Below are positions 1-64,000 of a stretch of DNA of 64,000 bases, piece after piece. This DNA is from Catillopecten margaritatus gill symbiont (GTDB lineage: Bacteria; Pseudomonadota; Gammaproteobacteria; PS1; Pseudothioglobaceae). Made by a program: the position numbers and the translations under genes. The DNA is taken from NCBI GenBank assembly GCA_037956075.1, contig CP138327.1, positions 868,001-932,000 on the forward strand. The letters run 5' to 3'. The notes beneath the pieces were generated by a model. That model saw only the letters and a program-made list of their open reading frames with translations, had not been told where the DNA came from and did no database searches. Each line of letters opens with the position of its first letter. Position 1 is the first letter of the stretch.

Positions 1-301
1 GGCGTATGTGAAGAAAACCAATATGGTGCTTTCTCAGCGTTTTGAAACAGCGTTGGAAGTGGAGCGAGTTTGTGAAGAATTGTTAAGTAGCAAGGGTGTT
101 TATCCAAATGTGGATTTTTATTCGGGCATTTTATATACCGAGATTTTCAAAATTCCAAGGAAATACTTCACCCCGATTTTTGCGATGGCGCGTTCCGCGG
201 GTTGGGCAGCGCATTGGCACGAGCAAGTGGCGCATAACCGAATTTTCAGACCGACACAGATTTATACAGGTGCGGATTTTAGAGATTACCCAAAAAAATA
301 A
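1..301 (+). CDS. gltA: Citrate synthase, C-terminal fragment (5' end outside window)
   Basis: The frame is open from base 2, so the gene begins before the window. The last ~99 residues carry the citrate synthase C-terminal signature: NVDFYSG, then [17 protein letters not shown], then RPTQIYTG, which form part of the substrate-binding small domain. The enzyme condenses oxaloacetate with acetyl-CoA in the cytoplasm. 2-methylcitrate synthase is a close relative, but the NVDFYSG and RP-Q-YTG segments read more like citrate synthase. The stop codon overlaps the A of the ubiE ATG, suggesting co-transcription. Confidence 0.85.
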
Positions 302-1044
302 TGATGGAAAATACAACACATTTTGGCTTCAAAGAAGTTGTTACTGAAGAAAAACAAAGTATGGTGCGAGGCGTTTTTGACTCGGTTGCCAGTAAATATG
401 ACTTGATGAATGATGTGCTGTCGTTTGGTGCACATCGTTTGTGGAAGCATTATACGATTAGTGCGTCGAATGTTAAAGCGGGTGACAAGGTATTGGACAT
501 TGCAGGGGGGACGGGGGATTTAGCTCGTGCTTTCAAGAAAAAAGTGGGTGATACGGGGCAAGTGGTACTGTCTGATATTAATGCGGCGATGTTGAGCGAG
601 GGGCGTAAAAACTTGATTGACAAAGGCGTGCCAGGGGTGGAGTTTGTGCAACTGAGTGGCGAACAAATTCCGTTTACGGATAATACTTTTGATTGTGTCT
701 CGATTGCTTTTGGTTTGCGCAATGTAACGGATAAAGACCAGTGCATTAGAGAAATGCATCGTGTTTTAAAGCCGGGTGGCTGTATGTTGATTTTGGAATT
801 TTCAAAAACGGACATTGCTTTATTGGAAAAATTCTACGATTTTTATTCTTTCAGCGTAATGCCAAAACTCGGAAAAATCATTGCCAATGACGAAGAATCT
901 TATCAATATCTCGCCGAATCCATCCGCAAACATCCTGATCAAGAAACACTCAAACAAATGTCGCTAGATGCAGGCTTCGCTTTATGCGAATATCACAATT
1001 TATCAGGCGGTATTGTCGCCCTGCACAAAGGTATTAAGCAATAA
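301..1044 (+). CDS. ubiE: UbiE, ubiquinone/menaquinone biosynthesis C-methyltransferase
   Basis: 247 residues, the usual family length. SAM-binding motif [13 protein letters not shown], is at residues 64-75, preceded by the family signature [21 protein letters not shown]. The C-terminal half has the [10 protein letters not shown] ending typical of UbiE. It methylates the ring of the demethylated quinone precursor in ubiquinone synthesis. Two in-frame ATGs (301 and 304) are possible starts. The stop overlaps the start of ubiJ (TAATG), giving the ubiE-ubiJ-ubiB order known from E. coli. Confidence 0.97.
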
Positions 1045-1520
1045 TGCAAGCCGTTATCTTGGAGCGTGCGTTAAATTTTTTATTGGAAACGCACCCAATC
1101 AATATTCAGCCATTAGACGGCAAAACCGTGCATTTTTCTTTGCAAGATTTTCCACTGGAGGTTAATTTTATTTGCACCAATAACCGTATTTTTGTAACCA
1201 CGGATACCAGTACAAAAGCCGATGTCGATGTCAAACTTCAAGCAAATGTTTTTTTAGCCTTATTTCAAGGAGAAGACTTAACCGAATTATTAAGACAAGA
1301 CAAAATCGTCATTCACGGTGATGTCAAAACTGCACAATTATTGGTCGATTTATTACAACAAGTGGAGATTGATTTGGAAGAATTATTGTCTAAATATACG
1401 GGCGATATTGTGGCTCACCAAGTTGGAAAACTGGCAAAAAAATTCAAATCATCAGACAATCCGCTAGCGTCAATTAAAAATGACATTACCAATCTTCTCA
1501 TCCGTCCAGAGATTAAATAA
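1044..1520 (+). CDS. ubiJ: UbiJ, SCP2-domain ubiquinone biosynthesis accessory factor
   Basis: 158 residues, somewhat shorter than E. coli UbiJ. The N-terminal ~110 residues have the alternating pattern of an SCP2 lipid-binding domain, including a ...[18 protein letters not shown] segment. The assignment rests mainly on this domain and on the position between ubiE and ubiB, with overlaps at both ends (TAATG at 1042-1046 and again at 1518-1522). In E. coli UbiJ binds hydrophobic quinone intermediates in the soluble Ubi complex. Confidence 0.9.
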
Positions 1521-3112
1521 TGCGTAACTCCCTCAGAGCCTTTAAAATTTTTCGTGTTTTAACGCATTATCGCATCGATGCATTGATGTTTTCAGCATCT
1601 TTTCTAAAGAAATTTAAGCCTTTACTTTATCTTAATCCGTGGCATTATATCCCTAGAATAAACCGTAGTAGAGGTGAACGCATCCGCTTGGCACTGGAAG
1701 AATTAGGGCCAATTTTTATTAAATTTGGACAAACTTTATCAACCCGTCGTGATTTATTGCCAGATGATATTGGCGATGAATTGGCAAAATTGCAGGACGC
1801 TTGCCCACCATTTGACAGCACCGAAGCCAAGACGATGATTGAGCACTCACTCGGTGATAGCGTTGAAAAATTGTTCAAACAATTTGACAGTGCACCACTT
1901 GCCAGTGCATCAATTGCACAGGTGCATACTGCCATCACTCATGAGGGCGATGAAGTGGTGGTTAAGGTGGTGCGACCAGGTATTGAGGCAATTATTAAGC
2001 GTGATATTGCTTTAATGTACGCATTTGCGAAGTTTGTAAATCGCTATGCCATCAGTCAAAAAATTCGCCCGCTTGAAATTGTGGAAGAGTTTGAAAGCAT
2101 TATTTTGCTTGAACTGAATATGCTGATTGAAGCAAAAAATGCGAAAAAATTGCGTAACAACTTTAAAGATTCGGACTTGCTGTATGTGCCTAAGGTGCAT
2201 TGGGATTTATGCACCAAAGAAGTACTGACCAGTGAACGCATTTACGGCACGCCTGTGGGTGATATTGAAAAACTTAAAGCGGATGGCGTTGATTTAAAAA
2301 AATTGGCAGAAGATGGCGTTATTATTTTCTTCACTCAAGCATTCAAACACAATTTTTTCCACGCCGATATGCATCCAGGCAATATTTTTGTCGGCCCAAA
2401 TGACAACTATATCGGCGTTGATTTTGGTATTATGGGCGTGTTGGACGAGTCAGACAAAGATTTTCTAATCGATATGTTATTGGCATTTTTCAATCAAGAT
2501 TATCACGGCGTGGCACGGGCTTATGTCGATGCAGGTTGGACGGGGGATATAGATGTAAAGGCGTTTGAAAAAGCGATTGGCAGAATTTGTGAGCCAATGT
2601 TTGGCAAATCCTTGGATGACATATCTTTTGGACAAGTGTTAATGGACTTAACAGCCGAAGCAAAAAACTTCGACATCACCGTGCAGCCACAATTATTATT
2701 ATTAGACAAAACCTTGTTAAATATTGAGGGGTTAGGTAGGCAACTTTACCCACAATTAGATTTATGGGCAACCGCCAAACCTTTTTTAGAAGACTTAGTG
2801 AAAGAGAAATACAGTATGAAAAAAACCTTTGAAAAACTGCAAGAAAAAGCACCAGAATTATTAAAAGAAATCCCTGAATTGCCAGGCTTGATGTCGAATG
2901 CACTGAAACAAATGAACAATATTGGCAAACTGCAAAATCAGCAAACTAAAGCCATTGTTGAGCAGTTAAAAGACAATGCTAACAAACAAACTACCGCCCT
3001 ATTTTCCGGTTCCCTACTCATCCTCTCAGGCATTTTAGTTACCAATAACCTATACATTGCTGGTACCATTAGTGCCATTGGTGCTTTGGTTTTTTGGATT
3101 AAGTCTAAATAA
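1520..3112 (+). CDS. ubiB: UbiB, atypical kinase-like ubiquinone biosynthesis protein
   Basis: 530 residues. It has the UbiB/ADCK signature KFGQ (residues 68-71) within [16 protein letters not shown], the HADMHPGN catalytic-loop equivalent near residue 285 and the following VDFGIMG segment. Two hydrophobic segments at about 491-530 form the usual C-terminal membrane anchor. UbiB is an ATPase needed for ubiquinone synthesis. It is the last gene of the ubiE-ubiJ-ubiB run and is followed by hairpins in the rplY leader. Confidence 0.97.
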
Positions 3113-3143
3113 AATGATAACTTTAGGGTAAAATGTCTCCACT

Positions 3144-3204
3144 TGATATGTTTGGTCGCAAAACATATCATTATGATAACACCCATTTTAAGGGTGTGTT
3201 TTTT
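3144..3204 (+). promoter_or_regulatory. Two stacked hairpins in the rplY leader (terminator/attenuator candidate)
   Basis: A perfect 10-bp inverted repeat, TGATATGTTT (3144-3153) with AAACATATCA (3161-3170), is followed by ACACCC (3179-3184) and GGGTGT (3192-3197) and then a T-rich run. The second hairpin looks like a Rho-independent terminator, either ending the ubi operon or attenuating rplY. Autogenous control of L25 through its mRNA leader is known in E. coli relatives; whether these hairpins serve that role is inference. Confidence 0.55.
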
Positions 3205-3244
3205 ATTATTCCTAATCAGATTATTGGGAACCAAGGAGAAAAAA

Positions 3245-3919
3245 ATGAGTATTACAATTAACGCTACAACACGCAAAGATCAGGGGAAAGGTGCGAGCCG
3301 CCGCCTGCGTCATAACGAAGAATTACCCGCTATCGTTTACGGTACAGGTAAAAACCCAACAATGGTTACTTTAAACCTCCATGAGATGAGCAATCTTTTA
3401 GAAAATGAAGAAACTTATACCTCTGTATTGGATTTAGCCATTGACAAAAAAGTTGAGCCGGTCATTATTAAAGACCTGCAAAGACATCCTGCAAAAAACC
3501 TTGTTACCCATGTGGATTTCTTGCGTGTTGACATGAACAAAGAAATTGTTACTAATATTCCATTACACTTCACAGGTGTAGATGACAACGCTGCAATTCG
3601 CCTTGGTGCAATTCTCAATCAATTCATTACTGCAATTGAAATTTCTTGTTTACCAGCTAACTTACCAAATTCTATCGAAGTTGATATTAGCAACTTAGAA
3701 ATAGGTGAGCATATCAGCTTAACAGGTATTACAATACCAAAAGGCATTACCATTACTGCACTAACACACGGCGATATTGAGGCACACGACCAAAATGTCG
3801 TTGCCGTTCAAGAGCCGAAGTTAATGGCTGAAGAAGTTGAAGTTGAAGAAACTGAAAGCGAAGAAGGTACCGAAGGTGAAGATACAACTGATGCAGACAA
3901 GGGCGACGCAGACTCTTAA
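3245..3919 (+). CDS. rplY: 50S ribosomal protein L25, long (CTC/TL5) form
   Basis: 224 residues: an N-terminal L25 domain (...ASRRLRHNEELPAIVYG) plus the C-terminal CTC domain with VHVDFLRVD-like and HFTGVD-like segments, ending in an acidic E/D/G-rich tail. It binds 5S rRNA in the large subunit. The start at 3245 is chosen because AAGGAG (3233-3238) lies six bases upstream; a longer frame from 3143 would translate the leader hairpins into a non-homologous hydrophobic stretch. pth follows after 8 bases, the usual rplY-pth pairing. Confidence 0.95.
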   Translation: MSITINATTRKDQGKGASRRLRHNEELPAIVYGTGKNPTMVTLNLHEMSNLLENEETYTSVLDLAIDKKVEPVIIKDLQRHPAKNLVTHVDFLRVDMNKEIVTNIPLHFTGVDDNAAIRLGAILNQFITAIEISCLPANLPNSIEVDISNLEIGEHISLTGITIPKGITITALTHGDIEAHDQNVVAVQEPKLMAEEVEVEETESEEGTEGEDTTDADKGDADS

Positions 3920-3927
3920 TTTGACTG

Positions 3928-4500
3928 ATGGCAATTAAACTGATTGTTGGCTTGGGTAATCCAGGCAAGGATTATCAGTCACATCGTCACAATGTTGGTT
4001 TTTGGTTTTGTGATGCGTTAGCGCATTTATACACAGGGGCTTTTAAGAAAGAATCCAAATTTTTTGGCGAAGTAGCACAAGTTAACATTGCTGGAAAAAC
4101 GGTTCGACTGTTAAAACCAACCACTTATATGAATGCATCAGGGCAGTCTATTCAGAGTCTTGCTAAGTTCTACCAACTTAACGCCGATGAGATTTTGGTC
4201 GTGCATGACGAACTGGACTTAGACCCTGGCACTGCTAGGCTTAAATTGAGTGGTGGTCATGGTGGACACAATGGGCTTCGTGATACGATCAAGGCATTGG
4301 AGAGCAAGGATTTTTACCGACTCAGACTTGGCATTGGGCACCCAGGCGATAAATCACAAGTAGCTGATTTTGTCCTGCATTCACCGAGCAAAGTACAACT
4401 TGAGCCGATTCAAAATGCAATGACCGACGCATTGCAAGTGATTGAGAAAATTGTACAAGGCGAAACTGAATCTGCGATGCAAACACTACATACGAAATAA
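3928..4500 (+). CDS. pth: Peptidyl-tRNA hydrolase
   Basis: 190 residues, standard length. It begins with IVGLGNPG and has the catalytic pair N11 and H21 (in [10 protein letters not shown]), then KPTTYMN and [11 protein letters not shown], which carries the catalytic aspartate, and [11 protein letters not shown]. It releases tRNA from prematurely dropped peptidyl-tRNA. It lies between rplY and ychF, a conserved gammaproteobacterial order. Confidence 0.97.
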
Positions 4501-4510
4501 GGAAAATATT

Positions 4511-5602
4511 ATGGGATTTAAATGTGGAATTGTTGGATTACCAAATGTCGGTAAATCAACGCTATTTAATGCACTCACCCAAGCAGGTATTGAGTCGGCA
4601 AACTACCCATTTTGCACAATTGAGCCAAATGTCGGTATCGTGCCGATGAACGATAAACGCTTGGAACAATTGGCAGAAATTGTCAATCCTGAAAAAATTC
4701 TACCAACAACAATGGAGTTTGTCGATATCGCAGGCTTGGTGGAAGGTGCGTCAAAAGGCGAAGGATTGGGGAATCAGTTTTTAACCAATATTCGTGAAAC
4801 CGATGCAATTGTGCATGTGGTTCGTGCCTTTGATAATGACGATATTATCCATGTTGCAGGCAAAATTTCCCCATTGGATGATATTGAAATTATCAATACA
4901 GAATTGGTATTAGCAGACTTAACCGCAGTTGAAAAACTGTATCAAAAAGCGATTAAAAATACCAAATCTGGACAAAAAGATGGTATTCCACTTAAAGAAC
5001 TTTTAGAAAAAATCCTACCCGTGCTTGAAAATGGCGACAGCGTTCGTTCTTTGGATTTCGACGAAGAAGAAGAAAAGCTACTAAAAGGCTTTCAGTTATT
5101 AACAATTAAACCCGTGCTTTATATGGCAAATGTCAGCGAAGAAGGGTTGAGTGGCAACACCTATGTGGATGACATTAAAAAATTCGCAGATGCCGAAGGC
5201 GCAGAAGTAGTGGCAATTTGTGCCGATGTTGAGGCAGAAATTGCAGAATTAGATGCCGAAGAAAAGCAAGAGTTTTTGTCTGAAATGGGACAAGATGAAT
5301 CAGGTTTAGACCGTTTGATTAAAGCAGGGTATAAATTACTCGGTTTACAAACTTACTTTACCGCAGGCGTGCAAGAAGTGCGTGCATGGACGATTAGCAT
5401 TGGCGACAGCGCCCCGCAAGCAGCAGGAAAAATTCACGGCGACTTTGAAAAAGGCTTTATTCGTGCAGAGACAGTGGCTTTTGACGATTTTATTGCATGC
5501 AAAGGTGAAAAAGGCGCAAAGGAATCGGGTAAATTGCGTTCAGAGGGCAAGGAGTACATTGTGCAAGATGGCGATGTGGTTCATTTCTTGTTTAATGTAT
5601 AA
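4511..5602 (+). CDS. ychF: YchF/OLA1-type redox-responsive ATPase
   Basis: 363 residues. The P-loop GLPNVGKST lies at the N-terminus, the switch region has [19 protein letters not shown], the purine-binding motif is the non-GTPase NVSE (in [11 protein letters not shown]), and the protein ends in a TGS domain with the [18 protein letters not shown] segment. YchF binds ATP rather than GTP and interacts with ribosomes. The start at 4511 follows AAGGAAA and matches the family N-terminus; an upstream in-frame ATG at 4442 lies inside pth. Confidence 0.96.
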
Positions 5603-5611
5603 TTTGCCGTA

Positions 5612-7153
5612 ATGCAAACTAAAAAACAAACCAAAGTATTAATCATTTTAGACGGCTGGGGACACTCAGAAGTCGTAGAAAATAACGCCATTGCCCAAGC
5701 AAATACACCTGTGTGGGATAGATTTAACGAGCAATTCGCCAATACTTTAATCAGTACCAGTGGTGCAAAAGTAGGTTTGCCAGGTGAGCAAATGGGCAAC
5801 TCGGAAGTTGGACACCTTAATTTGGGTGCTGGGCGTGTGGTTAAGCAAGATTTCACCCGTATTAGCAATGATATTGAAAATGGCGATTTTTTCAGCAACC
5901 CGATTTTAAAAAATTCCTTAGAATACGCCAACGATAACAATAAAGCTGTGCATATTATGGGCTTATTATCTGATGGTGGCGTGCATTCGCATGAAGAACA
6001 AATCCATGCAATGCTGGAAATGACCAAAAAATATGCATGTAAAGAAGTGTATTTACACATTTCTGCTGATGGCAGGGATTGTGCCCAGAAAAGTGCCAAG
6101 CAATATATTCAAAAATTAGAAAACAAAATTACCAAATTAGGCGTGGGAGAAATTGCCAGTGTCATTGGCCGATATTTTTCTTTAGACAGAGACAATCGTT
6201 GGGCACGCGTGCGTTGTGCGTATGAATTAATCGCCAAAGGCAAGGGTAAGTATTTAGCACAAACTGCCAGTGAAGCGATTGATATGGCTTATGCACGAGG
6301 TGAAACCGATGAATTTATTGAATCAACAGTTATTAAGGCGCCAGTAAAAATTACAAAAGGCGATGTTATCATCTTTATGAACTACCGTGCTGACCGCGCC
6401 CGTCATATTACCCAAGCGTTGACGGATGAAAATTTCCAAGGTTTCTCTCGTGGCACTTTTATTCCAACGCAATTCGTATGTCTGACGGAATACAAAAAAG
6501 AGTTTAATTTACCTGTGGCATACCCAAGTACAAAACTTAATAATGTTTTAGGTAAATACTTGTCTAATCTAGGTATGACACAGCTAAGAATTGCCGAAAC
6601 GGAAAAATATGCCCATGTAACTTTCTTTTTAAATGGGGGCATTGAACAGCCATTTTACGGCGAAGACCGTGTACTAATTCCATCGCCAGATGTGGCAACT
6701 TATGATTTGAAGCCAGAAATGAGTGCATTTGAATTAACCGATGAATTAGCTGAAAATATTGAAAGTCAAAAATACGATTTAATCATTTGTAACTTTGCCA
6801 ACACCGACATGGTCGGACACTCAGGGAAATTAGGTGCAGCCATTAAAGCTGTCGAAGCCGTAGATAACTGTCTAGGCGTTGTTTATCAGTCATTAAAATC
6901 TATCGATGGAGAAATGTTAATTACTGCAGATCATGGTAATGCCGAGCAAATGATTAACCCAAAAACGGGGGAAGTGCATACTGCACATACCAATAATTTA
7001 GTGCCCTTATTATTTGTTAGTGAGCGTACTGTGGAAATTGCCGAGCCTGGCGAAGGTGCGTTATCTGACATTGCCCCAACTCTGTTATTAATGATGGATG
7101 TTGAACAGCCTGAAGAAATGACTGGAACCCCTTTAATCACTTTTACAAAATAG
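5612..7153 (+). CDS. gpmI: 2,3-bisphosphoglycerate-independent phosphoglycerate mutase
   Basis: 513 residues, the full family length. The alkaline-phosphatase-fold metal ligands are visible: D14 in ILDGWG, the phosphorylated serine S64 in EQMGNSEVGHLNLGAGR, and TADHGNAEQM near the C-terminus. It interconverts 3- and 2-phosphoglycerate without the bisphosphate cofactor and needs divalent metal. It is followed by rpe after 9 bases with a GGAGAAAAAA ribosome site, so the two sugar-phosphate enzymes are probably co-transcribed. Confidence 0.97.
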   Translation: MQTKKQTKVLIILDGWGHSEVVENNAIAQANTPVWDRFNEQFANTLISTSGAKVGLPGEQMGNSEVGHLNLGAGRVVKQDFTRISNDIENGDFFSNPILKNSLEYANDNNKAVHIMGLLSDGGVHSHEEQIHAMLEMTKKYACKEVYLHISADGRDCAQKSAKQYIQKLENKITKLGVGEIASVIGRYFSLDRDNRWARVRCAYELIAKGKGKYLAQTASEAIDMAYARGETDEFIESTVIKAPVKITKGDVIIFMNYRADRARHITQALTDENFQGFSRGTFIPTQFVCLTEYKKEFNLPVAYPSTKLNNVLGKYLSNLGMTQLRIAETEKYAHVTFFLNGGIEQPFYGEDRVLIPSPDVATYDLKPEMSAFELTDELAENIESQKYDLIICNFANTDMVGHSGKLGAAIKAVEAVDNCLGVVYQSLKSIDGEMLITADHGNAEQMINPKTGEVHTAHTNNLVPLLFVSERTVEIAEPGEGALSDIAPTLLLMMDVEQPEEMTGTPLITFTK

Positions 7154-7162
7154 GAGAAAAAA

Positions 7163-7837
7163 ATGAAACAATCTAACTTTATTGCCCCCTCAATTCTTGC
7201 AGCAGACTTTGCTAAACTTGGTGAAGAAGTCGATAATGTCTTACGCGACGGTGCTGACATCGTGCATTTCGATGTGATGGATAACCATTATGTCCCAAAT
7301 TTAACTATTGGTCCATTGGTTTGTGAAGCCCTTAGAAACCACGGTGTAACTGCACCGATTGATGTGCATTTAATGGTTAAGCCCGTTGATAGAATCATCC
7401 CTGATTTCGTTGCTGCTGGCGCCTCTTACATTACTTTTCACCCAGAAGCGTCTGAGCATATCGACAGAACTCTTGGTATGATTAAAGAAAGTGGTTGTAA
7501 AGCAGGCTTGGTGTTCAATCCAGCAACACCGCTTCATGTGTTAGAAAATGTGATGGACAAGTTAGATATGATTTTATTGATGTCAGTTAACCCTGGTTTC
7601 GGCGGTCAATCTTTCATTCCTCATACTTTGGAAAAATGTCGTCAAGTGCGCAAATTGATTGATGCAAGTGGCAAAGACATTCGTTTAGAAATTGACGGCG
7701 GTGTAAAAGTTGACAATATTCGTGAAGTCGCAGAAGCGGGTGCAGATACTTTCGTAGCAGGTTCTGCCATCTTTAGTACCGACGATTATAAGGCGACCAT
7801 CGATGCAATGCGTGCGGAGTTAGCCTTAGCAAAGTAA
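7163..7837 (+). CDS. rpe: Ribulose-phosphate 3-epimerase
   Basis: 224 residues with the full TIM-barrel signature: [55 protein letters not shown] and [10 protein letters not shown]. The metal-binding H, D, H and D residues sit in these motifs. It interconverts ribulose-5-phosphate and xylulose-5-phosphate in the pentose-phosphate pathway, and also in the Calvin cycle if the organism fixes CO2 (inference). The gene ends just before a strong promoter-like element. Confidence 0.97.
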
Positions 7838-7851
7838 GCCGTTATCCCCAC

Positions 7852-7880
7852 TTGCTGTTTAGGCGGTAAGTGGGTATAAT
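7852..7880 (+). promoter_or_regulatory. Sigma70-type promoter between rpe and rpsB
   Basis: TTGCTG at 7852-7857 and a perfect TATAAT at 7875-7880 are separated by exactly 17 bases, predicting a start near 7887. It reads toward rpsB, but a terminator-like hairpin lies 40 bases downstream of that start. Confidence 0.65.
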
Positions 7881-7926
7881 TACGCCTTTGTGATTTTTAC
7901 TGTTCTCAGAAAAAAATCAACCCTTG

Positions 7927-7961
7927 AATTGAGTGCCCATTAAAAGCACTCAATTTTTTTT
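7927..7961 (+). terminator. Rho-independent terminator or attenuator upstream of rpsB
   Basis: AATTGAGTGC (7927-7936) pairs perfectly with GCACTCAATT (7946-7955), and the 3' arm runs into a tract of T's up to 7961. It would end rpe transcripts, or cut off most transcripts from the promoter at 7852-7880 after about 75 nt. Confidence 0.8.
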
Positions 7962-8077
7962 AATGTATCACACAGTCTGACATATTGGTCAGGGTGCCTT
8001 TTGAGAAAGAAAGGTTGGCCGATAGAGACTGTGGAAGGAAGAGAAATGATTCTCTTCGTAACCCCTGGAGAAATAAT
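7962..8077 (+). promoter_or_regulatory. Structured 5' leader of rpsB
   Basis: The 116 bases before rpsB contain the hairpin CTGAC-ATATTG-GTCAG (7977-7992) and GAAGAGAA-ATGA-TTCTCTTC (8038-8057), which ends 8 bases before the CTGGAG ribosome site (8065-8070). Gammaproteobacterial rpsB mRNAs have a conserved leader through which S2 represses its own operon (known). I could not match individual conserved positions, so the assignment is by location and structure. Confidence 0.55.
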
Positions 8078-9031
8078 ATGGCAACGACCATGAAAAAAAT
8101 GTTAGAAGCAGGTGTTCATTTTGGACACCGTAGCAGATTTTGGCACCCAAAAATGGAGCGCTACATCTATGGCACTCGCAACGGTGTTCATATCATCAAC
8201 CTAGAAAAATCCTTACCAATGTTTAACGATGTGCTTAATTTTGCATCAAAAACAGCGGCACAAGGCGGTTCAATCTTATTCGTTGGTACTAAGCGTGCAG
8301 CAAGCGACATCATGAAAGAAGAGGCAATCCGTTGCGGTATGCCTTATGTTAATCACCGTTGGTTAGGTGGCATGATGACGAATTACAAGACAATTAAAGC
8401 ATCCATCAAGCGTCTAAAAGATTTAGAGTTTTTAGCAGAAGAAAACTTTGTTCAATTTGGCAAAAAAGAAGCGCTAATGATGACGCGTGAAATGGAAAAA
8501 TTAGAGCGAAGCTTGGGTGGTATTAAAGACTTAGGCGGTATCCCTGATGTTGTTTTTGTTATCGATATTGGTCACGAAAAAAATGCCATTAAAGAAGCGC
8601 AAAAATTAAACTTACCTGTTGTTGGTATTGTGGATAGTAATCACAATCCAGAAGGTATCGACTATGTCGTCCCAGGTAATGACGACTCAATCCGAGCAAT
8701 CGGCTTTTATGCAAGAGAAATAGCAAATGCAGTTTTAGAAGCAAAAGCATCAATGCCAACACAAAAGACAGAGAAAAAAGCAATAAAGAAAGTTGTCAAA
8801 GTTGCCGACTCTAAAGTAGCGCCTACCAAGGAAGCTAAAGTAGCACCAGTTGAAAAACCAGCTGCTGAAAAAGCGCCTGTTAAAGAAGCAACAGCTAAAA
8901 CTGACAAGTTAAGCAAAACAGCGCTCAATGCAATGAAAAAAGCAGAGTTATCTGATTATGCAGACAAAGCAGGTATAAAAGTTGCAGCAAGCGATACGAA
9001 AGCGGCAATGATTGAAAAAATTCTTGCATAA
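8078..9031 (+). CDS. rpsB: 30S ribosomal protein S2 with a long C-terminal extension
   Basis: 317 residues against about 240 for ordinary S2. Residues 1-~228 are canonical: [54 protein letters not shown] and the [17 protein letters not shown] segment. The last ~90 residues are a Lys/Ala/Pro-rich linker followed by a compact ~40-residue domain ([20 protein letters not shown]) that resembles SAP/Rho-N-type helical nucleic-acid-binding modules. The start at 8078 follows CTGGAG; an upstream in-frame GTG at 7985 would translate the leader. tsf follows 24 bases later. Confidence 0.96.
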
Positions 9032-9055
9032 AGACAATTAAACTAGGAGATTATT

Positions 9056-9937
9056 ATGGCTATTACAGCATCAATGGTTAAAGAATTAAGAGAAAGAACC
9101 GCAGCCGGCATGATGGACTGCAAAAAGGCATTGGCTGAAACCAATGGCGATATGGAAGCAGCAATTGACTTGATGCGCACTTCGGGTGCAGTAAAAGCAG
9201 CGAAGAAATCGGGTCGCATCGCAGCAGAAGGCTTGGTAAAAGTAAATACTTCTGAGGATGGTAAAATAGCAACAATTTTAGAAGTGAACTCTGAAACAGA
9301 CTTCGTGACTAAAGGCGATGCTTTCATCGGTTTTGTTGACGCTTTAGGCGCATTAGCCCTTAAAACCACCCCTGCCGACATCGACGCATTCCTTGCAGAA
9401 TCAATGGAAAACGGCGATTCATTAGAAAAAGCACGCGAAGATATTGTTACCAGCACAGGTGAAAATGTCAGCATCCGCCGTGTCCAAACTGTAACAACAG
9501 ACAACGGCGTTATCGGCGTGTATAAACACGGCGAGCGAATTGCAGTATTAACCTTATTAGAAGGGGGCGATGAAGCCTTAGCAAAAGACATCGCTATGCA
9601 CATCGCTGCCTCTAAGCCAGAATGTATTTCTGAATCAGACCTCTCTGCCGACCTCATCGAAAGAGAAAAAGCAATTTTCGTTGAGCAAGCCAGAGAATCG
9701 GGTAAGCCGGAAGAAATCATCGAAAAAATGATTGTCGGTCGTATGAAAAAATTCGTCAACGAAGTAACTCTTGAAGGTCAAGCATTCGTTAAGGACCCAG
9801 ATACAACCGTAGCTGCACTCCTTAAATCAAATAATGCAACCATCAAGTCATTCATTCGTTTTGAAGTCGGTGAAGGCATTGAAAAGAAAGAAGAAAACTT
9901 TGCTGATGAAGTTATGGCACAGGTTAAAGGCGAGTAA
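9056..9937 (+). CDS. tsf: Elongation factor Ts
   Basis: 293 residues. The N-terminal UBA-like module TASMVKELRERTAAGMMDCKKAL is followed by the EF-Tu contact segment around ETDFVTK and a dimerisation core. It exchanges GDP on EF-Tu. It is preceded by an AGGAGA site and sits in the standard rpsB-tsf operon. Transcription ends in the strong hairpin at 9951-10010. Confidence 0.97.
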   Translation: MAITASMVKELRERTAAGMMDCKKALAETNGDMEAAIDLMRTSGAVKAAKKSGRIAAEGLVKVNTSEDGKIATILEVNSETDFVTKGDAFIGFVDALGALALKTTPADIDAFLAESMENGDSLEKAREDIVTSTGENVSIRRVQTVTTDNGVIGVYKHGERIAVLTLLEGGDEALAKDIAMHIAASKPECISESDLSADLIEREKAIFVEQARESGKPEEIIEKMIVGRMKKFVNEVTLEGQAFVKDPDTTVAALLKSNNATIKSFIRFEVGEGIEKKEENFADEVMAQVKGE

Positions 9938-9950
9938 TTTTTTACAGCGT

Positions 9951-10010
9951 CTTTTCAACAGGTAATAAAAAAGGCACTTAAAGGTGCCTTTTTTATTACC
10001 TGTTGAAAAG
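9951..10010. terminator. Bidirectional terminator between tsf and gltB, 27-bp perfect arms
   Basis: Arms 9951-9977 and 9984-10010 are exact reverse complements, with a 6-base loop (TTAAAG). The core GGCAC/GTGCC is flanked by A and T tracts on both sides, so it can end both the + (tsf) and - (gltB) transcripts. It ends three bases before the gltB stop codon. Confidence 0.9.
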
Positions 10011-10013
10011 TGA

Positions 10014-13000
10014 TTAATTATTCTGCAACGCCAATTTATACTCAGTTGGAATAACCAAAACAAAGTCATTCAATGCATTCGTCCAATCGTCCAAAATACG
10101 CTTAGCAACCTGTGAACCCGTCAAGTCATAATGAGTTTGAATGTAGTATTTTAACTCGTTTTCACTGCTCTCATCAAATGGGTCTAAATCTACCATTGCA
10201 CCTGTAGAGAGCATACTGTTAAAAGTTTTATTAGGGTTGTAAACGAAGGCGATGCCACCCGACATACCAGCAGCGAAGTTACGCCCAACTTCGCCGAGGA
10301 TGATGACTTTACCGCCAGTCATATATTCACAGCCGTGGTCGCCGATGCCTTCTACGATGGCGGTGGCACCTGAGTTACGCACACAAAAGCGTTCGGAGAC
10401 GCAACCCGATAAATATAATTCGCCGCCTGTGGCACCGTAACCACAGACATTACCAGCGATGATTTCATCTTCGGCATTAAAAGTGGAATTTTTTGGCGGA
10501 TAGACGATGACCCGACCGCCTGATAAACCTTTGCCGACATAGTCGTTGGCGTCGCCTTCAACTTCAAGGGTGATGCCTTGTGCTAAGAATGCACCGAGCG
10601 ACTGCCCTGCGGAACCTGTGAAATTGATGTGGATTGAATCGGCATCTAAGTTGTTATTGCCACGGGTTTTGATTGCATATGAGGACAACATTGCACCGAC
10701 GGCACGGTCAACATTGGTGATTTTAGCGTCAAATTTCACCTTGTCGTTGCCATTGATGGCGGGCTTAGATTGTTCAATTAAGGTGTTATCTAATTGCAAT
10801 TCTAATTGATGGTCTTGCGTTTCCGTTTGATAAGTACCTGCGTTGTCGTGTGGCTTTTGTGCAGGGGTTAAAAGTGCATCAAGGTTAATGGAACTTTGCT
10901 TCCAATGCTCAATCGCCTGGTTCATTTCCAACATATCCACACGACCAATCATTTCATTCACGGTTTTAAAGCCTAATTCAGCCATAATTAAACGCAATTC
11001 TTGTGCCACCATAAATAGGTAATTGACAACATATTCAGGCTTACCCGTGAATTTTTTACGCAATGCTTTGTCTTGCGTAGCAATGCCGACAGGGCAAGTG
11101 TTTAGGTGGCATTTACGCATCATAATACAGCCCATGGTGATGAGTGGTGCAGTTGAGAAACCAAATTCTTCAGCACCTAACAAAACACCAATGGCAACAT
11201 CACGCCCTGTTTTGAGCTGTCCATCCGTTTGAATCACCACACGCGAACGCAAGTCATTCATCACCAAAGTTTGGTGTGTTTCCGCCAAACCAAGTTCCCA
11301 CGGCAACCCTGCATGTTTGATGGAAGTCAGCGGTGATGCCCCTGTGCCACCGTCGTGTCCTGCGATGACGATGTGGTCTGATTTTGCTTTGGTCACACCA
11401 GCGGCGATGGTACCGACACCGACTTCTGCCACGAGTTTGACACTAATGCGTGCGTCGGGGTTAGAGCGTTTTAGGTCAAAAATAAGTTGTGATAAATCTT
11501 CAATAGAATAAATATCGTGGTGTGGTGGTGGTGAAATTAAGCCCACGCCTGGAGTTGAGTGGCGAATTTTGGCAATGCCTTCATCGACTTTTGCACCCGG
11601 TAATTCTCCACCTTCGCCTGGTTTTGCCCCTTGCGATACTTTAATTTGAATTTCATCGGCATTATTCAAATAATCAATCGTTACCCCAAAACGCCCCGAT
11701 GCCACTTGCTTAATCGCACTACGGCGAGAATCGCCATTCGCATCAGGCGTCCAGCGTTTGCTGTCTTCACCCCCCTCTCCCGTGTTGGATTTACCACCGA
11801 GACGGTTCATCGCAATCGCTAATGATTCGTGCGATTCAGCCGAAATAGAGCCAAAACTCATTGCCCCTGTGGCAAAGCGTTTAACGATTTCTTGTGCAGA
11901 TTCTACTTCATTAATATTAATCGGGTTGCCTTTTTTGAAGGACATTAAACCCCGCAAAGTTGAGTTACGAGTGCCTTCTTCGTTGGCATGTTTGGCGAAT
12001 TTCCAATAGGCGGATTCATCATTATTTTTTGAGGCTAATTGCAAGTTTGAAATGGCTGCGGGGTCCCACATATGGGTTTCGCCACCACTACGCCAATGAT
12101 ATTGACCAAGGTTATCCAGAGTTTCGCTGGTGTAGGCACTTTGATGGCGGCTTTCAGTTTCACCTTGCAAAATGTCAAAACCAACGCCGTCAATACGCGA
12201 AGCAGTGCCGAAGAAACATTTTTCCATCACTTCTTGTGCCAAACCAACGGCTTCAAAAATTTGCGCCCCTTTGTAAGATTCTAAAGTAGAAATACCCATT
12301 TTTGCCATCACTTTCAACATACCTTTACCCACACCTTTGCGATAGGCAGTAACGATTGCCTCATCACTTGCTATCTCAATAATGTTATCACGACGCGCTT
12401 GCCACAAGGCTTCGAAGGCTAAATAAGGGTTAATCGCATCCGCACCAAAACCCGTCATTAAGCAGAAATGATGCACTTCTCGTGCCTCACCCGTTTCAAC
12501 GATAATGCCCACTTGGGTGCGTTCAGAAGTATGCACAAGATAGCGGTGCAACGCACTTGATGCTAATAAACTGGACAGTGCAATCCGATTTTCATCGCTA
12601 TTACGGTCGGACAAAATAATTAAACTGTGCCCGTCTTTAATCGCTTGTGAACCCTGTTGACAAATTTCATCAAGTAACTCGGCAATTTTTTTGCCTGAGT
12701 TTTTGTCGTAAGTAATGTCGATGGTTTTCGAAGTCCAACCCCGATGATTACAATGTCTAAGTGCCGCTGTTTCTTCATTTGTCAAAATCGGATGGTCGAT
12801 GACCAAACGATGTGCGTTTTCAGCTTTGTCGTTCAAAAGATTGCCCTCGGGACCGATAGAACAACGCAATGACATCACAATTTCTTCACGAATAGAATCA
12901 ATCGCTGGGTTCGTCACCTGTGCAAAAAGTTGCTTGAAATAATCATAAATAATGCGAGATTGGCTCGACAAACACGCCAATGCCGAATCATTACCCATTG

Positions 13001-14510
13001 AGCCTACAGGGTCACGCAACTCCGTTACCAATGGCAATAACATAAATTGCATCGTCTCCGTGCTATAACCAAATGCTTTTAAGCGATGCACCAAAGTGTC
13101 GGGATAAAAACCATGTGCCTCACACTCGCAATGAAATTCTGATAAGTGCATTTGTTGATCGTTCAACCATTGTTTATAAGGATTTTTATTGGCAAAATCG
13201 GTTTTAATTGCCTCGTCGTCCAACAACTCACCCTTATCAAAATCCACTAAAAACATCTTGCCAGGACGCAATCTGCCTTTAGTTTTGATATTGTCCGTTG
13301 CCACATCAACCACGCCAACTTCACTTGCCATAATCACCCGCTCATCATGGGTAATATAATAACGAGAAGGGCGTAAACCGTTGCGGTCAAGCACCGCACC
13401 GATGTAATGACCATCGGTAAAGGCAATCGACGCAGGCCCATCCCACGGCTCCATCACATTGGATAAATATTCATAAAATGCCTTTTTATCATCGCTCATA
13501 TTGACATCATTTTGCCATGCTTCTGGCACCATCATCAACACCGCTTCTTGTAGCGTGCGACCGTTCATCATCAAAAATTCTAACACATTATCAAAACTGC
13601 CCGAGTCTGACACTTCCGTTTCAATAACGGGTAAAGTTTTTGCCAAATCGTCTTTAAATAAATCACTTTCCAACACCCCTTCTCGGGCATGCATCCAGTT
13701 AAAATTACCCTGTCGGGTATTAATTTCGCCATTATGCGACATATAACGATTAGGCTGCGCCCTATCCCACGACGGGAAAGTGTTGGTCGAAAAACGCGAA
13801 TGTATCATCGCTAAATAAGTCGCAAATTCAGGATTAGACAAGTCATCGTAAAAATCCAAAACCTGCGACCCCATCAACATTCCCTTATAAATAATAACAC
13901 TTGTGGACAAACTACAAACATAAAATAACAACGCCTGCGACAAAGTTTCATCCGTTCTAATTGCATTTGAAACCGATTTTCTAATCACAAATAACGCCCG
14001 TTCAAACGCCTGTGTATTACTGTCATCCGCCTTGCCAATGACCAATTGCTTAATCACTGGCTGGGATTCTCGAGCAATCTTACCCACATCGGCTTTTACC
14101 GTGTCAATCGGCGTATCTCTCCAACCAATCAGCGTTTGCCCCGCATCAGCAACGGCTTTTTCCATCACCGCAACGCAATGTGCACGCTGCGCATCATCCT
14201 GTGGCAAAAACACATTGCCCACCGCATAATTACCCTTCGCAACCTCAACGCCGAATAAAGAATGAATTTCTTGAATAAAAAATGCCTGTGGAATATCCGT
14301 CAAAATACCCGCACCATCCCCCGTATTAACTTCACAACCGCAACCACCACGATGATCCATTCGTGCCAACATTTCTAAAGCATCGGTGGTGATAGAATGC
14401 GACGGCTTGCCTTTGATATGGGCAATAAAACCAACGCCACAGTTCTCTTTTTCGTTATTTGGATTGTAAAGTCCGTGCGCTTTTGGTAGGTGTAATAAAG
14501 GTGATTGCAT
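10014..14510 (-). CDS. gltB: Glutamate synthase [NADPH] large subunit
   Basis: 1498 residues, full length. The N-terminal glutaminase domain begins at C24 (ENCGVGFIAHIKG) after a short propeptide, the usual Ntn arrangement. The central and FMN-binding domains include GEGGELPGAKVDEGIAKIRHSTPGV-like and HDGGTGASPLTSIKHAG segments, the 3Fe-4S ligands lie in CIMMRKCHLNTCPVG, and the C-terminal beta-helix has GxGxGG-type repeats. It makes two glutamates from glutamine and 2-oxoglutarate. The small subunit gltD is not in the window. It is read divergently from yaaA. Confidence 0.97.
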   Translation of the reverse strand: MQSPLLHLPKAHGLYNPNNEKENCGVGFIAHIKGKPSHSITTDALEMLARMDHRGGCGCEVNTGDGAGILTDIPQAFFIQEIHSLFGVEVAKGNYAVGNVFLPQDDAQRAHCVAVMEKAVADAGQTLIGWRDTPIDTVKADVGKIARESQPVIKQLVIGKADDSNTQAFERALFVIRKSVSNAIRTDETLSQALLFYVCSLSTSVIIYKGMLMGSQVLDFYDDLSNPEFATYLAMIHSRFSTNTFPSWDRAQPNRYMSHNGEINTRQGNFNWMHAREGVLESDLFKDDLAKTLPVIETEVSDSGSFDNVLEFLMMNGRTLQEAVLMMVPEAWQNDVNMSDDKKAFYEYLSNVMEPWDGPASIAFTDGHYIGAVLDRNGLRPSRYYITHDERVIMASEVGVVDVATDNIKTKGRLRPGKMFLVDFDKGELLDDEAIKTDFANKNPYKQWLNDQQMHLSEFHCECEAHGFYPDTLVHRLKAFGYSTETMQFMLLPLVTELRDPVGSMGNDSALACLSSQSRIIYDYFKQLFAQVTNPAIDSIREEIVMSLRCSIGPEGNLLNDKAENAHRLVIDHPILTNEETAALRHCNHRGWTSKTIDITYDKNSGKKIAELLDEICQQGSQAIKDGHSLIILSDRNSDENRIALSSLLASSALHRYLVHTSERTQVGIIVETGEAREVHHFCLMTGFGADAINPYLAFEALWQARRDNIIEIASDEAIVTAYRKGVGKGMLKVMAKMGISTLESYKGAQIFEAVGLAQEVMEKCFFGTASRIDGVGFDILQGETESRHQSAYTSETLDNLGQYHWRSGGETHMWDPAAISNLQLASKNNDESAYWKFAKHANEEGTRNSTLRGLMSFKKGNPININEVESAQEIVKRFATGAMSFGSISAESHESLAIAMNRLGGKSNTGEGGEDSKRWTPDANGDSRRSAIKQVASGRFGVTIDYLNNADEIQIKVSQGAKPGEGGELPGAKVDEGIAKIRHSTPGVGLISPPPHHDIYSIEDLSQLIFDLKRSNPDARISVKLVAEVGVGTIAAGVTKAKSDHIVIAGHDGGTGASPLTSIKHAGLPWELGLAETHQTLVMNDLRSRVVIQTDGQLKTGRDVAIGVLLGAEEFGFSTAPLITMGCIMMRKCHLNTCPVGIATQDKALRKKFTGKPEYVVNYLFMVAQELRLIMAELGFKTVNEMIGRVDMLEMNQAIEHWKQSSINLDALLTPAQKPHDNAGTYQTETQDHQLELQLDNTLIEQSKPAINGNDKVKFDAKITNVDRAVGAMLSSYAIKTRGNNNLDADSIHINFTGSAGQSLGAFLAQGITLEVEGDANDYVGKGLSGGRVIVYPPKNSTFNAEDEIIAGNVCGYGATGGELYLSGCVSERFCVRNSGATAIVEGIGDHGCEYMTGGKVIILGEVGRNFAAGMSGGIAFVYNPNKTFNSMLSTGAMVDLDPFDESSENELKYYIQTHYDLTGSQVAKRILDDWTNALNDFVLVIPTEYKLALQNN

Positions 14511-14614
14511 TGTAAAATTCTAGTCGAAAAAATTGCTCAATTATAAAGTAAAAACCGTCCTTTCAACAAATATTCGGGTAGAATATTTTACTTCTTACCC
14601 AATACACAACATCA
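14511..14614. promoter_or_regulatory. Divergent gltB/yaaA intergenic region
   Basis: On the minus strand TATAAT (14545-14540) with TTGAAA (14566-14561) and a short 15-base spacer could serve gltB. On the plus strand TAGAAT (14579-14584) is a possible yaaA -10 without a good -35. No clear operator is visible. Confidence 0.35.
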
Positions 14615-15373
14615 ATGCTAGCCGTCATTTCCCCCTCAAAAACCCAAGACTTCAACCCCAGCAACATCAGCACCTACACGCATACACGACAACTGGATGA
14701 GTCACAGGCATTAATCGATATTTTAAAAACTCAAAGCCAAGAGGACATTGCCAAACTAATGTCCATCAGTGAAAAACTCGCCGTGTTAAATTACAACCGT
14801 TTTCAAACCTTTAAAACCCCTTTTACCCTCACCAACGCCAAACAAGCCCTACTTGCCTTCAAAGGGGATGTTTATAACGGCATTGATGCCCCCAGTTTAA
14901 ACGCCGAAGATTTGCAATTCGCCCAAGCCACATTGCGGATGTTGTCAGGCTTATACGGCGTCATTCGCCCCCTAGATTTGATTGCCCCCTATCGCTTAGA
15001 AATGGGCACCCGACTCGTCAACCCAAAAGGCAAAAACCTCTATGAATTTTGGGGCGATAAAATCTCAACAGTCCTCAACCAAGACGAAAACGAAGTCATT
15101 ATCAACCTCGCCTCAAACGAGTATTTTAAAGGCATTGATAAAAAAGCCCTCAACGCCAAAATCATCAACATCGCCTTCAAAGAACGCAAAAACGAACAAT
15201 ACAAAATCATCGGCATCCACGCCAAACGCGCCCGTGGTTTAATGGTTAATTATATGATTAAAAACCGCCTGACCAACCCCGAATCCCTCAAGGCATTCGA
15301 CATCGAAGGCTACCAATTCAAACCCGATTTATCCGAAGAATTAACATGGGTGTTTACCAGAGGGGACTGTTGA
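14615..15373 (+). CDS. yaaA: YaaA/UPF0246 family protein (peroxide stress, DUF328)
   Basis: 252 residues. Family motifs are clear: MLAVISPSKTQDF at the start, FKGDVYNGIDAPSL, LSGLYGVIRPLDLIAPYRLEMGTRL, LYEFWGD, INLASNEYFK and the C-terminal AKRARGLMVNY. E. coli YaaA limits intracellular iron under peroxide stress and binds DNA. The last four residues and the stop codon come from the end of the MITE-like repeat at 15361-15524, so the native C-terminus was probably altered slightly by that insertion. Confidence 0.93.
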   Translation: MLAVISPSKTQDFNPSNISTYTHTRQLDESQALIDILKTQSQEDIAKLMSISEKLAVLNYNRFQTFKTPFTLTNAKQALLAFKGDVYNGIDAPSLNAEDLQFAQATLRMLSGLYGVIRPLDLIAPYRLEMGTRLVNPKGKNLYEFWGDKISTVLNQDENEVIINLASNEYFKGIDKKALNAKIINIAFKERKNEQYKIIGIHAKRARGLMVNYMIKNRLTNPESLKAFDIEGYQFKPDLSEELTWVFTRGDC

Positions 15374-15524
15374 ATGTTGAAAGTGCAACTTAGGGAATGC
15401 AGAAAATAGTGCATTTTTTACCCAAAAATGAGGAGAATAGCCAGCTATTTGACGAATTTTTGGGTAAAAAAAGGGCTGTTTTATGTATTTCATAAGTTGT
15501 GCTTTCAATGTTCAACAGTCCCCT
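15361..15524. mobile_element. MITE-like 164-bp imperfect palindrome
   Basis: The ends AGGGGACTGTTGAA (15361-15374) and its reverse complement (15511-15524) begin 23-bp terminal repeats with two mismatches. The similarity continues inward (CAACTTA, then TTTTTTACCCAAAAAT on both arms) to a centre near GCCAGC at about 15440. No coding sequence lies inside. The structure fits a miniature inverted-repeat element or one folded RNA. No unambiguous target duplication is visible. A single copy is seen in this window. Confidence 0.75.
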
Positions 15525-16185
15525 GACATTAATCCCCAAACAAAGTTGCGTACTTTGCTCAGAGCAATCCAATTTTTGCGTCTGCAACACCTGCGCCCAA
15601 GATTTCACCAACCACCCCCACCGCTGCCAATCCTGCGCCCACCCGCTCACTGACACCCTTGATTTTTGCGGACAATGCCTCGCCCATTCCCCCGCCTTTA
15701 ATCGCACCTACACCCTCTACGACTACCAAGGCGCCATCGCCCAACTCATCAAAGATTTCAAATACAATCAACAACTTTGCATCGGCAACTACTTCGCCCA
15801 CCAACTCCACACCTTATACCAAACCCTACCCAATTACGACGCCATCATCCCCATGCCCCTCAGCAACCAACGCATCAACCAACGCGGTTTCAACCAAGTA
15901 CTAGAATTACTACGCACAATCGCAAAAAAGACCCCCACCCCCATCGACACCCACAGCATTAAACGCATCAAAGCCACCCAATCCTTATTTGACCTCACCC
16001 CCGAACAACGCCGTGCTGAAATTAAAGGTGCTTTCATTACCAACCCCATGCCCTACCAAAAAGTCCTCTTGGTCGATGACATCATCACCACGGGTGCCAG
16101 TCTCAACGAACTTGCCACCACTATTTTAAAAAATACAGAGGTTGAGTGTTGTGATGTGATGACGCTTTCTAGAGCTGAATTTTAG
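15508..16185 (+). CDS. comF: ComF family phosphoribosyltransferase-fold protein
   Basis: 225 residues. The N-terminus has the ComF zinc-finger cysteines (CVLC, CVCNTC, CQSCAHPL, CGQC); residues ~60-225 form the type-I phosphoribosyltransferase-like domain with NQRGFNQ and the PRPP-loop VLLVDDIITTGAS. ComF/GntX proteins act in DNA uptake or its maintenance. The ATG at 15508 lies inside the right arm of the MITE-like element, and an alternative GTG at 15499 is also inside it. The last 30 bp (16150-16179) recur at 22804-22833. Confidence 0.88.
   Translation: MFNSPLTLIPKQSCVLCSEQSNFCVCNTCAQDFTNHPHRCQSCAHPLTDTLDFCGQCLAHSPAFNRTYTLYDYQGAIAQLIKDFKYNQQLCIGNYFAHQLHTLYQTLPNYDAIIPMPLSNQRINQRGFNQVLELLRTIAKKTPTPIDTHSIKRIKATQSLFDLTPEQRRAEIKGAFITNPMPYQKVLLVDDIITTGASLNELATTILKNTEVECCDVMTLSRAEF
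16150..16179 (+). repeat. Direct repeat DR-L: 3' end of comF
   Basis: 30 bp identical but for one base (A/G) to 22804-22833. Both copies are in the frame of the ComF C-terminus (CDVMTLSRAE). They bracket a 6.6-kb low-GC accessory region, as attachment-site duplications at gene 3' ends do. Confidence 0.75.
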
Positions 16186-16200
16186 CGTGCTTAAAAAATC

Positions 16201-16239
16201 AATGATACGATTACAACTTTAATCGTATCATTTTATGAT
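16201..16239 (+). promoter_or_regulatory. Palindrome overlapping the promoter of fic (operator candidate)
   Basis: AATGATACGATTA (16201-16213) and TAATCGTATCATT (16220-16232) are perfect 13-bp arms with a 6-base loop. A promoter TTACAA (16211-16216), 17 bases, TATGAT (16234-16239) overlaps it, predicting a start about 14 bases before the fic ATG. It could act as an operator bound by the Fic C-terminal winged helix, or as the comF terminator. Confidence 0.55.
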
Positions 16240-16259
16240 ATTATTACCAAAAAAAAACT

Positions 16260-17399
16260 ATGTGGATATGGCAACAAAACAACTGGCCAAATTTTAAATA
16301 TAATACCGAGATAATCTTACCCATATTATCCGATGTAATGCGTCATACCGCCCCATTAACGCTGTTAGCCAATGAACTGGATAGGGAAAAAAAATTAACA
16401 TTAGAATCAAAATTGTTATTAGACGAAGCATTATCCAGTGCAAGCATTGAAGGTGAATTTTTAGACCGAGATTCCGTCAAATCAAGTATTGCCAACCGTT
16501 TAGGCGTAGGCAAAGTAGCCAAAGCAGGGAAAATGTCAAAAAACGCAGAAGCTTTCATCGATGTGCTTTTAGAATCCATCAGAAGTGCATCCACCCCTTT
16601 AACAAAAGCCAATTTATGCCAATGGCACCGCACCTTATTTTTTGAAAAACCCCTCCTCAACGACTTAGTCATCGGCAATTATCGCAACACAAAAATGCAA
16701 GTCATCTCAGGCAAACACGGCATAGAAAAAGTGCATTTCGAAGCCCCTTGCCCAGATTACGCCTGCATTGAAAACGAAATGAACAATTTTTTAAACTGGC
16801 TAAAAACCGACAATATCAACAACGAATACATCAAAGCCGCCATCGCAAAATTCTACTTCATCACCCTTCACCCATTCGACGACGGCAACGGCAGATTCTC
16901 CAGATTGATTGCCGAACGCTGTCTTGCGAATGCTGAAAATGTCAATATCCGACTCTATTCTCTTTCAACCGAAATAGAAAAAAACAAAAATGCCTACTAT
17001 GACATCTTAGAAAAATGCCAAAAAAATGATATGGACATCACACAGTGGATTGTATGGTTTTTACAACAAGTAAAATCTGCCGCACAAAACGCCATGCACA
17101 AACTCAATAAAGTCAGAAACACCGCTTTATTTTGGGACAAATATCGTCATACAGCATTAAACCACAGACAAAGAAAATTGCTAATCCGACTACTAGAAAC
17201 CGATGATTTTGAAACAGGTATTTCCAGAAAAAAATACACAAACTTAGTGAAAACAACCGACATAACCGCCTCAAGAGATTTAAAAAATCTTGTTGATAAA
17301 GGCGTATTATCGCCAACGGGTGCGGGTCGTTCGGTTAAGTATTATTTATCTGCCCACAGTTTAGATAAAATGGAATTGGAAATTTCAAAAGAAAACTAA
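16260..17399 (+). CDS. Fic-domain AMP-transferase with N-terminal DUF4172-like region and C-terminal winged helix
   Basis: 379 residues. The N-terminal WIWQQNNWPNFKYN stretch is DUF4172-like. S60-x3-E64-G65 (in SSASIEGE) is the autoinhibitory helix of class II Fic proteins. The catalytic loop HPFDDGNGR is at 204-212, and a helix-turn-helix-like region follows at ~310-360. Fic enzymes attach AMP to proteins. Being class II, its inhibitor is built in, so no separate antitoxin is needed. No clear Shine-Dalgarno precedes the ATG. It heads a three-gene + strand run in the island. Confidence 0.9.
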   Translation: MWIWQQNNWPNFKYNTEIILPILSDVMRHTAPLTLLANELDREKKLTLESKLLLDEALSSASIEGEFLDRDSVKSSIANRLGVGKVAKAGKMSKNAEAFIDVLLESIRSASTPLTKANLCQWHRTLFFEKPLLNDLVIGNYRNTKMQVISGKHGIEKVHFEAPCPDYACIENEMNNFLNWLKTDNINNEYIKAAIAKFYFITLHPFDDGNGRFSRLIAERCLANAENVNIRLYSLSTEIEKNKNAYYDILEKCQKNDMDITQWIVWFLQQVKSAAQNAMHKLNKVRNTALFWDKYRHTALNHRQRKLLIRLLETDDFETGISRKKYTNLVKTTDITASRDLKNLVDKGVLSPTGAGRSVKYYLSAHSLDKMELEISKEN

Positions 17400-17432
17400 A
17401 AAATAAATTTATAGAGTGATTTAAAATACAGC

Positions 17433-19163
17433 ATGAGCAACATTAAACAACAAATTCTAGATATTAGAAAATCAGATGATTTTTTAAAAAAGCTTTATAA
17501 AATTTTTTTTCAAGAGTACGATAATTCAAAAGTTTTCTACCAAGCAGTTGCATCGTTACATAATAGCAATGAAATAGATTTCACAGAAGAAATACTAAGG
17601 CTATTTAATAATGACCATAGTTTTTTTAATGCTAAAAGTATGTTTGAAGAAATTCTTCCTGATTTAGATATACCTGTACAAAAATCAATGGATTGCATAA
17701 AACATATTTTCCAAGAATCTGGGGATGATTTGAGTGCGGGAACAGTGTTCTCGTCTTTTGAAAAATATTGTGAAAAAGATGAAGACAGGGTTGAAGAGGC
17801 ACTCCAAATTATTAATTATGATATAAGTAGGTGCAATTTTATCCCTCCAATTATTAGAGCTGGATCTAAATTTGATTTGGATAAATATGTAATAATTGCC
17901 ATCGACTTTACTAAACACAATGATGTTAATCTTTGCAAAGAAGCGATTTATTCTTTAGGTCAATTGCAATATGAAAATCATCCTGTTGTACTTAATCAAG
18001 TATTTCAAGTGATAAAAAATATTATAGAAACGACAGAGAGCTGTGATATTTTGTCGGTATCAATTGGGGTAATCTTTACATTATCAACTTTTAATGACAC
18101 ATTAGAAAATAAGGCTATGCAATTAATTGAAATTGCACTTAAAAATGCAGATGATAATATTTTGCATAGCGCCTCTAGATTATGTTTTTATAAAAGCGAA
18201 AAAATGCCAATAAAATTATTTGGTATTTTATTAGATGCTTTGGAAAATGTAAACTCTAAGTATCAAGGGACAATAAATAACATTGGTTATGGCTTGCAAT
18301 ATTTGTTAGAAGATAATCAAGGAGATATGGTTGTTAATTATCTTGAACAAACATTAATAAAAAACCCAGGGCTATCAATTAAATCTTTTGATGATGTGTT
18401 GCGAGATTTGAAGCAAAAATACCAGCCAATACTTAACCAAATTATCACAAAATGGCTTATCTCTGGAAATATAAATTTATGTAAGGCTGTAATGGATATT
18501 ATTGGCTTCTTTCATGGTGAAAATATAATTTTATCAGCGGATTTAAATCAATTAAAAACACAAGATAGCGCAATACATTTATTTGTAATTAAAAAAGCAA
18601 TTGGCTGGTTGTTTTACTATCAGACAAGTGCAGTAAGTTTTATTGTTTCCATGGTTGAGATTTTAGATAAGGATAATTTAAAAATTGTAGAAGAATTGCT
18701 ATTTGACCCTCTTATTGTTTCTTATTCTAAAGAGATTATAGATTGTTTAAAATCCATTGACAAACCAAAGGCTAAAACAAAAAAGATAATTTTAAATTTA
18801 TCAAAAAGATTGGAGAAATATCATAATGATTTAGATAGTGCTTGGGATATAAAAGAATTGCAACCATCAGAAGAACAGAAAGAGTCATACCACAGATACC
18901 ACAATCGTCTCATGTCTAAGGCGATGAATGAATCAAAAAAAGATAGTGTATTTTTGTCTCTTGTAAATGAATTTACAGTTTTATACGGTAGAAGGTCTGT
19001 AACTTATCACCCTGAATTAGGTAGTAACCCCAAAGATATAAGGCAAGAGATGACTTTTCAGAAATCTGAATTTTCCGTTACAATTCCCAGTTTAGAATTC
19101 ATAGACCCGCATGGACTGGATTATATGTTGCGTGTTTTTAGAAGTGAGCAATTGACAAAATGA
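17433..19163 (+). CDS. Unknown alpha-helical (HEAT-like) protein, upstream partner of a putative nuclease
   Basis: 576 residues, not recognised as a named family. The sequence is a series of amphipathic helices of ~30-40 residues (for example AIYSLGQLQYENHPVVLNQVFQVIKN) suggesting a HEAT/ARM-like solenoid, with no signal peptide or membrane segment. A short basic-polar C-terminal part contains YGRRSVTYHPELGSNP. Its stop overlaps the next start (ATGA at 19160-19163), so the two proteins are translationally coupled and probably work together. Base composition is clearly more AT-rich than the flanking housekeeping genes. Confidence 0.75.
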   Translation: MSNIKQQILDIRKSDDFLKKLYKIFFQEYDNSKVFYQAVASLHNSNEIDFTEEILRLFNNDHSFFNAKSMFEEILPDLDIPVQKSMDCIKHIFQESGDDLSAGTVFSSFEKYCEKDEDRVEEALQIINYDISRCNFIPPIIRAGSKFDLDKYVIIAIDFTKHNDVNLCKEAIYSLGQLQYENHPVVLNQVFQVIKNIIETTESCDILSVSIGVIFTLSTFNDTLENKAMQLIEIALKNADDNILHSASRLCFYKSEKMPIKLFGILLDALENVNSKYQGTINNIGYGLQYLLEDNQGDMVVNYLEQTLIKNPGLSIKSFDDVLRDLKQKYQPILNQIITKWLISGNINLCKAVMDIIGFFHGENIILSADLNQLKTQDSAIHLFVIKKAIGWLFYYQTSAVSFIVSMVEILDKDNLKIVEELLFDPLIVSYSKEIIDCLKSIDKPKAKTKKIILNLSKRLEKYHNDLDSAWDIKELQPSEEQKESYHRYHNRLMSKAMNESKKDSVFLSLVNEFTVLYGRRSVTYHPELGSNPKDIRQEMTFQKSEFSVTIPSLEFIDPHGLDYMLRVFRSEQLTK

Positions 19164-20848
19164 AATTAATTATTAAACAATATTTATCATCACTCAAAGA
19201 AAGAGACGAACTAGATATTTTATTGCCTGATTTGTTGGCAATGATGGGATTAAATGTTTTTTCAAAACCAAGTATTGGCACTAGACAATATGGGGTAGAT
19301 GTCGCCGCATTTGGTAGGATTGATGAGGAAGAAGAAAAAGTTTATTTGTTTTCAATTAAAGGCGGGAATTTAGACAGAAAAGATTGGAATAGTGGCAATG
19401 TTCAAGATTTACAACCATCCTTAGATGAAATTAGAGATACCTATATTCCAACGCACTTACCCAGTGAGTATAAAAATAAACCCATTGAAATATGTATTTG
19501 TTTTGGAGGTAGTTTAAAAGAGACTATCAGGCTTAATGTTACTCAATATGAAGATAAATATAAAAACAAGAATTTAACATTTTCCGAATGGAGCGGAGAC
19601 AAATTAACTCAACTTATTGAACAATATTTTTTAAATGAAAATTTATTACCTAAAAATTTTCAATCAATGCTAAGAAAATCTTTAGCTTTACTGGACGAAC
19701 CAAATATATCTTATAAGCATTTTTCACAATTAGTTCACGCATTATCAAAGGCTCAAACCGATAAAGACAGAATAAAAGCACTTAGACAATTAAGAATTAG
19801 TTTAGGCATTTTAATTGCTTGGTGCAAAGAAGCAGATAATTTAGAGTCTGCTTATTTATCAGCGGAATTATCACTTTTAAACGCTTGGGAAATGGCTAAA
19901 CCGTGCTTTGGAAAAACCACAAAAGATGCTGTGGCGATGCAAGAGTCTTTGCAGTCTATTGTGTCTGCGTATTTGCTTTTATGTGATAACTTTTTACAAG
20001 AAAGAGTGTTGCCACATATTGATAAAAAACATGCATTGTCACAGGCTATTCATCCATCAAATAGAGTGGATACAAACCTTAAAGTTTTTGATTTACTTGG
20101 CAGGGTAGCAATGTGCGGTATTTGGTTACAAAGAGCGGTCGTCATTACAAAACAAAATAATAATGCGTGTGATTTAAGTTTAGTTGAGCAAAAAGACAAG
20201 TATTACTTGTATGTAAGGCAATTAATTAATAACAATCCAATGCTATTCACACCATATAAAGATGAGCAAGCAATAGATATTGTGATTGCCATATATTTTT
20301 TAATGCGTGATCCCAGAAATAATAATGATATATATCGTTATTTGTTGGCAACATTAAACAGAATTAATTTCAATTTCAATACACATAGTAATTATCCGTG
20401 CAATATCAATGAGTACCATAAATTAATTGAATATCCTTTAGAACAAACAGAAGAATATAGAAAAGAAAATACAAAAGGTAGTATTTTGTATCCATATATT
20501 GCTTTTTTTGCTGCTTATTTAGGCTTTGATGATATTTATGAAATAGTTCAAAATTTCAAAAAAGAGAATTTACAGCATTGTAATTTTCAATTATGGTATC
20601 CAGATGAAACTTCAGAAGAAATGTTTTATACCAATAAAGAAATGCATGGAGCTGCATTGAACGGTGTTTTTGTAGATAGAGATAAAACAGGTTTTTTAAA
20701 ACAACTTTTTGATGAATGTGATGAAACTTCTTCTTTTCAAGATATGTCGGCAATAAAATCAAGTTTTTATCCTATTATTTTTTTAGGCTGTCGGCATTAT
20801 AGGTTGCCCATTCCAATTCATTTTTTTAAACCAAAAACCACACAATAA
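19160..20848 (+). CDS. Putative PD-(D/E)xK-type nuclease, unknown family
   Basis: 562 residues. The N-terminal ~160 residues resemble a restriction-endonuclease-like fold: LLPDLLAMMGLNVFSKPS, then YGVDVAAFG with D47, then VYLFSIKGG with S65-I66-K67 in the place of the (D/E/Q)xK motif, followed by the Q-DLQPSLDEI helix. Residues ~180-560 are alpha-helical and unrecognised. It overlaps the HEAT-like gene by 4 bases. A two-gene solenoid plus nuclease cassette in an island with toxin-antitoxin genes fits an anti-phage role, but that is inference. Confidence 0.65.
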   Translation: MKLIIKQYLSSLKERDELDILLPDLLAMMGLNVFSKPSIGTRQYGVDVAAFGRIDEEEEKVYLFSIKGGNLDRKDWNSGNVQDLQPSLDEIRDTYIPTHLPSEYKNKPIEICICFGGSLKETIRLNVTQYEDKYKNKNLTFSEWSGDKLTQLIEQYFLNENLLPKNFQSMLRKSLALLDEPNISYKHFSQLVHALSKAQTDKDRIKALRQLRISLGILIAWCKEADNLESAYLSAELSLLNAWEMAKPCFGKTTKDAVAMQESLQSIVSAYLLLCDNFLQERVLPHIDKKHALSQAIHPSNRVDTNLKVFDLLGRVAMCGIWLQRAVVITKQNNNACDLSLVEQKDKYYLYVRQLINNNPMLFTPYKDEQAIDIVIAIYFLMRDPRNNNDIYRYLLATLNRINFNFNTHSNYPCNINEYHKLIEYPLEQTEEYRKENTKGSILYPYIAFFAAYLGFDDIYEIVQNFKKENLQHCNFQLWYPDETSEEMFYTNKEMHGAALNGVFVDRDKTGFLKQLFDECDETSSFQDMSAIKSSFYPIIFLGCRHYRLPIPIHFFKPKTTQ

Positions 20849-20942
20849 TCTTAAACCCAAAACCACACCAACAATCTAAAAAACCACCACATTCAAACCT
20901 TGCAACTCATAAAACACAGACAACTTTTTTTAAATTTGGTGT

Positions 20943-20983
20943 AACTACTCAGCACCTCACCCATCACAGGGTGCTGAGTAGTT
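20943..20983. terminator. Bidirectional terminator between convergent nuclease genes
   Basis: AACTACTCAGCACC (20943-20956) pairs perfectly with GGTGCTGAGTAGTT (20970-20983), a 14-bp stem with a 13-base loop, in the gap between the + strand gene ending at 20848 and the - strand gene ending at 21025. The rest of this 176-base gap is A-rich with no other feature. Confidence 0.75.
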
Positions 20984-21024
20984 ATAAATTTTATTCAGTT
21001 AGTATTTTTGGTTAATATTTTGAT

Positions 21025-21942
21025 TTAACAAACTGTTGACTTGGTAAATCTACATTTTGGGAATCTATCGCAACCAAAAAACTTATTTGATGCATATTTA
21101 TTAGATTTGCCTTTCGATTTTCTGAGCACTAATTTACCTTCTTTGCAGCGAGGGCAATCTTTTTCTATATTATAAATACCTTGATTTTCCTCAATCTTAT
21201 TCTCAAGTTTAGGCTTACTGGGTACTCTATATTTCTTTGTGTAATCAAATAATATTGGTCTATGACTATTCATTAATAAATTAGCAATGGCGTGTGTATT
21301 TTTTTCTGATATCAATCTTGTTGTTACTATTTTTACTACTTTCAAAAAGCCATTTGTATCTGATTCTTTTTCATTAAGCCATTGACTCACAAAGGCATCC
21401 GCTCTCACAAAGCCTTCAGGAAGAATTTTGTTGGCGATATTGGTTTCGGGATGTATCAAAACTTTATGATTAACTATCAATCTATTACTAAAATTAAAGT
21501 TATCCTTTAAAAAAGATTCCAACACCACTTTATGGCGATTATTTTGTTCGACTGGATTGCTTTGTGTATAAATCTTTTTTCCATTCTGAACTTCCAAAGA
21601 CCCGTCTTTTTTGATAGTTAGAATGCTATTTTTAAAACTCTTACTTTCCAATATAACAATTTCAACTCTATCAACAAGAATGTGGTCAAATTGGGCAGTT
21701 CTCCCATTATGCTCTAAACGAATATCATGCAAAATAATTGTGTTTTTGCTATCACTCAAATTGAAATTAATATAGTAAGCGTTTTCTTTTTCCGCCTTAT
21801 ATCCATTCTCAAGTTTTGCCCTCTCTATCCTAATCACACTTTTTTGTTTGTCACTTGTGCTATTTTTAAGCAAAGCATCAAGTGTTCGCATTTGATTTTT
21901 ATGGTTTTTGCTATCAATTTCTTTTAGAATCATAAGAGACAT
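21025..21942 (-). CDS. NERD-domain nuclease with C-terminal topoisomerase-type zinc finger
   Basis: 305 residues. NERD core: ENAYYINFNLSD, then AQFDHILVDRVEIVILESKSF with D86 and E99-x-K101 as the PD-(D/E)xK-type catalytic residues. The C-terminal ~43 residues have CPRC...FGCDRFPKC, the four-cysteine finger also found in topoisomerase I. NERD proteins are thought to cleave DNA. It is separate from, and convergent with, the HEAT/nuclease pair. Start at 21942 (MSLM) or three codons later; no strong ribosome site decides. The 133 bases upstream show nothing else. Confidence 0.85.
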   Translation of the reverse strand: MSLMILKEIDSKNHKNQMRTLDALLKNSTSDKQKSVIRIERAKLENGYKAEKENAYYINFNLSDSKNTIILHDIRLEHNGRTAQFDHILVDRVEIVILESKSFKNSILTIKKDGSLEVQNGKKIYTQSNPVEQNNRHKVVLESFLKDNFNFSNRLIVNHKVLIHPETNIANKILPEGFVRADAFVSQWLNEKESDTNGFLKVVKIVTTRLISEKNTHAIANLLMNSHRPILFDYTKKYRVPSKPKLENKIEENQGIYNIEKDCPRCKEGKLVLRKSKGKSNKYASNKFFGCDRFPKCRFTKSTVC

Positions 21943-22075
21943 TCGTTTAGTTTTTAAAAAAAATCTTAGTGCCGTCCAGTGATTCCACAGCGATTTTTTT
22001 TGAAATACTATGGCAGTAAAGATTGGCGTTAGACTTGCACTTTCTATTTTTGGATTAGGGTAATTTAGAATTTGT

Positions 22076-22399
22076 TTAAACTTGACTCTCTAAAGTATTT
22101 GCAATATAACGATTGATGCTTAAGCCTTGTATTCGTGCTTTGCTAACAATACGAGAATGCAATGATGGATTAATGCGTAAAGACAGTCTGCCACTGGTTG
22201 GTTTTTGTGGTGTTGAACCCCACTCTTTGCAAGCATCTAAATAAGCATCTACTGAAATTTTAAACTCCTCTTTAAGTTGCGCAACATTATCAGCGTGAAA
22301 AGAAATGATTGTCTTGTCGCTAATATTTGCTATTTTTCCAACAAAAATATCGTCGTCTTCCTCAAAATTTACGATTGCTTCATAACCCTTATATTTCAT
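22076..22399 (-). CDS. hicB: HicB family antitoxin
   Basis: 107 residues. The N-terminal partial RNase H-like fold (YKGYEAIVNFEEDDDIFVGKI...ISFHADNVAQLKEEFKISVDAYLDACKE) is followed by a ribbon-helix-helix C-terminus (GRLSLRINPSLHSRIVSKARIQGLSINRYIANTLE). It neutralises HicA and probably represses the pair. Its start abuts the hicA stop (shared base 22399), the usual hicA-hicB order. Confidence 0.93.
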   Translation of the reverse strand: MKYKGYEAIVNFEEDDDIFVGKIANISDKTIISFHADNVAQLKEEFKISVDAYLDACKEWGSTPQKPTSGRLSLRINPSLHSRIVSKARIQGLSINRYIANTLESQV

Positions 22400-22650
22400 T
22401 ATTTATCTCCTGTATGCTTGATAAACATTTGCAAATCACGCACAATATATTTAAGTAATTCATTCCGTGGATGTGGCTTATGTAGCACTATTTCATCCTC
22501 TTCTTTTTTAAAACAAACCCGAGAACCTTCTCTTTCAATACGCTGAAAACCCATTGCAACCAATAATTTATCTACATCATTAAATTTAATATTTGCTAAT
22601 ACCGGTCTCTCCATTAACTTGTTCAGCGTTTTCTGATGCTTGCTATTCAT
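22399..22650 (-). CDS. hicA: HicA family mRNA interferase toxin
   Basis: 83 residues from the ATG at 22650; a longer reading from a TTG at 22668 adds six atypical residues. It has the double-stranded-RNA-binding-like HicA fold with VAMGFQRIEREGSRVCFKK and the catalytic-histidine motif LHKPHPRNELLKYIVRDL. It cleaves mRNA when free of HicB. A possible promoter TTTAAA-18-TATCAT lies just upstream on the minus strand. Confidence 0.9.
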   Translation of the reverse strand: MNSKHQKTLNKLMERPVLANIKFNDVDKLLVAMGFQRIEREGSRVCFKKEEDEIVLHKPHPRNELLKYIVRDLQMFIKHTGDK

Positions 22651-22868
22651 AAAAAAATGATACCACAAATGACAGCATCTTTTAAATATTTTTTGAAAAT
22701 GGCATGGTTAATGCTAATACCATTTGAGACCCATGTATTCAATACAAATACCCCGTGCGTAGCCTGTAAAAGTTAAATTTTATTCAGCTGGAAACTTTGA
22801 CACTGTGATGTGATGACGCTTTCTAGGGCTGAAAGGTAAAAAAGTTGCTTGTCATTTAAAAATCTTAC
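22651..22868. other. Intergenic region with comF 3'-end copy (island right edge)
   Basis: This stretch holds the hicA promoter region, no gene, and at 22804-22833 the second copy of the comF 3' end. The copy reads CDVMTLSRAER-stop but is cut off upstream by an in-frame TGA at 22798. Confidence 0.6.
22804..22833 (+). repeat. Direct repeat DR-R: second copy of the comF 3' end
   Basis: Matches 16150-16179 at 29 of 30 bases, and keeps the codons of the ComF C-terminus with a stop two codons later (SRAER-stop). Marks the right edge of the accessory island. Confidence 0.75.
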
Positions 22869-22904
22869 TATAATGTAAGGAATAATTTTAAAGTAAGGAA
22901 TAAT
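22845..22904 (+). promoter_or_regulatory. vapBC promoter and direct-repeat operator candidate
   Basis: TTGCTT (22845-22850), 18 bases, and TATAAT (22869-22874) make a good promoter. Downstream, GTAAGGAATAAT occurs twice (22875-22886 and 22893-22904), 18 bases apart; the second copy carries the AAGGA ribosome site of vapB. The repeats could be the binding sites of the AbrB-type VapB for autorepression (inference). Confidence 0.6.
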
Positions 22905-22907
22905 ATC

Positions 22908-23156
22908 GTGTCATTCGCCACTGTTACCAGCAAAGGTCAAGTTACCATACCCAAGGATATTCGCCAGTTTTTACATTTGAATGCGGGTGATAAAATTGAA
23001 GTGGTGGCAACAAAAAATGGCGAGGCAGTTATTCGCCCTATTTCCAAAACAGTGGACGAAGTGTTTTGTTCATTGAAGCGTCCAAATCAAAGGTCTATTT
23101 CTGTAGAGGAAATGGATGAAGGGATAGAGCAATATCTAAGAGACAACTGGAAATGA
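22908..23156 (+). CDS. vapB: AbrB/MazE-fold antitoxin (VapB type)
   Basis: 82 residues from a GTG start. The swapped-hairpin DNA-binding domain is clear: ATVTSKGQVTIPKDIRQFLHLNAGDKIEV, and the C-terminal ~35 residues form the toxin-binding tail. AAGGA precedes the start at the right spacing. The stop overlaps the vapC ATG (ATGA, 23153-23156). Confidence 0.93.
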   Translation: MSFATVTSKGQVTIPKDIRQFLHLNAGDKIEVVATKNGEAVIRPISKTVDEVFCSLKRPNQRSISVEEMDEGIEQYLRDNWK

Positions 23157-23551
23157 AAGCACTTGATACTAACATATTAGTGCGATTTTTTACTGGAGAT
23201 GATACTGTTCAAGCACACCAGGTGTATCAACTTTTTAAACAAATCGAGTCTGAAAAAACAGAATTATATATACCACTTTTGGTGGTTATAGAAACAACTT
23301 GGGTGTTAAGATCTATTTATAAATTTAAGCGTAATCTGGTATTAAAAGTGCTTGAAGATTTAACATTGATGCCTATTTTTGCATTTGAAAATTTGTCTAT
23401 TATTCAGTCCGTTGTTCAAGAGGCAAAAGTAACCAACTTTGATTTGCCAGACTTGCTTATTGCTCATTGTGCTAAAGTTTCAAATATTGATAGCATCTTA
23501 ACTTTTGATAAAAAAGCAGCAAAACATTCAATGTTTGAGTTAGTCCAATGA
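23153..23551 (+). CDS. vapC: PIN-domain ribonuclease toxin (VapC type)
   Basis: 132 residues with the PIN acidic residues: D5 in [11 protein letters not shown] in [10 protein letters not shown] in [10 protein letters not shown] and D in LTFDKKA. VapC toxins cut specific RNAs, often tRNA. Its stop overlaps the mnmG start (ATGA at 23548-23551), so the toxin pair is translationally coupled to an essential-type tRNA modification operon, an unusual placement. Confidence 0.92.
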
Positions 23552-25410
23552 AACCAAAACACTATCAAGTTATTGTCATCGGTGGCGGACATGCAGGCAC
23601 GGAAGCAGCACTTGCGTCTGCACGGATGGGGGTGAGTACTTTATTGATTTCACACAATATTGAGACTTTGGGGCAGATGAGTTGCAATCCAGCGATTGGC
23701 GGGATTGGTAAGGGGCATTTGGTAAAAGAGATTGATGCGATGGGTGGGGTGATGGCGAAGGCGATTGATAAGTCGGGTATTCAGTTTCGCACGCTGAATG
23801 CATCCAAAGGCCCTGCGGTGCGGGCGACACGGGCACAGGCGGATAGGGTTTTGTATAAAGCGGCGGTGCGTTTTGCTTTGGAAAATCAAGAAAACTTGTC
23901 GTTGTTTCAGCAGGCGGTGGGGGATTTAATCATTGAAAATGATGTGATTAAAGGGGTTAAAACTGAAATGGGGTTGGACTTTTTAGCCGATAAAGTGATA
24001 TTGACGACAGGCACTTTTTTGGGGGGCATTATCCATATTGGACTAAGGAATTTTCAAGGGGGGCGTGCGGGAGATGCGCCGTCTAATGCCTTGTCTAAAA
24101 CATTGCGTGCCTACAATTTAGGCGTGGGGCGACTCAAAACTGGCACGCCGCCAAGGCTTGATGGACGCACGATTGATTTTAGCATTTTGCAAAAACAACC
24201 AGGTGATATGCCATTGCCGACTTTTTCTTTTATGGGTAAAGCCACAGACCACCCGCAACAAATTCCTTGCTACATCACGCATACCAATGCAAAAACCCAC
24301 GACTTTATTCGCGATGGCTTAAAAAATTCGCCATTGTACACGGGCAATATTGAAGGCATTGGCCCGAGATATTGCCCATCGATTGAAGACAAAGTAGTGC
24401 GTTTTGCCGAGCGAGATTCGCATCAAATTTTTGTGGAACCTGAGGGTTTGACAACAAACGAAGTGTATCCAAATGGTATTTCAACTTCATTGCCATACGA
24501 AGTGCAGATGGCGTTTGTTCACTCGATTAAAGGCTTTGAAAATGCAGAGATTGTGCGCCCTGGTTATGCAATTGAATACGATTTCTTTGACCCTCGTGGC
24601 TTGCGGCAAACATTGGAAGTTAAGAAGATTTCAGGTTTGTATTTTGCGGGGCAAATTAACGGCACGACGGGCTACGAAGAGGCGGCAGCACAAGGATTAT
24701 TGGCAGGGATAAATGCGGCGTGTAGCGTGCAAGAAAAAGCCACTTGGTTGCCAAAACGCGATGAGTCGTATATTGGCGTCATGGTAGATGATTTGATTAC
24801 CAAAGGCACGAATGAGCCGTATCGGATGTTCACTTCACGGGCGGAATATCGCTTATTGTTGCGTGAGGATAATGCCGATAAACGCTTAACGCCAAAAGGC
24901 AGGGAATTGGGCTTAGTGGATGATGAGCGCTGGGCGGCGTTTCAGGCAAAATATGAGGCAACTGAACAGGAAGCACAACGTTTAAAAACCACTTGGATTC
25001 AAGCAGGAGATACGCAGGCGGATGCAGTATTAGGGCAGAAATTAAGCCACGAATATTCCCTATTAGAATTGTTGAAACGCCCAAAAGTTAATTACGAATT
25101 ATTGTCTAAAATCGAGTCTGGGCAACCCTTTTTGACAGATAAATCGTTGAGCGCTATTGTCGAAAATGAGATTAAATACGAAGGCTATATCAAACGACAA
25201 TTAGAAGAAATTGAGAAATATCGTAAGAATGAAGACACCAAATTGCCAGAAGATATGGACTACACCACTATTAAAGCATTGTCCGCCGAAGTCATCCAAA
25301 AACTCAGCGATCATCGCCCAGAAACGATTGGTCTAGCGAGTCGGCTTCAAGGGGTTACGCCTGCTTCTATTTCCATTTTATTGGTTTATCTTAAAACTTA
25401 TAAAAAATGA
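23548..25410 (+). CDS. mnmG: MnmG, tRNA uridine-34 cmnm5 modification FAD protein
   Basis: 620 residues. FAD-binding [17 protein letters not shown] lies at the N-terminus; the family motifs [46 protein letters not shown] and the C-terminal helical domain with [11 protein letters not shown] are present. With MnmE it installs the carboxymethylaminomethyl group at wobble U34. It overlaps vapC upstream and rsmG downstream by 4 bases each. Confidence 0.97.
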
Positions 25411-26018
25411 ACTCAGAAACAGTGTTAATTACAGGGGCAAAGAAAATGGGAATTACATTGAGTGATACCCAGGCACAGCAGTTGATTGCGTATCTCAAAT
25501 TGATTGTCAAATGGAATAAAACTTACAACCTCAGTGCCATTCGCACAGTGGATGAAGGCGTGAAAAAGCACTTGCTAGACAGTCTATCTATCGTGCCATT
25601 TATCGAAAAATCCCCTTTGCTTGATGTGGGTTCAGGGGCAGGATTACCAGGGATTGTGATTGCCATTATGAAGCCCGAAGTGCCGATTAGCGTATTAGAC
25701 ACGGTGGGCAAAAAATGTCGTTTTATGCAATTTGCCAAGGCACAATTAAAATTAGAAAATTTAACAGTAATCAATAAGCGTGTTGAAGAATTTCAATCAA
25801 AACAATGCTTTGGACAAATTACTTCCCGAGCATTTGCCGAAGTAGATAAAACATTGGAATTGGCCCAACATTTATTATGCGATAATGGACACTATTTGCT
25901 GATGAAGGGTGCGAATATCGAACAGGAAACCCTACCTAAAAGTGCAAAAATTCAGCGTTTATCTGTCCCTAATGTGTCAGATGAGCGATTTTTAGTCAAA
26001 ATAAGGAAAGAGTTATGA
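25407..26018 (+). CDS. rsmG: RsmG, 16S rRNA m7G527 methyltransferase
   Basis: 203 residues. [19 protein letters not shown], and the SAM motif [17 protein letters not shown], followed by [13 protein letters not shown], are the RsmG signatures. It methylates G527 of 16S rRNA. The mnmG-rsmG order is widely conserved. Its stop overlaps the next start (ATGA at 26015-26018). Confidence 0.96.
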
Positions 26019-26767
26019 AAAAAATATTGTATAAATTACTAGGCTTGATTATTATTTTAGCAGCCGCTATCGTCTTTTTTGCCGATTCAATAGGTAAAAA
26101 TTACGCTCAAGAATACGCCAAAAATTTACTCAAAACCCCCGTAACCATTAGTCAATTTAACAGCAATCTATTGAACAAAAATTTGAATATTGATTTCATT
26201 AAAGTACAAAATCCCCCTAATTTTAAAAATAAAAATGCATTGTCTTTAAATCATTTCTCTTTAAAAGTGGGCGACATTGATAATAATTTAATTGTTATTG
26301 ATGAAATTAAACTGGATGGACTGGAATTTATTCTAGAACAAAATTCTAATAAGGTTAATTTAACCCAGTTGTTGAATAATTTAGAAAAACCAAGCCAAAA
26401 CACTAAATCAACAACAAGCACTAGCAAATCAAAAACCCAAGAAAAACGCATCAAAATAAAACAGTTAAAAGTCAGTAATATCAACCTAAAAATAGACACA
26501 AAATGGTTAAAAAGCACCCTTAAAGCCCCTAACATTTCGGTGCGTAATTTTGGCGGTAATTCAGGTGTTGAGTTAAGCCAAATTGGCAAGGAAGTTGCAA
26601 AAGAAATCCTGCATAATTTAAAACAAGCCTTAGAAAAACAAGGCATTGAAGCAGGTAAAAAAGAAATAGAAGCTAATTTACGCCGAAAAATTGAACAAAA
26701 ACTTGGTGTTGAAAGCGACAAACTTAAGGACAAAGCCAAAGATTTATTTAAAAATTTAGGATTTTAA
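26015..26767 (+). CDS. AsmA-like membrane-anchored envelope protein
   Basis: 250 residues. An N-terminal hydrophobic segment (residues ~4-25) anchors or exports the protein. Residues ~40-125 have the beta-rich pattern of AsmA N-terminal regions (VTISQFNSNLLNKNLNIDFIKVQNPPNF, and LDGLEFILEQN). A Ser/Thr-rich linker, a second beta segment and a Lys/Glu-rich helical C-terminus follow. AsmA-like proteins act in envelope lipid homeostasis. The family call is by pattern, not by a diagnostic motif. It is coupled to rsmG by a 4-base overlap. Confidence 0.6.
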   Translation: MKKILYKLLGLIIILAAAIVFFADSIGKNYAQEYAKNLLKTPVTISQFNSNLLNKNLNIDFIKVQNPPNFKNKNALSLNHFSLKVGDIDNNLIVIDEIKLDGLEFILEQNSNKVNLTQLLNNLEKPSQNTKSTTSTSKSKTQEKRIKIKQLKVSNINLKIDTKWLKSTLKAPNISVRNFGGNSGVELSQIGKEVAKEILHNLKQALEKQGIEAGKKEIEANLRRKIEQKLGVESDKLKDKAKDLFKNLGF

Positions 26768-26853
26768 AACACCCCACCCCAGTGCATTTTATTTGTACTG
26801 GAATTTAACTTTTATTCTCACACTTAGCGTGGGAATAAGAATAAGGAGATAGT

Positions 26854-28099
26854 ATGAAAAATTTAATAAAAAATGTATGGACGGTTTTAATGTTATTAGG
26901 TCTATTTGTAGTCACCACCACTACTAATGCGGATTTGACAATAAGTGAATGTAGTACAGGTGCTGAATGTCTCGATATTGGGTTTCAATATGGAACTGGC
27001 AAAGGCATTAAACAAGATGATTTTAAAGCAGTAAAGTTTTACCAGAAAGCCTGTGATTTAAAGAGTGGATCGGGTTGTTTTAATCTTGGGCTTATGTATG
27101 ACACTGGCAAAGGCATTAAACAAGATGATTTTAAAGCAGTAAAGTTTTACCAGAAAGCCTGTGATTTAAAGAGTGGATCGGGTTGTTTTAATCTTGGGTT
27201 TATGTATGACACTGGCAAAGGCATTAAACAAGATGATTTTAAAGCAGTAAAGTTTTACCAGAAAGCCTGTGATTTAAAGATGGATCGGGTTGTTTTAATC
27301 TTGGGCTTATGTATGACACTGGCAAGGGCATTAAACAAGATGATTTTAAAGCAGTAAAGTTTTACCAGAAAGCCTGTGATTTAAAGAGTGGATCGGGTTG
27401 TTTTAATCTTGGGCTTATGTATGAACTGGCAAGGGCATTAAACAAGATGATTTTAAAGCAGTAAAGTTTTACCAGAAAGCCTGTGATTTAAAGGATGGAT
27501 CGGGTTGTTTTAATCTTGGGTTATGTATGAACTGGCAAAGGCATTAAACAAGATGATTTTAAAGCAGTAAAGTTTTACCAGAAAGCCTGTGATTTAAAGA
27601 GTGGATCGGGTTGTTTTAATCTTGGGTCTATGTATAGAACTGGCAAGGGCATTAAACAAGATGATTTTAAAGCAGTAAAGTTTTACCAAAAAGCCTGTGA
27701 TTTAAAGAGTGGATCGGGTTGTTTTAATCTTGGGATTATGTATAGAACTGGCAAGGGCATTAAACAAGATGATTTTAAAGCAGTAAAGTTTTACCAAAAA
27801 GCCTGTGATTTAAAGAGTGGATCGGGTTGTGTTAATCTTGGGTTTATGTATGAACTGGCAAGGGCATTAAACAAGATGATTTTAAAGCAGTAAAGTTTTA
27901 CCAAAAAGCCTGTGATTTGAAGAGTAGTCTTGGCTGCACTAATCTTGGGCTTATGTATGAAACTGGCAAAGGTGTTAGGCAAAGTCGCGTCAAAGCTTTG
28001 GAGTTTTACGGCAAAGCTTGCGATTTAAAGCTTGCATTGGGTTGTAAATTTTACGCAGAGTTAAAAAACATAAATAAGGCTAATAATGAAAATAATTGA
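26854..28099 (+). pseudogene. Sel1-repeat secreted protein, frameshifted
   Basis: A signal peptide (residues ~1-26, ending ...TTTTNADL) is followed by Sel1 repeats of 36 residues (108 bp; GTGKGIKQDDFKAVKFYQKACDLK). Nine near-identical repeats and one divergent repeat can be followed. Spacing between equivalent points is 108 except 107 (before 27333), 107 (before 27440), 106 (before 27546) and 107 (before 27869), a net loss of five bases that breaks the frame into pieces 26854-27357, 27630-27893 and 27917-28099. Every indel is a deletion inside the repeats: real decay or uncorrected read errors. Sel1 proteins mediate protein interactions. Confidence 0.8.
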
Positions 28100-28856
28100 T
28101 TCCCATTGCCATCTCGACAGAGTAGATTTATCGGCTTTCGGTGGGAGCATGGAAAGCTTAATTACCCACGCCAAAACATTATCAGTTGAAGAATTTTTGT
28201 GTGTTTGTATTGACTTGGAGCATTTTGAAGAGGTGTTTTCTTTGGCGAGGAAATATCCGCAAATTTACGCTTCGGTGGGTGTACATCCTTGTGAATTAGA
28301 AGGGCAAGACCCCAGTGTTGAGGAGTTATTAGTCTTAGCTGAGCATGATAAAATTATTGCCATTGGTGAGACGGGGTTGGATTATTTTCATGTGGAAAAA
28401 GACACGGCGGATTGGCAGCGGGATAGATTTAGGCGACATATTGCTGCCTCTAATCAATCGGGTAAGCCGATGATTATTCATACCCGAAATGCCAGAGAAG
28501 ACACCATTCAAATTATGCAAGAAGAAAAGGCGGAAAAAGGGGTGATGCATTGTTTTTCTGAAAATTGGGATATGGCAAAGAAGGCAATGGACTTGGGTTT
28601 TTACATTTCTTTTTCGGGTATTGTTACTTTTAAAAGTGCAGAAGAATTACGAGAAGTGGCTAAGAAAACGCCATTGGATAGGATGTTGGTGGAAACTGAT
28701 TCGCCCTATCTTACGCCTGTGCCCTTTCGTGGCAAGCCAAATTCGCCTGCTTATACTTATTATACTGCTGAAAAAATTGCAGAAATTCGAGGTGAAAGTA
28801 TCGAGACAATTGCCGAAGCCACAACAAATAATTTTAATAAACTCTTTAAAACATAG
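28086..28856 (+). CDS. tatD: TatD-family metal-dependent deoxyribonuclease
   Basis: 256 residues. Metal ligands: H-x-H in DSHCHLD (residues 7-9), E in AIGETGLDY, H in IIHTRNA, H in MHCFSEN and D in VETDSPYLTP. TatD enzymes are 3'-5' nucleases acting in DNA repair. The first 14 bases overlap the last piece of the Sel1 gene. Confidence 0.95.
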   Translation: MKIIDSHCHLDRVDLSAFGGSMESLITHAKTLSVEEFLCVCIDLEHFEEVFSLARKYPQIYASVGVHPCELEGQDPSVEELLVLAEHDKIIAIGETGLDYFHVEKDTADWQRDRFRRHIAASNQSGKPMIIHTRNAREDTIQIMQEEKAEKGVMHCFSENWDMAKKAMDLGFYISFSGIVTFKSAEELREVAKKTPLDRMLVETDSPYLTPVPFRGKPNSPAYTYYTAEKIAEIRGESIETIAEATTNNFNKLFKT

Positions 28857-28860
28857 GGAC

Positions 28861-28889
28861 AAAATATAGAGGCAAGGCCTCTATATTTT
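28861..28889 (+). terminator. Terminator hairpin after tatD
   Basis: AAAATATAGAGGC (28861-28873) and GCCTCTATATTTT (28877-28889) are perfect 13-bp arms with a 3-base loop. It sits between the tatD stop and the rluC start. Confidence 0.75.
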
Positions 28890-28900
28890 ATGGATTTAGT

Positions 28901-29854
28901 ATGCAAGTTAAATTTAAAAAAATTGATGAATTTGCCGTTGGACAACGCTTAGATAATTACTTATTAAAGCATTTGAAGGGAGTGCCGAAATCGCATATTT
29001 ATCGGGTGATTCGCAAGGGTGAAGTGCGGGTTAATAAAGGCAGAAAAAAAGCAGATTACAAATTAATATTAGGTGATGTGGTGCGTGTGCCGCCAATTCG
29101 TGTGTCTGAAACCACCACGGCTAAAGCTTCTGAAAGTCTTAAAAAATTACTCACCGACAGTATTTTGTATGAAGATAAGGGCTTGCTGATACTCAATAAA
29201 CCGAGTGGTTTGGCGGTTCATGGCGGGAGTGGGATTGATATTGGTGTGATTGAGGCATTACGGGATATGACCAATATTCCCGTTGAATTAGTGCATCGGA
29301 TTGATCGTGCGACTTCGGGGGTGTTGTTAATTGCTAAGAAGCGCTCGGTGTTGAAAAATCTGCACCAGCAACTGGTTGAGCATCAAATGGAGAAACGCTA
29401 TACTGCTTTGGTAAAAGGCACTTGGTCAAAAAAACGCCATACTATTGATGCACCGTTGTATCAAAATTCGCGTTGCACGGTGGTGGATGCGAAGGGCAAA
29501 GAAGCGGTGAGCCATTTTCAACCGCTCAAAAATTTTGATAGCATTGATGCATCTTTGGTGGAAGTATTGATTGAAACAGGGCGAATGCACCAAATTCGTG
29601 TCCATGCACAGTATGCAGGTCATCCGTTGGCAGGGGATGACAAATATGGTGATAGAGAATTTGATAGAAAAGTACATTCTCAAGGATTAAAACGCTTATT
29701 TTTACACGCTCATCAACTGACTTTTACCAATCCAACAACAGAAGAAATTCAAACCGTGAAAGCACCTCTGTCAGTAGAATTACAAGATTTTTTACAGCTC
29801 TTAGCATTTACACCCACGCCCGGCGTGGGTGTAAATGCTAAAAGAAAACAATGA
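28901..29854 (+). CDS. rluC: RluC, 23S rRNA pseudouridine synthase
   Basis: 317 residues. The N-terminal S4 RNA-binding domain (QRLDNYLLKHLKGVPKSHIYRVI) is followed by the pseudouridine synthase domain with the catalytic aspartate in HRIDRATSGVLLIAKK and the RMHQIRVHAQYAGHPLAGDDKYG motif. RluC modifies U955, U2504 and U2580 in E. coli. The last ~16 codons lie on a 41-bp palindrome (29801-29841), giving an odd tail rich in P, T and G. The stop overlaps ubiA (ATGA). Confidence 0.93.
   Translation: MQVKFKKIDEFAVGQRLDNYLLKHLKGVPKSHIYRVIRKGEVRVNKGRKKADYKLILGDVVRVPPIRVSETTTAKASESLKKLLTDSILYEDKGLLILNKPSGLAVHGGSGIDIGVIEALRDMTNIPVELVHRIDRATSGVLLIAKKRSVLKNLHQQLVEHQMEKRYTALVKGTWSKKRHTIDAPLYQNSRCTVVDAKGKEAVSHFQPLKNFDSIDASLVEVLIETGRMHQIRVHAQYAGHPLAGDDKYGDREFDRKVHSQGLKRLFLHAHQLTFTNPTTEEIQTVKAPLSVELQDFLQLLAFTPTPGVGVNAKRKQ
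29801..29841. repeat. 41-bp near-perfect palindrome at the rluC 3' end
   Basis: Arms 29801-29820 and 29822-29841 are exact 20-bp reverse complements around a single C. It is inside the coding frame of rluC and ends nine bases before the ubiA ATG. It may be an inserted repeat, a terminator or a translation-modulating hairpin. Confidence 0.85.
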
Positions 29855-30693
29855 ATACTTATTTTCGGCTGATGCGTCTTGATAAGCCGATTGGCATCTA
29901 CTTATTATTGTGGCCTACGCTATGGGCATTATTCTTGGCAGCGGAGGGTTTTCCTGATCCTAAAATCTTACTCATTTTTGTCATCGGCACGATTTTGATG
30001 CGTAGTGCGGGCTGTGTGATTAACGATTATGCTGATAGGAAAATCGACAAATTGGTCGAACGCACCCAGCATCGCCCGATTACTTCGGGGGAAATCAAGC
30101 CTAAATCTGCATTGATTTTATTTTTTGCAATGATGTTAATCGCTTTTGTATTGGTATTATTTACAAATCTATTGACAATACAATTGTCCATTATCGCAGG
30201 GGCATTGGCAACGCTTTACCCTTTTACCAAACGCTGGACGCACCTGCCACAGTTTGTTTTGGGTGCGGCATTTGCGATGAGTGTGCCGATGGCATTTGCT
30301 GCTACGAATGGCGAAGTGCCTGAGGGTGCGTGGTGGGTTTTTTTGGCAACGGTGATTTGGACGGTGATTTACGATACAATGTATGCGATGGCAGACAGGG
30401 AAGAGGATTTAAAAATCGGGGTTAAATCCACTGCTATTTTATTTGCTAAGTATGACAAAGTGATTATTGGCATTTTTCAGATTTTTTTGCTGTTAATTTT
30501 GATAAAAATGGCAATGATATTCAATTTAGGCGATTTTTATGCCGTTTCTTTAGTCGTTGTTGCTGTTTTAATGACTTATCATCAAAAATTAATCAAAAAT
30601 AGAGTAAAAAATGACTATTTTAAGGCTTTTTTGCATAATAATTTTATTGGTCTGGTAATTTTTATTGGAATTGCGCTATCTCTTTCTGTGTAA
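29851..30693 (+). CDS. ubiA: UbiA, 4-hydroxybenzoate polyprenyltransferase
   Basis: 280 residues, about eight membrane segments. First Asp-rich motif NDYADRKID (within GCVINDYADRKIDKLVERTQHRP) and second motif YDTMYAMADREED, both Mg2+-diphosphate sites. It prenylates 4-hydroxybenzoate in ubiquinone synthesis and fits with the ubiE-ubiJ-ubiB genes at the window start. The start overlaps rluC by 4 bases. Confidence 0.96.
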   Translation: MNTYFRLMRLDKPIGIYLLLWPTLWALFLAAEGFPDPKILLIFVIGTILMRSAGCVINDYADRKIDKLVERTQHRPITSGEIKPKSALILFFAMMLIAFVLVLFTNLLTIQLSIIAGALATLYPFTKRWTHLPQFVLGAAFAMSVPMAFAATNGEVPEGAWWVFLATVIWTVIYDTMYAMADREEDLKIGVKSTAILFAKYDKVIIGIFQIFLLLILIKMAMIFNLGDFYAVSLVVVAVLMTYHQKLIKNRVKNDYFKAFLHNNFIGLVIFIGIALSLSV

Positions 30694-30767
30694 AGGCTTT
30701 ACCGTCATAAATTCACTATAATTTTTAAGGTTTTTCTAAATAAACATACGCTTTTCAATAAAAACAC

Positions 30768-30795
30768 TTGACAATCTCTTTATTTACAGTAAAAA
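30768..30795 (+). promoter_or_regulatory. Promoter of the small membrane protein gene
   Basis: A consensus -35 TTGACA (30768-30773) is followed after 16 bases by TAAAAA (30790-30795), a weak -10. The start codon at 30842 is preceded by a strong GAGGGG ribosome site. The -10 choice is uncertain. Confidence 0.45.
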
Positions 30796-30841
30796 GTTAG
30801 TTACTAGCTGCACATTTTTTATAACTAAAAGAGGGGAAGAT

Positions 30842-31063
30842 ATGTTTGATACTATTATTGGTTCATTCAAGAAGTTAACAGAAGCTGGTTTAGCATTAAT
30901 CGCTTTAGCAGTAGTTTTACAAGTAATTTTTGGTAATAAAGTACCATTTATTGGTGGCGATGTCATTGGTACAATTACTAAAATTGTAGGCGACCTTGGT
31001 TCGCATGGACTAGTTGGTTTAGCTGCAATTGCTGTGATTTATTCTTTATTTACGCGTAAGTAA
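30842..31063 (+). CDS. Small hydrophobic membrane protein of unknown function
   Basis: 73 residues, not recognised. Helix 1 (TEAGLALIALAVVLQVIFG, residues ~13-31), a Gly-rich amphipathic middle (GGDVIGTITKIVGDLGS) and helix 2 (GLVGLAAIAVIYSLF, ~56-70), ending in basic TRK. There is no cleavable signal. It is monocistronic with its own TTGACA promoter, a very good ribosome site (GAGGGGAAGATATG) and its own terminator, which suggests high expression. Candidates include a pilin-like, channel-like or bacteriocin-like peptide; none can be supported further. Confidence 0.8.
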   Translation: MFDTIIGSFKKLTEAGLALIALAVVLQVIFGNKVPFIGGDVIGTITKIVGDLGSHGLVGLAAIAVIYSLFTRK

Positions 31064-31081
31064 AGAATAAGCAAGTCTAAG

Positions 31082-31113
31082 AACCCGCTTTTTTTTAAAA
31101 GGGCGGGTTTTTT
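31082..31113 (+). terminator. Terminator of the small membrane protein gene
   Basis: AACCCGC (31082-31088) pairs with GCGGGTT (31103-31109) across a T/A-rich loop and is followed by a T tract. The A-tract equivalents allow only + strand use. Confidence 0.85.
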
Positions 31114-31142
31114 ATCGCTTACCAAAAAGTTTGTTAAAAGAA

Positions 31143-31958
31143 TTAAATGCCTCTTAACAACTCATTAATGCCCACTTTGGAACGGGTTTTTGCATCTACC
31201 TGTTTAACAATTATTGCACAATAAAGCGAATAACTACCATCTTTAGAAGGCAAGTTACCAGAAACGACAACTGAACCCGCTGGCACACGACCATAAGTTA
31301 CTTCACCTGTTTCACGATTGAAAATCTTAGTCGATTGACCAATATACACCCCCATTGAAATCACCGCACCTTCTTCAACAATCACACCTTCAACCACTTC
31401 TGAGCGTGCACCAATAAAGCAATTATCTTCAATAATCGTCGGGCTTGCTTGTAATGGTTCTAAAACACCGCCGATACCCACACCACCTGATAAATGCACA
31501 TTTTTACCAATTTGTGCACAAGAGCCAACTGTTGCCCAAGTATCAACCATCGTACCCGAATCGACATACGCACCGATATTAACATACGAAGGCATTAACA
31601 CCGTGTCTTTACCAATGAATGAACCACGACGCGCCATTGCAGGTGGCACAACACGAACCCCCATCGCATCAAAATCAGCAGCAGACATATCAGCAAATTT
31701 TGAAGGTACTTTGTCGTAATATTGCGTAAAACCACCTGCCATCGGCACATTGTCTTCCAACCTAAATGAAAGCAAAACTGCTTTTTTCAACCATTCGTTA
31801 ACCACCCAATCACCCACACCTCGCTGCTCCGCTACACGGGCCTTGCCCGTGTCAAGCATCTGAATTGCCTCAGCAACGGCTTCTTTAATTTCTGCACTCG
31901 CAGTTTGTGGGGTTAGGTTGGCACGCTCTTCAAAAGCTGCTTCGATAATTTCTTTCAT
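31143..31958 (-). CDS. dapD: DapD, tetrahydrodipicolinate N-succinyltransferase
   Basis: 271 residues. The left-handed beta-helix hexapeptide pattern is clear in the middle ([32 protein letters not shown], then [34 protein letters not shown]). It makes N-succinyl-2-amino-6-oxopimelate in lysine and meso-diaminopimelate synthesis. It stands alone on the minus strand, 68 bases downstream of gcvP. Confidence 0.97.
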
Positions 31959-32026
31959 AATAAATCCTTTAAGTCTAAAAAATCAACATTATATCAGATA
32001 GCAAAAACTTCATTCACCACTAACGA

Positions 32027-34822
32027 TTACTCAAAATCATCGGTCGTAATGCACGAACAAAATAAATTCCTATCGCCATACACATTGTCAATGCGTTTCA
32101 CTGGCGGGAAATATTTATTTGCCACCAATGATTCAACTGGATATAAAGCCTGCCTTCTTGTGTATGGGTAATGCCATTCCCCTGCCATTTCCACGGCAGT
32201 ATGCGGAGCATTTTTGAGTGGGTTGTTTTCCCTGTCCCATTCGCCTGAAATCACTTTTTGAATTTCATCGTGAATGCCCACCATCGCTGTGATAAATCTA
32301 TCAATTTCACGCTTTGATTCACTCTCTGTCGGTTCAATCATCAGCGTGCCTGCCACTGGGAATGACATTGTTGGCGAGTGAAAACCGTAGTCCATTAAAC
32401 GCTTGGCGATGTCTTCCTCACTGATACCACTTTGTTCTTTTAAGGGGCGAATATCGATGATACATTCGTGTGCCACCATTCCTTGACTGCCACGATAAAG
32501 AATGGGGAAATAATCTTTTAACTCATCGGCAATATAGTTGGCACTGACAATCGCAACCTCAGTGGAACGCTGCATGCCCTGCTTGCCAAGTAATTTAATA
32601 TACGACCAAGAAATCGGCAAAATTGATGCTGAGCCAAACATCGCCGCCGATACCGCATTCGAATCTTTGACCAATGGGTCGCCTGGCAAAAATTCTGCCA
32701 AATGTTGCTTAACACCAATCGGCCCCATACCTGGACCACCACCACCATGCGGAATGGCAAAAGTTTTGTGCAAATTAATATGCGACACATCCGCACCAAA
32801 CTCACCCATACGGGTGATGCCCACCATCGCATTTAGATTGGCACCGTCCAAATAAACCTGCCCACCTTTGGCGTGAATAATAGCGCAAATATTCTTAATT
32901 TCCACTTCAAAAACACCGTGGGTTGAAGGGTAAGTTACCATAATTGCTGATAAATTATCGGCATGTTTTTCTGCCTTCGTCTGTAAATCATCAATGTCAA
33001 TATTGCCCGACTCATCACATTTTACAATCACCACTTTCATCCCTGCCATCACCGCACTGGCAGGGTTTGTGCCGTGTGCTGATGAGGGAATAAGACAAAT
33101 ATTACGATGAGAATCGCCACGAGAATCGTGATAAGCATGAATGGCAAGCAACCCTGCGAACTCACCTTGAGAACCCGCATTTGGTTGTAACGACACCGCA
33201 TCATAACCTGTTATTTCTGCCAAAGCATATTCCAAATCTTTGAATAATCGTTGATAGCCTTGCGTTTGCTCGGTCGGTGCGTAAGGGTGTAATTGCGAAA
33301 ATCCTGGCAATGAAATTGGATACATTTGCGTCGCTGCATTGAGTTTCATCGTGCAAGAACCAAGGGCAATCATTGAGTGATTGAGTGCAATATCCTTGTT
33401 TTCTAAACGCTTTAAATAACGCATCATTTCTGTTTCCGAGTGATACAAACTGAATACTGGATGGGTTAAATATTTAGATTTTCTATCAATACTTGCATCA
33501 AGATTTGCCGAACCATCACTCACATCTGTAATTGAAAAAACCGATAACAAAGCCAATATTTCCGCATCAGTCGTGGTTTCATCCATCGCAATTGTTAATT
33601 GGTTATCGCTCAACAAACGCAAGTTAATCTTTTTTTTCTGAGCCTGTGAAAACAGGGTTTGTGCTTTATCCGTCTTAATCGTAATCGTGTCAAAAAACTG
33701 CTCACTGACCAATTCAAACCCTGCTTCTGTCAAACTTTTTGCCAATGAAGTTGCCTTCAAATGCACCTTTGTCGCAATTTTTTTCAGCCCTTTTGCACCG
33801 TGATAAATACCATACGCCGCCGCCAAAACTGCCAACAAAACCTGTGCCGTACAAATGTTACTGGTCGCCTTATCACGACGAATATGTTGCTCACGCGTTT
33901 GCAATGACATACGCATCGCAGGGTTGCCGAGCACATCTTGCGACACGCCGATAATACGCCCAGGTACCATGCGTTTATACTCATCACGGGTTGCCAAAAA
34001 TGCGGCATGTGGACCACCAAAACCCATCGGCACACCAAATCGTTGCGAGTTACCGATGGCAATATCTGCCCCCATTTCAGCAGGCGTTTTAATCAACGCC
34101 AACGCCAAAATATCACAGGCAACAATCGTCAAAACACTCTGATTTTTAGCATTACTAATGTCAGCACTCAAATCCCGCACTTCGCCATTTGTTCCCGGCG
34201 ATTGCATCAACACTGCAAAACAATCAGCAAACTCGTTACCCTTAATATCTTCCACCACCAATTCAATCCCCAGCGGCTTTGCTCGCGTTTGTAAAATTGT
34301 AATCGTTTGTGGGTTGGTATTCACATCAATTAAAAATTTATTCGATTTATTCTTGCGATTAGCCCGCTTCGCCATCATCATCGCTTCCGCCGCAGCCGTC
34401 GGCTCATCCAACAACGAGGCATTGGAAATATCCATCCCCGTCAAATCCATAATCATCTGCTGGAAATTCAACAACATCTCCAAACGCCCCTGTGAAATCT
34501 CCGCCTGATACGGCGTATAAGCCGTATACCATCCAGGGTTTTCCAAAATATTACGCTGGATAACACTCGGCATCAGCGTGCCATAATACCCCTGCCCAAT
34601 AAAATTCGTCGCAATCGTATTCTGCCCCGCCAACTCCGTCGCCAACGCCAGCGTATCCCGCTCACTCATCCCTTCATCCACATCCATCCGATTACCAAAC
34701 AAAATGCTCTCAGGCACCGTCTTAGCCACAACATCCTCTACTGATTTGCGTCCAATCGCATTTAACATTGAAGCAATATCTGCCTCACTCGGTCCGATGT
34801 GTCTGTCTAAAAAGTCGCTCAT
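32027..34822 (-). CDS. gcvP: Glycine dehydrogenase (decarboxylating), P protein
   Basis: 931 residues, the single-chain (fused P1/P2) form. The N-terminal half has [14 protein letters not shown] and [23 protein letters not shown]; the PLP lysine is in [21 protein letters not shown]; the C-terminal half ends with the family's [17 protein letters not shown] segment. It decarboxylates glycine and transfers the aminomethyl group to lipoyl-GcvH. gcvT and gcvH are not in the window. Its ATG is at 34822, and the 82 bases upstream show no other gene. Confidence 0.97.
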   Translation of the reverse strand: [931 protein letters not shown]

Positions 34823-34904
34823 AATAAGATTGGATTTGCAAGTTTAAAGCGTGGATTTTAACCTTTTTTAAATAGAAAATACCACCTAAAAAATACCGTC
34901 TTTA

Positions 34905-35243
34905 CTAACCAGGTGGCCAACTCAAATTTCTGCCACCCAAACAATGCAGGTGAATGTGATAAACCGTTTGCCCGCCTTGTTCGTTGCAGTTCATAACAAC
35001 ACGGTAGCCGTCTTCTGCAAAGCCTAAATCTTTGGCGATTTTGCTGGCGGTTAAAGTGAGTTTTCCGATTAGAGCAGCGTCGTCTGCGTCATTTAGTGTG
35101 GCAATGTGTTTTTTAGGAATGACTAAAAAATGGTGGGGGGCTTGAGCGCCGATGTCGTGGAAGGCGAAGATGTCATCGTCTTCAACAATTTTTTTGGCGG
35201 GGATATCGCCAGCGATGATTTTACAAAATAGGCAATCTGACAT
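34905..35243 (-). CDS. hinT: HIT-family purine nucleotide hydrolase (HinT-like)
   Basis: 112 residues from the ATG at 35243. CLFCKIIAGDIPAKKIVEDDDIFAFHD at the N-terminus and the histidine triad HIHLHCLGG near the C-terminus define the branch. It hydrolyses adenosine 5'-phosphoramidates and aminoacyl-adenylates. An upstream in-frame ATG at 35294 lies inside the preceding gene and would add 17 non-homologous residues. Its ATG is 4 bases after the stop of the SQR-like gene. Confidence 0.93.
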   Translation of the reverse strand: MSDCLFCKIIAGDIPAKKIVEDDDIFAFHDIGAQAPHHFLVIPKKHIATLNDADDAALIGKLTLTASKIAKDLGFAEDGYRVVMNCNEQGGQTVYHIHLHCLGGRNLSWPPG

Positions 35244-35247
35244 AATC

Positions 35248-36375
35248 TTACCTATATTGGCGCAGATACCACCAGCCAAATATTTTTTTAGCAAGGTGCA
35301 ATAAGCGACAATTTGGCAACATTAAGCCACCTTTTTCTGTGCGTGAAACATACATACCTTTGTTATTTGAATCAACGATGCACATTAATTCAATTTTGAA
35401 AGTGTGGCTGGCATCTTTGCCGTCCAAAATGTCTAATACATTTTTAGCGGCGGCTTCGGCTTGTAAATCTGCCATATGGGCTTGTTTTGGCATCCAGTCT
35501 GGGCCAGGGAATGAGCCTGAGTCGCCCGCAACAAAAACAGCGTCAAGTGAAGTTTGGCAAAATTTATCAGCCTTAACCATTCCGCCTTCGCTACGCTCTA
35601 ATTTGGTATTATCAAACCAAGTATTACCTGTCATCCCTGGCATAAATAGAATTAAATCGGCATCAAATTCACCGCCTTCGGTAATGACTTTTTTGGCGGT
35701 AAATTCTTTCATTTTATTACCAAGATGCGTTTCAATATTGCGTTTTTTCATCTCTCTCAATAAACCTTCAACGGCTTTTTCACCCAATCTCGCACCCGGT
35801 TTTGGTGCAGGAGTAAAGAAAGTTAACTTAAAATTATCTCGTCGTTTTTCTTTACGAAGTTGCGTGTCTAAACCAAACAAAAATTCAAACATCGGCCCAC
35901 CACGCATCGCACTAGGTTCTTTTGGATTGCCAGCAAAACCGATGGCAATATTACCCCCATCCATCGCTTTGACTTTATCACGGATTTTTTCTGCCGCAGC
36001 CAAGCCTTCGCAAGGGGTAATGGCATTTTCAATGCCGGGTAATTTTTTGATAAAACGCCCACCTGATGCAATAATCAATGCATCGTTATCAACTCTAGCG
36101 CCATTATCAAGTAAAACTGTTCTACCCTCCTTTTCTAAACTCACTACTTTATTTGCCACATGTTGAACCGTCATACGATTGAAAAAATTATCCAACGGCA
36201 CAACAATGTCTTTTTCAGTCGCTGCACCCGATGGCACCCAAATTAAACTCGGCATATAAACCAATTCTGCCTTTGGGGAAATCAATGTTATTTCAACTTG
36301 TTGATTTAATTTTCTCAGCGTTCTAATTGCAGTTAATCCTGCAAAGCCTGCGCCAATAATCGTAATTTTTTTCAT
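35248..36375 (-). CDS. SQR-like FAD-dependent oxidoreductase
   Basis: 375 residues. Residues 1-30 form an FAD-binding Rossmann fold (TIIGAGFAGLTAI), a second GNIAIGFAGNP nucleotide fold starts near 141, and FVAGDSGSFPGPDWMPKQAHMADLQ is the C-terminal FAD motif of the sulfide:quinone reductase/flavocytochrome c family. The C-terminal KKIFGWWYLRQYR is amphipathic, as in membrane-associated SQR. Cysteines are at 122, 273, 332 and 356; the central Cys near 160 of classical SQR is replaced (MRGGPMFEF). Sulfide oxidation is plausible from context but not shown. Upstream gene is 1 base away. Confidence 0.8.
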   Translation of the reverse strand: MKKITIIGAGFAGLTAIRTLRKLNQQVEITLISPKAELVYMPSLIWVPSGAATEKDIVVPLDNFFNRMTVQHVANKVVSLEKEGRTVLLDNGARVDNDALIIASGGRFIKKLPGIENAITPCEGLAAAEKIRDKVKAMDGGNIAIGFAGNPKEPSAMRGGPMFEFLFGLDTQLRKEKRRDNFKLTFFTPAPKPGARLGEKAVEGLLREMKKRNIETHLGNKMKEFTAKKVITEGGEFDADLILFMPGMTGNTWFDNTKLERSEGGMVKADKFCQTSLDAVFVAGDSGSFPGPDWMPKQAHMADLQAEAAAKNVLDILDGKDASHTFKIELMCIVDSNNKGMYVSRTEKGGLMLPNCRLLHLAKKIFGWWYLRQYR

Positions 36376-36376
36376 T

Positions 36377-36805
36377 TTAATCCTTTTTTATATTATGGCA
36401 AAAATGCCCGTTATCAGGCTCTTCAACACTTTTAGCAATATTATCAATAAACGCCTGTAACTCATCAAATTCCAACACAGTCAAAATACGCGTAACAATC
36501 GTTGGTTCAACCCTCAGCGTACACATGCTGCCATCTTTAAGTTGGGTTTGCATTCCTGCTGCGTTCATCAGCAAACCATCACCTTCTTGTTCAAGAATTT
36601 GTTCCATTTCGTCTTGTAACTCATCATACAAGATTTGCAACTCATTTAACAGTTTATCACTGGTTTCATCAGAAATGGCAACAATCTCCCCTTGCACAGT
36701 GCCAAAACTTTCATCTTTTTCGGTAGTAAATTCTATACCCACTTTTGTTAAGCGATTTTTGAATTTTCCTGCAAGTATTGCATCAAAAAATATATAATCT
36801 AACAT
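36377..36805 (-). CDS. Conserved-looking protein of unknown function, upstream of the SQR-like gene
   Basis: 142 residues, not recognised. The N-terminal ~45 residues are mixed alpha/beta (FFDAILAGKFKNRLTKVGIEFTTEKDESFGTVQGEIVAISD), followed by an acidic coiled-coil-like helix (LNELQILYDELQDEMEQILEQEGDG) and an alpha/beta C-terminus. Soluble, no signal peptide. One base separates it from the SQR-like gene, so it is probably translated from the same mRNA. Confidence 0.75.
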   Translation of the reverse strand: MLDYIFFDAILAGKFKNRLTKVGIEFTTEKDESFGTVQGEIVAISDETSDKLLNELQILYDELQDEMEQILEQEGDGLLMNAAGMQTQLKDGSMCTLRVEPTIVTRILTVLEFDELQAFIDNIAKSVEEPDNGHFCHNIKKD

Positions 36806-36840
36806 CCTTACTTTTTATTAAAAACATCAGGAGTATTATA

Positions 36841-37422
36841 ATGTTAGACAAGAATACATTGGACGCTTTATTCACAAAAGCAAGAAGCCACAACGGCTGG
36901 CTGGATACTCCCGTATCAAATACAGAAATTAAACAGATTTACGAACTGATGAAATTTGGTGCAACCGCTGCCAATACTTGCCCTGCACGCATCACCTTTG
37001 TAACTTCAAATAAAGCGAAAGCAAAGCTCAAACCCCATTTAGACGACGGCAATGTCGATAAAGCCATGGCTGCACCCGTGGTTGCCATCCTCTCTTACGA
37101 CATAGAATTTTACGAAAAACTTGACAAACTCTTCCCACACACCGATGCCAAGAGTTGGTACGCAGGTAAGCCCGACAAAATCAAATCCGTCGGCGAAATG
37201 AACGCCACTTTGCAAGGTGCTTACCTAATGTTAGCAGCGCGTGCAGTTGGTTTAGACTGTGGTCCCATGGGTGGTTTTAATGCCGATACACTCAACGACG
37301 CATTTTTTCCCGATGGCAAAACCAAATCTATTTTTATCTGTGGCATTGGTCACGGTGATGTAGAAAAACTATTTCCAAGGTCACCTCGTTTAAGCTTTGA
37401 TGAGGCTTGCGCTATTATTTGA
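36841..37422 (+). CDS. rutE: RutE-like malonic semialdehyde reductase (nitroreductase family)
   Basis: 193 residues, family length. FTKARSHNGWLDTPVSNTEIKQIYELMKFGATAANTCPARITFV is the RutE N-terminus; SVGEMNATLQGAYLMLAARAVGLDCGPMGGF is the nitroreductase FMN/dimer motif. RutE reduces malonic semialdehyde in pyrimidine breakdown, but no other rut genes are near, so the physiological substrate is open. The start at 36841 follows CAGGAG; a longer frame from 36778 overlaps the divergent gene. Confidence 0.9.
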   Translation: MLDKNTLDALFTKARSHNGWLDTPVSNTEIKQIYELMKFGATAANTCPARITFVTSNKAKAKLKPHLDDGNVDKAMAAPVVAILSYDIEFYEKLDKLFPHTDAKSWYAGKPDKIKSVGEMNATLQGAYLMLAARAVGLDCGPMGGFNADTLNDAFFPDGKTKSIFICGIGHGDVEKLFPRSPRLSFDEACAII

Positions 37423-37444
37423 TCACAAACAAGGGGTAATAAAA

Positions 37445-38254
37445 ATGAAAGCATTTAACTTTACAGGTAATGGTTGGGAATATTTTAAGATATGGATTGT
37501 TAATATCTTGTTAACAATAATAACACTTGGACTCTATTATCCATGGGCAAAGGTTAGAAATTATCGTTATTTTTACGCCAATAGCCAGTTTGGCAATGCT
37601 GGTTTTGATTATCACGCTACGGGTAAGCAATTGTTCATGGGGTATTTGATTGCACTGGTTTTATTTTTTATTTATCAATTACTAAGCAACCTTGTACCGA
37701 TAACTTCAGTACCTATATTAATCATACTTTTCTTGGCAATACCTTGGGTTATTTGGCGTAGTGTCAAATTTAGTATGCGTATGACCAGTTATGCCAATGT
37801 ACGCTTTAGTTTTGAGGGTGAATTATCACAATCTTATCTCAATTTCTTTATTTATCCTATTATTACACTGTTGGCATATGCGGCGCCAATCATTATTTTT
37901 TCCATAAGTGAGTCCCTATTATTTGCATCAATCTCTGCTGTCATTTTTTGGTCTATATCAATTTACATGTATGTGCTTACCAAGCAAAAAAATAACAGTT
38001 ATTTAATCAATGGTTTGCATTATGGGCAAGGAGTGTTCAAAACCCAGTTAGATACTCAAACATTTTTAATGATTGCACTTAAAGCAATTGGAATAATGTT
38101 GGCTGGCACCTTGGCATTTATTGCCTTGTCTTTACTCATACTTGGTATCTCCCCAGCTAATATTGACACCTTGTCTGCAGAATTTTTTATTAATTCTGAA
38201 TACTTTAAAATCGCTATTCTTTTTGCATACCCTTTACTTCTTGTCTTTTATACT
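37445..38254 (+). pseudogene. yjgN: yjgN/DUF898 membrane protein gene, 5' part, interrupted by the composite transposon
   Basis: 270 native codons, then 15 codons read into the IS end before a stop at 38296. Typical DUF898: FNFTGNGWEYFKIWIVNILLTIITLGLYYPWAKVRNYRYFYANS with repeated membrane segments and a TLGLYYPWAKVR motif. The missing 3' part is at 58601-58924, where TLGFGTPWAKIRMAKLM is the second copy of the same motif. Deleting 38257-58599 and one TTT joins the parts in frame (YTF-IIAYVITK), total 377 residues. Confidence 0.88.
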
Positions 38255-38256
38255 TT

Positions 38257-39412
38257 TGTAAATTCGCATCATAAGTGCACAACTAAGTTTAATTAGCATT
38301 AGTGTATTTTGCTTGGCCTTTATGTCAAGCCAAAAGCAAAATACACCAAGCCTTTGAATAAAATCAGAGGTCGGTCAATCTATAATGATTGATTTGCTTA
38401 AACGGAGCTGAACACTATGTACAAGCAACTAACCTCTGAAGAGAGGTATTATATCGCGATTGGAATTAAACAAGGCATGTCTAAGAATAAAATCGCACAA
38501 AACCTTAATCGCAGCCACTCTACCATTATTAGAGAGATTGCCCGTAACACGGGCAAGCGAGGCTATCGATACAATCAGGCTAATGGCTTTGCGCAGCAAA
38601 GACATCAAGCCAAAGATAAGTTTGTTAAATTAACCATTGAGTGTAAACGCTTGATTGACAATTGTCTAAAACTTGATTGGTCGCCTGAACAAGTCTGTGG
38701 TTGGCTTAATGCCAACAATGTCATTCAACTTCACCATGAGAGCATCTATCGTTATTTGCTCAAAGATAAAGCAGATGGTGGCTTGTTATATCAACACCTC
38801 AGACATCAGGGTAAGCCTTATAGAAAGCGTTATGGTTACGCGCATAATCGCACAGGCATTCCCAATCGTATTGATATTGACCAGCGCCCTGAGGCAGTTA
38901 ATAATCGCACAGTATTTGGACATTGGGAGGCGGACACTATTATTGGTAAAGCCCACAAAGGTGCCATCGTAACGCTGGATGAGCGCATATCAAAGCTTAG
39001 ACTGGCGTATCCGCTTAATAGCAAACACAAAGACGGTGTTAGTGTTGCCATCAATACCTTGCTTCAGCCTATTAAGGGTTTTGTACATTCAATTACCTAT
39101 GACAATGGCAAGGAGTTCGCAGGACATGAGAAAATTAATAAAACAATCCATTGTAAGAGTTACTTTGCTAAGCCTTACCATAGCTGGGAACGTGGACAAA
39201 ACGAAAACGCTAACGGCTTATTACGGCAATACTTCCCAAAGACAATATCTTTGGTAAATATTGCTTACAATGAAGTTAAAATAGCAGTGAATAAATTAAA
39301 TTCTAGACCGAGAAAATGTCTAGGATTTAAAACACCTTACCAGGTGTTTTTTGAGATGACGGGTGTTGATGCTCGTCAATTGGGAGTTGTGCACTTATGA
39401 GTCGAATCCACC
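38257..39412 (+). mobile_element. IS30-family insertion sequence, copy 1 (intact)
   Basis: 1156 bp. Terminal inverted repeats read ATTCGCATCATAAGTGCACAACT (left, from 38262) and, reversed, ATTCGACTCATAAGTGCACAACT (right), differing at two bases. A stem-loop, GTGTATTTTGCTT (38302-38314) with AAGCAAAATACAC (38334-38346), lies between the left end and the transposase start and may shield the gene from read-through. Confidence 0.9.
38417..39400 (+). CDS. IS30-family transposase, copy 1
   Basis: 327 residues. The N-terminal helix-turn-helix (LTSEERYYIAIGIKQGMSKNKIAQNLNRSHSTIIREI) is the IS30 signature, and the RNaseH-fold catalytic residues are in HWEADTIIG, ITYDNGKEF and RGQNENANGLLRQYFPK (D, D, E). 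The C-terminus RPRKCLGFKTPYQVF is typical. The stop is formed within the right inverted repeat. Differs from copy 3 by one residue (Y/H in ERYYIA). Confidence 0.95.
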   Translation: MYKQLTSEERYYIAIGIKQGMSKNKIAQNLNRSHSTIIREIARNTGKRGYRYNQANGFAQQRHQAKDKFVKLTIECKRLIDNCLKLDWSPEQVCGWLNANNVIQLHHESIYRYLLKDKADGGLLYQHLRHQGKPYRKRYGYAHNRTGIPNRIDIDQRPEAVNNRTVFGHWEADTIIGKAHKGAIVTLDERISKLRLAYPLNSKHKDGVSVAINTLLQPIKGFVHSITYDNGKEFAGHEKINKTIHCKSYFAKPYHSWERGQNENANGLLRQYFPKTISLVNIAYNEVKIAVNKLNSRPRKCLGFKTPYQVFFEMTGVDARQLGVVHL

Positions 39413-39824
39413 ATACAACTACTTTAGCTTTTTTTTTGCTATCTTTATTGTAAATTAAAACCTGCCTTACATTCGTAACCTGAGGCAATTCCTCACGTCA
39501 ACAAGTGGCTATCAAACCCAAAACCCAACAAAAATTATTAACTTGTTAAGTTCGGGGGGTTTTGCCTCTACAGTAAATATAATTTGTAAAGTTTCACCTA
39601 CTCATCACCAAATGTAAGATTCTTTTATCCTCATTTTTTTAATGATACTGCTAGTCTTAACCATTAGTGCCATTAACAAATGAGAGAATGTTTGGATTTA
39701 TAAACCTCACTTGTTTAATCCTTAAACTAAACAACGCCGGGCTGATTAACTCATTTATTCTCAATGCTGTAATGTTAAATGCCCTTCCTTAAATGTCTTA
39801 ACTCCTTGTTATGTAATAAAAAAC
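39413..39824. other. Noncoding spacer between IS30 copy 1 and the adhesin terminator
   Basis: 412 bases without a gene. The same sequence follows IS copy 2 at 49137-49548. AT-rich; the T-run of TAGC(T)9 and a GGGGGG tract at ~39555 are the only obvious landmarks. No match to the adhesin 3' end (which a DGR template repeat would need) was seen. Confidence 0.5.
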
Positions 39825-39844
39825 CACCCAAGCAAGCTTGGGTG
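39815..39844 (-). terminator. Terminator of adhesin A
   Basis: On the minus strand CACCCAAGC-TT-GCTTGGGTG (39844-39825) is followed by a T tract (plus-strand A's at 39817-39823). It is a strong Rho-independent terminator 108 bases after the adhesin stop. The same element is at 49539-49568 for adhesin B. Confidence 0.85.
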
Positions 39845-39848
39845 ATGA

Positions 39849-39931
39849 ATACCCCGCAAGGGGGTATAAATACCCAGCCATTCGGCTGTGTTTAGTTGCA
39901 CTTTTAGTGCAACTTATGCCAGCTTCGCTGG
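39849..39931. repeat. Array of four short hairpins downstream of adhesin A
   Basis: ATACCCC-GCAAG-GGGGTAT (39849-39867), CAGCC-ATTC-GGCTG (39875-39888), AGTTGCAC-TTTTA-GTGCAACT (39894-39914) and CCAGC-TTC-GCTGG (39919-39931). On the adhesin coding strand the last one contains GCGAAGC, known to fold into an exceptionally stable DNA mini-hairpin, 22 bases after the stop. DGR target genes often have a hairpin just downstream of the variable repeat. The array is repeated at 49573-49655. Confidence 0.7.
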
Positions 39932-39952
39932 TCGAAGTGCCAAAGTGTCGAA

Positions 39953-42900
39953 TTAATCCTTTAGACAGCGAACACTAAACCCGTACGCCTTATTGTCGGT
40001 ACTGCGGTACACCGTGGCGTAACTGGTGTTCAGGTCGCGCCTGTAGGCATTACTACCTGACTCAGTACTACTCCACAAGTCCGTGTCGACGCCACGATTG
40101 TAGAAACTACCATTGGTATTGCGGTAGCCCGCTAACTTAGCCTCGAAGCCACTAGAGCCACCTACTTTTAGTTTTGTTCCTTCATCAGTACCACGCCAAC
40201 CCGTTGCTTCTTGATTAGCAACACTCATACCTAATTGACCTTCTAAGACTTTCCAATCAGCATCAGATGGCAAACTCCAGCCACTAGGACAAACGTTCAT
40301 CGCTGCATCCCAAGTGTAGTAATAACCGTCTTCATCGCTTGTATCTCCAGAACCATTAGTACCCACATAAGCATTCCAATAATCCGTACCTAGAACATTA
40401 TTTGTAGTAGGCACTAATGAAACATTAGATGCACTCCAAGTTTGAGTGCCGATGGTTATGCTGGCTAGTTCTACAACAACGTTAGTGACATTAACCGTAA
40501 TATTAGCACTTTGTGACGTGGTGTCAGCTTTGGTGATCTGCACTGCTAGCGTGTAGCTAGTCGTGGTTTCAAAATCAAGCTGGTTGACATCGGCCACGGT
40601 GATTTGACCACTGTTGCTAATCGCAAAGGCGGTGTTAGTGTTACCGCTGGTAATGCTAAAGCCAGTTGGACTACCTGTGGTTACAAGAACTGCACCCACA
40701 TTAGTTGCATTGGCAGAGTTCTCAGCAATAGAACGAGTTTGGGCACTGATCGAAACAGCACTACCCTCATTAACGTTAGTGACATTAACCGTAATATTAG
40801 CACTTTGTGACGTGGTGTCAGCTTTGGTGATCTGCACTGCTAGCGTATAGCTCTTCGTGGTTTCAAAATCAAGCTGGTTGGCATCGGCCACGGTGATTTG
40901 ACCACTGTTGCTAATCGCAAAGGCGGTGTTAGTGTTACCGCTGGTAATGCTAAAGCCAGTTGGACTACCTGTGGTTACAAGAACTGCACCCACATTAGTT
41001 GCATTGGCAGAGTTCTCAGCAATAGAACGAGTTTGGGCACTGATCGAAGCACTACCCTCATTAACGTTAGTGACATTAACCGTAATATTAGCACTTTGTG
41101 ACGTGGTGTCAGCTTTGGTGATCTGCACTGCTAGCGTGTAGCTAGTCGTGGTTTCAAAATCAAGCTGGTTGGCATCGGCCACGGTGATTTGACCACTGTT
41201 GCTAATCGCAAAGGCGGTGTTAGTGTTACCGCTGGTAATGCTAAAGCCAGTTGGACTACCTGTGGTTACAAGAACTGCACCCACATTAGTTGCATTGGCA
41301 GAGTTCTCAGCAATAGAACGAGTTTGGGCACTGATCGAAACAGCACTACCCTCATTAACGTTAGTGACATTAACCGTAATATTAGCACTTTGTGACGTGG
41401 TGTCAGCTTTGGTGATCTGCACTGCTAGCGTGTAGCTAGTCGTGGTTTCAAAATCAAGCTGGTTGACATCGGCCACGGTGATTTGACCACTGTTGCTAAT
41501 CGCAAAGGCGGTGTTAGTGTTACCGCTGGTAATGCTAAAGCCAGTTGGACTACCTGTGGTTACAAGAACTGCACCCACATTAGTTGCATTGGCAGAGTTC
41601 TCAGCAATAGAACGAGTTTGGGCACTGATCGAAACAGCACTACCCTCATTAACGTTAGTGACATTAACCGTAATATTAGCACTTTGTGACGTGGTGTCAG
41701 CTTTGGTGATCTGCACTGCTAGCGTGTAGCTAGTCGTGGTTTCAAAATCAAGCTGGTTGACATCGGCCACGGTGATTTGACCACTGTTGCTAATCGCAAA
41801 GGCGGTGTTAGTGTTACCGCTGGTAATGCTAAAGCCAGTTGGACTACCTGTGGTTACAAGAACTGCACCCACATTAGTTGCATTGGCAGAGTTCTCAGCA
41901 ATAGAACGAGTTTGGGCACTGATCGAAACAGCACTACCCTCATTAACGTTAGTGACATTAACCGTAATATTAGCACTTTGTGACGTGGTGTCAGCTTTGG
42001 TGATCTGCACTGCTAGCGTGTAGCTAGTCGTGGTTTCAAAATCAAGCTGGTTGGCATCGGCCACGGTGATTTGACCACTGTTGCTAATCGCAAAGGCGGT
42101 GTTAGTGTTACCGCTGGTAATGCTAAAGCCAGTTGGACTACCTGTGGTTACAAGAACTGCACCCACATTAGTTGTATTGGCAGAGTTCTCAGCAATAGAA
42201 CGAGTTTGGGCACTGATCGAAACAGCACTACCCTCATTAACGTTAGTGACATTAACCGTAATATTAGCACTTTGTGACGTGGTGTCAGCTTTGGTGATCT
42301 GCACTGCTAGCGTGTAGCTAGTCGTGGTTTCAAAATCAAGCTGGTTGACATCGGCCACGGTGATTTGACCACTGTTGCTAATCGCAAAGGCGGTGTTAGT
42401 GTTACCGCTGGTAATGCTAAAGCCAGTTGGACTACCTGTGGTTACAAGAACTGCACCCACATTAGTTGCATTGGCAGAGTTCTCAGCAATAGAACGAGTT
42501 TGGGCACTGATCGAAACAGCACTACCCTCATTAACGTTAGTGACATTAACCGTAATATTAGCACTTTGTGACGTGGTGTCAGCTTTGGTGATCTGCACTG
42601 CTAGCGTGTAGCTAGTCGTGGTTTCAAAATCAAGCTGGTTGACATCGGCCACGGTGATTTGACCACTGTTGCTAATCGCAAAGGCGGTGTTAGTGTTACC
42701 GCTGGTAATGCTAAAGCCAGTTGGACTACCTGTGGTTACAAGAACTGCACCCACATTAGTTGCATTGGCAGAGTTCTCAGCAATAGAACGAGTTTGGGCA
42801 CTGATCGAAACAGCACTACCCTCATTAACGTTAGTGACATTAACCGTAATATTAGCACTTTGTGACGTGGTGTCAGCTTTGGTGATCTGCACTGCTAGCG

Positions 42901-43489
42901 TGTAGCTAGTCGTGGTTTCAAAATCAAGCTGGTTGACATCGGCCACGGTGATTTGACCACTGTTGCTAATCGCAAAGGCGGTGTTAGTGTTACCGCTGGT
43001 AATGCTAAAGCCAGTTGGACTACCTGTGGTTACAAGAACTGCACCCACATTAGTTGCATTGGCAGAGTTCTCAGCAATAGAACGAGTTTGGGCACTGATC
43101 GAAGCACTACCCTCATTAACGTTAGTGACATTAACCGTAATATTAGCACTTTGTGACGTGGTGTCAGCTTTGGTGATCTGCACTGCTAGCGTGTAGCTAG
43201 TCGTGGTTTCAAAATCAAGCTGGTTGACATCGGCCACGGTGATTTGACCACTGTTGCTAATCGCAAAGGCGGTGTTAGTGTTACCGCTGGTAATGCTAAA
43301 GCCAGTTGGACTACCTGTGGTTACAAGAACTGCACCCACATTAGTTGCATTGGCAGAGTTCTCAGCAATAGAACGAGTTTGGGCACTGATCGAAAAGCAC
43401 TACCCTCATTAACGTTAGTGACATTAACCGTAATATTAGCACTTTGTGACGTGGTGTCAGCTTTGGTGATCTGCACTGCTAGCGTGTAG
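39953..43489 (-). pseudogene. Adhesin A, C-terminal part (cadherin-like repeats and FISUMP tip)
   Basis: Continues the gene 43490-46795 after an internal break. The open frame from 43339 gives 1128 residues: about ten 98-residue cadherin-like repeats (ISAQTRSIAENSANATNVG ... LDFETTTSYTLAVQITKAD), then a ~175-residue C-terminal domain starting ASITIGTQTWSASNVSL and ending GFSVRCLKD, the Fibrobacter-type FISUMP (C-type-lectin-like) fold. The break is a 38-bp deletion at the TAGCTAG/GTGATTTG junction near 43492 that creates a TAG, plus a 1-bp deletion near 43397; together they are -39, so the frame is regained. It may be an assembly error in the repeats. Confidence 0.8.
39957..40102 (-). other. 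Candidate DGR variable repeat (VR) in adhesin A
   Basis: The last ~145 bases of the coding sequence encode the FISUMP tip. Compared with adhesin B (offset 9724) there are nine substitutions between 39997 and 40099, in codons AAT/GAT, GTC/GAC, GAC/AAC, GAC/TAC, AGG/AGA, GAC/CAC, TAC/AGC and GAC/AAC (A/B). Every one can derive from an adenine in a template codon AAT, AAC, GAC or AGA. The 40 bases from 39996 to the stop are invariant, as an initiation (IMH) segment would be. Confidence 0.75.
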
Positions 43490-44560
43490 CTAGGTGATTT
43501 GACCACTGTCGCTAATCGCAAAGGCGGTGTTAGTGTTACCGCTGGTAATGCTAAAGCCAGTTGGACTACCTGTGGTTACAAGAACTGCACCCACATTAGT
43601 TGCATTGGCAGAGTTCTCAGCAATAGAACGAGTTTGGGCACTGATCGAAACAGCACTACCCTCATTAACGTCAGTGACATTAACCGTAATATTAGCACTT
43701 TGTGACGTGGTGTTAGCTTTGGTGATCTGCACTGCTAGCGTAGCTGTCTTCGTGGTTTCAAAATCAAGCTGGTTGACATCGGCCACGGTGATTTGACCAC
43801 TGTTGCTAATCGCAAAGGCGGTGTTAGTGTTACCGCTGGTAATGCTAAAGCCAGTTGGACTACCTGTGGTTACAAGAACTGCACCCACATTAGTTGCATT
43901 GGCAGAGTTCTCAGCAATAGAACGAGTTTGGGCACTGATCGAAACAGCACTACCCTCATTAACGTTAGTGACATTAACCGTAATATTAGCACTTTGTGAC
44001 GTGGTGTCAGCTTTGGTGATCTGCACTGCTAGCGTATAGCTCTTCGTGGTTTCAAAATCAAGCTGGTTGGCATCGGCCACGGTGATTTGACCACTGTTGC
44101 TAATCGCAAAGGCGGTGTTAGTGTTACCGCTGGTAATGCTAAAGCCAGTTGGACTACCTGTGGTTACAAGAACTGCACCCACATTAGTTGCATTGGCAGA
44201 GTTCTCAGCAATAGAACGAGTTTGGGCACTGATCGAAGCACTACCCTCATTAACGTTAGTGACATTAACCGTAATATTAGCACTTTGTGACGTGGTGTCA
44301 GCTTTGGTGATCTGCACTGCTAGCGTGTAGTCAGTGACATTAACCGTAATATTAGCTAGCGTATAGCTCTTCGTGGTTTCAAAATCAAGCTGGTTGACAT
44401 CGGCCACGGTGATTTGACCACTGTTGCTAATCGCAAAGGCGGTGTTAGTGTTACCGCTGGTAATGCTAAAGCCAGTTGGACTACCTGTGGTTACAAGAAC
44501 TGCACCCACATTAGTTGCATTGGCAGAGTTCTCAGCAATAGAGCGAGTTTGGGCACTGAT
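40480..44560 (-). repeat. Tandem 294-bp repeats in adhesin A (about 14 copies)
   Basis: Each unit encodes 98 residues of a cadherin-like fold. Units are nearly identical at the nucleotide level; variants are GSAVSI versus GSASI (a 3-bp length change), DVNQ/DANQ, FETTT/FETTK and NATN/NTTN. One short unit near 44330-44360 has a duplicated ANITVNVTDYT segment. This uniformity implies recent homogenisation or expansion. Confidence 0.9.
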
Positions 44561-46795
44561 GCTAAAATCCACTACGGTAGCAATCACATCAGCAGAAGTC
44601 ACACTAGCATAATCAGCACCTGTAATAGTATGACTAATGGTTACAGTCTCATCAGTTGCATTAACATCAGCTACACCAGTGACTGTAACTGTTTGCGCTG
44701 TGCTCCAGTTAGCTGTGGTAAAGGTCATTACACCTGATACGGAGGCAGCACCGGTATCAGCACTCACTGGGGTGATCGTAACACTACCAGTTGGTTGCGT
44801 GTTAAGGACTACTGTGTAAGTTGTTACACCGTTTTCATCAAGAGTTACTGCGGTTTTATTTAAAATAACACTAGGGGTGGTTGTTACAATATCTACATTG
44901 CCTGCATTAGTGTTTCCAGTATCTGATGTTGGGTTGTTAGCACCAGAGCCTGTTTTAAAATTGTTTATAGCTTGATTAAGATTAAGAGTTTTTCCTTGTC
45001 CATCTGCAATACCATCAATATCACCATCAGCCATATCAACAACAAGCTCTTGGATAGTTTCATTGGCGTGGATATTATCACCACCATTATTTGCAGTTGA
45101 CTGTGTATCATCATGTCCTGCATTCTCAGACATTTGTGAGACTGCTGCTAGCACAGTACCAAATTTACCCGCATCATCATTAGCGGCAGTGATAGTGTTA
45201 AGATCCGTTGGGATGGTGGCGGTAAAATCAACGCCACTTATACCAAATGCTGTTGCAATTTGTGTATTTTTAGTGGTTATATCATTAGCTAAAGTACCAG
45301 CATTAGCTAATTGATAAGCAATTTCAGATAAAGGTGAGGCTAGAAGAATTAAGTCTCCTGTGCCTGAATAAATTTTTGCCGCTCTGAGCACTGGAGAGCT
45401 AGTAGTGGTCACACCTGTGGCTTCATCGATATAGGTACCAATGGCATTACAAGAGCTAGAAATTAGTCCAGTAGGTAGAACAACATTTGACAGTGTTACA
45501 CTGCCATCAGCGCCTGTTACACCAGAGCCATTGGCAATAGCAACATTTGATGCATTGTAAAGTGTACAGGTAGAGCCTACTGTAGGAGCGTTGTATTCAC
45601 CCAAAACCACGCTAACACCATTTAAGAGTTTTTCAATACGGATTTTGTTAGATCTTTCAACAAAGTCAAGATCGGTTAGGGTAACAATATTTGAGTTAGC
45701 AAAAGCTTGATCAGAGACTTTAAAATTAGTTAATGCTTCGCCATCTTTAAATGGCAGTTGTGCGCTTAGGCGTGCATAGCTTGCACGCTCAGCTGTGTTT
45801 GAGTTTTCAGTACCTATTTCTAGCGTAGTAGAAGGATTAAGCTCTATTTCAACACCTAAAATAGTACCTTTAATATTGTCGCCAACTTTGGCATCCCAAT
45901 AATAGTGCGTGCCTTTGATTTTTGCCCAAGATAGATAAGGTACTTGACCCGTTAGTTTAATGTCATGTCCTGCTAGTGGCTCTTCAGTGTAATCACCAAT
46001 AACTTTCTTATCTGACAATGGGTAGTATTTATTAATATTGGCACTAAAGTTAGCTCTTTGGTATTCCAAACCTAGCGATGCACGCTTGTGCTTAGACTCG
46101 GTTTCATAATCAGTGAATAGATTAATACCAGCAATAGACTGACCACCTTCAAGTAGGTAACGCTGTCCAAGGCCTAAATTAATAGTGTCACGGCGCTCAC
46201 CATGGTTTTCACCAGAGTTAATTTGAGCTTGGATAAAAGTTAGCTCTGTTGAATCTGTATTAAGCTCAGTCAATGGTTGAATGGTTTTAAGACTATATGT
46301 TGGGTTATTAGACTCTAATTTATGCACAGAGATTTCAGTTCTACCGTTGCCAATACTATTAGCAAGTTCATTGGCTTTTTGATTAATAAAGCCTTCGGTT
46401 TTATTAATCACTGTGTTGTTGGCTTTATTTTTTAAATTATCAGTAATTTTTTTACCAAGCTGATTGGCATTGTCAGAATCTGTACCGCCCAAGGCATTAC
46501 GAACAGAAGAGCCAATCTCTTTAAGGAGTGTATCAATTGTGTTTTCTTCTTTAACAGCTACTTGAGTATTGTTATCACTGTACTGTTGTCCAAGGTTAAG
46601 ATAAGCTTCTTTGTCAAACTGGTTAATCTCACCACCTGAGGTAACGTTAAGTGATAGAGTCAAAGCGCCAAAAGCTAAAAAATGCTTAAGCCTGCTTAGC
46701 GCTCTAGAATGTGCCCCACCCACCCACGCAACATGGGTAATTAGGTTAGTGGCATTATAATTAGTTGAACAGGCGTTTTTTAATAGTGTTTTCAT
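43490..46795 (-). CDS. Adhesin A, N-terminal part: inverse autotransporter (intimin/invasin family), prematurely stopped
   Basis: 1101 residues. An extended signal region (RALSRLKHFLAFGALTLSLNVTSG) is followed by a helical segment, then the inverse-autotransporter beta-barrel (INLGLGQRYLLEGGQSIAGINLFTDYETESKHKRASLGLEYQ and YYPLSDKKVIGDYTEEPLAGHDIKLTGQVPY), Ig-like regions, a DUF-like Calx/EGF-free spacer and about four cadherin-like repeats. It ends at a TAG made by the 38-bp deletion. The ATG at 46795 directly abuts the TTAATCG array and has no Shine-Dalgarno. The barrel should sit in the outer membrane with the repeats outside. Confidence 0.88.
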   Translation of the reverse strand: MKTLLKNACSTNYNATNLITHVAWVGGAHSRALSRLKHFLAFGALTLSLNVTSGGEINQFDKEAYLNLGQQYSDNNTQVAVKEENTIDTLLKEIGSSVRNALGGTDSDNANQLGKKITDNLKNKANNTVINKTEGFINQKANELANSIGNGRTEISVHKLESNNPTYSLKTIQPLTELNTDSTELTFIQAQINSGENHGERRDTINLGLGQRYLLEGGQSIAGINLFTDYETESKHKRASLGLEYQRANFSANINKYYPLSDKKVIGDYTEEPLAGHDIKLTGQVPYLSWAKIKGTHYYWDAKVGDNIKGTILGVEIELNPSTTLEIGTENSNTAERASYARLSAQLPFKDGEALTNFKVSDQAFANSNIVTLTDLDFVERSNKIRIEKLLNGVSVVLGEYNAPTVGSTCTLYNASNVAIANGSGVTGADGSVTLSNVVLPTGLISSSCNAIGTYIDEATGVTTTSSPVLRAAKIYSGTGDLILLASPLSEIAYQLANAGTLANDITTKNTQIATAFGISGVDFTATIPTDLNTITAANDDAGKFGTVLAAVSQMSENAGHDDTQSTANNGGDNIHANETIQELVVDMADGDIDGIADGQGKTLNLNQAINNFKTGSGANNPTSDTGNTNAGNVDIVTTTPSVILNKTAVTLDENGVTTYTVVLNTQPTGSVTITPVSADTGAASVSGVMTFTTANWSTAQTVTVTGVADVNATDETVTISHTITGADYASVTSADVIATVVDFSISAQTRSIAENSANATNVGAVLVTTGSPTGFSITSGNTNTAFAISNSGQITVADVNQLDFETTKSYTLANITVNVTDYTLAVQITKADTTSQSANITVNVTNVNEGSASISAQTRSIAENSANATNVGAVLVTTGSPTGFSITSGNTNTAFAISNSGQITVADANQLDFETTKSYTLAVQITKADTTSQSANITVNVTNVNEGSAVSISAQTRSIAENSANATNVGAVLVTTGSPTGFSITSGNTNTAFAISNSGQITVADVNQLDFETTKTATLAVQITKANTTSQSANITVNVTDVNEGSAVSISAQTRSIAENSANATNVGAVLVTTGSPTGFSITSGNTNTAFAISDSGQIT

Positions 46796-46886
46796 CGTTA
46801 ATCGTTAATCGTTAATCGTTAATCGTTAATCGTTAATCGTTAATCGTTAATCGTTAATCGTTAATCGTTAATCGTTAATCGTTAAT
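46796..46886 (-). repeat. Heptanucleotide tandem repeat at the adhesin A start (13 units)
   Basis: CGTTAAT is repeated exactly 13 times (91 bp) on the plus strand, immediately upstream of the adhesin ATG on the minus strand. Because 7 is not a multiple of 3 and every frame through the array meets TAA within 21 bases, variation in number would change the 5' untranslated region, not the protein. Module B has 8 units. Confidence 0.95.
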
Positions 46887-47279
46887 AAAATTATGTTGTG
46901 TATTTTACCGTAACTATTTAACTATTTAACTATTTTTTTTGCTTTTAGACTAGAAAGCCTAATAAAAATCTTTATAAGCAAGGATTATGGAAAAAAATAG
47001 GAAGATAAAGAATAGAGCAAGCCATAAGAGTGTCAATATATTTACAACTTGAAACATTTTCTACTGAAGCGGTAGTCAAACATTCGCCTTATGTTGAGCT
47101 ATGCTTTTTAGCTCTTTTGTGTCTATATTTATTTAAATAAATGCCATCTTCTAGGGTGTTATAATGAAAAAAATATTTTTTTTAAATACTATACAAGTAT
47201 GATTAATGACTGTCCAATCCCCTCTCCTAACATGGAGCTTGAAAAGCAAGCTTCTAATAATTAATTAAAAGAATAGATT
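46887..47279. other. Divergent intergenic region of module A
   Basis: 393 bases between the adhesin repeat array and the + strand gene at 47280. It must contain the promoters of both. TTATAAT at ~47158 could be a + strand -10. A short hairpin AGCTTG-AAAAG-CAAGCT lies at ~47235. No gene was seen. It is nearly identical to 55992-56384. Confidence 0.5.
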
Positions 47280-47640
47280 ATGATAACAATTAACGGCATG
47301 AATAAAGATGAGTTAAAAACCCTGCTAAATGAAACTGTTGACAAAATCAACAAAATTGATACGGCTCATAGTAACATTTTCTTACAACATACTGAGGCTC
47401 AAAACTTAATAAACGGTTTGAATACTGGAGACCTTCAAGGCAAAGTTAATAACGTAAACAATTTTAACACCTCAGTAGAAGACAATAAAAACACCATAGC
47501 AGTCAACCTGACAGATTTCACCTCAACCTACACCAACTTTAAACAGAAAAAAAATGAGTTGTTTGGCAATGAAGATAACGAAAATGACAATGGAAGTATA
47601 GCTGAAATTACAAATAAGCTCAATAAACAGCAAGAGCAGC
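47280..47640 (+). pseudogene. Truncated copy of the unknown coiled-coil membrane protein
   Basis: The first ~120 codons (MITINGMNKDELKTLLNETVDKINKIDTAHSNIF ...) are the same as the intact gene at 56385-57266. At 47641 the sequence changes abruptly and 30 foreign codons follow to a stop at 47732. The junction marks the end of the duplicated module and the beginning of the avd segment. Confidence 0.88.
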
Positions 47641-47785
47641 AAGCAATTAATAAATGGCCTTCATTAAGTTTTGAGCTTCGTATTCAGCGCAAGAATAACA
47701 GTATTGCCGCCTTTATTTTTCTACGTGATTGAATAATTTAAGTCTCGAACAGCTTTTCAAGTAATAATTCTCTATCTTGTGGCAT
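47641..47785 (-). other. Degenerate reading frame after avd (possible start of a reverse transcriptase gene)
   Basis: An ATG at 47785 overlaps the avd stop by 14 bases (MPQDRELLLEKLFET-stop). Further on, in shifted frames, come RRKIKAAILLFLR and AEYEAQNLMKAI. The spacing of a basic RRK-like motif, F and an E-x-x-x-L helix is reminiscent of DGR reverse transcriptase N-termini, but this is weak. The segment ends at the 47640/47641 junction. No RT catalytic domain is present in the window. Confidence 0.25.
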
Positions 47786-48005
47786 TAAGTGAGCTTTTAT
47801 GCCAGGCAGTTAGTTGTTTTGAGACGCTTTCACATTTGTCATTCAATCCAGCAAATTTTTTAATATTAACCTGTTTAAGATCACGCAACAATCTCAATAA
47901 AACCCGTATCACTTCAATATTTTCTCTAGCTTTTACAATATGCTTAACTTTGTCTTTTCTGCTATTAGCCCGATAAATATTAATAATCATTTCAATGGTT
48001 TCTTT
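47772..48005 (-). pseudogene. avd: Avd-like DGR accessory protein (four-helix bundle), 5' end cut off by IS30
   Basis: About 78 native residues: KKETIEMIINIYRANSRKDK, then KARENIEVIRVLLRLLRDLKQVNIKKF, then ESVSKQLTAWHKS. This is the pattern of the PF05635/Avd four-helix-bundle family, whose DGR members bind the reverse transcriptase and are needed for mutagenic retrohoming. The upstream codons come from the inverted repeat of IS copy 2 at ~48006, so the first third of the gene is missing. It lies downstream of adhesin B on the same strand, the order target-avd found in DGRs. Four-helix-bundle relatives outside DGRs exist. Confidence 0.75.
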
Positions 48006-49136
48006 TTTAATTCGCATCATAAGTGCACTACTAAGTAATAGCATTAGTATTCCTTGTTAAACTCTTTGGTCAAGCCAAAAGCAAAATACACCAAGCCTTT
48101 GAATAAAATCAGAGGTCTCAATCCTAATACATTGATTTGCTTAAACTAGCTAAAGCCATATTTAACAGCAAAAAAATATTGAAAAAAGGCATTACATCGC
48201 GATTGGAATTAAACAAGCATGTCTAAGAATAAAATCGCTAAACAGCGAGCCACTCTACCATTATTAGAGAGATTGCCCGTAACACGGGCAAGCGAGGCTA
48301 TCGATACAATCAGGCTAATGGCTTTGCGCAGCAAAGACATCAAGCCAAAGATAAGTTTGTTAAATTAACCATTGAGTGTAAACGCTTGATTGACAATTGT
48401 CTAAAACTTGATTGGTCGCCTGAACAAGTCTGTGGTTGGCTTAATGCCAACAATGTCATTCAACTTCACCATGAGAGCATCTATCGTTATTTGCTCAAAG
48501 ATAAAGCAGATGGTGGCTTGTTATATCAACACCTCAGACATCAGGGTTCGCCTTATAGAAAGTATTATGGTTCACCGTGGCATAATCGCACAGGCATTCC
48601 CAATCGTCTTAGATATTGACCAGCTACCTGACTCAGTTACTAATCGCACAAGTTCGACATTGAGGCGCCACGATTATTGGTAAAGCCCACAAAGGTGCCA
48701 CGTACCGCTGGTATGAGCGCATATGCCCGCTTAACTGGCGCCTCCCAATAATAGCAAAAACAAAGACGGTGTTAGTGTTGCCATCAATACCTTGCTTCAG
48801 CCTATTAAGGGTTTTGTACATTCAATTACCTATGACAATGGCAAGGAGTTCGCAGGACATGAGAAAATTAATAAAACAATCCATTGTAAGAGTTACTTTG
48901 CTAAGCCTTACCATAGCTGGGAACGTGGACAAAACGAAAACGCTAACGGCTTATTACGGCAATACTTCCCAAAGACAATATCTTTGGTAAATATTGCTTA
49001 CAATGAAGTTAAAATAGCAGTGAATAAATTAAATTCTAGACCGAGAAAATGTCTAGGATTTAAAACACCTTACCAGGTGTTTTTTGAGATGACGGGTGTT
49101 GATGCTCGTCAATTGGGAGTTGTCACTTATTTTAAA
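48006..49136 (+). mobile_element. IS30-family insertion sequence, copy 2 (corrupted)
   Basis: The left inverted repeat is present (ATTCGCATCATAAGTGCACTACT from ~48009), while the right end is altered (GTTGTCACTTATTTTAAA in place of the terminal repeat). The transposase is broken: its start is missing (48150-48190), there is an internal deletion near 48240, and 48560-48750 is scrambled; open pieces are 48386-48619 and 48792-49151. Long stretches remain identical to copies 1 and 3. The scrambled part blends in words from the adhesin 3' end. Confidence 0.85.
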
Positions 49137-49151
49137 ATACAACTACTTTAG
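48792..49151 (+). pseudogene. IS30 transposase C-terminal fragment (copy 2)
   Basis: Residues corresponding to the last third of the intact transposase (LLQPIKGFVHSITYDNGKEF ... TPYQVFFEMTGVDARQLGVV) with the second catalytic D and the E. The upstream catalytic D region is destroyed, so the product cannot be active. Confidence 0.85.
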
Positions 49152-49548
49152 CTTTTTTTTTGCTATCTTTATTGTAAATTAAAACCTGCCTTACATTCGT
49201 AACCTGAGGCAATTCCTCACGTCAACAAGTGGCTATCAAACCCAAAACCCAACAAAAATTATTAACTTGTTAAGTTCGGGGGGTTTTGCCTCTACAGTAA
49301 ATATAATTTGTAAAGTTTCACCTACTCATCACCAAATGTAAGATTCTTTTATCCTCATTTTTTTAATGATACTGCTAGTCTTAACCATTAGTGCCATTAA
49401 CAAATGAGAGAATGTTTGGATTTATAAACCTCACTTGTTTAATCCTTAAACTAAACAACGCCGGGCTGATTAACTCATTTATTCTCAATGCTGTAATGTT
49501 AAATGCCCTTCCTTAAATGTCTTAACTCCTTGTTATGTAATAAAAAAC
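49137..49548. other. Noncoding spacer between IS copy 2 and adhesin B
   Basis: 412 bases matching 39413-39824. No gene seen. The adhesin B terminator (49539-49568) and hairpin array (49573-49655) follow. Confidence 0.5.
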
Positions 49549-49568
49549 CACCCAAGCAAGCTTGGGTG
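49539..49568 (-). terminator. Terminator of adhesin B
   Basis: Same stem as in module A: CACCCAAGC/GCTTGGGTG at 49549-49568 with plus-strand A's at 49542-49547, i.e. a T tract in the minus-strand transcript. Confidence 0.85.
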
Positions 49569-49572
49569 ATGA

Positions 49573-49655
49573 ATACCCCGCAAGGGGGTATAAATACCCA
49601 GCCATTCGGCTGTGTTTAGTTGCACTTTTAGTGCAACTTATGCCAGCTTCGCTGG
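49573..49655. repeat. Hairpin array downstream of adhesin B
   Basis: Exact copy of the four-hairpin array at 39849-39931, including the GCGAAGC mini-hairpin (49643-49655) 22 bases after the stop codon. Confidence 0.7.
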
Positions 49656-49676
49656 TCGAAGTGCCAAAGTGTCGAA

Positions 49677-52600
49677 TTAATCCTTTAGACAGCGAACACT
49701 AAACCCGTACGCCTTATTGTTGGTACTGCGGTACACCGTGGCGCTACTGGTGTTCAGGTGGCGTCTGTAGGCATTACTACCTGACTCAGTACTACTCCAC
49801 AAGTACGTGTTGTCGCCACGATCGTAGAAACTACCATTGGTATTGCGGTAGCCCGCTAACTTAGCCTCGAAGCCACTAGAGCCACCTACTTTTAGTTTTG
49901 TTCCTTCATCAGTACCACGCCAACCCGTTGCTTCTTGATTAGCAACACTCATACCTAATTGACCTTCTAAGACTTTCCAATCAGCATCAGATGGCAAACT
50001 CCAGCCACTAGGACAAACGTTCATCGCTGCATCCCAAGTGTAGTAATAACCGTCTTCATCGCTTGTATCTCCAGAACCATTAGTACCCACATAAGCATTC
50101 CAATAATCCGTACCTAGAACATTATTTGTAGTAGGCACTAATGAAACATTAGATGCACTCCAAGTTTGAGTGCCGATGGTTATGCTGGCTAGTTCTACAA
50201 CATCTGTGACATTAACCGTAATATTAGCACTTTGTGACGTGGTGTCAGCTTTGGTGATCTGCACTGCTAGCGTGTAGCTAGTCGTGGTTTCAAAATCAAG
50301 CTGGTTGACATCGGCCACGGTGATTTGACCACTGTTGCTAATCGCAAAGGCGGTGTTAGTGTTACCGCTGGTAATGCTAAAGCCAGTTGGACTACCTGTG
50401 GTTACAAGAACTGCACCCACATTAGTTGCATTGGCAGAGTTCTCAGCAATAGAACGAGTTTGGGCACTGATCGAAACAGCACTACCCTCATTAACGTTAG
50501 TGACATTAACCGTAATATTAGCACTTTGTGACGTGGTGTCAGCTTTGGTGATCTGCACTGCTAGCGTGTAGCTAGTCGTGGTTTCAAAATCAAGCTGGTT
50601 GGCATCGGCCACGGTGATTTGACCACTGTTGCTAATCGCAAAGGCGGTGTTAGTGTTACCGCTGGTAATGCTAAAGCCAGTTGGACTACCTGTGGTTACA
50701 AGAACTGCACCCACATTAGTTGCATTGGCAGAGTTCTCAGCAATAGAACGAGTTTGGGCACTGATCGAAACAGCACTACCCTCATTAACGTTAGTGACAT
50801 TAACCGTAATATTAGCACTTTGTGACGTGGTGTCAGCTTTGGTGATCTGCACTGCTAGCGTGTAGCTAGTCGTGGTTTCAAAATCAAGCTGGTTGACATC
50901 GGCCACGGTGATTTGACCACTGTTGCTAATCGCAAAGGCGGTGTTAGTGTTACCGCTGGTAATGCTAAAGCCAGTTGGACTACCTGTGGTTACAAGAACT
51001 GCACCCACATTAGTTGCATTGGCAGAGTTCTCAGCAATAGAACGAGTTTGGGCACTGATCGAAACAGCACTACCCTCATTAACGTTAGTGACATTAACCG
51101 TAATATTAGCACTTTGTGACGTGGTGTCAGCTTTGGTGATCTGCACTGCTAGCGTGTAGCTAGTCGTGGTTTCAAAATCAAGCTGGTTGACATCGGCCAC
51201 GGTGATTTGACCACTGTTGCTAATCGCAAAGGCGGTGTTAGTGTTACCGCTGGTAATGCTAAAGCCAGTTGGACTACCTGTGGTTACAAGAACTGCACCC
51301 ACATTAGTTGCATTGGCAGAGTTCTCAGCAATAGAACGAGTTTGGGCACTGATCGAAACAGCACTACCCTCATTAACGTTAGTGACATTAACCGTAATAT
51401 TAGCACTTTGTGACGTGGTGTCAGCTTTGGTGATCTGCACTGCTAGCGTGTAGCTAGTCGTGGTTTCAAAATCAAGCTGGTTGACATCGGCCACGGTGAT
51501 TTGACCACTGTTGCTAATCGCAAAGGCGGTGTTAGTGTTACCGCTGGTAATGCTAAAGCCAGTTGGACTACCTGTGGTTACAAGAACTGCACCCACATTA
51601 GTTGCATTGGCAGAGTTCTCAGCAATAGAACGAGTTTGGGCACTGATCGAAACAGCACTACCCTCATTAACGTTAGTGACATTAACCGTAATATTAGCAC
51701 TTTGTGACGTGGTGTCAGCTTTGGTGATCTGCACTGCTAGCGTGTAGCTAGTCGTGGTTTCAAAATCAAGCTGGTTGACATCGGCCACGGTGATTTGACC
51801 ACTGTTGCTAATCGCAAAGGCGGTGTTAGTGTTACCGCTGGTAATGCTAAAGCCAGTTGGACTACCTGTGGTTACAAGAACTGCACCCACATTAGTTGTA
51901 TTGGCAGAGTTCTCAGCAATAGAACGAGTTTGGGCACTGATCGAAACAGCACTACCCTCATTAACGTTAGTGACATTAACCGTAATATTAGCACTTTGTG
52001 ACGTGGTGTCAGCTTTGGTGATCTGCACTGCTAGCGTGTAGCTAGTCGTGGTTTCAAAATCAAGCTGGTTGACATCGGCCACGGTGATTTGACCACTGTT
52101 GCTAATCGCAAAGGCGGTGTTAGTGTTACCGCTGGTAATGCTAAAGCCAGTTGGACTACCTGTGGTTACAAGAACTGCACCCACATTAGTTGCATTGGCA
52201 GAGTTCTCAGCAATAGAACGAGTTTGGGCACTGATCGAAACAGCACTACCCTCATTAACGTTAGTGACATTAACCGTAATATTAGCACTTTGTGACGTGG
52301 TGTCAGCTTTGGTGATCTGCACTGCTAGCGTGTAGCTAGTCGTGGTTTCAAAATCAAGCTGGTTGACATCGGCCACGGTGATTTGACCACTGTTGCTAAT
52401 CGCAAAGGCGGTGTTAGTGTTACCGCTGGTAATGCTAAAGCCAGTTGGACTACCTGTGGTTACAAGAACTGCACCCACATTAGTTGCATTGGCAGAGTTC
52501 TCAGCAATAGAACGAGTTTGGGCACTGATCGAAACAGCACTACCCTCATTAACGTTAGTGACATTAACCGTAATATTAGCACTTTGTGACGTGGTGTCAG

Positions 52601-55600
52601 CTTTGGTGATCTGCACTGCTAGCGTGTAGCTAGTCGTGGTTTCAAAATCAAGCTGGTTGACATCGGCCACGGTGATTTGACCACTGTTGCTAATCGCAAA
52701 GGCGGTGTTAGTGTTACCGCTGGTAATGCTAAAGCCAGTTGGACTACCTGTGGTTACAAGAACTGCACCCACATTAGTTGCATTGGCAGAGTTCTCAGCA
52801 ATAGAACGAGTTTGGGCACTGATCGAAACAGCACTACCCTCATTAACGTTAGTGACATTAACCGTAATATTAGCACTTTGTGACGTGGTGTCAGCTTTGG
52901 TGATCTGCACTGCTAGCGTGTAGCTAGTCGTGGTTTCAAAATCAAGCTGGTTGACATCGGCCACGGTGATTTGACCACTGTTGCTAATCGCAAAGGCGGT
53001 GTTAGTGTTACCGCTGGTAATGCTAAAGCCAGTTGGACTACCTGTGGTTACAAGAACTGCACCCACATTAGTTGCATTGGCAGAGTTCTCAGCAATAGAA
53101 CGAGTTTGGGCACTGATCGAAACAGCACTACCCTCATTAACGTTAGTGACATTAACCGTAATATTAGCACTTTGTGACGTGGTGTCAGCTTTGGTGATCT
53201 GCACTGCTAGCGTATAGCTCTTCGTGGTTTCAAAATCAAGCTGGTTGACATCGGCCACGGTGATTTGACCACTGTTGCTAATCGCAAAGGCGGTGTTAGT
53301 GTTACCGCTGGTAATGCTAAAGCCAGTTGGACTACCTGTGGTTACAAGAACTGCACCCACATTAGTTGCATTGGCAGAGTTCTCAGCAATAGAACGAGTT
53401 TGGGCACTGATCGAAGCACTACCCTCATTAACGTTAGTGACATTAACCGTAATATTAGCACTTTGTGACGTGGTGTCAGCTTTGGTGATCTGCACTGCTA
53501 GCGTGTAGCTAGTCGTGGTTTCAAAATCAAGCTGGTTGACATCGGCCACGGTGATTTGACCACTGTTGCTAATCGCAAAGGCGGTGTTAGTGTTACCGCT
53601 GGTAATGCTAAAGCCAGTTGGACTACCTGTGGTTACAAGAACTGCACCCACATTAGTTGCATTGGCAGAGTTCTCAGCAATAGAGCGAGTTTGGGCACTG
53701 ATGCTAAAATCCACTACGGTAGCAATCATATCAGCAGAAGTCACACTAGCATAATCAGCACCTGTAATAGTATGACTAATGGTTACAGTCTCATCAGTTG
53801 CATTAACATCAGCTACACCAGTGACTGTAACTGTTTGCGCTGTGCTCCAGTTAGCTGTGGTAAAGGTCATTACACCTGATACGGAGGCAGCACCGGTATC
53901 AGCACTCACTGGGGTGATCGTAACACTACCAGTTGGTTGCGTGTTAAGGACTACTGTGTAAGTTGTTACACCGTTTTCATCAAGAGTTACTGCGGTTTTA
54001 TTTAAAATAACACTAGGGGTGGTTGTTACAATATCTACATTGCCTGCATTAGTGTTTCCAGTATCTGATGTTGGGTTGTTAGCACCAGAGCCTGTTTTAA
54101 AATTGTTTATAGCTTGATTAAGATTAAGAGTTTTTCCTTGTCCATCTGCAATACCATCAATATCACCATCAGCCATATCAACAACAAGCTCTTGGATAGT
54201 TTCATTGGCGTGGATATTATCACCACCATTATTTGCAGTTGACTGTGTATCATCATGTCCTGCATTCTCAGACATTTGTGAGACTGCTGCTAGCACAGTA
54301 CCAAATTTACCCGCATCATCATTAGCGGCAGTGATAGTGTTAAGATCCGTTGGGATGGTGGCGGTAAAATCAACGCCACTTATACCAAATGCTGTTGCAA
54401 TTTGTGTATTTTTAGTGGTTATATCATTAGCTAAAGTACCAGCATTAGCTAATTGATAAGCAATTTCTGATAGAGGTGAGGCTAGAAGAATTAAGTCTCC
54501 TGTGCCTGAATAAATTTTTGCCGCTCTGAGCACTGGAGAGCTAGTAGTGGTCACACCTGTGGCTTCATCGATATAGGTACCAATGGCATTACAAGAGCTA
54601 GAAATTAGTCCAGTAGGTAGAACAACATTTGACAGTGTTACACTGCCATCAGCGCCTGTTACACCAGAGCCATTGGCAATAGCAACATTTGATGCATTGT
54701 AAAGTGTACAGGTAGAGCCTACTGTAGGAGCGTTGTATTCACCCAAAACCACGCTAACACCATTTAAGAGTTTTTCAATACGGATTTTGTTAGATCTTTC
54801 AACAAAGTCAAGATCGGTTAGGGTAACAATATTTGAGTTAGCAAAAGCTTGATCAGAGACTTTAAAATTAGTTAATGCTTCGCCATCTTTAAATGGCAGT
54901 TGTGCGCTTAGGCGTGCATAGCTTGCACGCTCAGCTGTGTTTGAGTTTTCAGTACCTATTTCTAGCGTAGTAGAAGGATTAAGCTCTATTTCAACACCTA
55001 AAATAGTACCTTTAATATTGTCGCCAACTTTGGCATCCCAATAATAGTGCGTGCCTTTGATTTTTGCCCAAGATAGATAAGGTACTTGACCCGTTAGTTT
55101 AATGTCATGTCCTGCTAGTGGCTCTTCAGTGTAATCACCAATAACTTTCTTATCTGACAATGGGTAGTATTTATTAATATTGGCACTAAAGTTAGCTCTT
55201 TGGTATTCCAAACCTAGCGATGCACGCTTGTGCTTAGACTCGGTTTCATAATCAGTGAATAGATTAATACCAGCAATAGACTGACCACCTTCAAGTAGGT
55301 AACGCTGTCCAAGGCCTAAATTAATAGTGTCACGGCGCTCACCATGGTTTTCACCAGAGTTAATTTGAGCTTGGATAAAAGTTAGCTCTGTTGAATCTGT
55401 ATTAAGCTCAGTCAATGGTTGAATGGTTTTAAGACTATATGTTGGGTTATTAGACTCTAATTTATGCACAGAGATTTCAGTTCTACCGTTGCCAATACTA
55501 TTAGCAAGTTCATTGGCTTTTTGATTAATAAAGCCTTCGGTTTTATTAATCACTGTGTTGTTGGCTTTATTTTTTAAATTATCAGTAATTTTTTTACCAA

Positions 55601-55865
55601 GCTGATTGGCATTGTCAGAATCTGTACCGCCCAAGGCATTACGAACAGAAGAGCCAATCTCTTTAAGGAGTGTATCAATTGTGTTTTCTTCTTTAACAGC
55701 TACTTGAGTATTGTTATCACTGTACTGTTGTCCAAGGTTAAGATAAGCTTCTTTGTCAAACTGGTTAATCTCACCACCTGAGGTAACGTTAAGTGATAGA
55801 GTCAAAGCGCCAAAAGCTAAAAAATGCTTAAGCCTGCTTAGCGCTCTAGAATGTGCCCCACCCAC
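49677..55865 (-). CDS. Adhesin B: giant inverse autotransporter with cadherin-like repeats and FISUMP tip
   Basis: 2062 residues in one open frame from GTG 55865. Order: hydrophobic export segment (KHFLAFGALTLSL, ~13-25), helical region, inverse-autotransporter barrel (~150-400), Ig-like and Calx-type regions (for example SVILNKTAVTLDENGVTTYTVVLNTQPTGSVTI), twelve 98-residue cadherin-like repeats, then a ~175-residue FISUMP/C-type-lectin-like tip (CPSGWSLPSDADWKVLEGQLG ... GFSVRCLKD). The barrel anchors in the outer membrane and displays the tip far from the cell. The native ATG used in copy A is deleted here with 9 bases of the array, so expression from this copy may be off or start at GTG. 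Confidence 0.9.
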   Translation of the reverse strand: MGGAHSRALSRLKHFLAFGALTLSLNVTSGGEINQFDKEAYLNLGQQYSDNNTQVAVKEENTIDTLLKEIGSSVRNALGGTDSDNANQLGKKITDNLKNKANNTVINKTEGFINQKANELANSIGNGRTEISVHKLESNNPTYSLKTIQPLTELNTDSTELTFIQAQINSGENHGERRDTINLGLGQRYLLEGGQSIAGINLFTDYETESKHKRASLGLEYQRANFSANINKYYPLSDKKVIGDYTEEPLAGHDIKLTGQVPYLSWAKIKGTHYYWDAKVGDNIKGTILGVEIELNPSTTLEIGTENSNTAERASYARLSAQLPFKDGEALTNFKVSDQAFANSNIVTLTDLDFVERSNKIRIEKLLNGVSVVLGEYNAPTVGSTCTLYNASNVAIANGSGVTGADGSVTLSNVVLPTGLISSSCNAIGTYIDEATGVTTTSSPVLRAAKIYSGTGDLILLASPLSEIAYQLANAGTLANDITTKNTQIATAFGISGVDFTATIPTDLNTITAANDDAGKFGTVLAAVSQMSENAGHDDTQSTANNGGDNIHANETIQELVVDMADGDIDGIADGQGKTLNLNQAINNFKTGSGANNPTSDTGNTNAGNVDIVTTTPSVILNKTAVTLDENGVTTYTVVLNTQPTGSVTITPVSADTGAASVSGVMTFTTANWSTAQTVTVTGVADVNATDETVTISHTITGADYASVTSADMIATVVDFSISAQTRSIAENSANATNVGAVLVTTGSPTGFSITSGNTNTAFAISNSGQITVADVNQLDFETTTSYTLAVQITKADTTSQSANITVNVTNVNEGSASISAQTRSIAENSANATNVGAVLVTTGSPTGFSITSGNTNTAFAISNSGQITVADVNQLDFETTKSYTLAVQITKADTTSQSANITVNVTNVNEGSAVSISAQTRSIAENSANATNVGAVLVTTGSPTGFSITSGNTNTAFAISNSGQITVADVNQLDFETTTSYTLAVQITKADTTSQSANITVNVTNVNEGSAVSISAQTRSIAENSANATNVGAVLVTTGSPTGFSITSGNTNTAFAISNSGQITVADVNQLDFETTTSYTLAVQITKADTTSQSANITVNVTNVNEGSAVSISAQTRSIAENSANATNVGAVLVTTGSPTGFSITSGNTNTAFAISNSGQITVADVNQLDFETTTSYTLAVQITKADTTSQSANITVNVTNVNEGSAVSISAQTRSIAENSANATNVGAVLVTTGSPTGFSITSGNTNTAFAISNSGQITVADVNQLDFETTTSYTLAVQITKADTTSQSANITVNVTNVNEGSAVSISAQTRSIAENSANTTNVGAVLVTTGSPTGFSITSGNTNTAFAISNSGQITVADVNQLDFETTTSYTLAVQITKADTTSQSANITVNVTNVNEGSAVSISAQTRSIAENSANATNVGAVLVTTGSPTGFSITSGNTNTAFAISNSGQITVADVNQLDFETTTSYTLAVQITKADTTSQSANITVNVTNVNEGSAVSISAQTRSIAENSANATNVGAVLVTTGSPTGFSITSGNTNTAFAISNSGQITVADVNQLDFETTTSYTLAVQITKADTTSQSANITVNVTNVNEGSAVSISAQTRSIAENSANATNVGAVLVTTGSPTGFSITSGNTNTAFAISNSGQITVADVNQLDFETTTSYTLAVQITKADTTSQSANITVNVTNVNEGSAVSISAQTRSIAENSANATNVGAVLVTTGSPTGFSITSGNTNTAFAISNSGQITVADANQLDFETTTSYTLAVQITKADTTSQSANITVNVTNVNEGSAVSISAQTRSIAENSANATNVGAVLVTTGSPTGFSITSGNTNTAFAISNSGQITVADVNQLDFETTTSYTLAVQITKADTTSQSANITVNVTDVVELASITIGTQTWSASNVSLVPTTNNVLGTDYWNAYVGTNGSGDTSDEDGYYYTWDAAMNVCPSGWSLPSDADWKVLEGQLGMSVANQEATGWRGTDEGTKLKVGGSSGFEAKLAGYRNTNGSFYDRGDNTYLWSSTESGSNAYRRHLNTSSATVYRSTNNKAYGFSVRCLKD
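49681..49826 (-). other. Candidate DGR variable repeat (VR) in adhesin B
   Basis: Counterpart of 39957-40102. Variable codons here read GAT, GAC, AAC, TAC, AGA, CAC, AGC and AAC (coding order). Flanking sequence on both sides is identical to module A, so the change is confined to the FISUMP tip. Confidence 0.75.
50204..53702 (-). repeat. Tandem 294-bp repeats in adhesin B (12 copies)
   Basis: Twelve cadherin-like units in frame. One unit is 3 bp shorter (GSASI). Like module A, units are almost identical; the two arrays differ by two units, which shows that copy number changes. Confidence 0.92.
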
Positions 55866-55929
55866 CCACGCAACATGGGTAATTAGGTTAGTGGCATTAT
55901 AATTAGTTGAACAGGCGTTTTTTAATAGT

Positions 55930-55991
55930 GTTAATCGTTAATCGTTAATCGTTAATCGTTAATCGTTAATCGTTAATCGTTAATCGTTAAT
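55930..55991 (-). repeat. Heptanucleotide tandem repeat upstream of adhesin B (8 full units)
   Basis: Eight CGTTAAT units at 55936-55991 plus a 6-base partial unit. Compared with module A, nine bases including the ATG and the AAA codon next to it are missing at the gene-proximal edge. Confidence 0.95.
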
Positions 55992-56384
55992 AAAATTATG
56001 TTGTGTATTATACCGTAACTATTTAACTATTTAACTATTTTTTTTGCTTTTAGACTAGAAAGCCTAATAAAAATCTTTATAAGCAAGGATTATGGAAAAA
56101 AATAGGAAGATAAAGAATAGAGCAAGCCATAAGAGTGTCAATATATTTACAACTTGAAACATTTTCTACTGAAGCGGTAGTCAAACATTCGCCTTATGTT
56201 GAGCTATGCTTTTTAGCTCTTTTGTGTCTATATTTATTTAAATAAATGCCATCTTCTAGGGTGTTATAATGAAAAAAATATTTTTTTTAAATACTATACA
56301 AGTATGATTAATGACTGTCCAATCCCCTCTCCTAACATGGAGCTTGAAAAGCAAGCTTCTAATAATTAATTAAAAGAATAGATT
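55992..56384. other. Divergent intergenic region of module B
   Basis: 393 bases without a gene, matching 46887-47279 (one base differs: TATTATACC versus TATTTTACC). Holds the promoters of adhesin B and of the + strand gene at 56385; no clear operator. Confidence 0.5.
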
Positions 56385-57266
56385 ATGATAACAATTAACG
56401 GCATGAATAAAGATGAGTTAAAAACCCTGCTAAATGAAACTGTTGACAAAATCAACAAAATTGATACGGCTCATAGTAACATTTTCTTACAACATACTGA
56501 GGCTCAAAACTTAATAAACGGTTTGAATACTGGAGACCTTCAAGGCAAAGTTAATAACGTAAACAATTTTAACACCTCAGTAGAAGACAATAAAAACACC
56601 ATAGCAGTCAACCTGACAGATTTCACCTCAACCTACACCAACTTTAAACAGAAAAAAAATGAGTTGTTTGGCAATGAAGATAACGAAAATGACAATGGAA
56701 GTATAGCTGAAATTACAAATAAGCTCAATAAACAGCAAGAGCAGCACGATGCATTATTAGGTGAAATTAATAAACTTATGCCGAATGCTACAACCGTTGC
56801 AATTGCAAATAGTTTTAGAAAAAAAGCTAAAAATTTTGTGATAACCAGAATATTATGGGAAGCTATCACTATAACAATATTCAGTGCCGGCCTTTATTAT
56901 TTCTACGAAAATCCAATTCATATTGATATGAATAATTTAAAATTAGAAGTGCTATTTGCACAGTTTATCCCACACACCCCATTCACAATGATCTGTGTGT
57001 GGTTTCTTGTATTTGCTGGACACCGAAGAGCTGAAGCTAAAAAATTAGAAGAATCTTACAAACACAAACAAGTTATAGCTGAATCTTACACTGGATATCG
57101 AGAAACCATTAAAGACTTAAAAGAGCCTGAAGAACTATCAAAGCAGCTTATGGAGAACTTGTTAACAGCAATTAGCAAAGACTCTAGTGATTTTCTAAGT
57201 TCAAAAGGTGAGAGTCACCCTATTGCAGATGCTGTATCATCACACAAACCAGAAAATGGCAATTAA
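56385..57266 (+). CDS. Unknown protein: coiled coil with two membrane segments
   Basis: 293 residues, not recognised. Residues 1-~125 are a polar, Asn/Lys/Glu-rich coiled coil (NKINKIDTAHSNIFLQHTEAQNLINGLN; EDNENDNGSIAEITNKLNKQQEQ). Two hydrophobic segments follow, TRILWEAITITIFSAGLYYFY (~155-175) and TPFTMICVWFLVFAG (~195-212), then a second Lys/Glu-rich helical region. It is divergent from the adhesin and shares its promoter region in both modules. It may be an inner-membrane helper or unrelated cargo. Confidence 0.8.
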   Translation: MITINGMNKDELKTLLNETVDKINKIDTAHSNIFLQHTEAQNLINGLNTGDLQGKVNNVNNFNTSVEDNKNTIAVNLTDFTSTYTNFKQKKNELFGNEDNENDNGSIAEITNKLNKQQEQHDALLGEINKLMPNATTVAIANSFRKKAKNFVITRILWEAITITIFSAGLYYFYENPIHIDMNNLKLEVLFAQFIPHTPFTMICVWFLVFAGHRRAEAKKLEESYKHKQVIAESYTGYRETIKDLKEPEELSKQLMENLLTAISKDSSDFLSSKGESHPIADAVSSHKPENGN

Positions 57267-57276
57267 GGATTAAATT

Positions 57277-57443
57277 ATGGAATATACCCACGAAAAAACA
57301 ACGGAAAATCATTTAGAAGATTGGAAAAAATTCCTAAATGAAGAAGAAAAATTAGAGTTTAATAGCGAGCTTGAAGATTACAGTTGGTACACCATATTAG
57401 ATGAAAATGGTGAGGTGATAGCTATCTTTGAAATTATTAATGT
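57277..57443 (+). pseudogene. Small acidic protein gene truncated by IS30 copy 3
   Basis: About 55 native codons (MEYTHEKTTENHLEDWKKFLNEEEKLEFNSELEDYSWYTILDENGEVIAIFEII), then the frame runs into the left end of IS copy 3 and stops at 57483. It starts 10 bases after the preceding gene with a GGATTAA-type weak ribosome site. No family recognised. Confidence 0.75.
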
Positions 57444-58599
57444 TGTAAATTCGCATCATAAGTGCACAACTAAGTTTAATTAGCATTAGTGTATTTTGCT
57501 TGGCCTTTAGGTCAAGCCAAAAGCAAAATACACCAAGCCTTTGAATAAAATCAGAGGTCGGTCAATCTATAATGATTGATTTGCTTAAACGGAGCTGAAC
57601 ACTATGTACAAGCAACTAACCTCTGAAGAGAGGCATTATATCGCGATTGGAATTAAACAAGGCATGTCTAAGAATAAAATCGCACAAAACCTTAATCGCA
57701 GCCACTCTACCATTATTAGAGAGATTGCCCGTAACACGGGCAAGCGAGGCTATCGATACAATCAGGCTAATGGCTTTGCGCAGCAAAGACATCAAGCCAA
57801 AGATAAGTTTGTTAAATTAACCATTGAGTGTAAACGCTTGATTGACAATTGTCTAAAACTTGATTGGTCGCCTGAACAAGTCTGTGGTTGGCTTAATGCC
57901 AACAATGTCATTCAACTTCACCATGAGAGCATCTATCGTTATTTGCTCAAAGATAAAGCAGATGGTGGCTTGTTATATCAACACCTCAGACATCAGGGTA
58001 AGCCTTATAGAAAGCGTTATGGTTACGCGCATAATCGCACAGGCATTCCCAATCGTATTGATATTGACCAGCGCCCTGAGGCAGTTAATAATCGCACAGT
58101 ATTTGGACATTGGGAGGCGGACACTATTATTGGTAAAGCCCACAAAGGTGCCATCGTAACGCTGGATGAGCGCATATCAAAGCTTAGACTGGCGTATCCG
58201 CTTAATAGCAAACACAAAGACGGTGTTAGTGTTGCCATCAATACCTTGCTTCAGCCTATTAAGGGTTTTGTACATTCAATTACCTATGACAATGGCAAGG
58301 AGTTCGCAGGACATGAGAAAATTAATAAAACAATCCATTGTAAGAGTTACTTTGCTAAGCCTTACCATAGCTGGGAACGTGGACAAAACGAAAACGCTAA
58401 CGGCTTATTACGGCAATACTTCCCAAAGACAATATCTTTGGTAAATATTGCTTACAATGAAGTTAAAATAGCAGTGAATAAATTAAATTCTAGACCGAGA
58501 AAATGTCTAGGATTTAAAACACCTTACCAGGTGTTTTTTGAGATGACGGGTGTTGATGCTCGTCAATTGGGAGTTGTGCACTTATGAGTCGAATCCACC
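57444..58599 (+). mobile_element. IS30-family insertion sequence, copy 3 (intact)
   Basis: 1156 bp, the same length and ends as copy 1 (TGTAAATTCG ... CGAATCCACC). The flanks of this single copy do not match each other (TGT left, TTT right), whereas its right flank matches the left flank of copy 1, as expected of the outer end of a composite transposon. Confidence 0.9.
57604..58587 (+). CDS. IS30-family transposase, copy 3
   Basis: 327 residues, one residue different from copy 1 (ERHYIA instead of ERYYIA). The helix-turn-helix, the D-D-E catalytic residues and the C-terminus are intact, so it should be active and could mobilise the 20-kb unit. Confidence 0.95.
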   Translation: MYKQLTSEERHYIAIGIKQGMSKNKIAQNLNRSHSTIIREIARNTGKRGYRYNQANGFAQQRHQAKDKFVKLTIECKRLIDNCLKLDWSPEQVCGWLNANNVIQLHHESIYRYLLKDKADGGLLYQHLRHQGKPYRKRYGYAHNRTGIPNRIDIDQRPEAVNNRTVFGHWEADTIIGKAHKGAIVTLDERISKLRLAYPLNSKHKDGVSVAINTLLQPIKGFVHSITYDNGKEFAGHEKINKTIHCKSYFAKPYHSWERGQNENANGLLRQYFPKTISLVNIAYNEVKIAVNKLNSRPRKCLGFKTPYQVFFEMTGVDARQLGVVHL

Positions 58600-58600
58600 T

Positions 58601-58924
58601 TTCATCATTGCCTATGTAATTACCAAAGAGCGTGAGTATGTATATGCCAATACTGTTTTAGATGAAAAGATTAGTTTTTCGTCCACATTAAAAGTTAAAA
58701 GTTTAACTTGGGTAATGATAAGCAATCTTTTAATAATAATATTTACACTCGGATTTGGAACGCCTTGGGCAAAAATAAGAATGGCAAAACTAATGTTGGA
58801 ACACACCTTAATTGACGCACCGCAAGGCTTTGATGCTTATATCGAGCAACAGCAAGAAAAATCTTCTGCTTTGGCAGACCAAATAGGGGATGTGTTTGAT
58901 GTCGAAACTGATATAGCGTTCTAA
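58601..58924 (+). pseudogene. yjgN: yjgN/DUF898 membrane protein gene, 3' part
   Basis: The last 107 codons of the interrupted gene: FIIAYVITKEREYVYANTVLDEKISFSSTLKVKSLTWVMISNLLIIIFTLGFGTPWAKIRMAKLMLEHTLI and an acidic tail. The TLG-PWAK-R motif is the family hallmark. The frame is the same as that of the 5' part at 37445-38254. The stop overlaps the M48 peptidase start (TAATGA). Confidence 0.88.
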
Positions 58925-60003
58925 TGACAAACCCTATTTTAGGCAAATGGCACAAACACCGACAAGCAGGTGCTTGTGATGCGCAGTTACATCTTGTTGA
59001 TGGCGTGTGTTTTGTCACTTTGGACGATACACAGCACCAAATTTCACTTGGAGAGGTTGAAATTTCTCCGCGCTTAGGCAATGTTAAACGAACTGTACGC
59101 TTAGGAAATTTAGGCACATTTATCACGACAGATAATGATGCAATTGATGTCTTACTTAAAAATAATTTACAGAATAATAATTACACCCATCGATTAGAAT
59201 CAAACCACAAATGGATGTTGGTGGCTATTGTCGTTACCATTGTATTTGTTTTTAGTTTGTTTAAGTGGGGCGTACCTTTTGCAGGAGAAAAAATTGCTTA
59301 TATGGTTCCTGACAAAGTTACAAAAATCATCTCACAAGATGTGATGGAATTTTTAGATGAACACCTATTAGAACCAAGCACACTAACAACACAAAAGCGT
59401 CAAGACATACGCCAACACTTCAACCAAAAATTAAACAAAAAATCAGCCTATACCTTACATTTTAGAGCTTGGAATGATGACGAAAGCCCTATTGCCAATG
59501 CTTTTGCATTGCCTTCTGGAGATGTTATAGTCACAGATGAGTTGATAAAACTGGCAAAAAACCAAGATGAAATAGACGCCATATTGCTACATGAAATCGC
59601 TCATATTGTTTATCGCCACGGGTTGCAATCAGTGGCTAGAGCGAGCTTTATTGCTACCATTAGTACCGTTGTTATTGGTGATATTAATGCTATCGCTGAT
59701 ATCGGTATTGGACTGGGTTCATTATTAATTGAAACCAATTATTCACGCGACCACGAAAGTGAAGCAGATTTATTTGCTTTTAAAAAGATGTCAGCAGCAG
59801 GCATTGACCCGCAAATATTTATCCATATCATGCAACGCATCAGTGATGACAAAGAAGTTGACACTCAAGACACTCAAAATAAAAAGTTACTAGGCTATTT
59901 TTCCTCACATCCGAACACTGTTGATCGTAATAAAATAGCGGAAAAATACAGCCTGTGCTTTCAGAAACAGACATCATGTGACCAAGAGTCTGTTGAACAT
60001 TAA
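58924..60003 (+). CDS. M48-family membrane metallopeptidase
   Basis: 359 residues. A membrane segment is at ~98-115 (MLVAIVVTIVFVFSLF), the zinc motif HEIAH lies in ILLHEIAHIVYRHG, and the third ligand is in DHESEADLFAFKKM. Residues 1-~90 are a cytoplasmic N-terminal region; the catalytic part is periplasmic by this topology. It is paired with yjgN (4-base overlap of stop and start), a common operon. The transposon separates this gene from its promoter upstream of yjgN, so polar effects are likely. Confidence 0.92.
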   Translation: MTNPILGKWHKHRQAGACDAQLHLVDGVCFVTLDDTQHQISLGEVEISPRLGNVKRTVRLGNLGTFITTDNDAIDVLLKNNLQNNNYTHRLESNHKWMLVAIVVTIVFVFSLFKWGVPFAGEKIAYMVPDKVTKIISQDVMEFLDEHLLEPSTLTTQKRQDIRQHFNQKLNKKSAYTLHFRAWNDDESPIANAFALPSGDVIVTDELIKLAKNQDEIDAILLHEIAHIVYRHGLQSVARASFIATISTVVIGDINAIADIGIGLGSLLIETNYSRDHESEADLFAFKKMSAAGIDPQIFIHIMQRISDDKEVDTQDTQNKKLLGYFSSHPNTVDRNKIAEKYSLCFQKQTSCDQESVEH

Positions 60004-60009
60004 ACCTTG

Positions 60010-60231
60010 TTATTTTTCTTCTTTATTTTCTTTTTCAATGTCTTTTCTCGGCGGACAACCATTATGCAATAACCACTTATCTTCGTGACCGATTGCTTTT
60101 GCAAAAAGAGGAATTTCACAGTCTTTTGCTGTTTTTTCCTTGCCTTTTGATGCATCATCATCACCAAAACCCAATAATGCAAACGCTGGAAAATTTAGTG
60201 TTAACGCCATTAAAATAACTATTTTTTTCAT
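60010..60231 (-). CDS. Small secreted protein, unknown function
   Basis: 73 residues. A clear signal peptide (MKKIVILMALTLNFPAFA, cleavage likely after AFA) leaves a ~55-residue mature, charged protein with two cysteines (KDCEIPLF; HNGCPPRKD). No family recognised. It precedes nothing on its strand but lies 13 bases downstream of the cytochrome gene with a GGAGAA ribosome site, so it is probably the last gene of that operon. Confidence 0.75.
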   Translation of the reverse strand: MKKIVILMALTLNFPAFALLGFGDDDASKGKEKTAKDCEIPLFAKAIGHEDKWLLHNGCPPRKDIEKENKEEK

Positions 60232-60244
60232 AACTTCTCCTGTT

Positions 60245-60712
60245 TTATTTCTGTTCTTCTACTAGAGTATAAGCACCATGACACGCAACGCAATTTTGCA
60301 TAATCACAGACACTTGTTTTAACGAATGCTCCACATCTCTCTTTGCCACTGCATCTTGATAAAGTTCGCCAAATTGCGAGTGAATGTTATTTGTAATTTT
60401 CTTAAAATGAAGAGGTGTCTTAGCAATGATGCCCACCTGTTTTTCTCCCTTAGATTCTTCACTCAACCTCTTGGCGATGGTAATGGTTTTATCAATATCT
60501 TTGTCAGCCGCCGCCGTTACCAATTGTTGCACATTTCCTAATAAGCCACGCATCTCACCCAAAACAAAATTGCGTTCGTCTTTAGTTAAAACAATCGCCG
60601 TTCGTCCATCCGCTGATTGAATCGTAGAACCTGTTACCACTTGATAACCGATGCCAAAAACGATGGCTAAAAGTAAGGCAATAATTGCCCATAGTATTTT
60701 TATATTTTTCAT
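60245..60712 (-). CDS. Cytochrome c'-like periplasmic haem protein
   Basis: 155 residues. An N-terminal signal/anchor (residues ~6-24), a helical bundle with RGLLGNVQQLVTAAADKDIDKTITIAKRL, and a C-terminal haem site CVACH (in MQNCVACHGAY). The C-terminal location of CxxCH is that of class II cytochromes (c'/c556). It could bind NO or act as an electron carrier. Neighbours suggest a small envelope operon with DUF4395. Confidence 0.8.
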   Translation of the reverse strand: MKNIKILWAIIALLLAIVFGIGYQVVTGSTIQSADGRTAIVLTKDERNFVLGEMRGLLGNVQQLVTAAADKDIDKTITIAKRLSEESKGEKQVGIIAKTPLHFKKITNNIHSQFGELYQDAVAKRDVEHSLKQVSVIMQNCVACHGAYTLVEEQK

Positions 60713-60714
60713 TG

Positions 60715-61332
60715 TTAACTCCTAAGTAAAAAAATAATAATATCGCCAAATGTAAGATACAGCAAGGTGAATATCGACAATGTAAAAATCATTTTTTGCA
60801 TTGCGTCTAACTTTTGAATCGGTAATTTACTTCTTGTCAAATCACACGACTCACCTGGGCAATACTGAGCACCGCCTTTGTGAAAAGCATTATAAACCTT
60901 ACACCCTACACAAATTCCAAACACCGATTCAAAAAATAACAGCCCCAAGCATAAGGCGCAAGTGAGAATATTGACCATGCCACGCACATCGTTCAGCACC
61001 ACCAAATAAAACATAATCAATGCCAGGAAAAATCCAAAGCCCCACGCCCATTTTTTTTGCGGTGCACCGACATATTCTGGGGTTTGGTTATTCACCACCC
61101 AACGCCCTACCGTCATTGATGGTGAATATTTTGGATTGATAAAAACACGAATGAAGAAATCAAACAAAAATACCGTTACCATTAATTTGGTCGGCTCGTT
61201 ATTGCCAGTCAGCCATCCATTTAAAAATGCAATAAATGCAAAGAAAAAGACAATGCCTGCGGCTGCCCTAACTTCTCGTTCATTAAAAACAGGGATGTCA
61301 TACCCTGCAATTTTTTCGCCAAATCCAAACAT
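60715..61332 (-). CDS. DUF4395 integral membrane protein
   Basis: 205 residues with four to five membrane segments. The family motifs are present: VFNEREVRAAAG at the N-terminus, DFFIRVFINPKYSPS, QKKWAWGFGF and the cysteine pair in FGICVGCKVYNAF, plus C in QYCPGESCDL. DUF4395 genes often lie next to thiosulfate/sulfur-transfer or thioredoxin genes (known association). It ends 2 bases before the cytochrome gene starts, so they are co-transcribed. Confidence 0.85.
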   Translation of the reverse strand: MFGFGEKIAGYDIPVFNEREVRAAAGIVFFFAFIAFLNGWLTGNNEPTKLMVTVFLFDFFIRVFINPKYSPSMTVGRWVVNNQTPEYVGAPQKKWAWGFGFFLALIMFYLVVLNDVRGMVNILTCALCLGLLFFESVFGICVGCKVYNAFHKGGAQYCPGESCDLTRSKLPIQKLDAMQKMIFTLSIFTLLYLTFGDIIIFLLRS

Positions 61333-61407
61333 AAATTTATTGTTTCCTTGATATTAGATGTGCATTATACTGGGTTTTGAATCAATATAATATGACTCAA
61401 ATCATCC

Positions 61408-61986
61408 CTATTTATGCAAAGGTCTCAATTTAATCATCTTATCTTTTCGCATAATCTTACCTTCTTGTTCAAGGATTTTCAAGGTGCGATAAAAAGTTTC
61501 GTGGGCTAAGCCGAGTTTTTGCGCCATATCTTTGAGTGAGTAGGAAAAATGGAGTTCAGAATTTTCATCTGCCTCAGAATCCAGAAAGGTTGTAACTCTA
61601 TCGTAGGCACTGTTGATGCTTTTTATTTCGTTCAATAATCTCAAATCTCGCACTTGCTGAGTGTGGGTTTTAAGTAAATCCATTGTAGCATTCGGGTGTT
61701 TTTGTAGATATTGCAATACCGTTGATTTATCAAAAGATAAAACAGTGCAAGGACAATCACAAATCGCATGGCAATGGTATTCATCCGCAAACATTGATGC
61801 TTCTGCAAAAGTTTCTTGTGCGTAGGCGATGTGGATAATCAAAGGTTGCCCATCTAAGGTCTCTCGTACTAATTTAATTCGCCCTTTGTCAAGAAAAAAT
61901 AGGCGATTAGCCTCTGAATTTTGACGAAAAAGATAATCGCCTTTTTTAAAACTTAATATTTTATATTTTAGTATTTCTTTAAACAT
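61408..61986 (-). CDS. Crp/Fnr-family transcriptional regulator
   Basis: 192 residues. The N-terminal cyclic-nucleotide-binding-type beta-roll (FKKGDYLFRQNSEANRLFFLDKGRIKLVRETLDGQPLIIH) is followed by a dimer helix and a C-terminal winged helix (YSLKDMAQKLGLAHETFYRTLKILEQEGKI). Cysteines occur in HAICDCPC but without the N-terminal Fe-S set of FNR, so it is not a classical oxygen sensor. The start at 61986 (MFKEIL) overlaps the upstream gene's stop by 8 bases; an upstream ATG at 61998 is less likely. Confidence 0.87.
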   Translation of the reverse strand: MFKEILKYKILSFKKGDYLFRQNSEANRLFFLDKGRIKLVRETLDGQPLIIHIAYAQETFAEASMFADEYHCHAICDCPCTVLSFDKSTVLQYLQKHPNATMDLLKTHTQQVRDLRLLNEIKSINSAYDRVTTFLDSEADENSELHFSYSLKDMAQKLGLAHETFYRTLKILEQEGKIMRKDKMIKLRPLHK

Positions 61987-63163
61987 ATTGCCCCGCAACC
62001 CAGCCAGAAGACCACGCCCATTGAAAATTATAACCGCCTAACCAACCCGTCACATCAACGGTTTCGCCGATGAAATATAAATTTTGTTGTTTATTAGATT
62101 CCATTGTTTTTGATGAAAGCTCGTTGGTATCTACACCACCTACGCAAACTTCTGCGGTGCGCATTCCCTCCGTGCCACTTGGGGTAAGTATCCAATGGTT
62201 AATGGTTTCACCCAAAGTGATTAAATCAACTTTTTTGATTTGATTAAGGGGTGTATCGGCTAATTTTTTATTGATTAATGTGTTAGCTAATCGGGTGGCT
62301 AAACGCTTGGGAAAATGGGTGCTAAGGGTGGTTTTTAATAGAGATTTAGCATTCGTTTCTTGCATTTTTAACAACCAATCACCAGCGATTAAATCGGGTA
62401 ATAAATTGATGGCAATATTATCGCCTTTTTGCCAATAAGAAGAGATTTGCAAAACGGCAGGGCCGCTGATGCCACGATGAGTGATGAGCATACTTTCTTT
62501 AAAACTTTGGTGATTGCATGACACAATGGCGTTAATACTCAAACCCGATAAATCTTTAAAATAATACTCAATGTCTTTTTGATGAAAAGTAAATGGCACT
62601 AAGCCAGGTTTAAAATTAATCGATTTGTGCCCGAATTGCTTGGCAATTTGCAAACCAAAATCAGTGGCACCCATTTTGGGAATAGAGGCACCACCTGTGG
62701 CAATAACTAATGATTTTGCTTGGAATTTTCCTTGGTTAGTGGTGAGGGTGTATTGCGTTTTGTGATCAATGTTTTCAATGTCGATATTGGGCTTAATGTC
62801 AATTTTTTGGCAATTGTCTAGCAACAGTTTGAGCACGGCTTTTGATTTTTCGTCACAAAATAATTGCCCCAAAGTTTTCTCCGTCCAATGCAAGCCTGCA
62901 TTTTCTAAAAGTGCGATGAAATCCCACTGCGTGTAGCGAGATAAGGCGGATTTACAAAAGTGAGGGTTGTTGGAAATGTAAGCCTCGGGGTCGATGTGCA
63001 GATTGGTAAAGTTGCAACGCCCGCCACCTGAAATCAAAATCTTTTTACCGATTTTATCGGATTTATCCACGAGTAAAACCGTGCGTCCTCGCTGTGTGGC
63101 TTGTGCCCCGCACATCAACCCTGCCGCACCTGCACCGATGACGATTACATCATATTGCTTCAC
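61979..63163 (-). CDS. HI0933/YhiN-family flavoprotein
   Basis: 394 residues. FAD motif VIGAGAAGLMCGAQATQRGRTVLLVDK, then GGGRCNFTN, which marks the HI0933-like family, the FSGPAVLQISSYW-type insert and the C-terminal GETVDVTGWLGGYNFQWAWSSG. The reaction of most members is unknown (BaiN relatives reduce bile acids). The start overlaps the stop of the thioredoxin-fold gene upstream (63160-63163). Confidence 0.9.
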   Translation of the reverse strand: MKQYDVIVIGAGAAGLMCGAQATQRGRTVLLVDKSDKIGKKILISGGGRCNFTNLHIDPEAYISNNPHFCKSALSRYTQWDFIALLENAGLHWTEKTLGQLFCDEKSKAVLKLLLDNCQKIDIKPNIDIENIDHKTQYTLTTNQGKFQAKSLVIATGGASIPKMGATDFGLQIAKQFGHKSINFKPGLVPFTFHQKDIEYYFKDLSGLSINAIVSCNHQSFKESMLITHRGISGPAVLQISSYWQKGDNIAINLLPDLIAGDWLLKMQETNAKSLLKTTLSTHFPKRLATRLANTLINKKLADTPLNQIKKVDLITLGETINHWILTPSGTEGMRTAEVCVGGVDTNELSSKTMESNKQQNLYFIGETVDVTGWLGGYNFQWAWSSGWVAGQYV

Positions 63164-64000
63164 AATAATGATTGGATAATATCAACAACACCTTGTTCGT
63201 CCCATTCCAAAGCACCACGATAACCGTAGCGAATTGTTCCATTTTTATCAATCAAAAAGTTAGAGGGATAGGCATATACACCCCAATCTTTGACGGCTTG
63301 CCCGTTATCGTCTAATAAAATGGGTAAAGTTAGCCCTACTTTTTTGATGAATTTATCGATTTTATTTTTTGGTTCGGCGACATTAATGGTGATAATTTTA
63401 AAATCTTTTTGATTAAATTTTTGTTGTAAACGAACCAAAGAAGGAATCTCTGTTACGCATGGCCTACACCAACTTGCCCAAAAATTAATCAACACAACTT
63501 GCCCTTTATAATCATTAATATCTGCCACTTTTCCGTCCAGCGTTTTTAGGCGTAATGGCATCTGTTGCTTGCCGTTATATTTGTGCAAAATGGGGTCGCT
63601 AAAAGTAGTTTTGATAACGGCATTTAGGTCTTTATCAGTGGTTACAATTTTTGCTGGTTTCAGCGTTTTCATTAATTGTATCGCTTGATGATAAGTGCTT
63701 GCTAACTGCTTTTTTGCCTTAATGCCGAACTTTGATAATTTACTCGGTTTTTTCATATGAAAACCATAGCCCACCCCTGTTAAACGGTGCGTAAATACAG
63801 CGCTACCCCCTTGTTTAAGTTGCGTTGCAATCTCTTGAGCGCGTAAAAATTTAGTGCCAAATTGAGGCAACAAAATATAAATTGGTAAATTACTATACTT
63901 AGCAATATCAATGTATTTTGCTTGACTGCCCAAGCCAGGTCTGCCATCAATCAAATGTGGAGAATGAAAAATATGCCCTTTTAGCAAGTTAGAATCAGGA
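63160..64000 (-). CDS. TlpA-type thioredoxin-fold protein fused to an N-terminal hydrolase-like region (5' end outside window)
   Basis: The frame is open to the window edge, so the start is not visible. The C-terminal ~150 residues are a TlpA/ResA-like domain: FWASWCRPC with the redox pair, then VRLQQKFNQKDFKIITINVAE and YPSNFLIDKNGTIRYGYRG. The ~115 residues before (SPHLIDGRPGLGSQAKYIDIA and YILLPQFGTKFLRAQEIATQLKQGG) look like the end of an alpha/beta hydrolase-type domain. Such proteins reduce periplasmic disulfides, for example in cytochrome c maturation. It is coupled to the flavoprotein gene by overlap. Confidence 0.78.
   Translation of the reverse strand, partial: PDSNLLKGHIFHSPHLIDGRPGLGSQAKYIDIAKYSNLPIYILLPQFGTKFLRAQEIATQLKQGGSAVFTHRLTGVGYGFHMKKPSKLSKFGIKAKKQLASTYHQAIQLMKTLKPAKIVTTDKDLNAVIKTTFSDPILHKYNGKQQMPLRLKTLDGKVADINDYKGQVVLINFWASWCRPCVTEIPSLVRLQQKFNQKDFKIITINVAEPKNKIDKFIKKVGLTLPILLDDNGQAVKDWGVYAYPSNFLIDKNGTIRYGYRGALEWDEQGVVDIIQSLL

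What the first reader, a model, noticed from the sequence alone, without database searches (positions are those of the whole stretch)
47772..48005. Truncated avd, the DGR accessory gene, sits between the two adhesin modules
The minus-strand frame encodes ~78 residues with the Avd four-helix-bundle pattern (KARENIEVIRVLLRLLRDLKQ, ESVSKQLTAWHKS). Its 5' end was removed by IS30 copy 2. It is downstream of adhesin B on the same strand, the standard target-avd order. This independently supports the VR interpretation and says the DGR locus was once complete here and was broken by IS30.
Basis: partly seen in the sequence, partly recalled or inferred. Interest (0 to 1): 0.86.

Follow-up and report, generated by a model that had tools for sequence, protein, structure and literature searches.

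The report
Avd scrap inside a chimeric junction
The fragment is a genuine piece of the accessory gene of a mutation-generating retroelement, but the stretch around it is very probably a blend of two real DNA arrangements made during assembly; intact copies of the retroelement lie elsewhere in the same genome, where about 18 near-identical surface adhesins bear its mutational mark at their tips.

Summary
Window 47772-48011(-) is Avd of a diversity-generating retroelement (bAvd PF22296, 1e-10, above cut-off). It matches intact avd genes of the same genome in one 273-nt exact block. The genome has nine intact avd copies, ten identical template repeats (TR), two intact DGR-type reverse transcriptases and 18 FISUMP adhesin ends. 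Both window adhesins have variable repeats that differ from the TR only at TR adenines (8/56 and 11/56; 0/127 at other bases).

The history proposed does not hold. IS30 did not cut this avd. Window 48820-47641 is an interleave of two arrangements found clean elsewhere: leader-IS30-ORF293 and leader-TR-avd-RT stub. Both sources run collinearly, and 90% of bases fall in exact blocks of 9 or more. Pieces of TR, of the avd 5' part and of the RT are still present. IS30 copy 2 lacks its leader-side terminal repeat. The likeliest cause is a chimeric assembly consensus, from misplaced repeat reads or from a mixed population. A second chimera of this kind lies at C1:1087.2-1088.1k. IS30 does stand where adhesin A's cassette would be.

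The broader system is a new DGR member, with a clear relative in the Bathymodiolus heckerae thiotrophic symbiont.

The parts
47772..48014 (-). avd 3' two-thirds (78 codons); 48011-47739 is one exact block with intact avd/RT-start copies
48047..48180 (-). avd 5' blocks (12, 17 and 24 nt exact, in order) interleaved with IS30-end sequence
47641..47785 (-). start of the DGR RT gene (ATG at 47785), first ~14 codons clean, then interleaved with ORF293 sequence
48546..48752 (-). TR blocks inside IS30 copy 2 (79 bases in 7 collinear blocks; 0 in a clean IS30; null maximum 27 in 2000 shuffles)
48039..49130 (-). 'IS30 copy 2': the IS30 half of the chimera, with frame breaks and no leader-side inverted repeat
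49129..49682 (-). post-VR leader (hairpins), identical to the leader of TR-avd units elsewhere
49677..55865 (-). adhesin B: inverse autotransporter, cadherin-like repeats, FISUMP domain (DGR target)
49686..49868 (-). variable repeat of adhesin B: 8/56 mismatches at TR adenines, 0/127 elsewhere
39953..46795 (-). adhesin A (split in two ORFs by a frameshift near 43340-43490), FISUMP end
39962..40144 (-). variable repeat of adhesin A: 11/56 mismatches at TR adenines, 0/127 elsewhere
38294..39412 (+). IS30 copy 1 (intact transposase ORF 38417-39400 +), directly after adhesin A's leader, where other units have TR-avd-RT
47280..47641 (+). 5' part of ORF293, 100% identical to clean units; the other edge of the chimera
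46794..46886 (.). 7-bp repeat array before the start codon of adhesin A

Best explanation
The fragment is genuine DGR avd sequence, but the 'truncated avd broken by IS30' is one half of a chimeric consensus. Two arrangements that follow the adhesin leader in this genome, (1) IS30-ORF57277-ORF293 and (2) TR-avd-RT stub, were blended at this junction, by misplaced long reads or by a mixed population. The working system lies elsewhere. Shown: about 18 near-identical inverse-autotransporter adhesins with C-terminal FISUMP variable repeats, ten identical TR copies, nine intact avd copies and two intact RT genes. Inferred from known DGRs: TR RNA is copied by the RT-Avd complex with errors at adenines, and the cDNA replaces a VR. 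Inferred: targets without their own cassette, such as adhesin A, were or are diversified in trans, or were diversified before they lost it. Inferred: recombination between IS30 copies deleted TR-avd-RT from some units.
For: Avd: PF22296 above cut-off, PHROG 3206. Intact avd adjacent to RT in the same genome. RT closest solved structure is 8ub7 (5.8e-26; 8ub8 of the same series is titled DGR RNP), with the LPIGNLTSQ and YVDD motifs aligned. TR-VR mismatches: 260 at adenines, 18 elsewhere, over 19 VR stretches. Chimera: two collinear chains, R1 C1:40422-41950 and R2 C1:5915-6621; exact blocks of 9 or more cover 1068 of 1191 bases; the TR chain is 79 bases against a null maximum of 27 and 0 in a clean IS30. 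Other copies of the same joints are 99-100% identical with no gaps, while this one has 18-21 gap openings. IS30 copy 2 lacks its leader-side terminal repeat, whereas a real insertion upstream of TR at C1:25437 has both ends and a TAT duplication. A similar blend lies at C1:1087.2-1088.1k. The B. heckerae symbiont has TR-avd-RT without IS30.
Against: No reads are available, so a consensus error is inferred from pattern alone. A DP test that allowed free base-by-base switching could not separate the two-source model from shuffles; only the exact-block tests do. DGR activity today is not shown.
Confidence: 0.86

Rival explanations
1. IS30 inserted into, or deleted from, a complete TR-avd-RT cassette at this locus and left a truncated avd.
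For: One IS30 end abuts the clean avd block. IS30 truly sits between leader and TR, or in place of TR-avd-RT, in other units.
Against: TR, avd 5' and RT blocks persist in order inside and beyond IS30 copy 2; no leader-side inverted repeat; RT sequence is interleaved with ORF293 on the far side, which IS30 cannot explain.
Confidence: 0.06
2. The locus is truly polymorphic: some cells carry TR-avd-RT here, others IS30-ORF293, and the consensus blends them. (A sub-case of the best explanation; its confidence lies within that figure.)
For: The same pattern is expected; coexisting intact and transposon-broken DGR variants were seen by HiFi sequencing in Thiohalocapsa PB-PSB1 (PMC10907252).
Against: Misplacement of reads among 17-18 near-identical units explains it equally well; no population data here.
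Confidence: 0.3
3. An old pseudogene that decayed by point mutations and small indels.
For: Broken frames and many gaps against clean copies.
Against: The 'mutations' are blocks of the other arrangement in order, while flanks are 99-100% identical.
Confidence: 0.04
4. The four-helix protein is a 23S rRNA intervening-sequence protein unrelated to DGRs.
For: Best fold matches of the modelled relative are S23-family structures 2rld and a like protein, 2gsc, ahead of BPP-1 Avd 4dwl; intact relatives also hit PF05635.
Against: bAvd scores much higher; the intact gene overlaps a DGR-type RT and follows a TR with adenine-biased VRs. The two families share a fold.
Confidence: 0.02

Closest known systems
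Bordetella phage BPP-1 DGR (mtd-avd-TR-brt; Avd 4dwl, RNP 8ub7-8ube)
   Same: Avd-like four-helix protein, DGR RT with the SQ and YxDD motifs, TR/VR with adenine-specific differences, target VR at the C terminus of a receptor-binding or surface protein
   Different: Order is target-TR-avd-RT; the target is a chromosomal FISUMP inverse autotransporter; ten TR copies and about 18 targets; no similarity to a solved Avd was found by phmmer
Thiohalocapsa PB-PSB1 DGRs (PMC10907252)
   Same: Many DGR targets in one genome (9 loci, 15 targets), duplications, transposon-broken loci, proposed action in trans
   Different: There the targets are diverse putative antigen sensors in several DGR classes; here a single TR sequence and near-identical surface adhesins
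Bathymodiolus heckerae thiotrophic gill symbiont BHECKSOX, contig NZ_FQTP01000009 (L042)
   Same: TR-avd-RT in the same order, RT 90% identical, followed by a subtilase-like gene
   Different: Contig begins just upstream, so the target cannot be seen; the TR is similar but not the same

Membership tests
DGR accessory protein Avd | matches the Avd family model above its curated cut-off | tested here: met
   PF22296 42.5 bits vs 40 for the fragment, 56.4 for an intact copy; the stricter NCBIfam NF033474 equivalog cut-off (80) is not met by either (35.8; 46.2)
DGR accessory protein Avd | four-helix bundle like BPP-1 Avd | tested here: met
   Model of the B. heckerae relative (pLDDT 74) matches 4dwl at TMq 0.73-0.76 and 8ub8 at 0.72, but S23-family structures somewhat better (0.76-0.79)
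DGR accessory protein Avd | encoded next to a DGR RT and TR | tested here: met
   Intact units C1:13.3-15.0k and 60.5-62.2k. In the window only an RT start and TR blocks remain
Diversity-generating retroelement | RT of the DGR kind | tested here: met
   Best solved match is the DGR RT 8ub7 with LPIGNLTSQ and YVDD aligned; group II and retron RT matches weaker. No RT phylogeny was built
Diversity-generating retroelement | TR/VR pair with mismatches at TR adenines | tested here: met
   260 A vs 18 non-A mismatches; window VRs 19/112 A vs 0/254 other, Fisher 5e-11
Diversity-generating retroelement | C-type-lectin-like target domain | tested here: inconclusive
   FISUMP by sequence (PF09603 2.1e-29, TIGR02145 1.9e-27), but the AlphaFold model failed (pLDDT 34.5), so the fold itself was not tested
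Diversity-generating retroelement | mutagenic homing takes place | not testable with these tools
   needs reads or an experiment
IS30 insertion at avd | both terminal inverted repeats and a short target duplication | tested here: not met
   leader-side repeat absent in copy 2; both ends present with a TAT duplication at C1:25437-26590

The most novel reading that the evidence does not exclude
A Thioglobaceae-like bacterium, probably an animal symbiont, carries a two-layer surface-variation system: some 18 inverse-autotransporter adhesins whose tips are rewritten by one shared DGR template, acting in trans, and whose start codons sit behind a 7-bp repeat of 3 to 17 units that could switch expression; and the locus in the window is structurally polymorphic within the population.
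Probability: 0.4. Interest if true: 0.72.

Novelty: new member of a known kind. Interest (0 to 1): 0.5.

Why it matters
Read as assembled, the locus suggests a dead DGR; the genome instead carries two complete cassettes, and one template sequence matches the variable tips of about 18 surface adhesins that look freshly diversified. If the bacterium is an animal symbiont, as its relatives suggest, this would be a targeted mutation system aimed at the cell surface that meets host or phage. The chimeric junction is also a warning about reading gene loss from assembled repeat arrays.

Tried and rejected
A free-switching two-source DP was too permissive and gave z of only 1.6 to 1.9; it was replaced by chains of exact blocks with shuffles. 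phmmer of Avd against solved structures found no relative. AlphaFold of the FISUMP domain failed. Rfam found nothing at 47000-50300. 23S-IVP identity and plain pseudogene decay were considered and rejected. No paper in the library joins DGRs with Bathymodiolus or Thioglobus; most subscription papers and all bioRxiv preprints are missing from it.

Full report
Observation. The minus-strand ORF 47772-48044 exists and carries the quoted residues. Its last 78 residues match Pfam bAvd (1e-10, 42.5 bits, cut-off 40) and PHROG 3206 'Avd protein of DGR' (4.7e-12); the 23S intervening-sequence model is weaker and below its cut-off. So the identification of avd is right.

The rest of the genome. The window is C1:868001-932000 of a 1,542,691-base single-contig genome. 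That genome holds twelve bAvd matches, nine of them full-length and uninterrupted, two intact RTs plus nine shorter RT pieces, seven of them the same stub, and 29 Fib_succ_major matches: 18 adhesin ends, ten TR copies and one fragment of a frameshifted end. An intact unit reads FISUMP adhesin end - leader - TR - avd - RT (C1:12.2-15.0k and 59.4-62.2k). The RT's best solved match is 8ub7; 8ub8 of the same series is titled 'Diversity-generating retroelement (DGR) ribonucleoprotein reverse transcriptase'. The LPIGNLTSQ and YVDD motifs are aligned.

TR and VR. The ten TR copies are identical. Nineteen VR stretches align with the TR; they differ from it at 260 adenine positions and 18 others, and 7 of those 18 come from one divergent copy. 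Adhesin B differs at 8 of 56 adenines and adhesin A at 11 of 56, both at 0 of 127 other bases (Fisher for both together, 5e-11). Upstream of the VR the same domain differs by 1.4% on average between copies; in the VR, by 10.6%. The FISUMP domains of A and B are identical at every residue outside the VR. Copies share ancestry, so the counts are not independent events, but the bias is that of a DGR.

What is wrong with the junction. Compared with the other units, the window between leader and ORF293 is unlike any clean arrangement. It matches the IS30 arrangement (C1:39.5-42.6k) and the TR-avd-RT-stub arrangement (C1:5.3-6.9k) in alternating exact blocks; each chain runs in order, and blocks of 9 or more cover 1068 of 1191 bases, some short ones being chance matches. 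Inside the IS30 part lie seven collinear TR blocks, 79 bases in all, against 0 in a clean IS30 and at most 27 in 2000 shuffles; avd 5' blocks also exceed every shuffle (53 bases against a maximum of 36 in 2000). RT blocks chain 70 of the last 98 bases (no shuffle was run for these). IS30 copy 2 has no leader-side terminal repeat: the sequence runs from TTTTAAAATAAGTGA (the leader as it stands before a TR) straight into IS30's interior. Flanking sequence is 99-100% identical to other units without gaps, while this stretch has about 20 gap openings. No genetic event known to me interleaves two unrelated sequences while keeping both in order; a consensus built from two kinds of reads does. C1:1087.2-1088.1k shows a like blend of TR-avd-RT stub with ORF57277-ORF293. 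Whether the reads were misplaced among near-identical units or came from a mixed population cannot be told here; in Thiohalocapsa PB-PSB1, intact and transposon-broken DGR variants do coexist (PMC10907252). Which arrangement really stands at this locus is also open.

What IS30 did do. At C1:24.4-27.5k a clean IS30 lies between leader and TR, with both ends and a TAT duplication. In units such as C1:39.5-42.3k and 1429-1432k, IS30 joins that same leader position to the ORF57277 side that follows IS30 downstream of an RT unit. The simplest reading is recombination between two IS30 copies that deleted TR-avd-RT (inference). Adhesin A in this window has leader and IS30 copy 1, and no TR, avd or RT after it.

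Mechanism. From established DGR biology (PMC8144416, PMC6642488): TR RNA is reverse transcribed with errors at adenines by the RT, with Avd as its partner, and the cDNA replaces the VR. Shown here: parts, order and mismatch bias. Inferred: present activity, and trans action on the window adhesins, which lie about 500 kb or more from the nearest intact TR (from coordinates).

Relatives. The B. heckerae thiotrophic symbiont has TR-avd-RT in the same order, RT 90% identical. MnmG between that genome and this one is 82-83%, whereas a same-genus genome (MnmG 92%) has an RT only 47% identical, in a different gene order, which points to horizontal movement. bAvd matches occur in 6 of 83 genomes of the family. 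No tool named the organism; kinship to thiotrophic mussel symbionts and Ca. Thioglobus is inferred from these records.

Verdict. The avd identity and the VR interpretation stand; the truncation-by-IS30 history does not. The feature at the given coordinates is most likely a consensus artefact within an otherwise real and interesting DGR array.

Noticed in passing
46794-46886 and 55930-55991; 17 adhesin copies across C1: A 7-bp repeat (TTAACGA) directly precedes the ATG of the adhesins, 3 to 17 units in different copies; in adhesin B the ATGAAAACAC start reads ATTAACAC, so the usual start codon is lost. Possible expression switching, untested.
   Followed up: partly
43339-43490: Adhesin A is split into two ORFs by a frameshift within its cadherin-like repeats.
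   Followed up: no
G000:C1:1087200-1088100 (L031): Second interleaved junction, TR-avd-RT stub blended with ORF57277-ORF293.
   Followed up: partly
L042, L044; genomes G071, G003: The DGR RT is 90% identical across genera but 47% within the genus, against MnmG 82-83% and 92%: likely horizontal movement.
   Followed up: partly
L045 and L046 (G008, G004): avd-like genes next to other putative lectin-like target genes; this RT query found no RT in these genomes.
   Followed up: no
G000:C1:89387-89795 (L027): An avd-RT remnant with clean edges and a 7-base deletion, which looks like a real truncation, unlike the one in the window.
   Followed up: no
G000:C1:6504-6778 and six like copies: Seven RT stubs of 275 nt joined to the next adhesin's upstream region: TR-avd was amplified without a whole RT.
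   Followed up: partly
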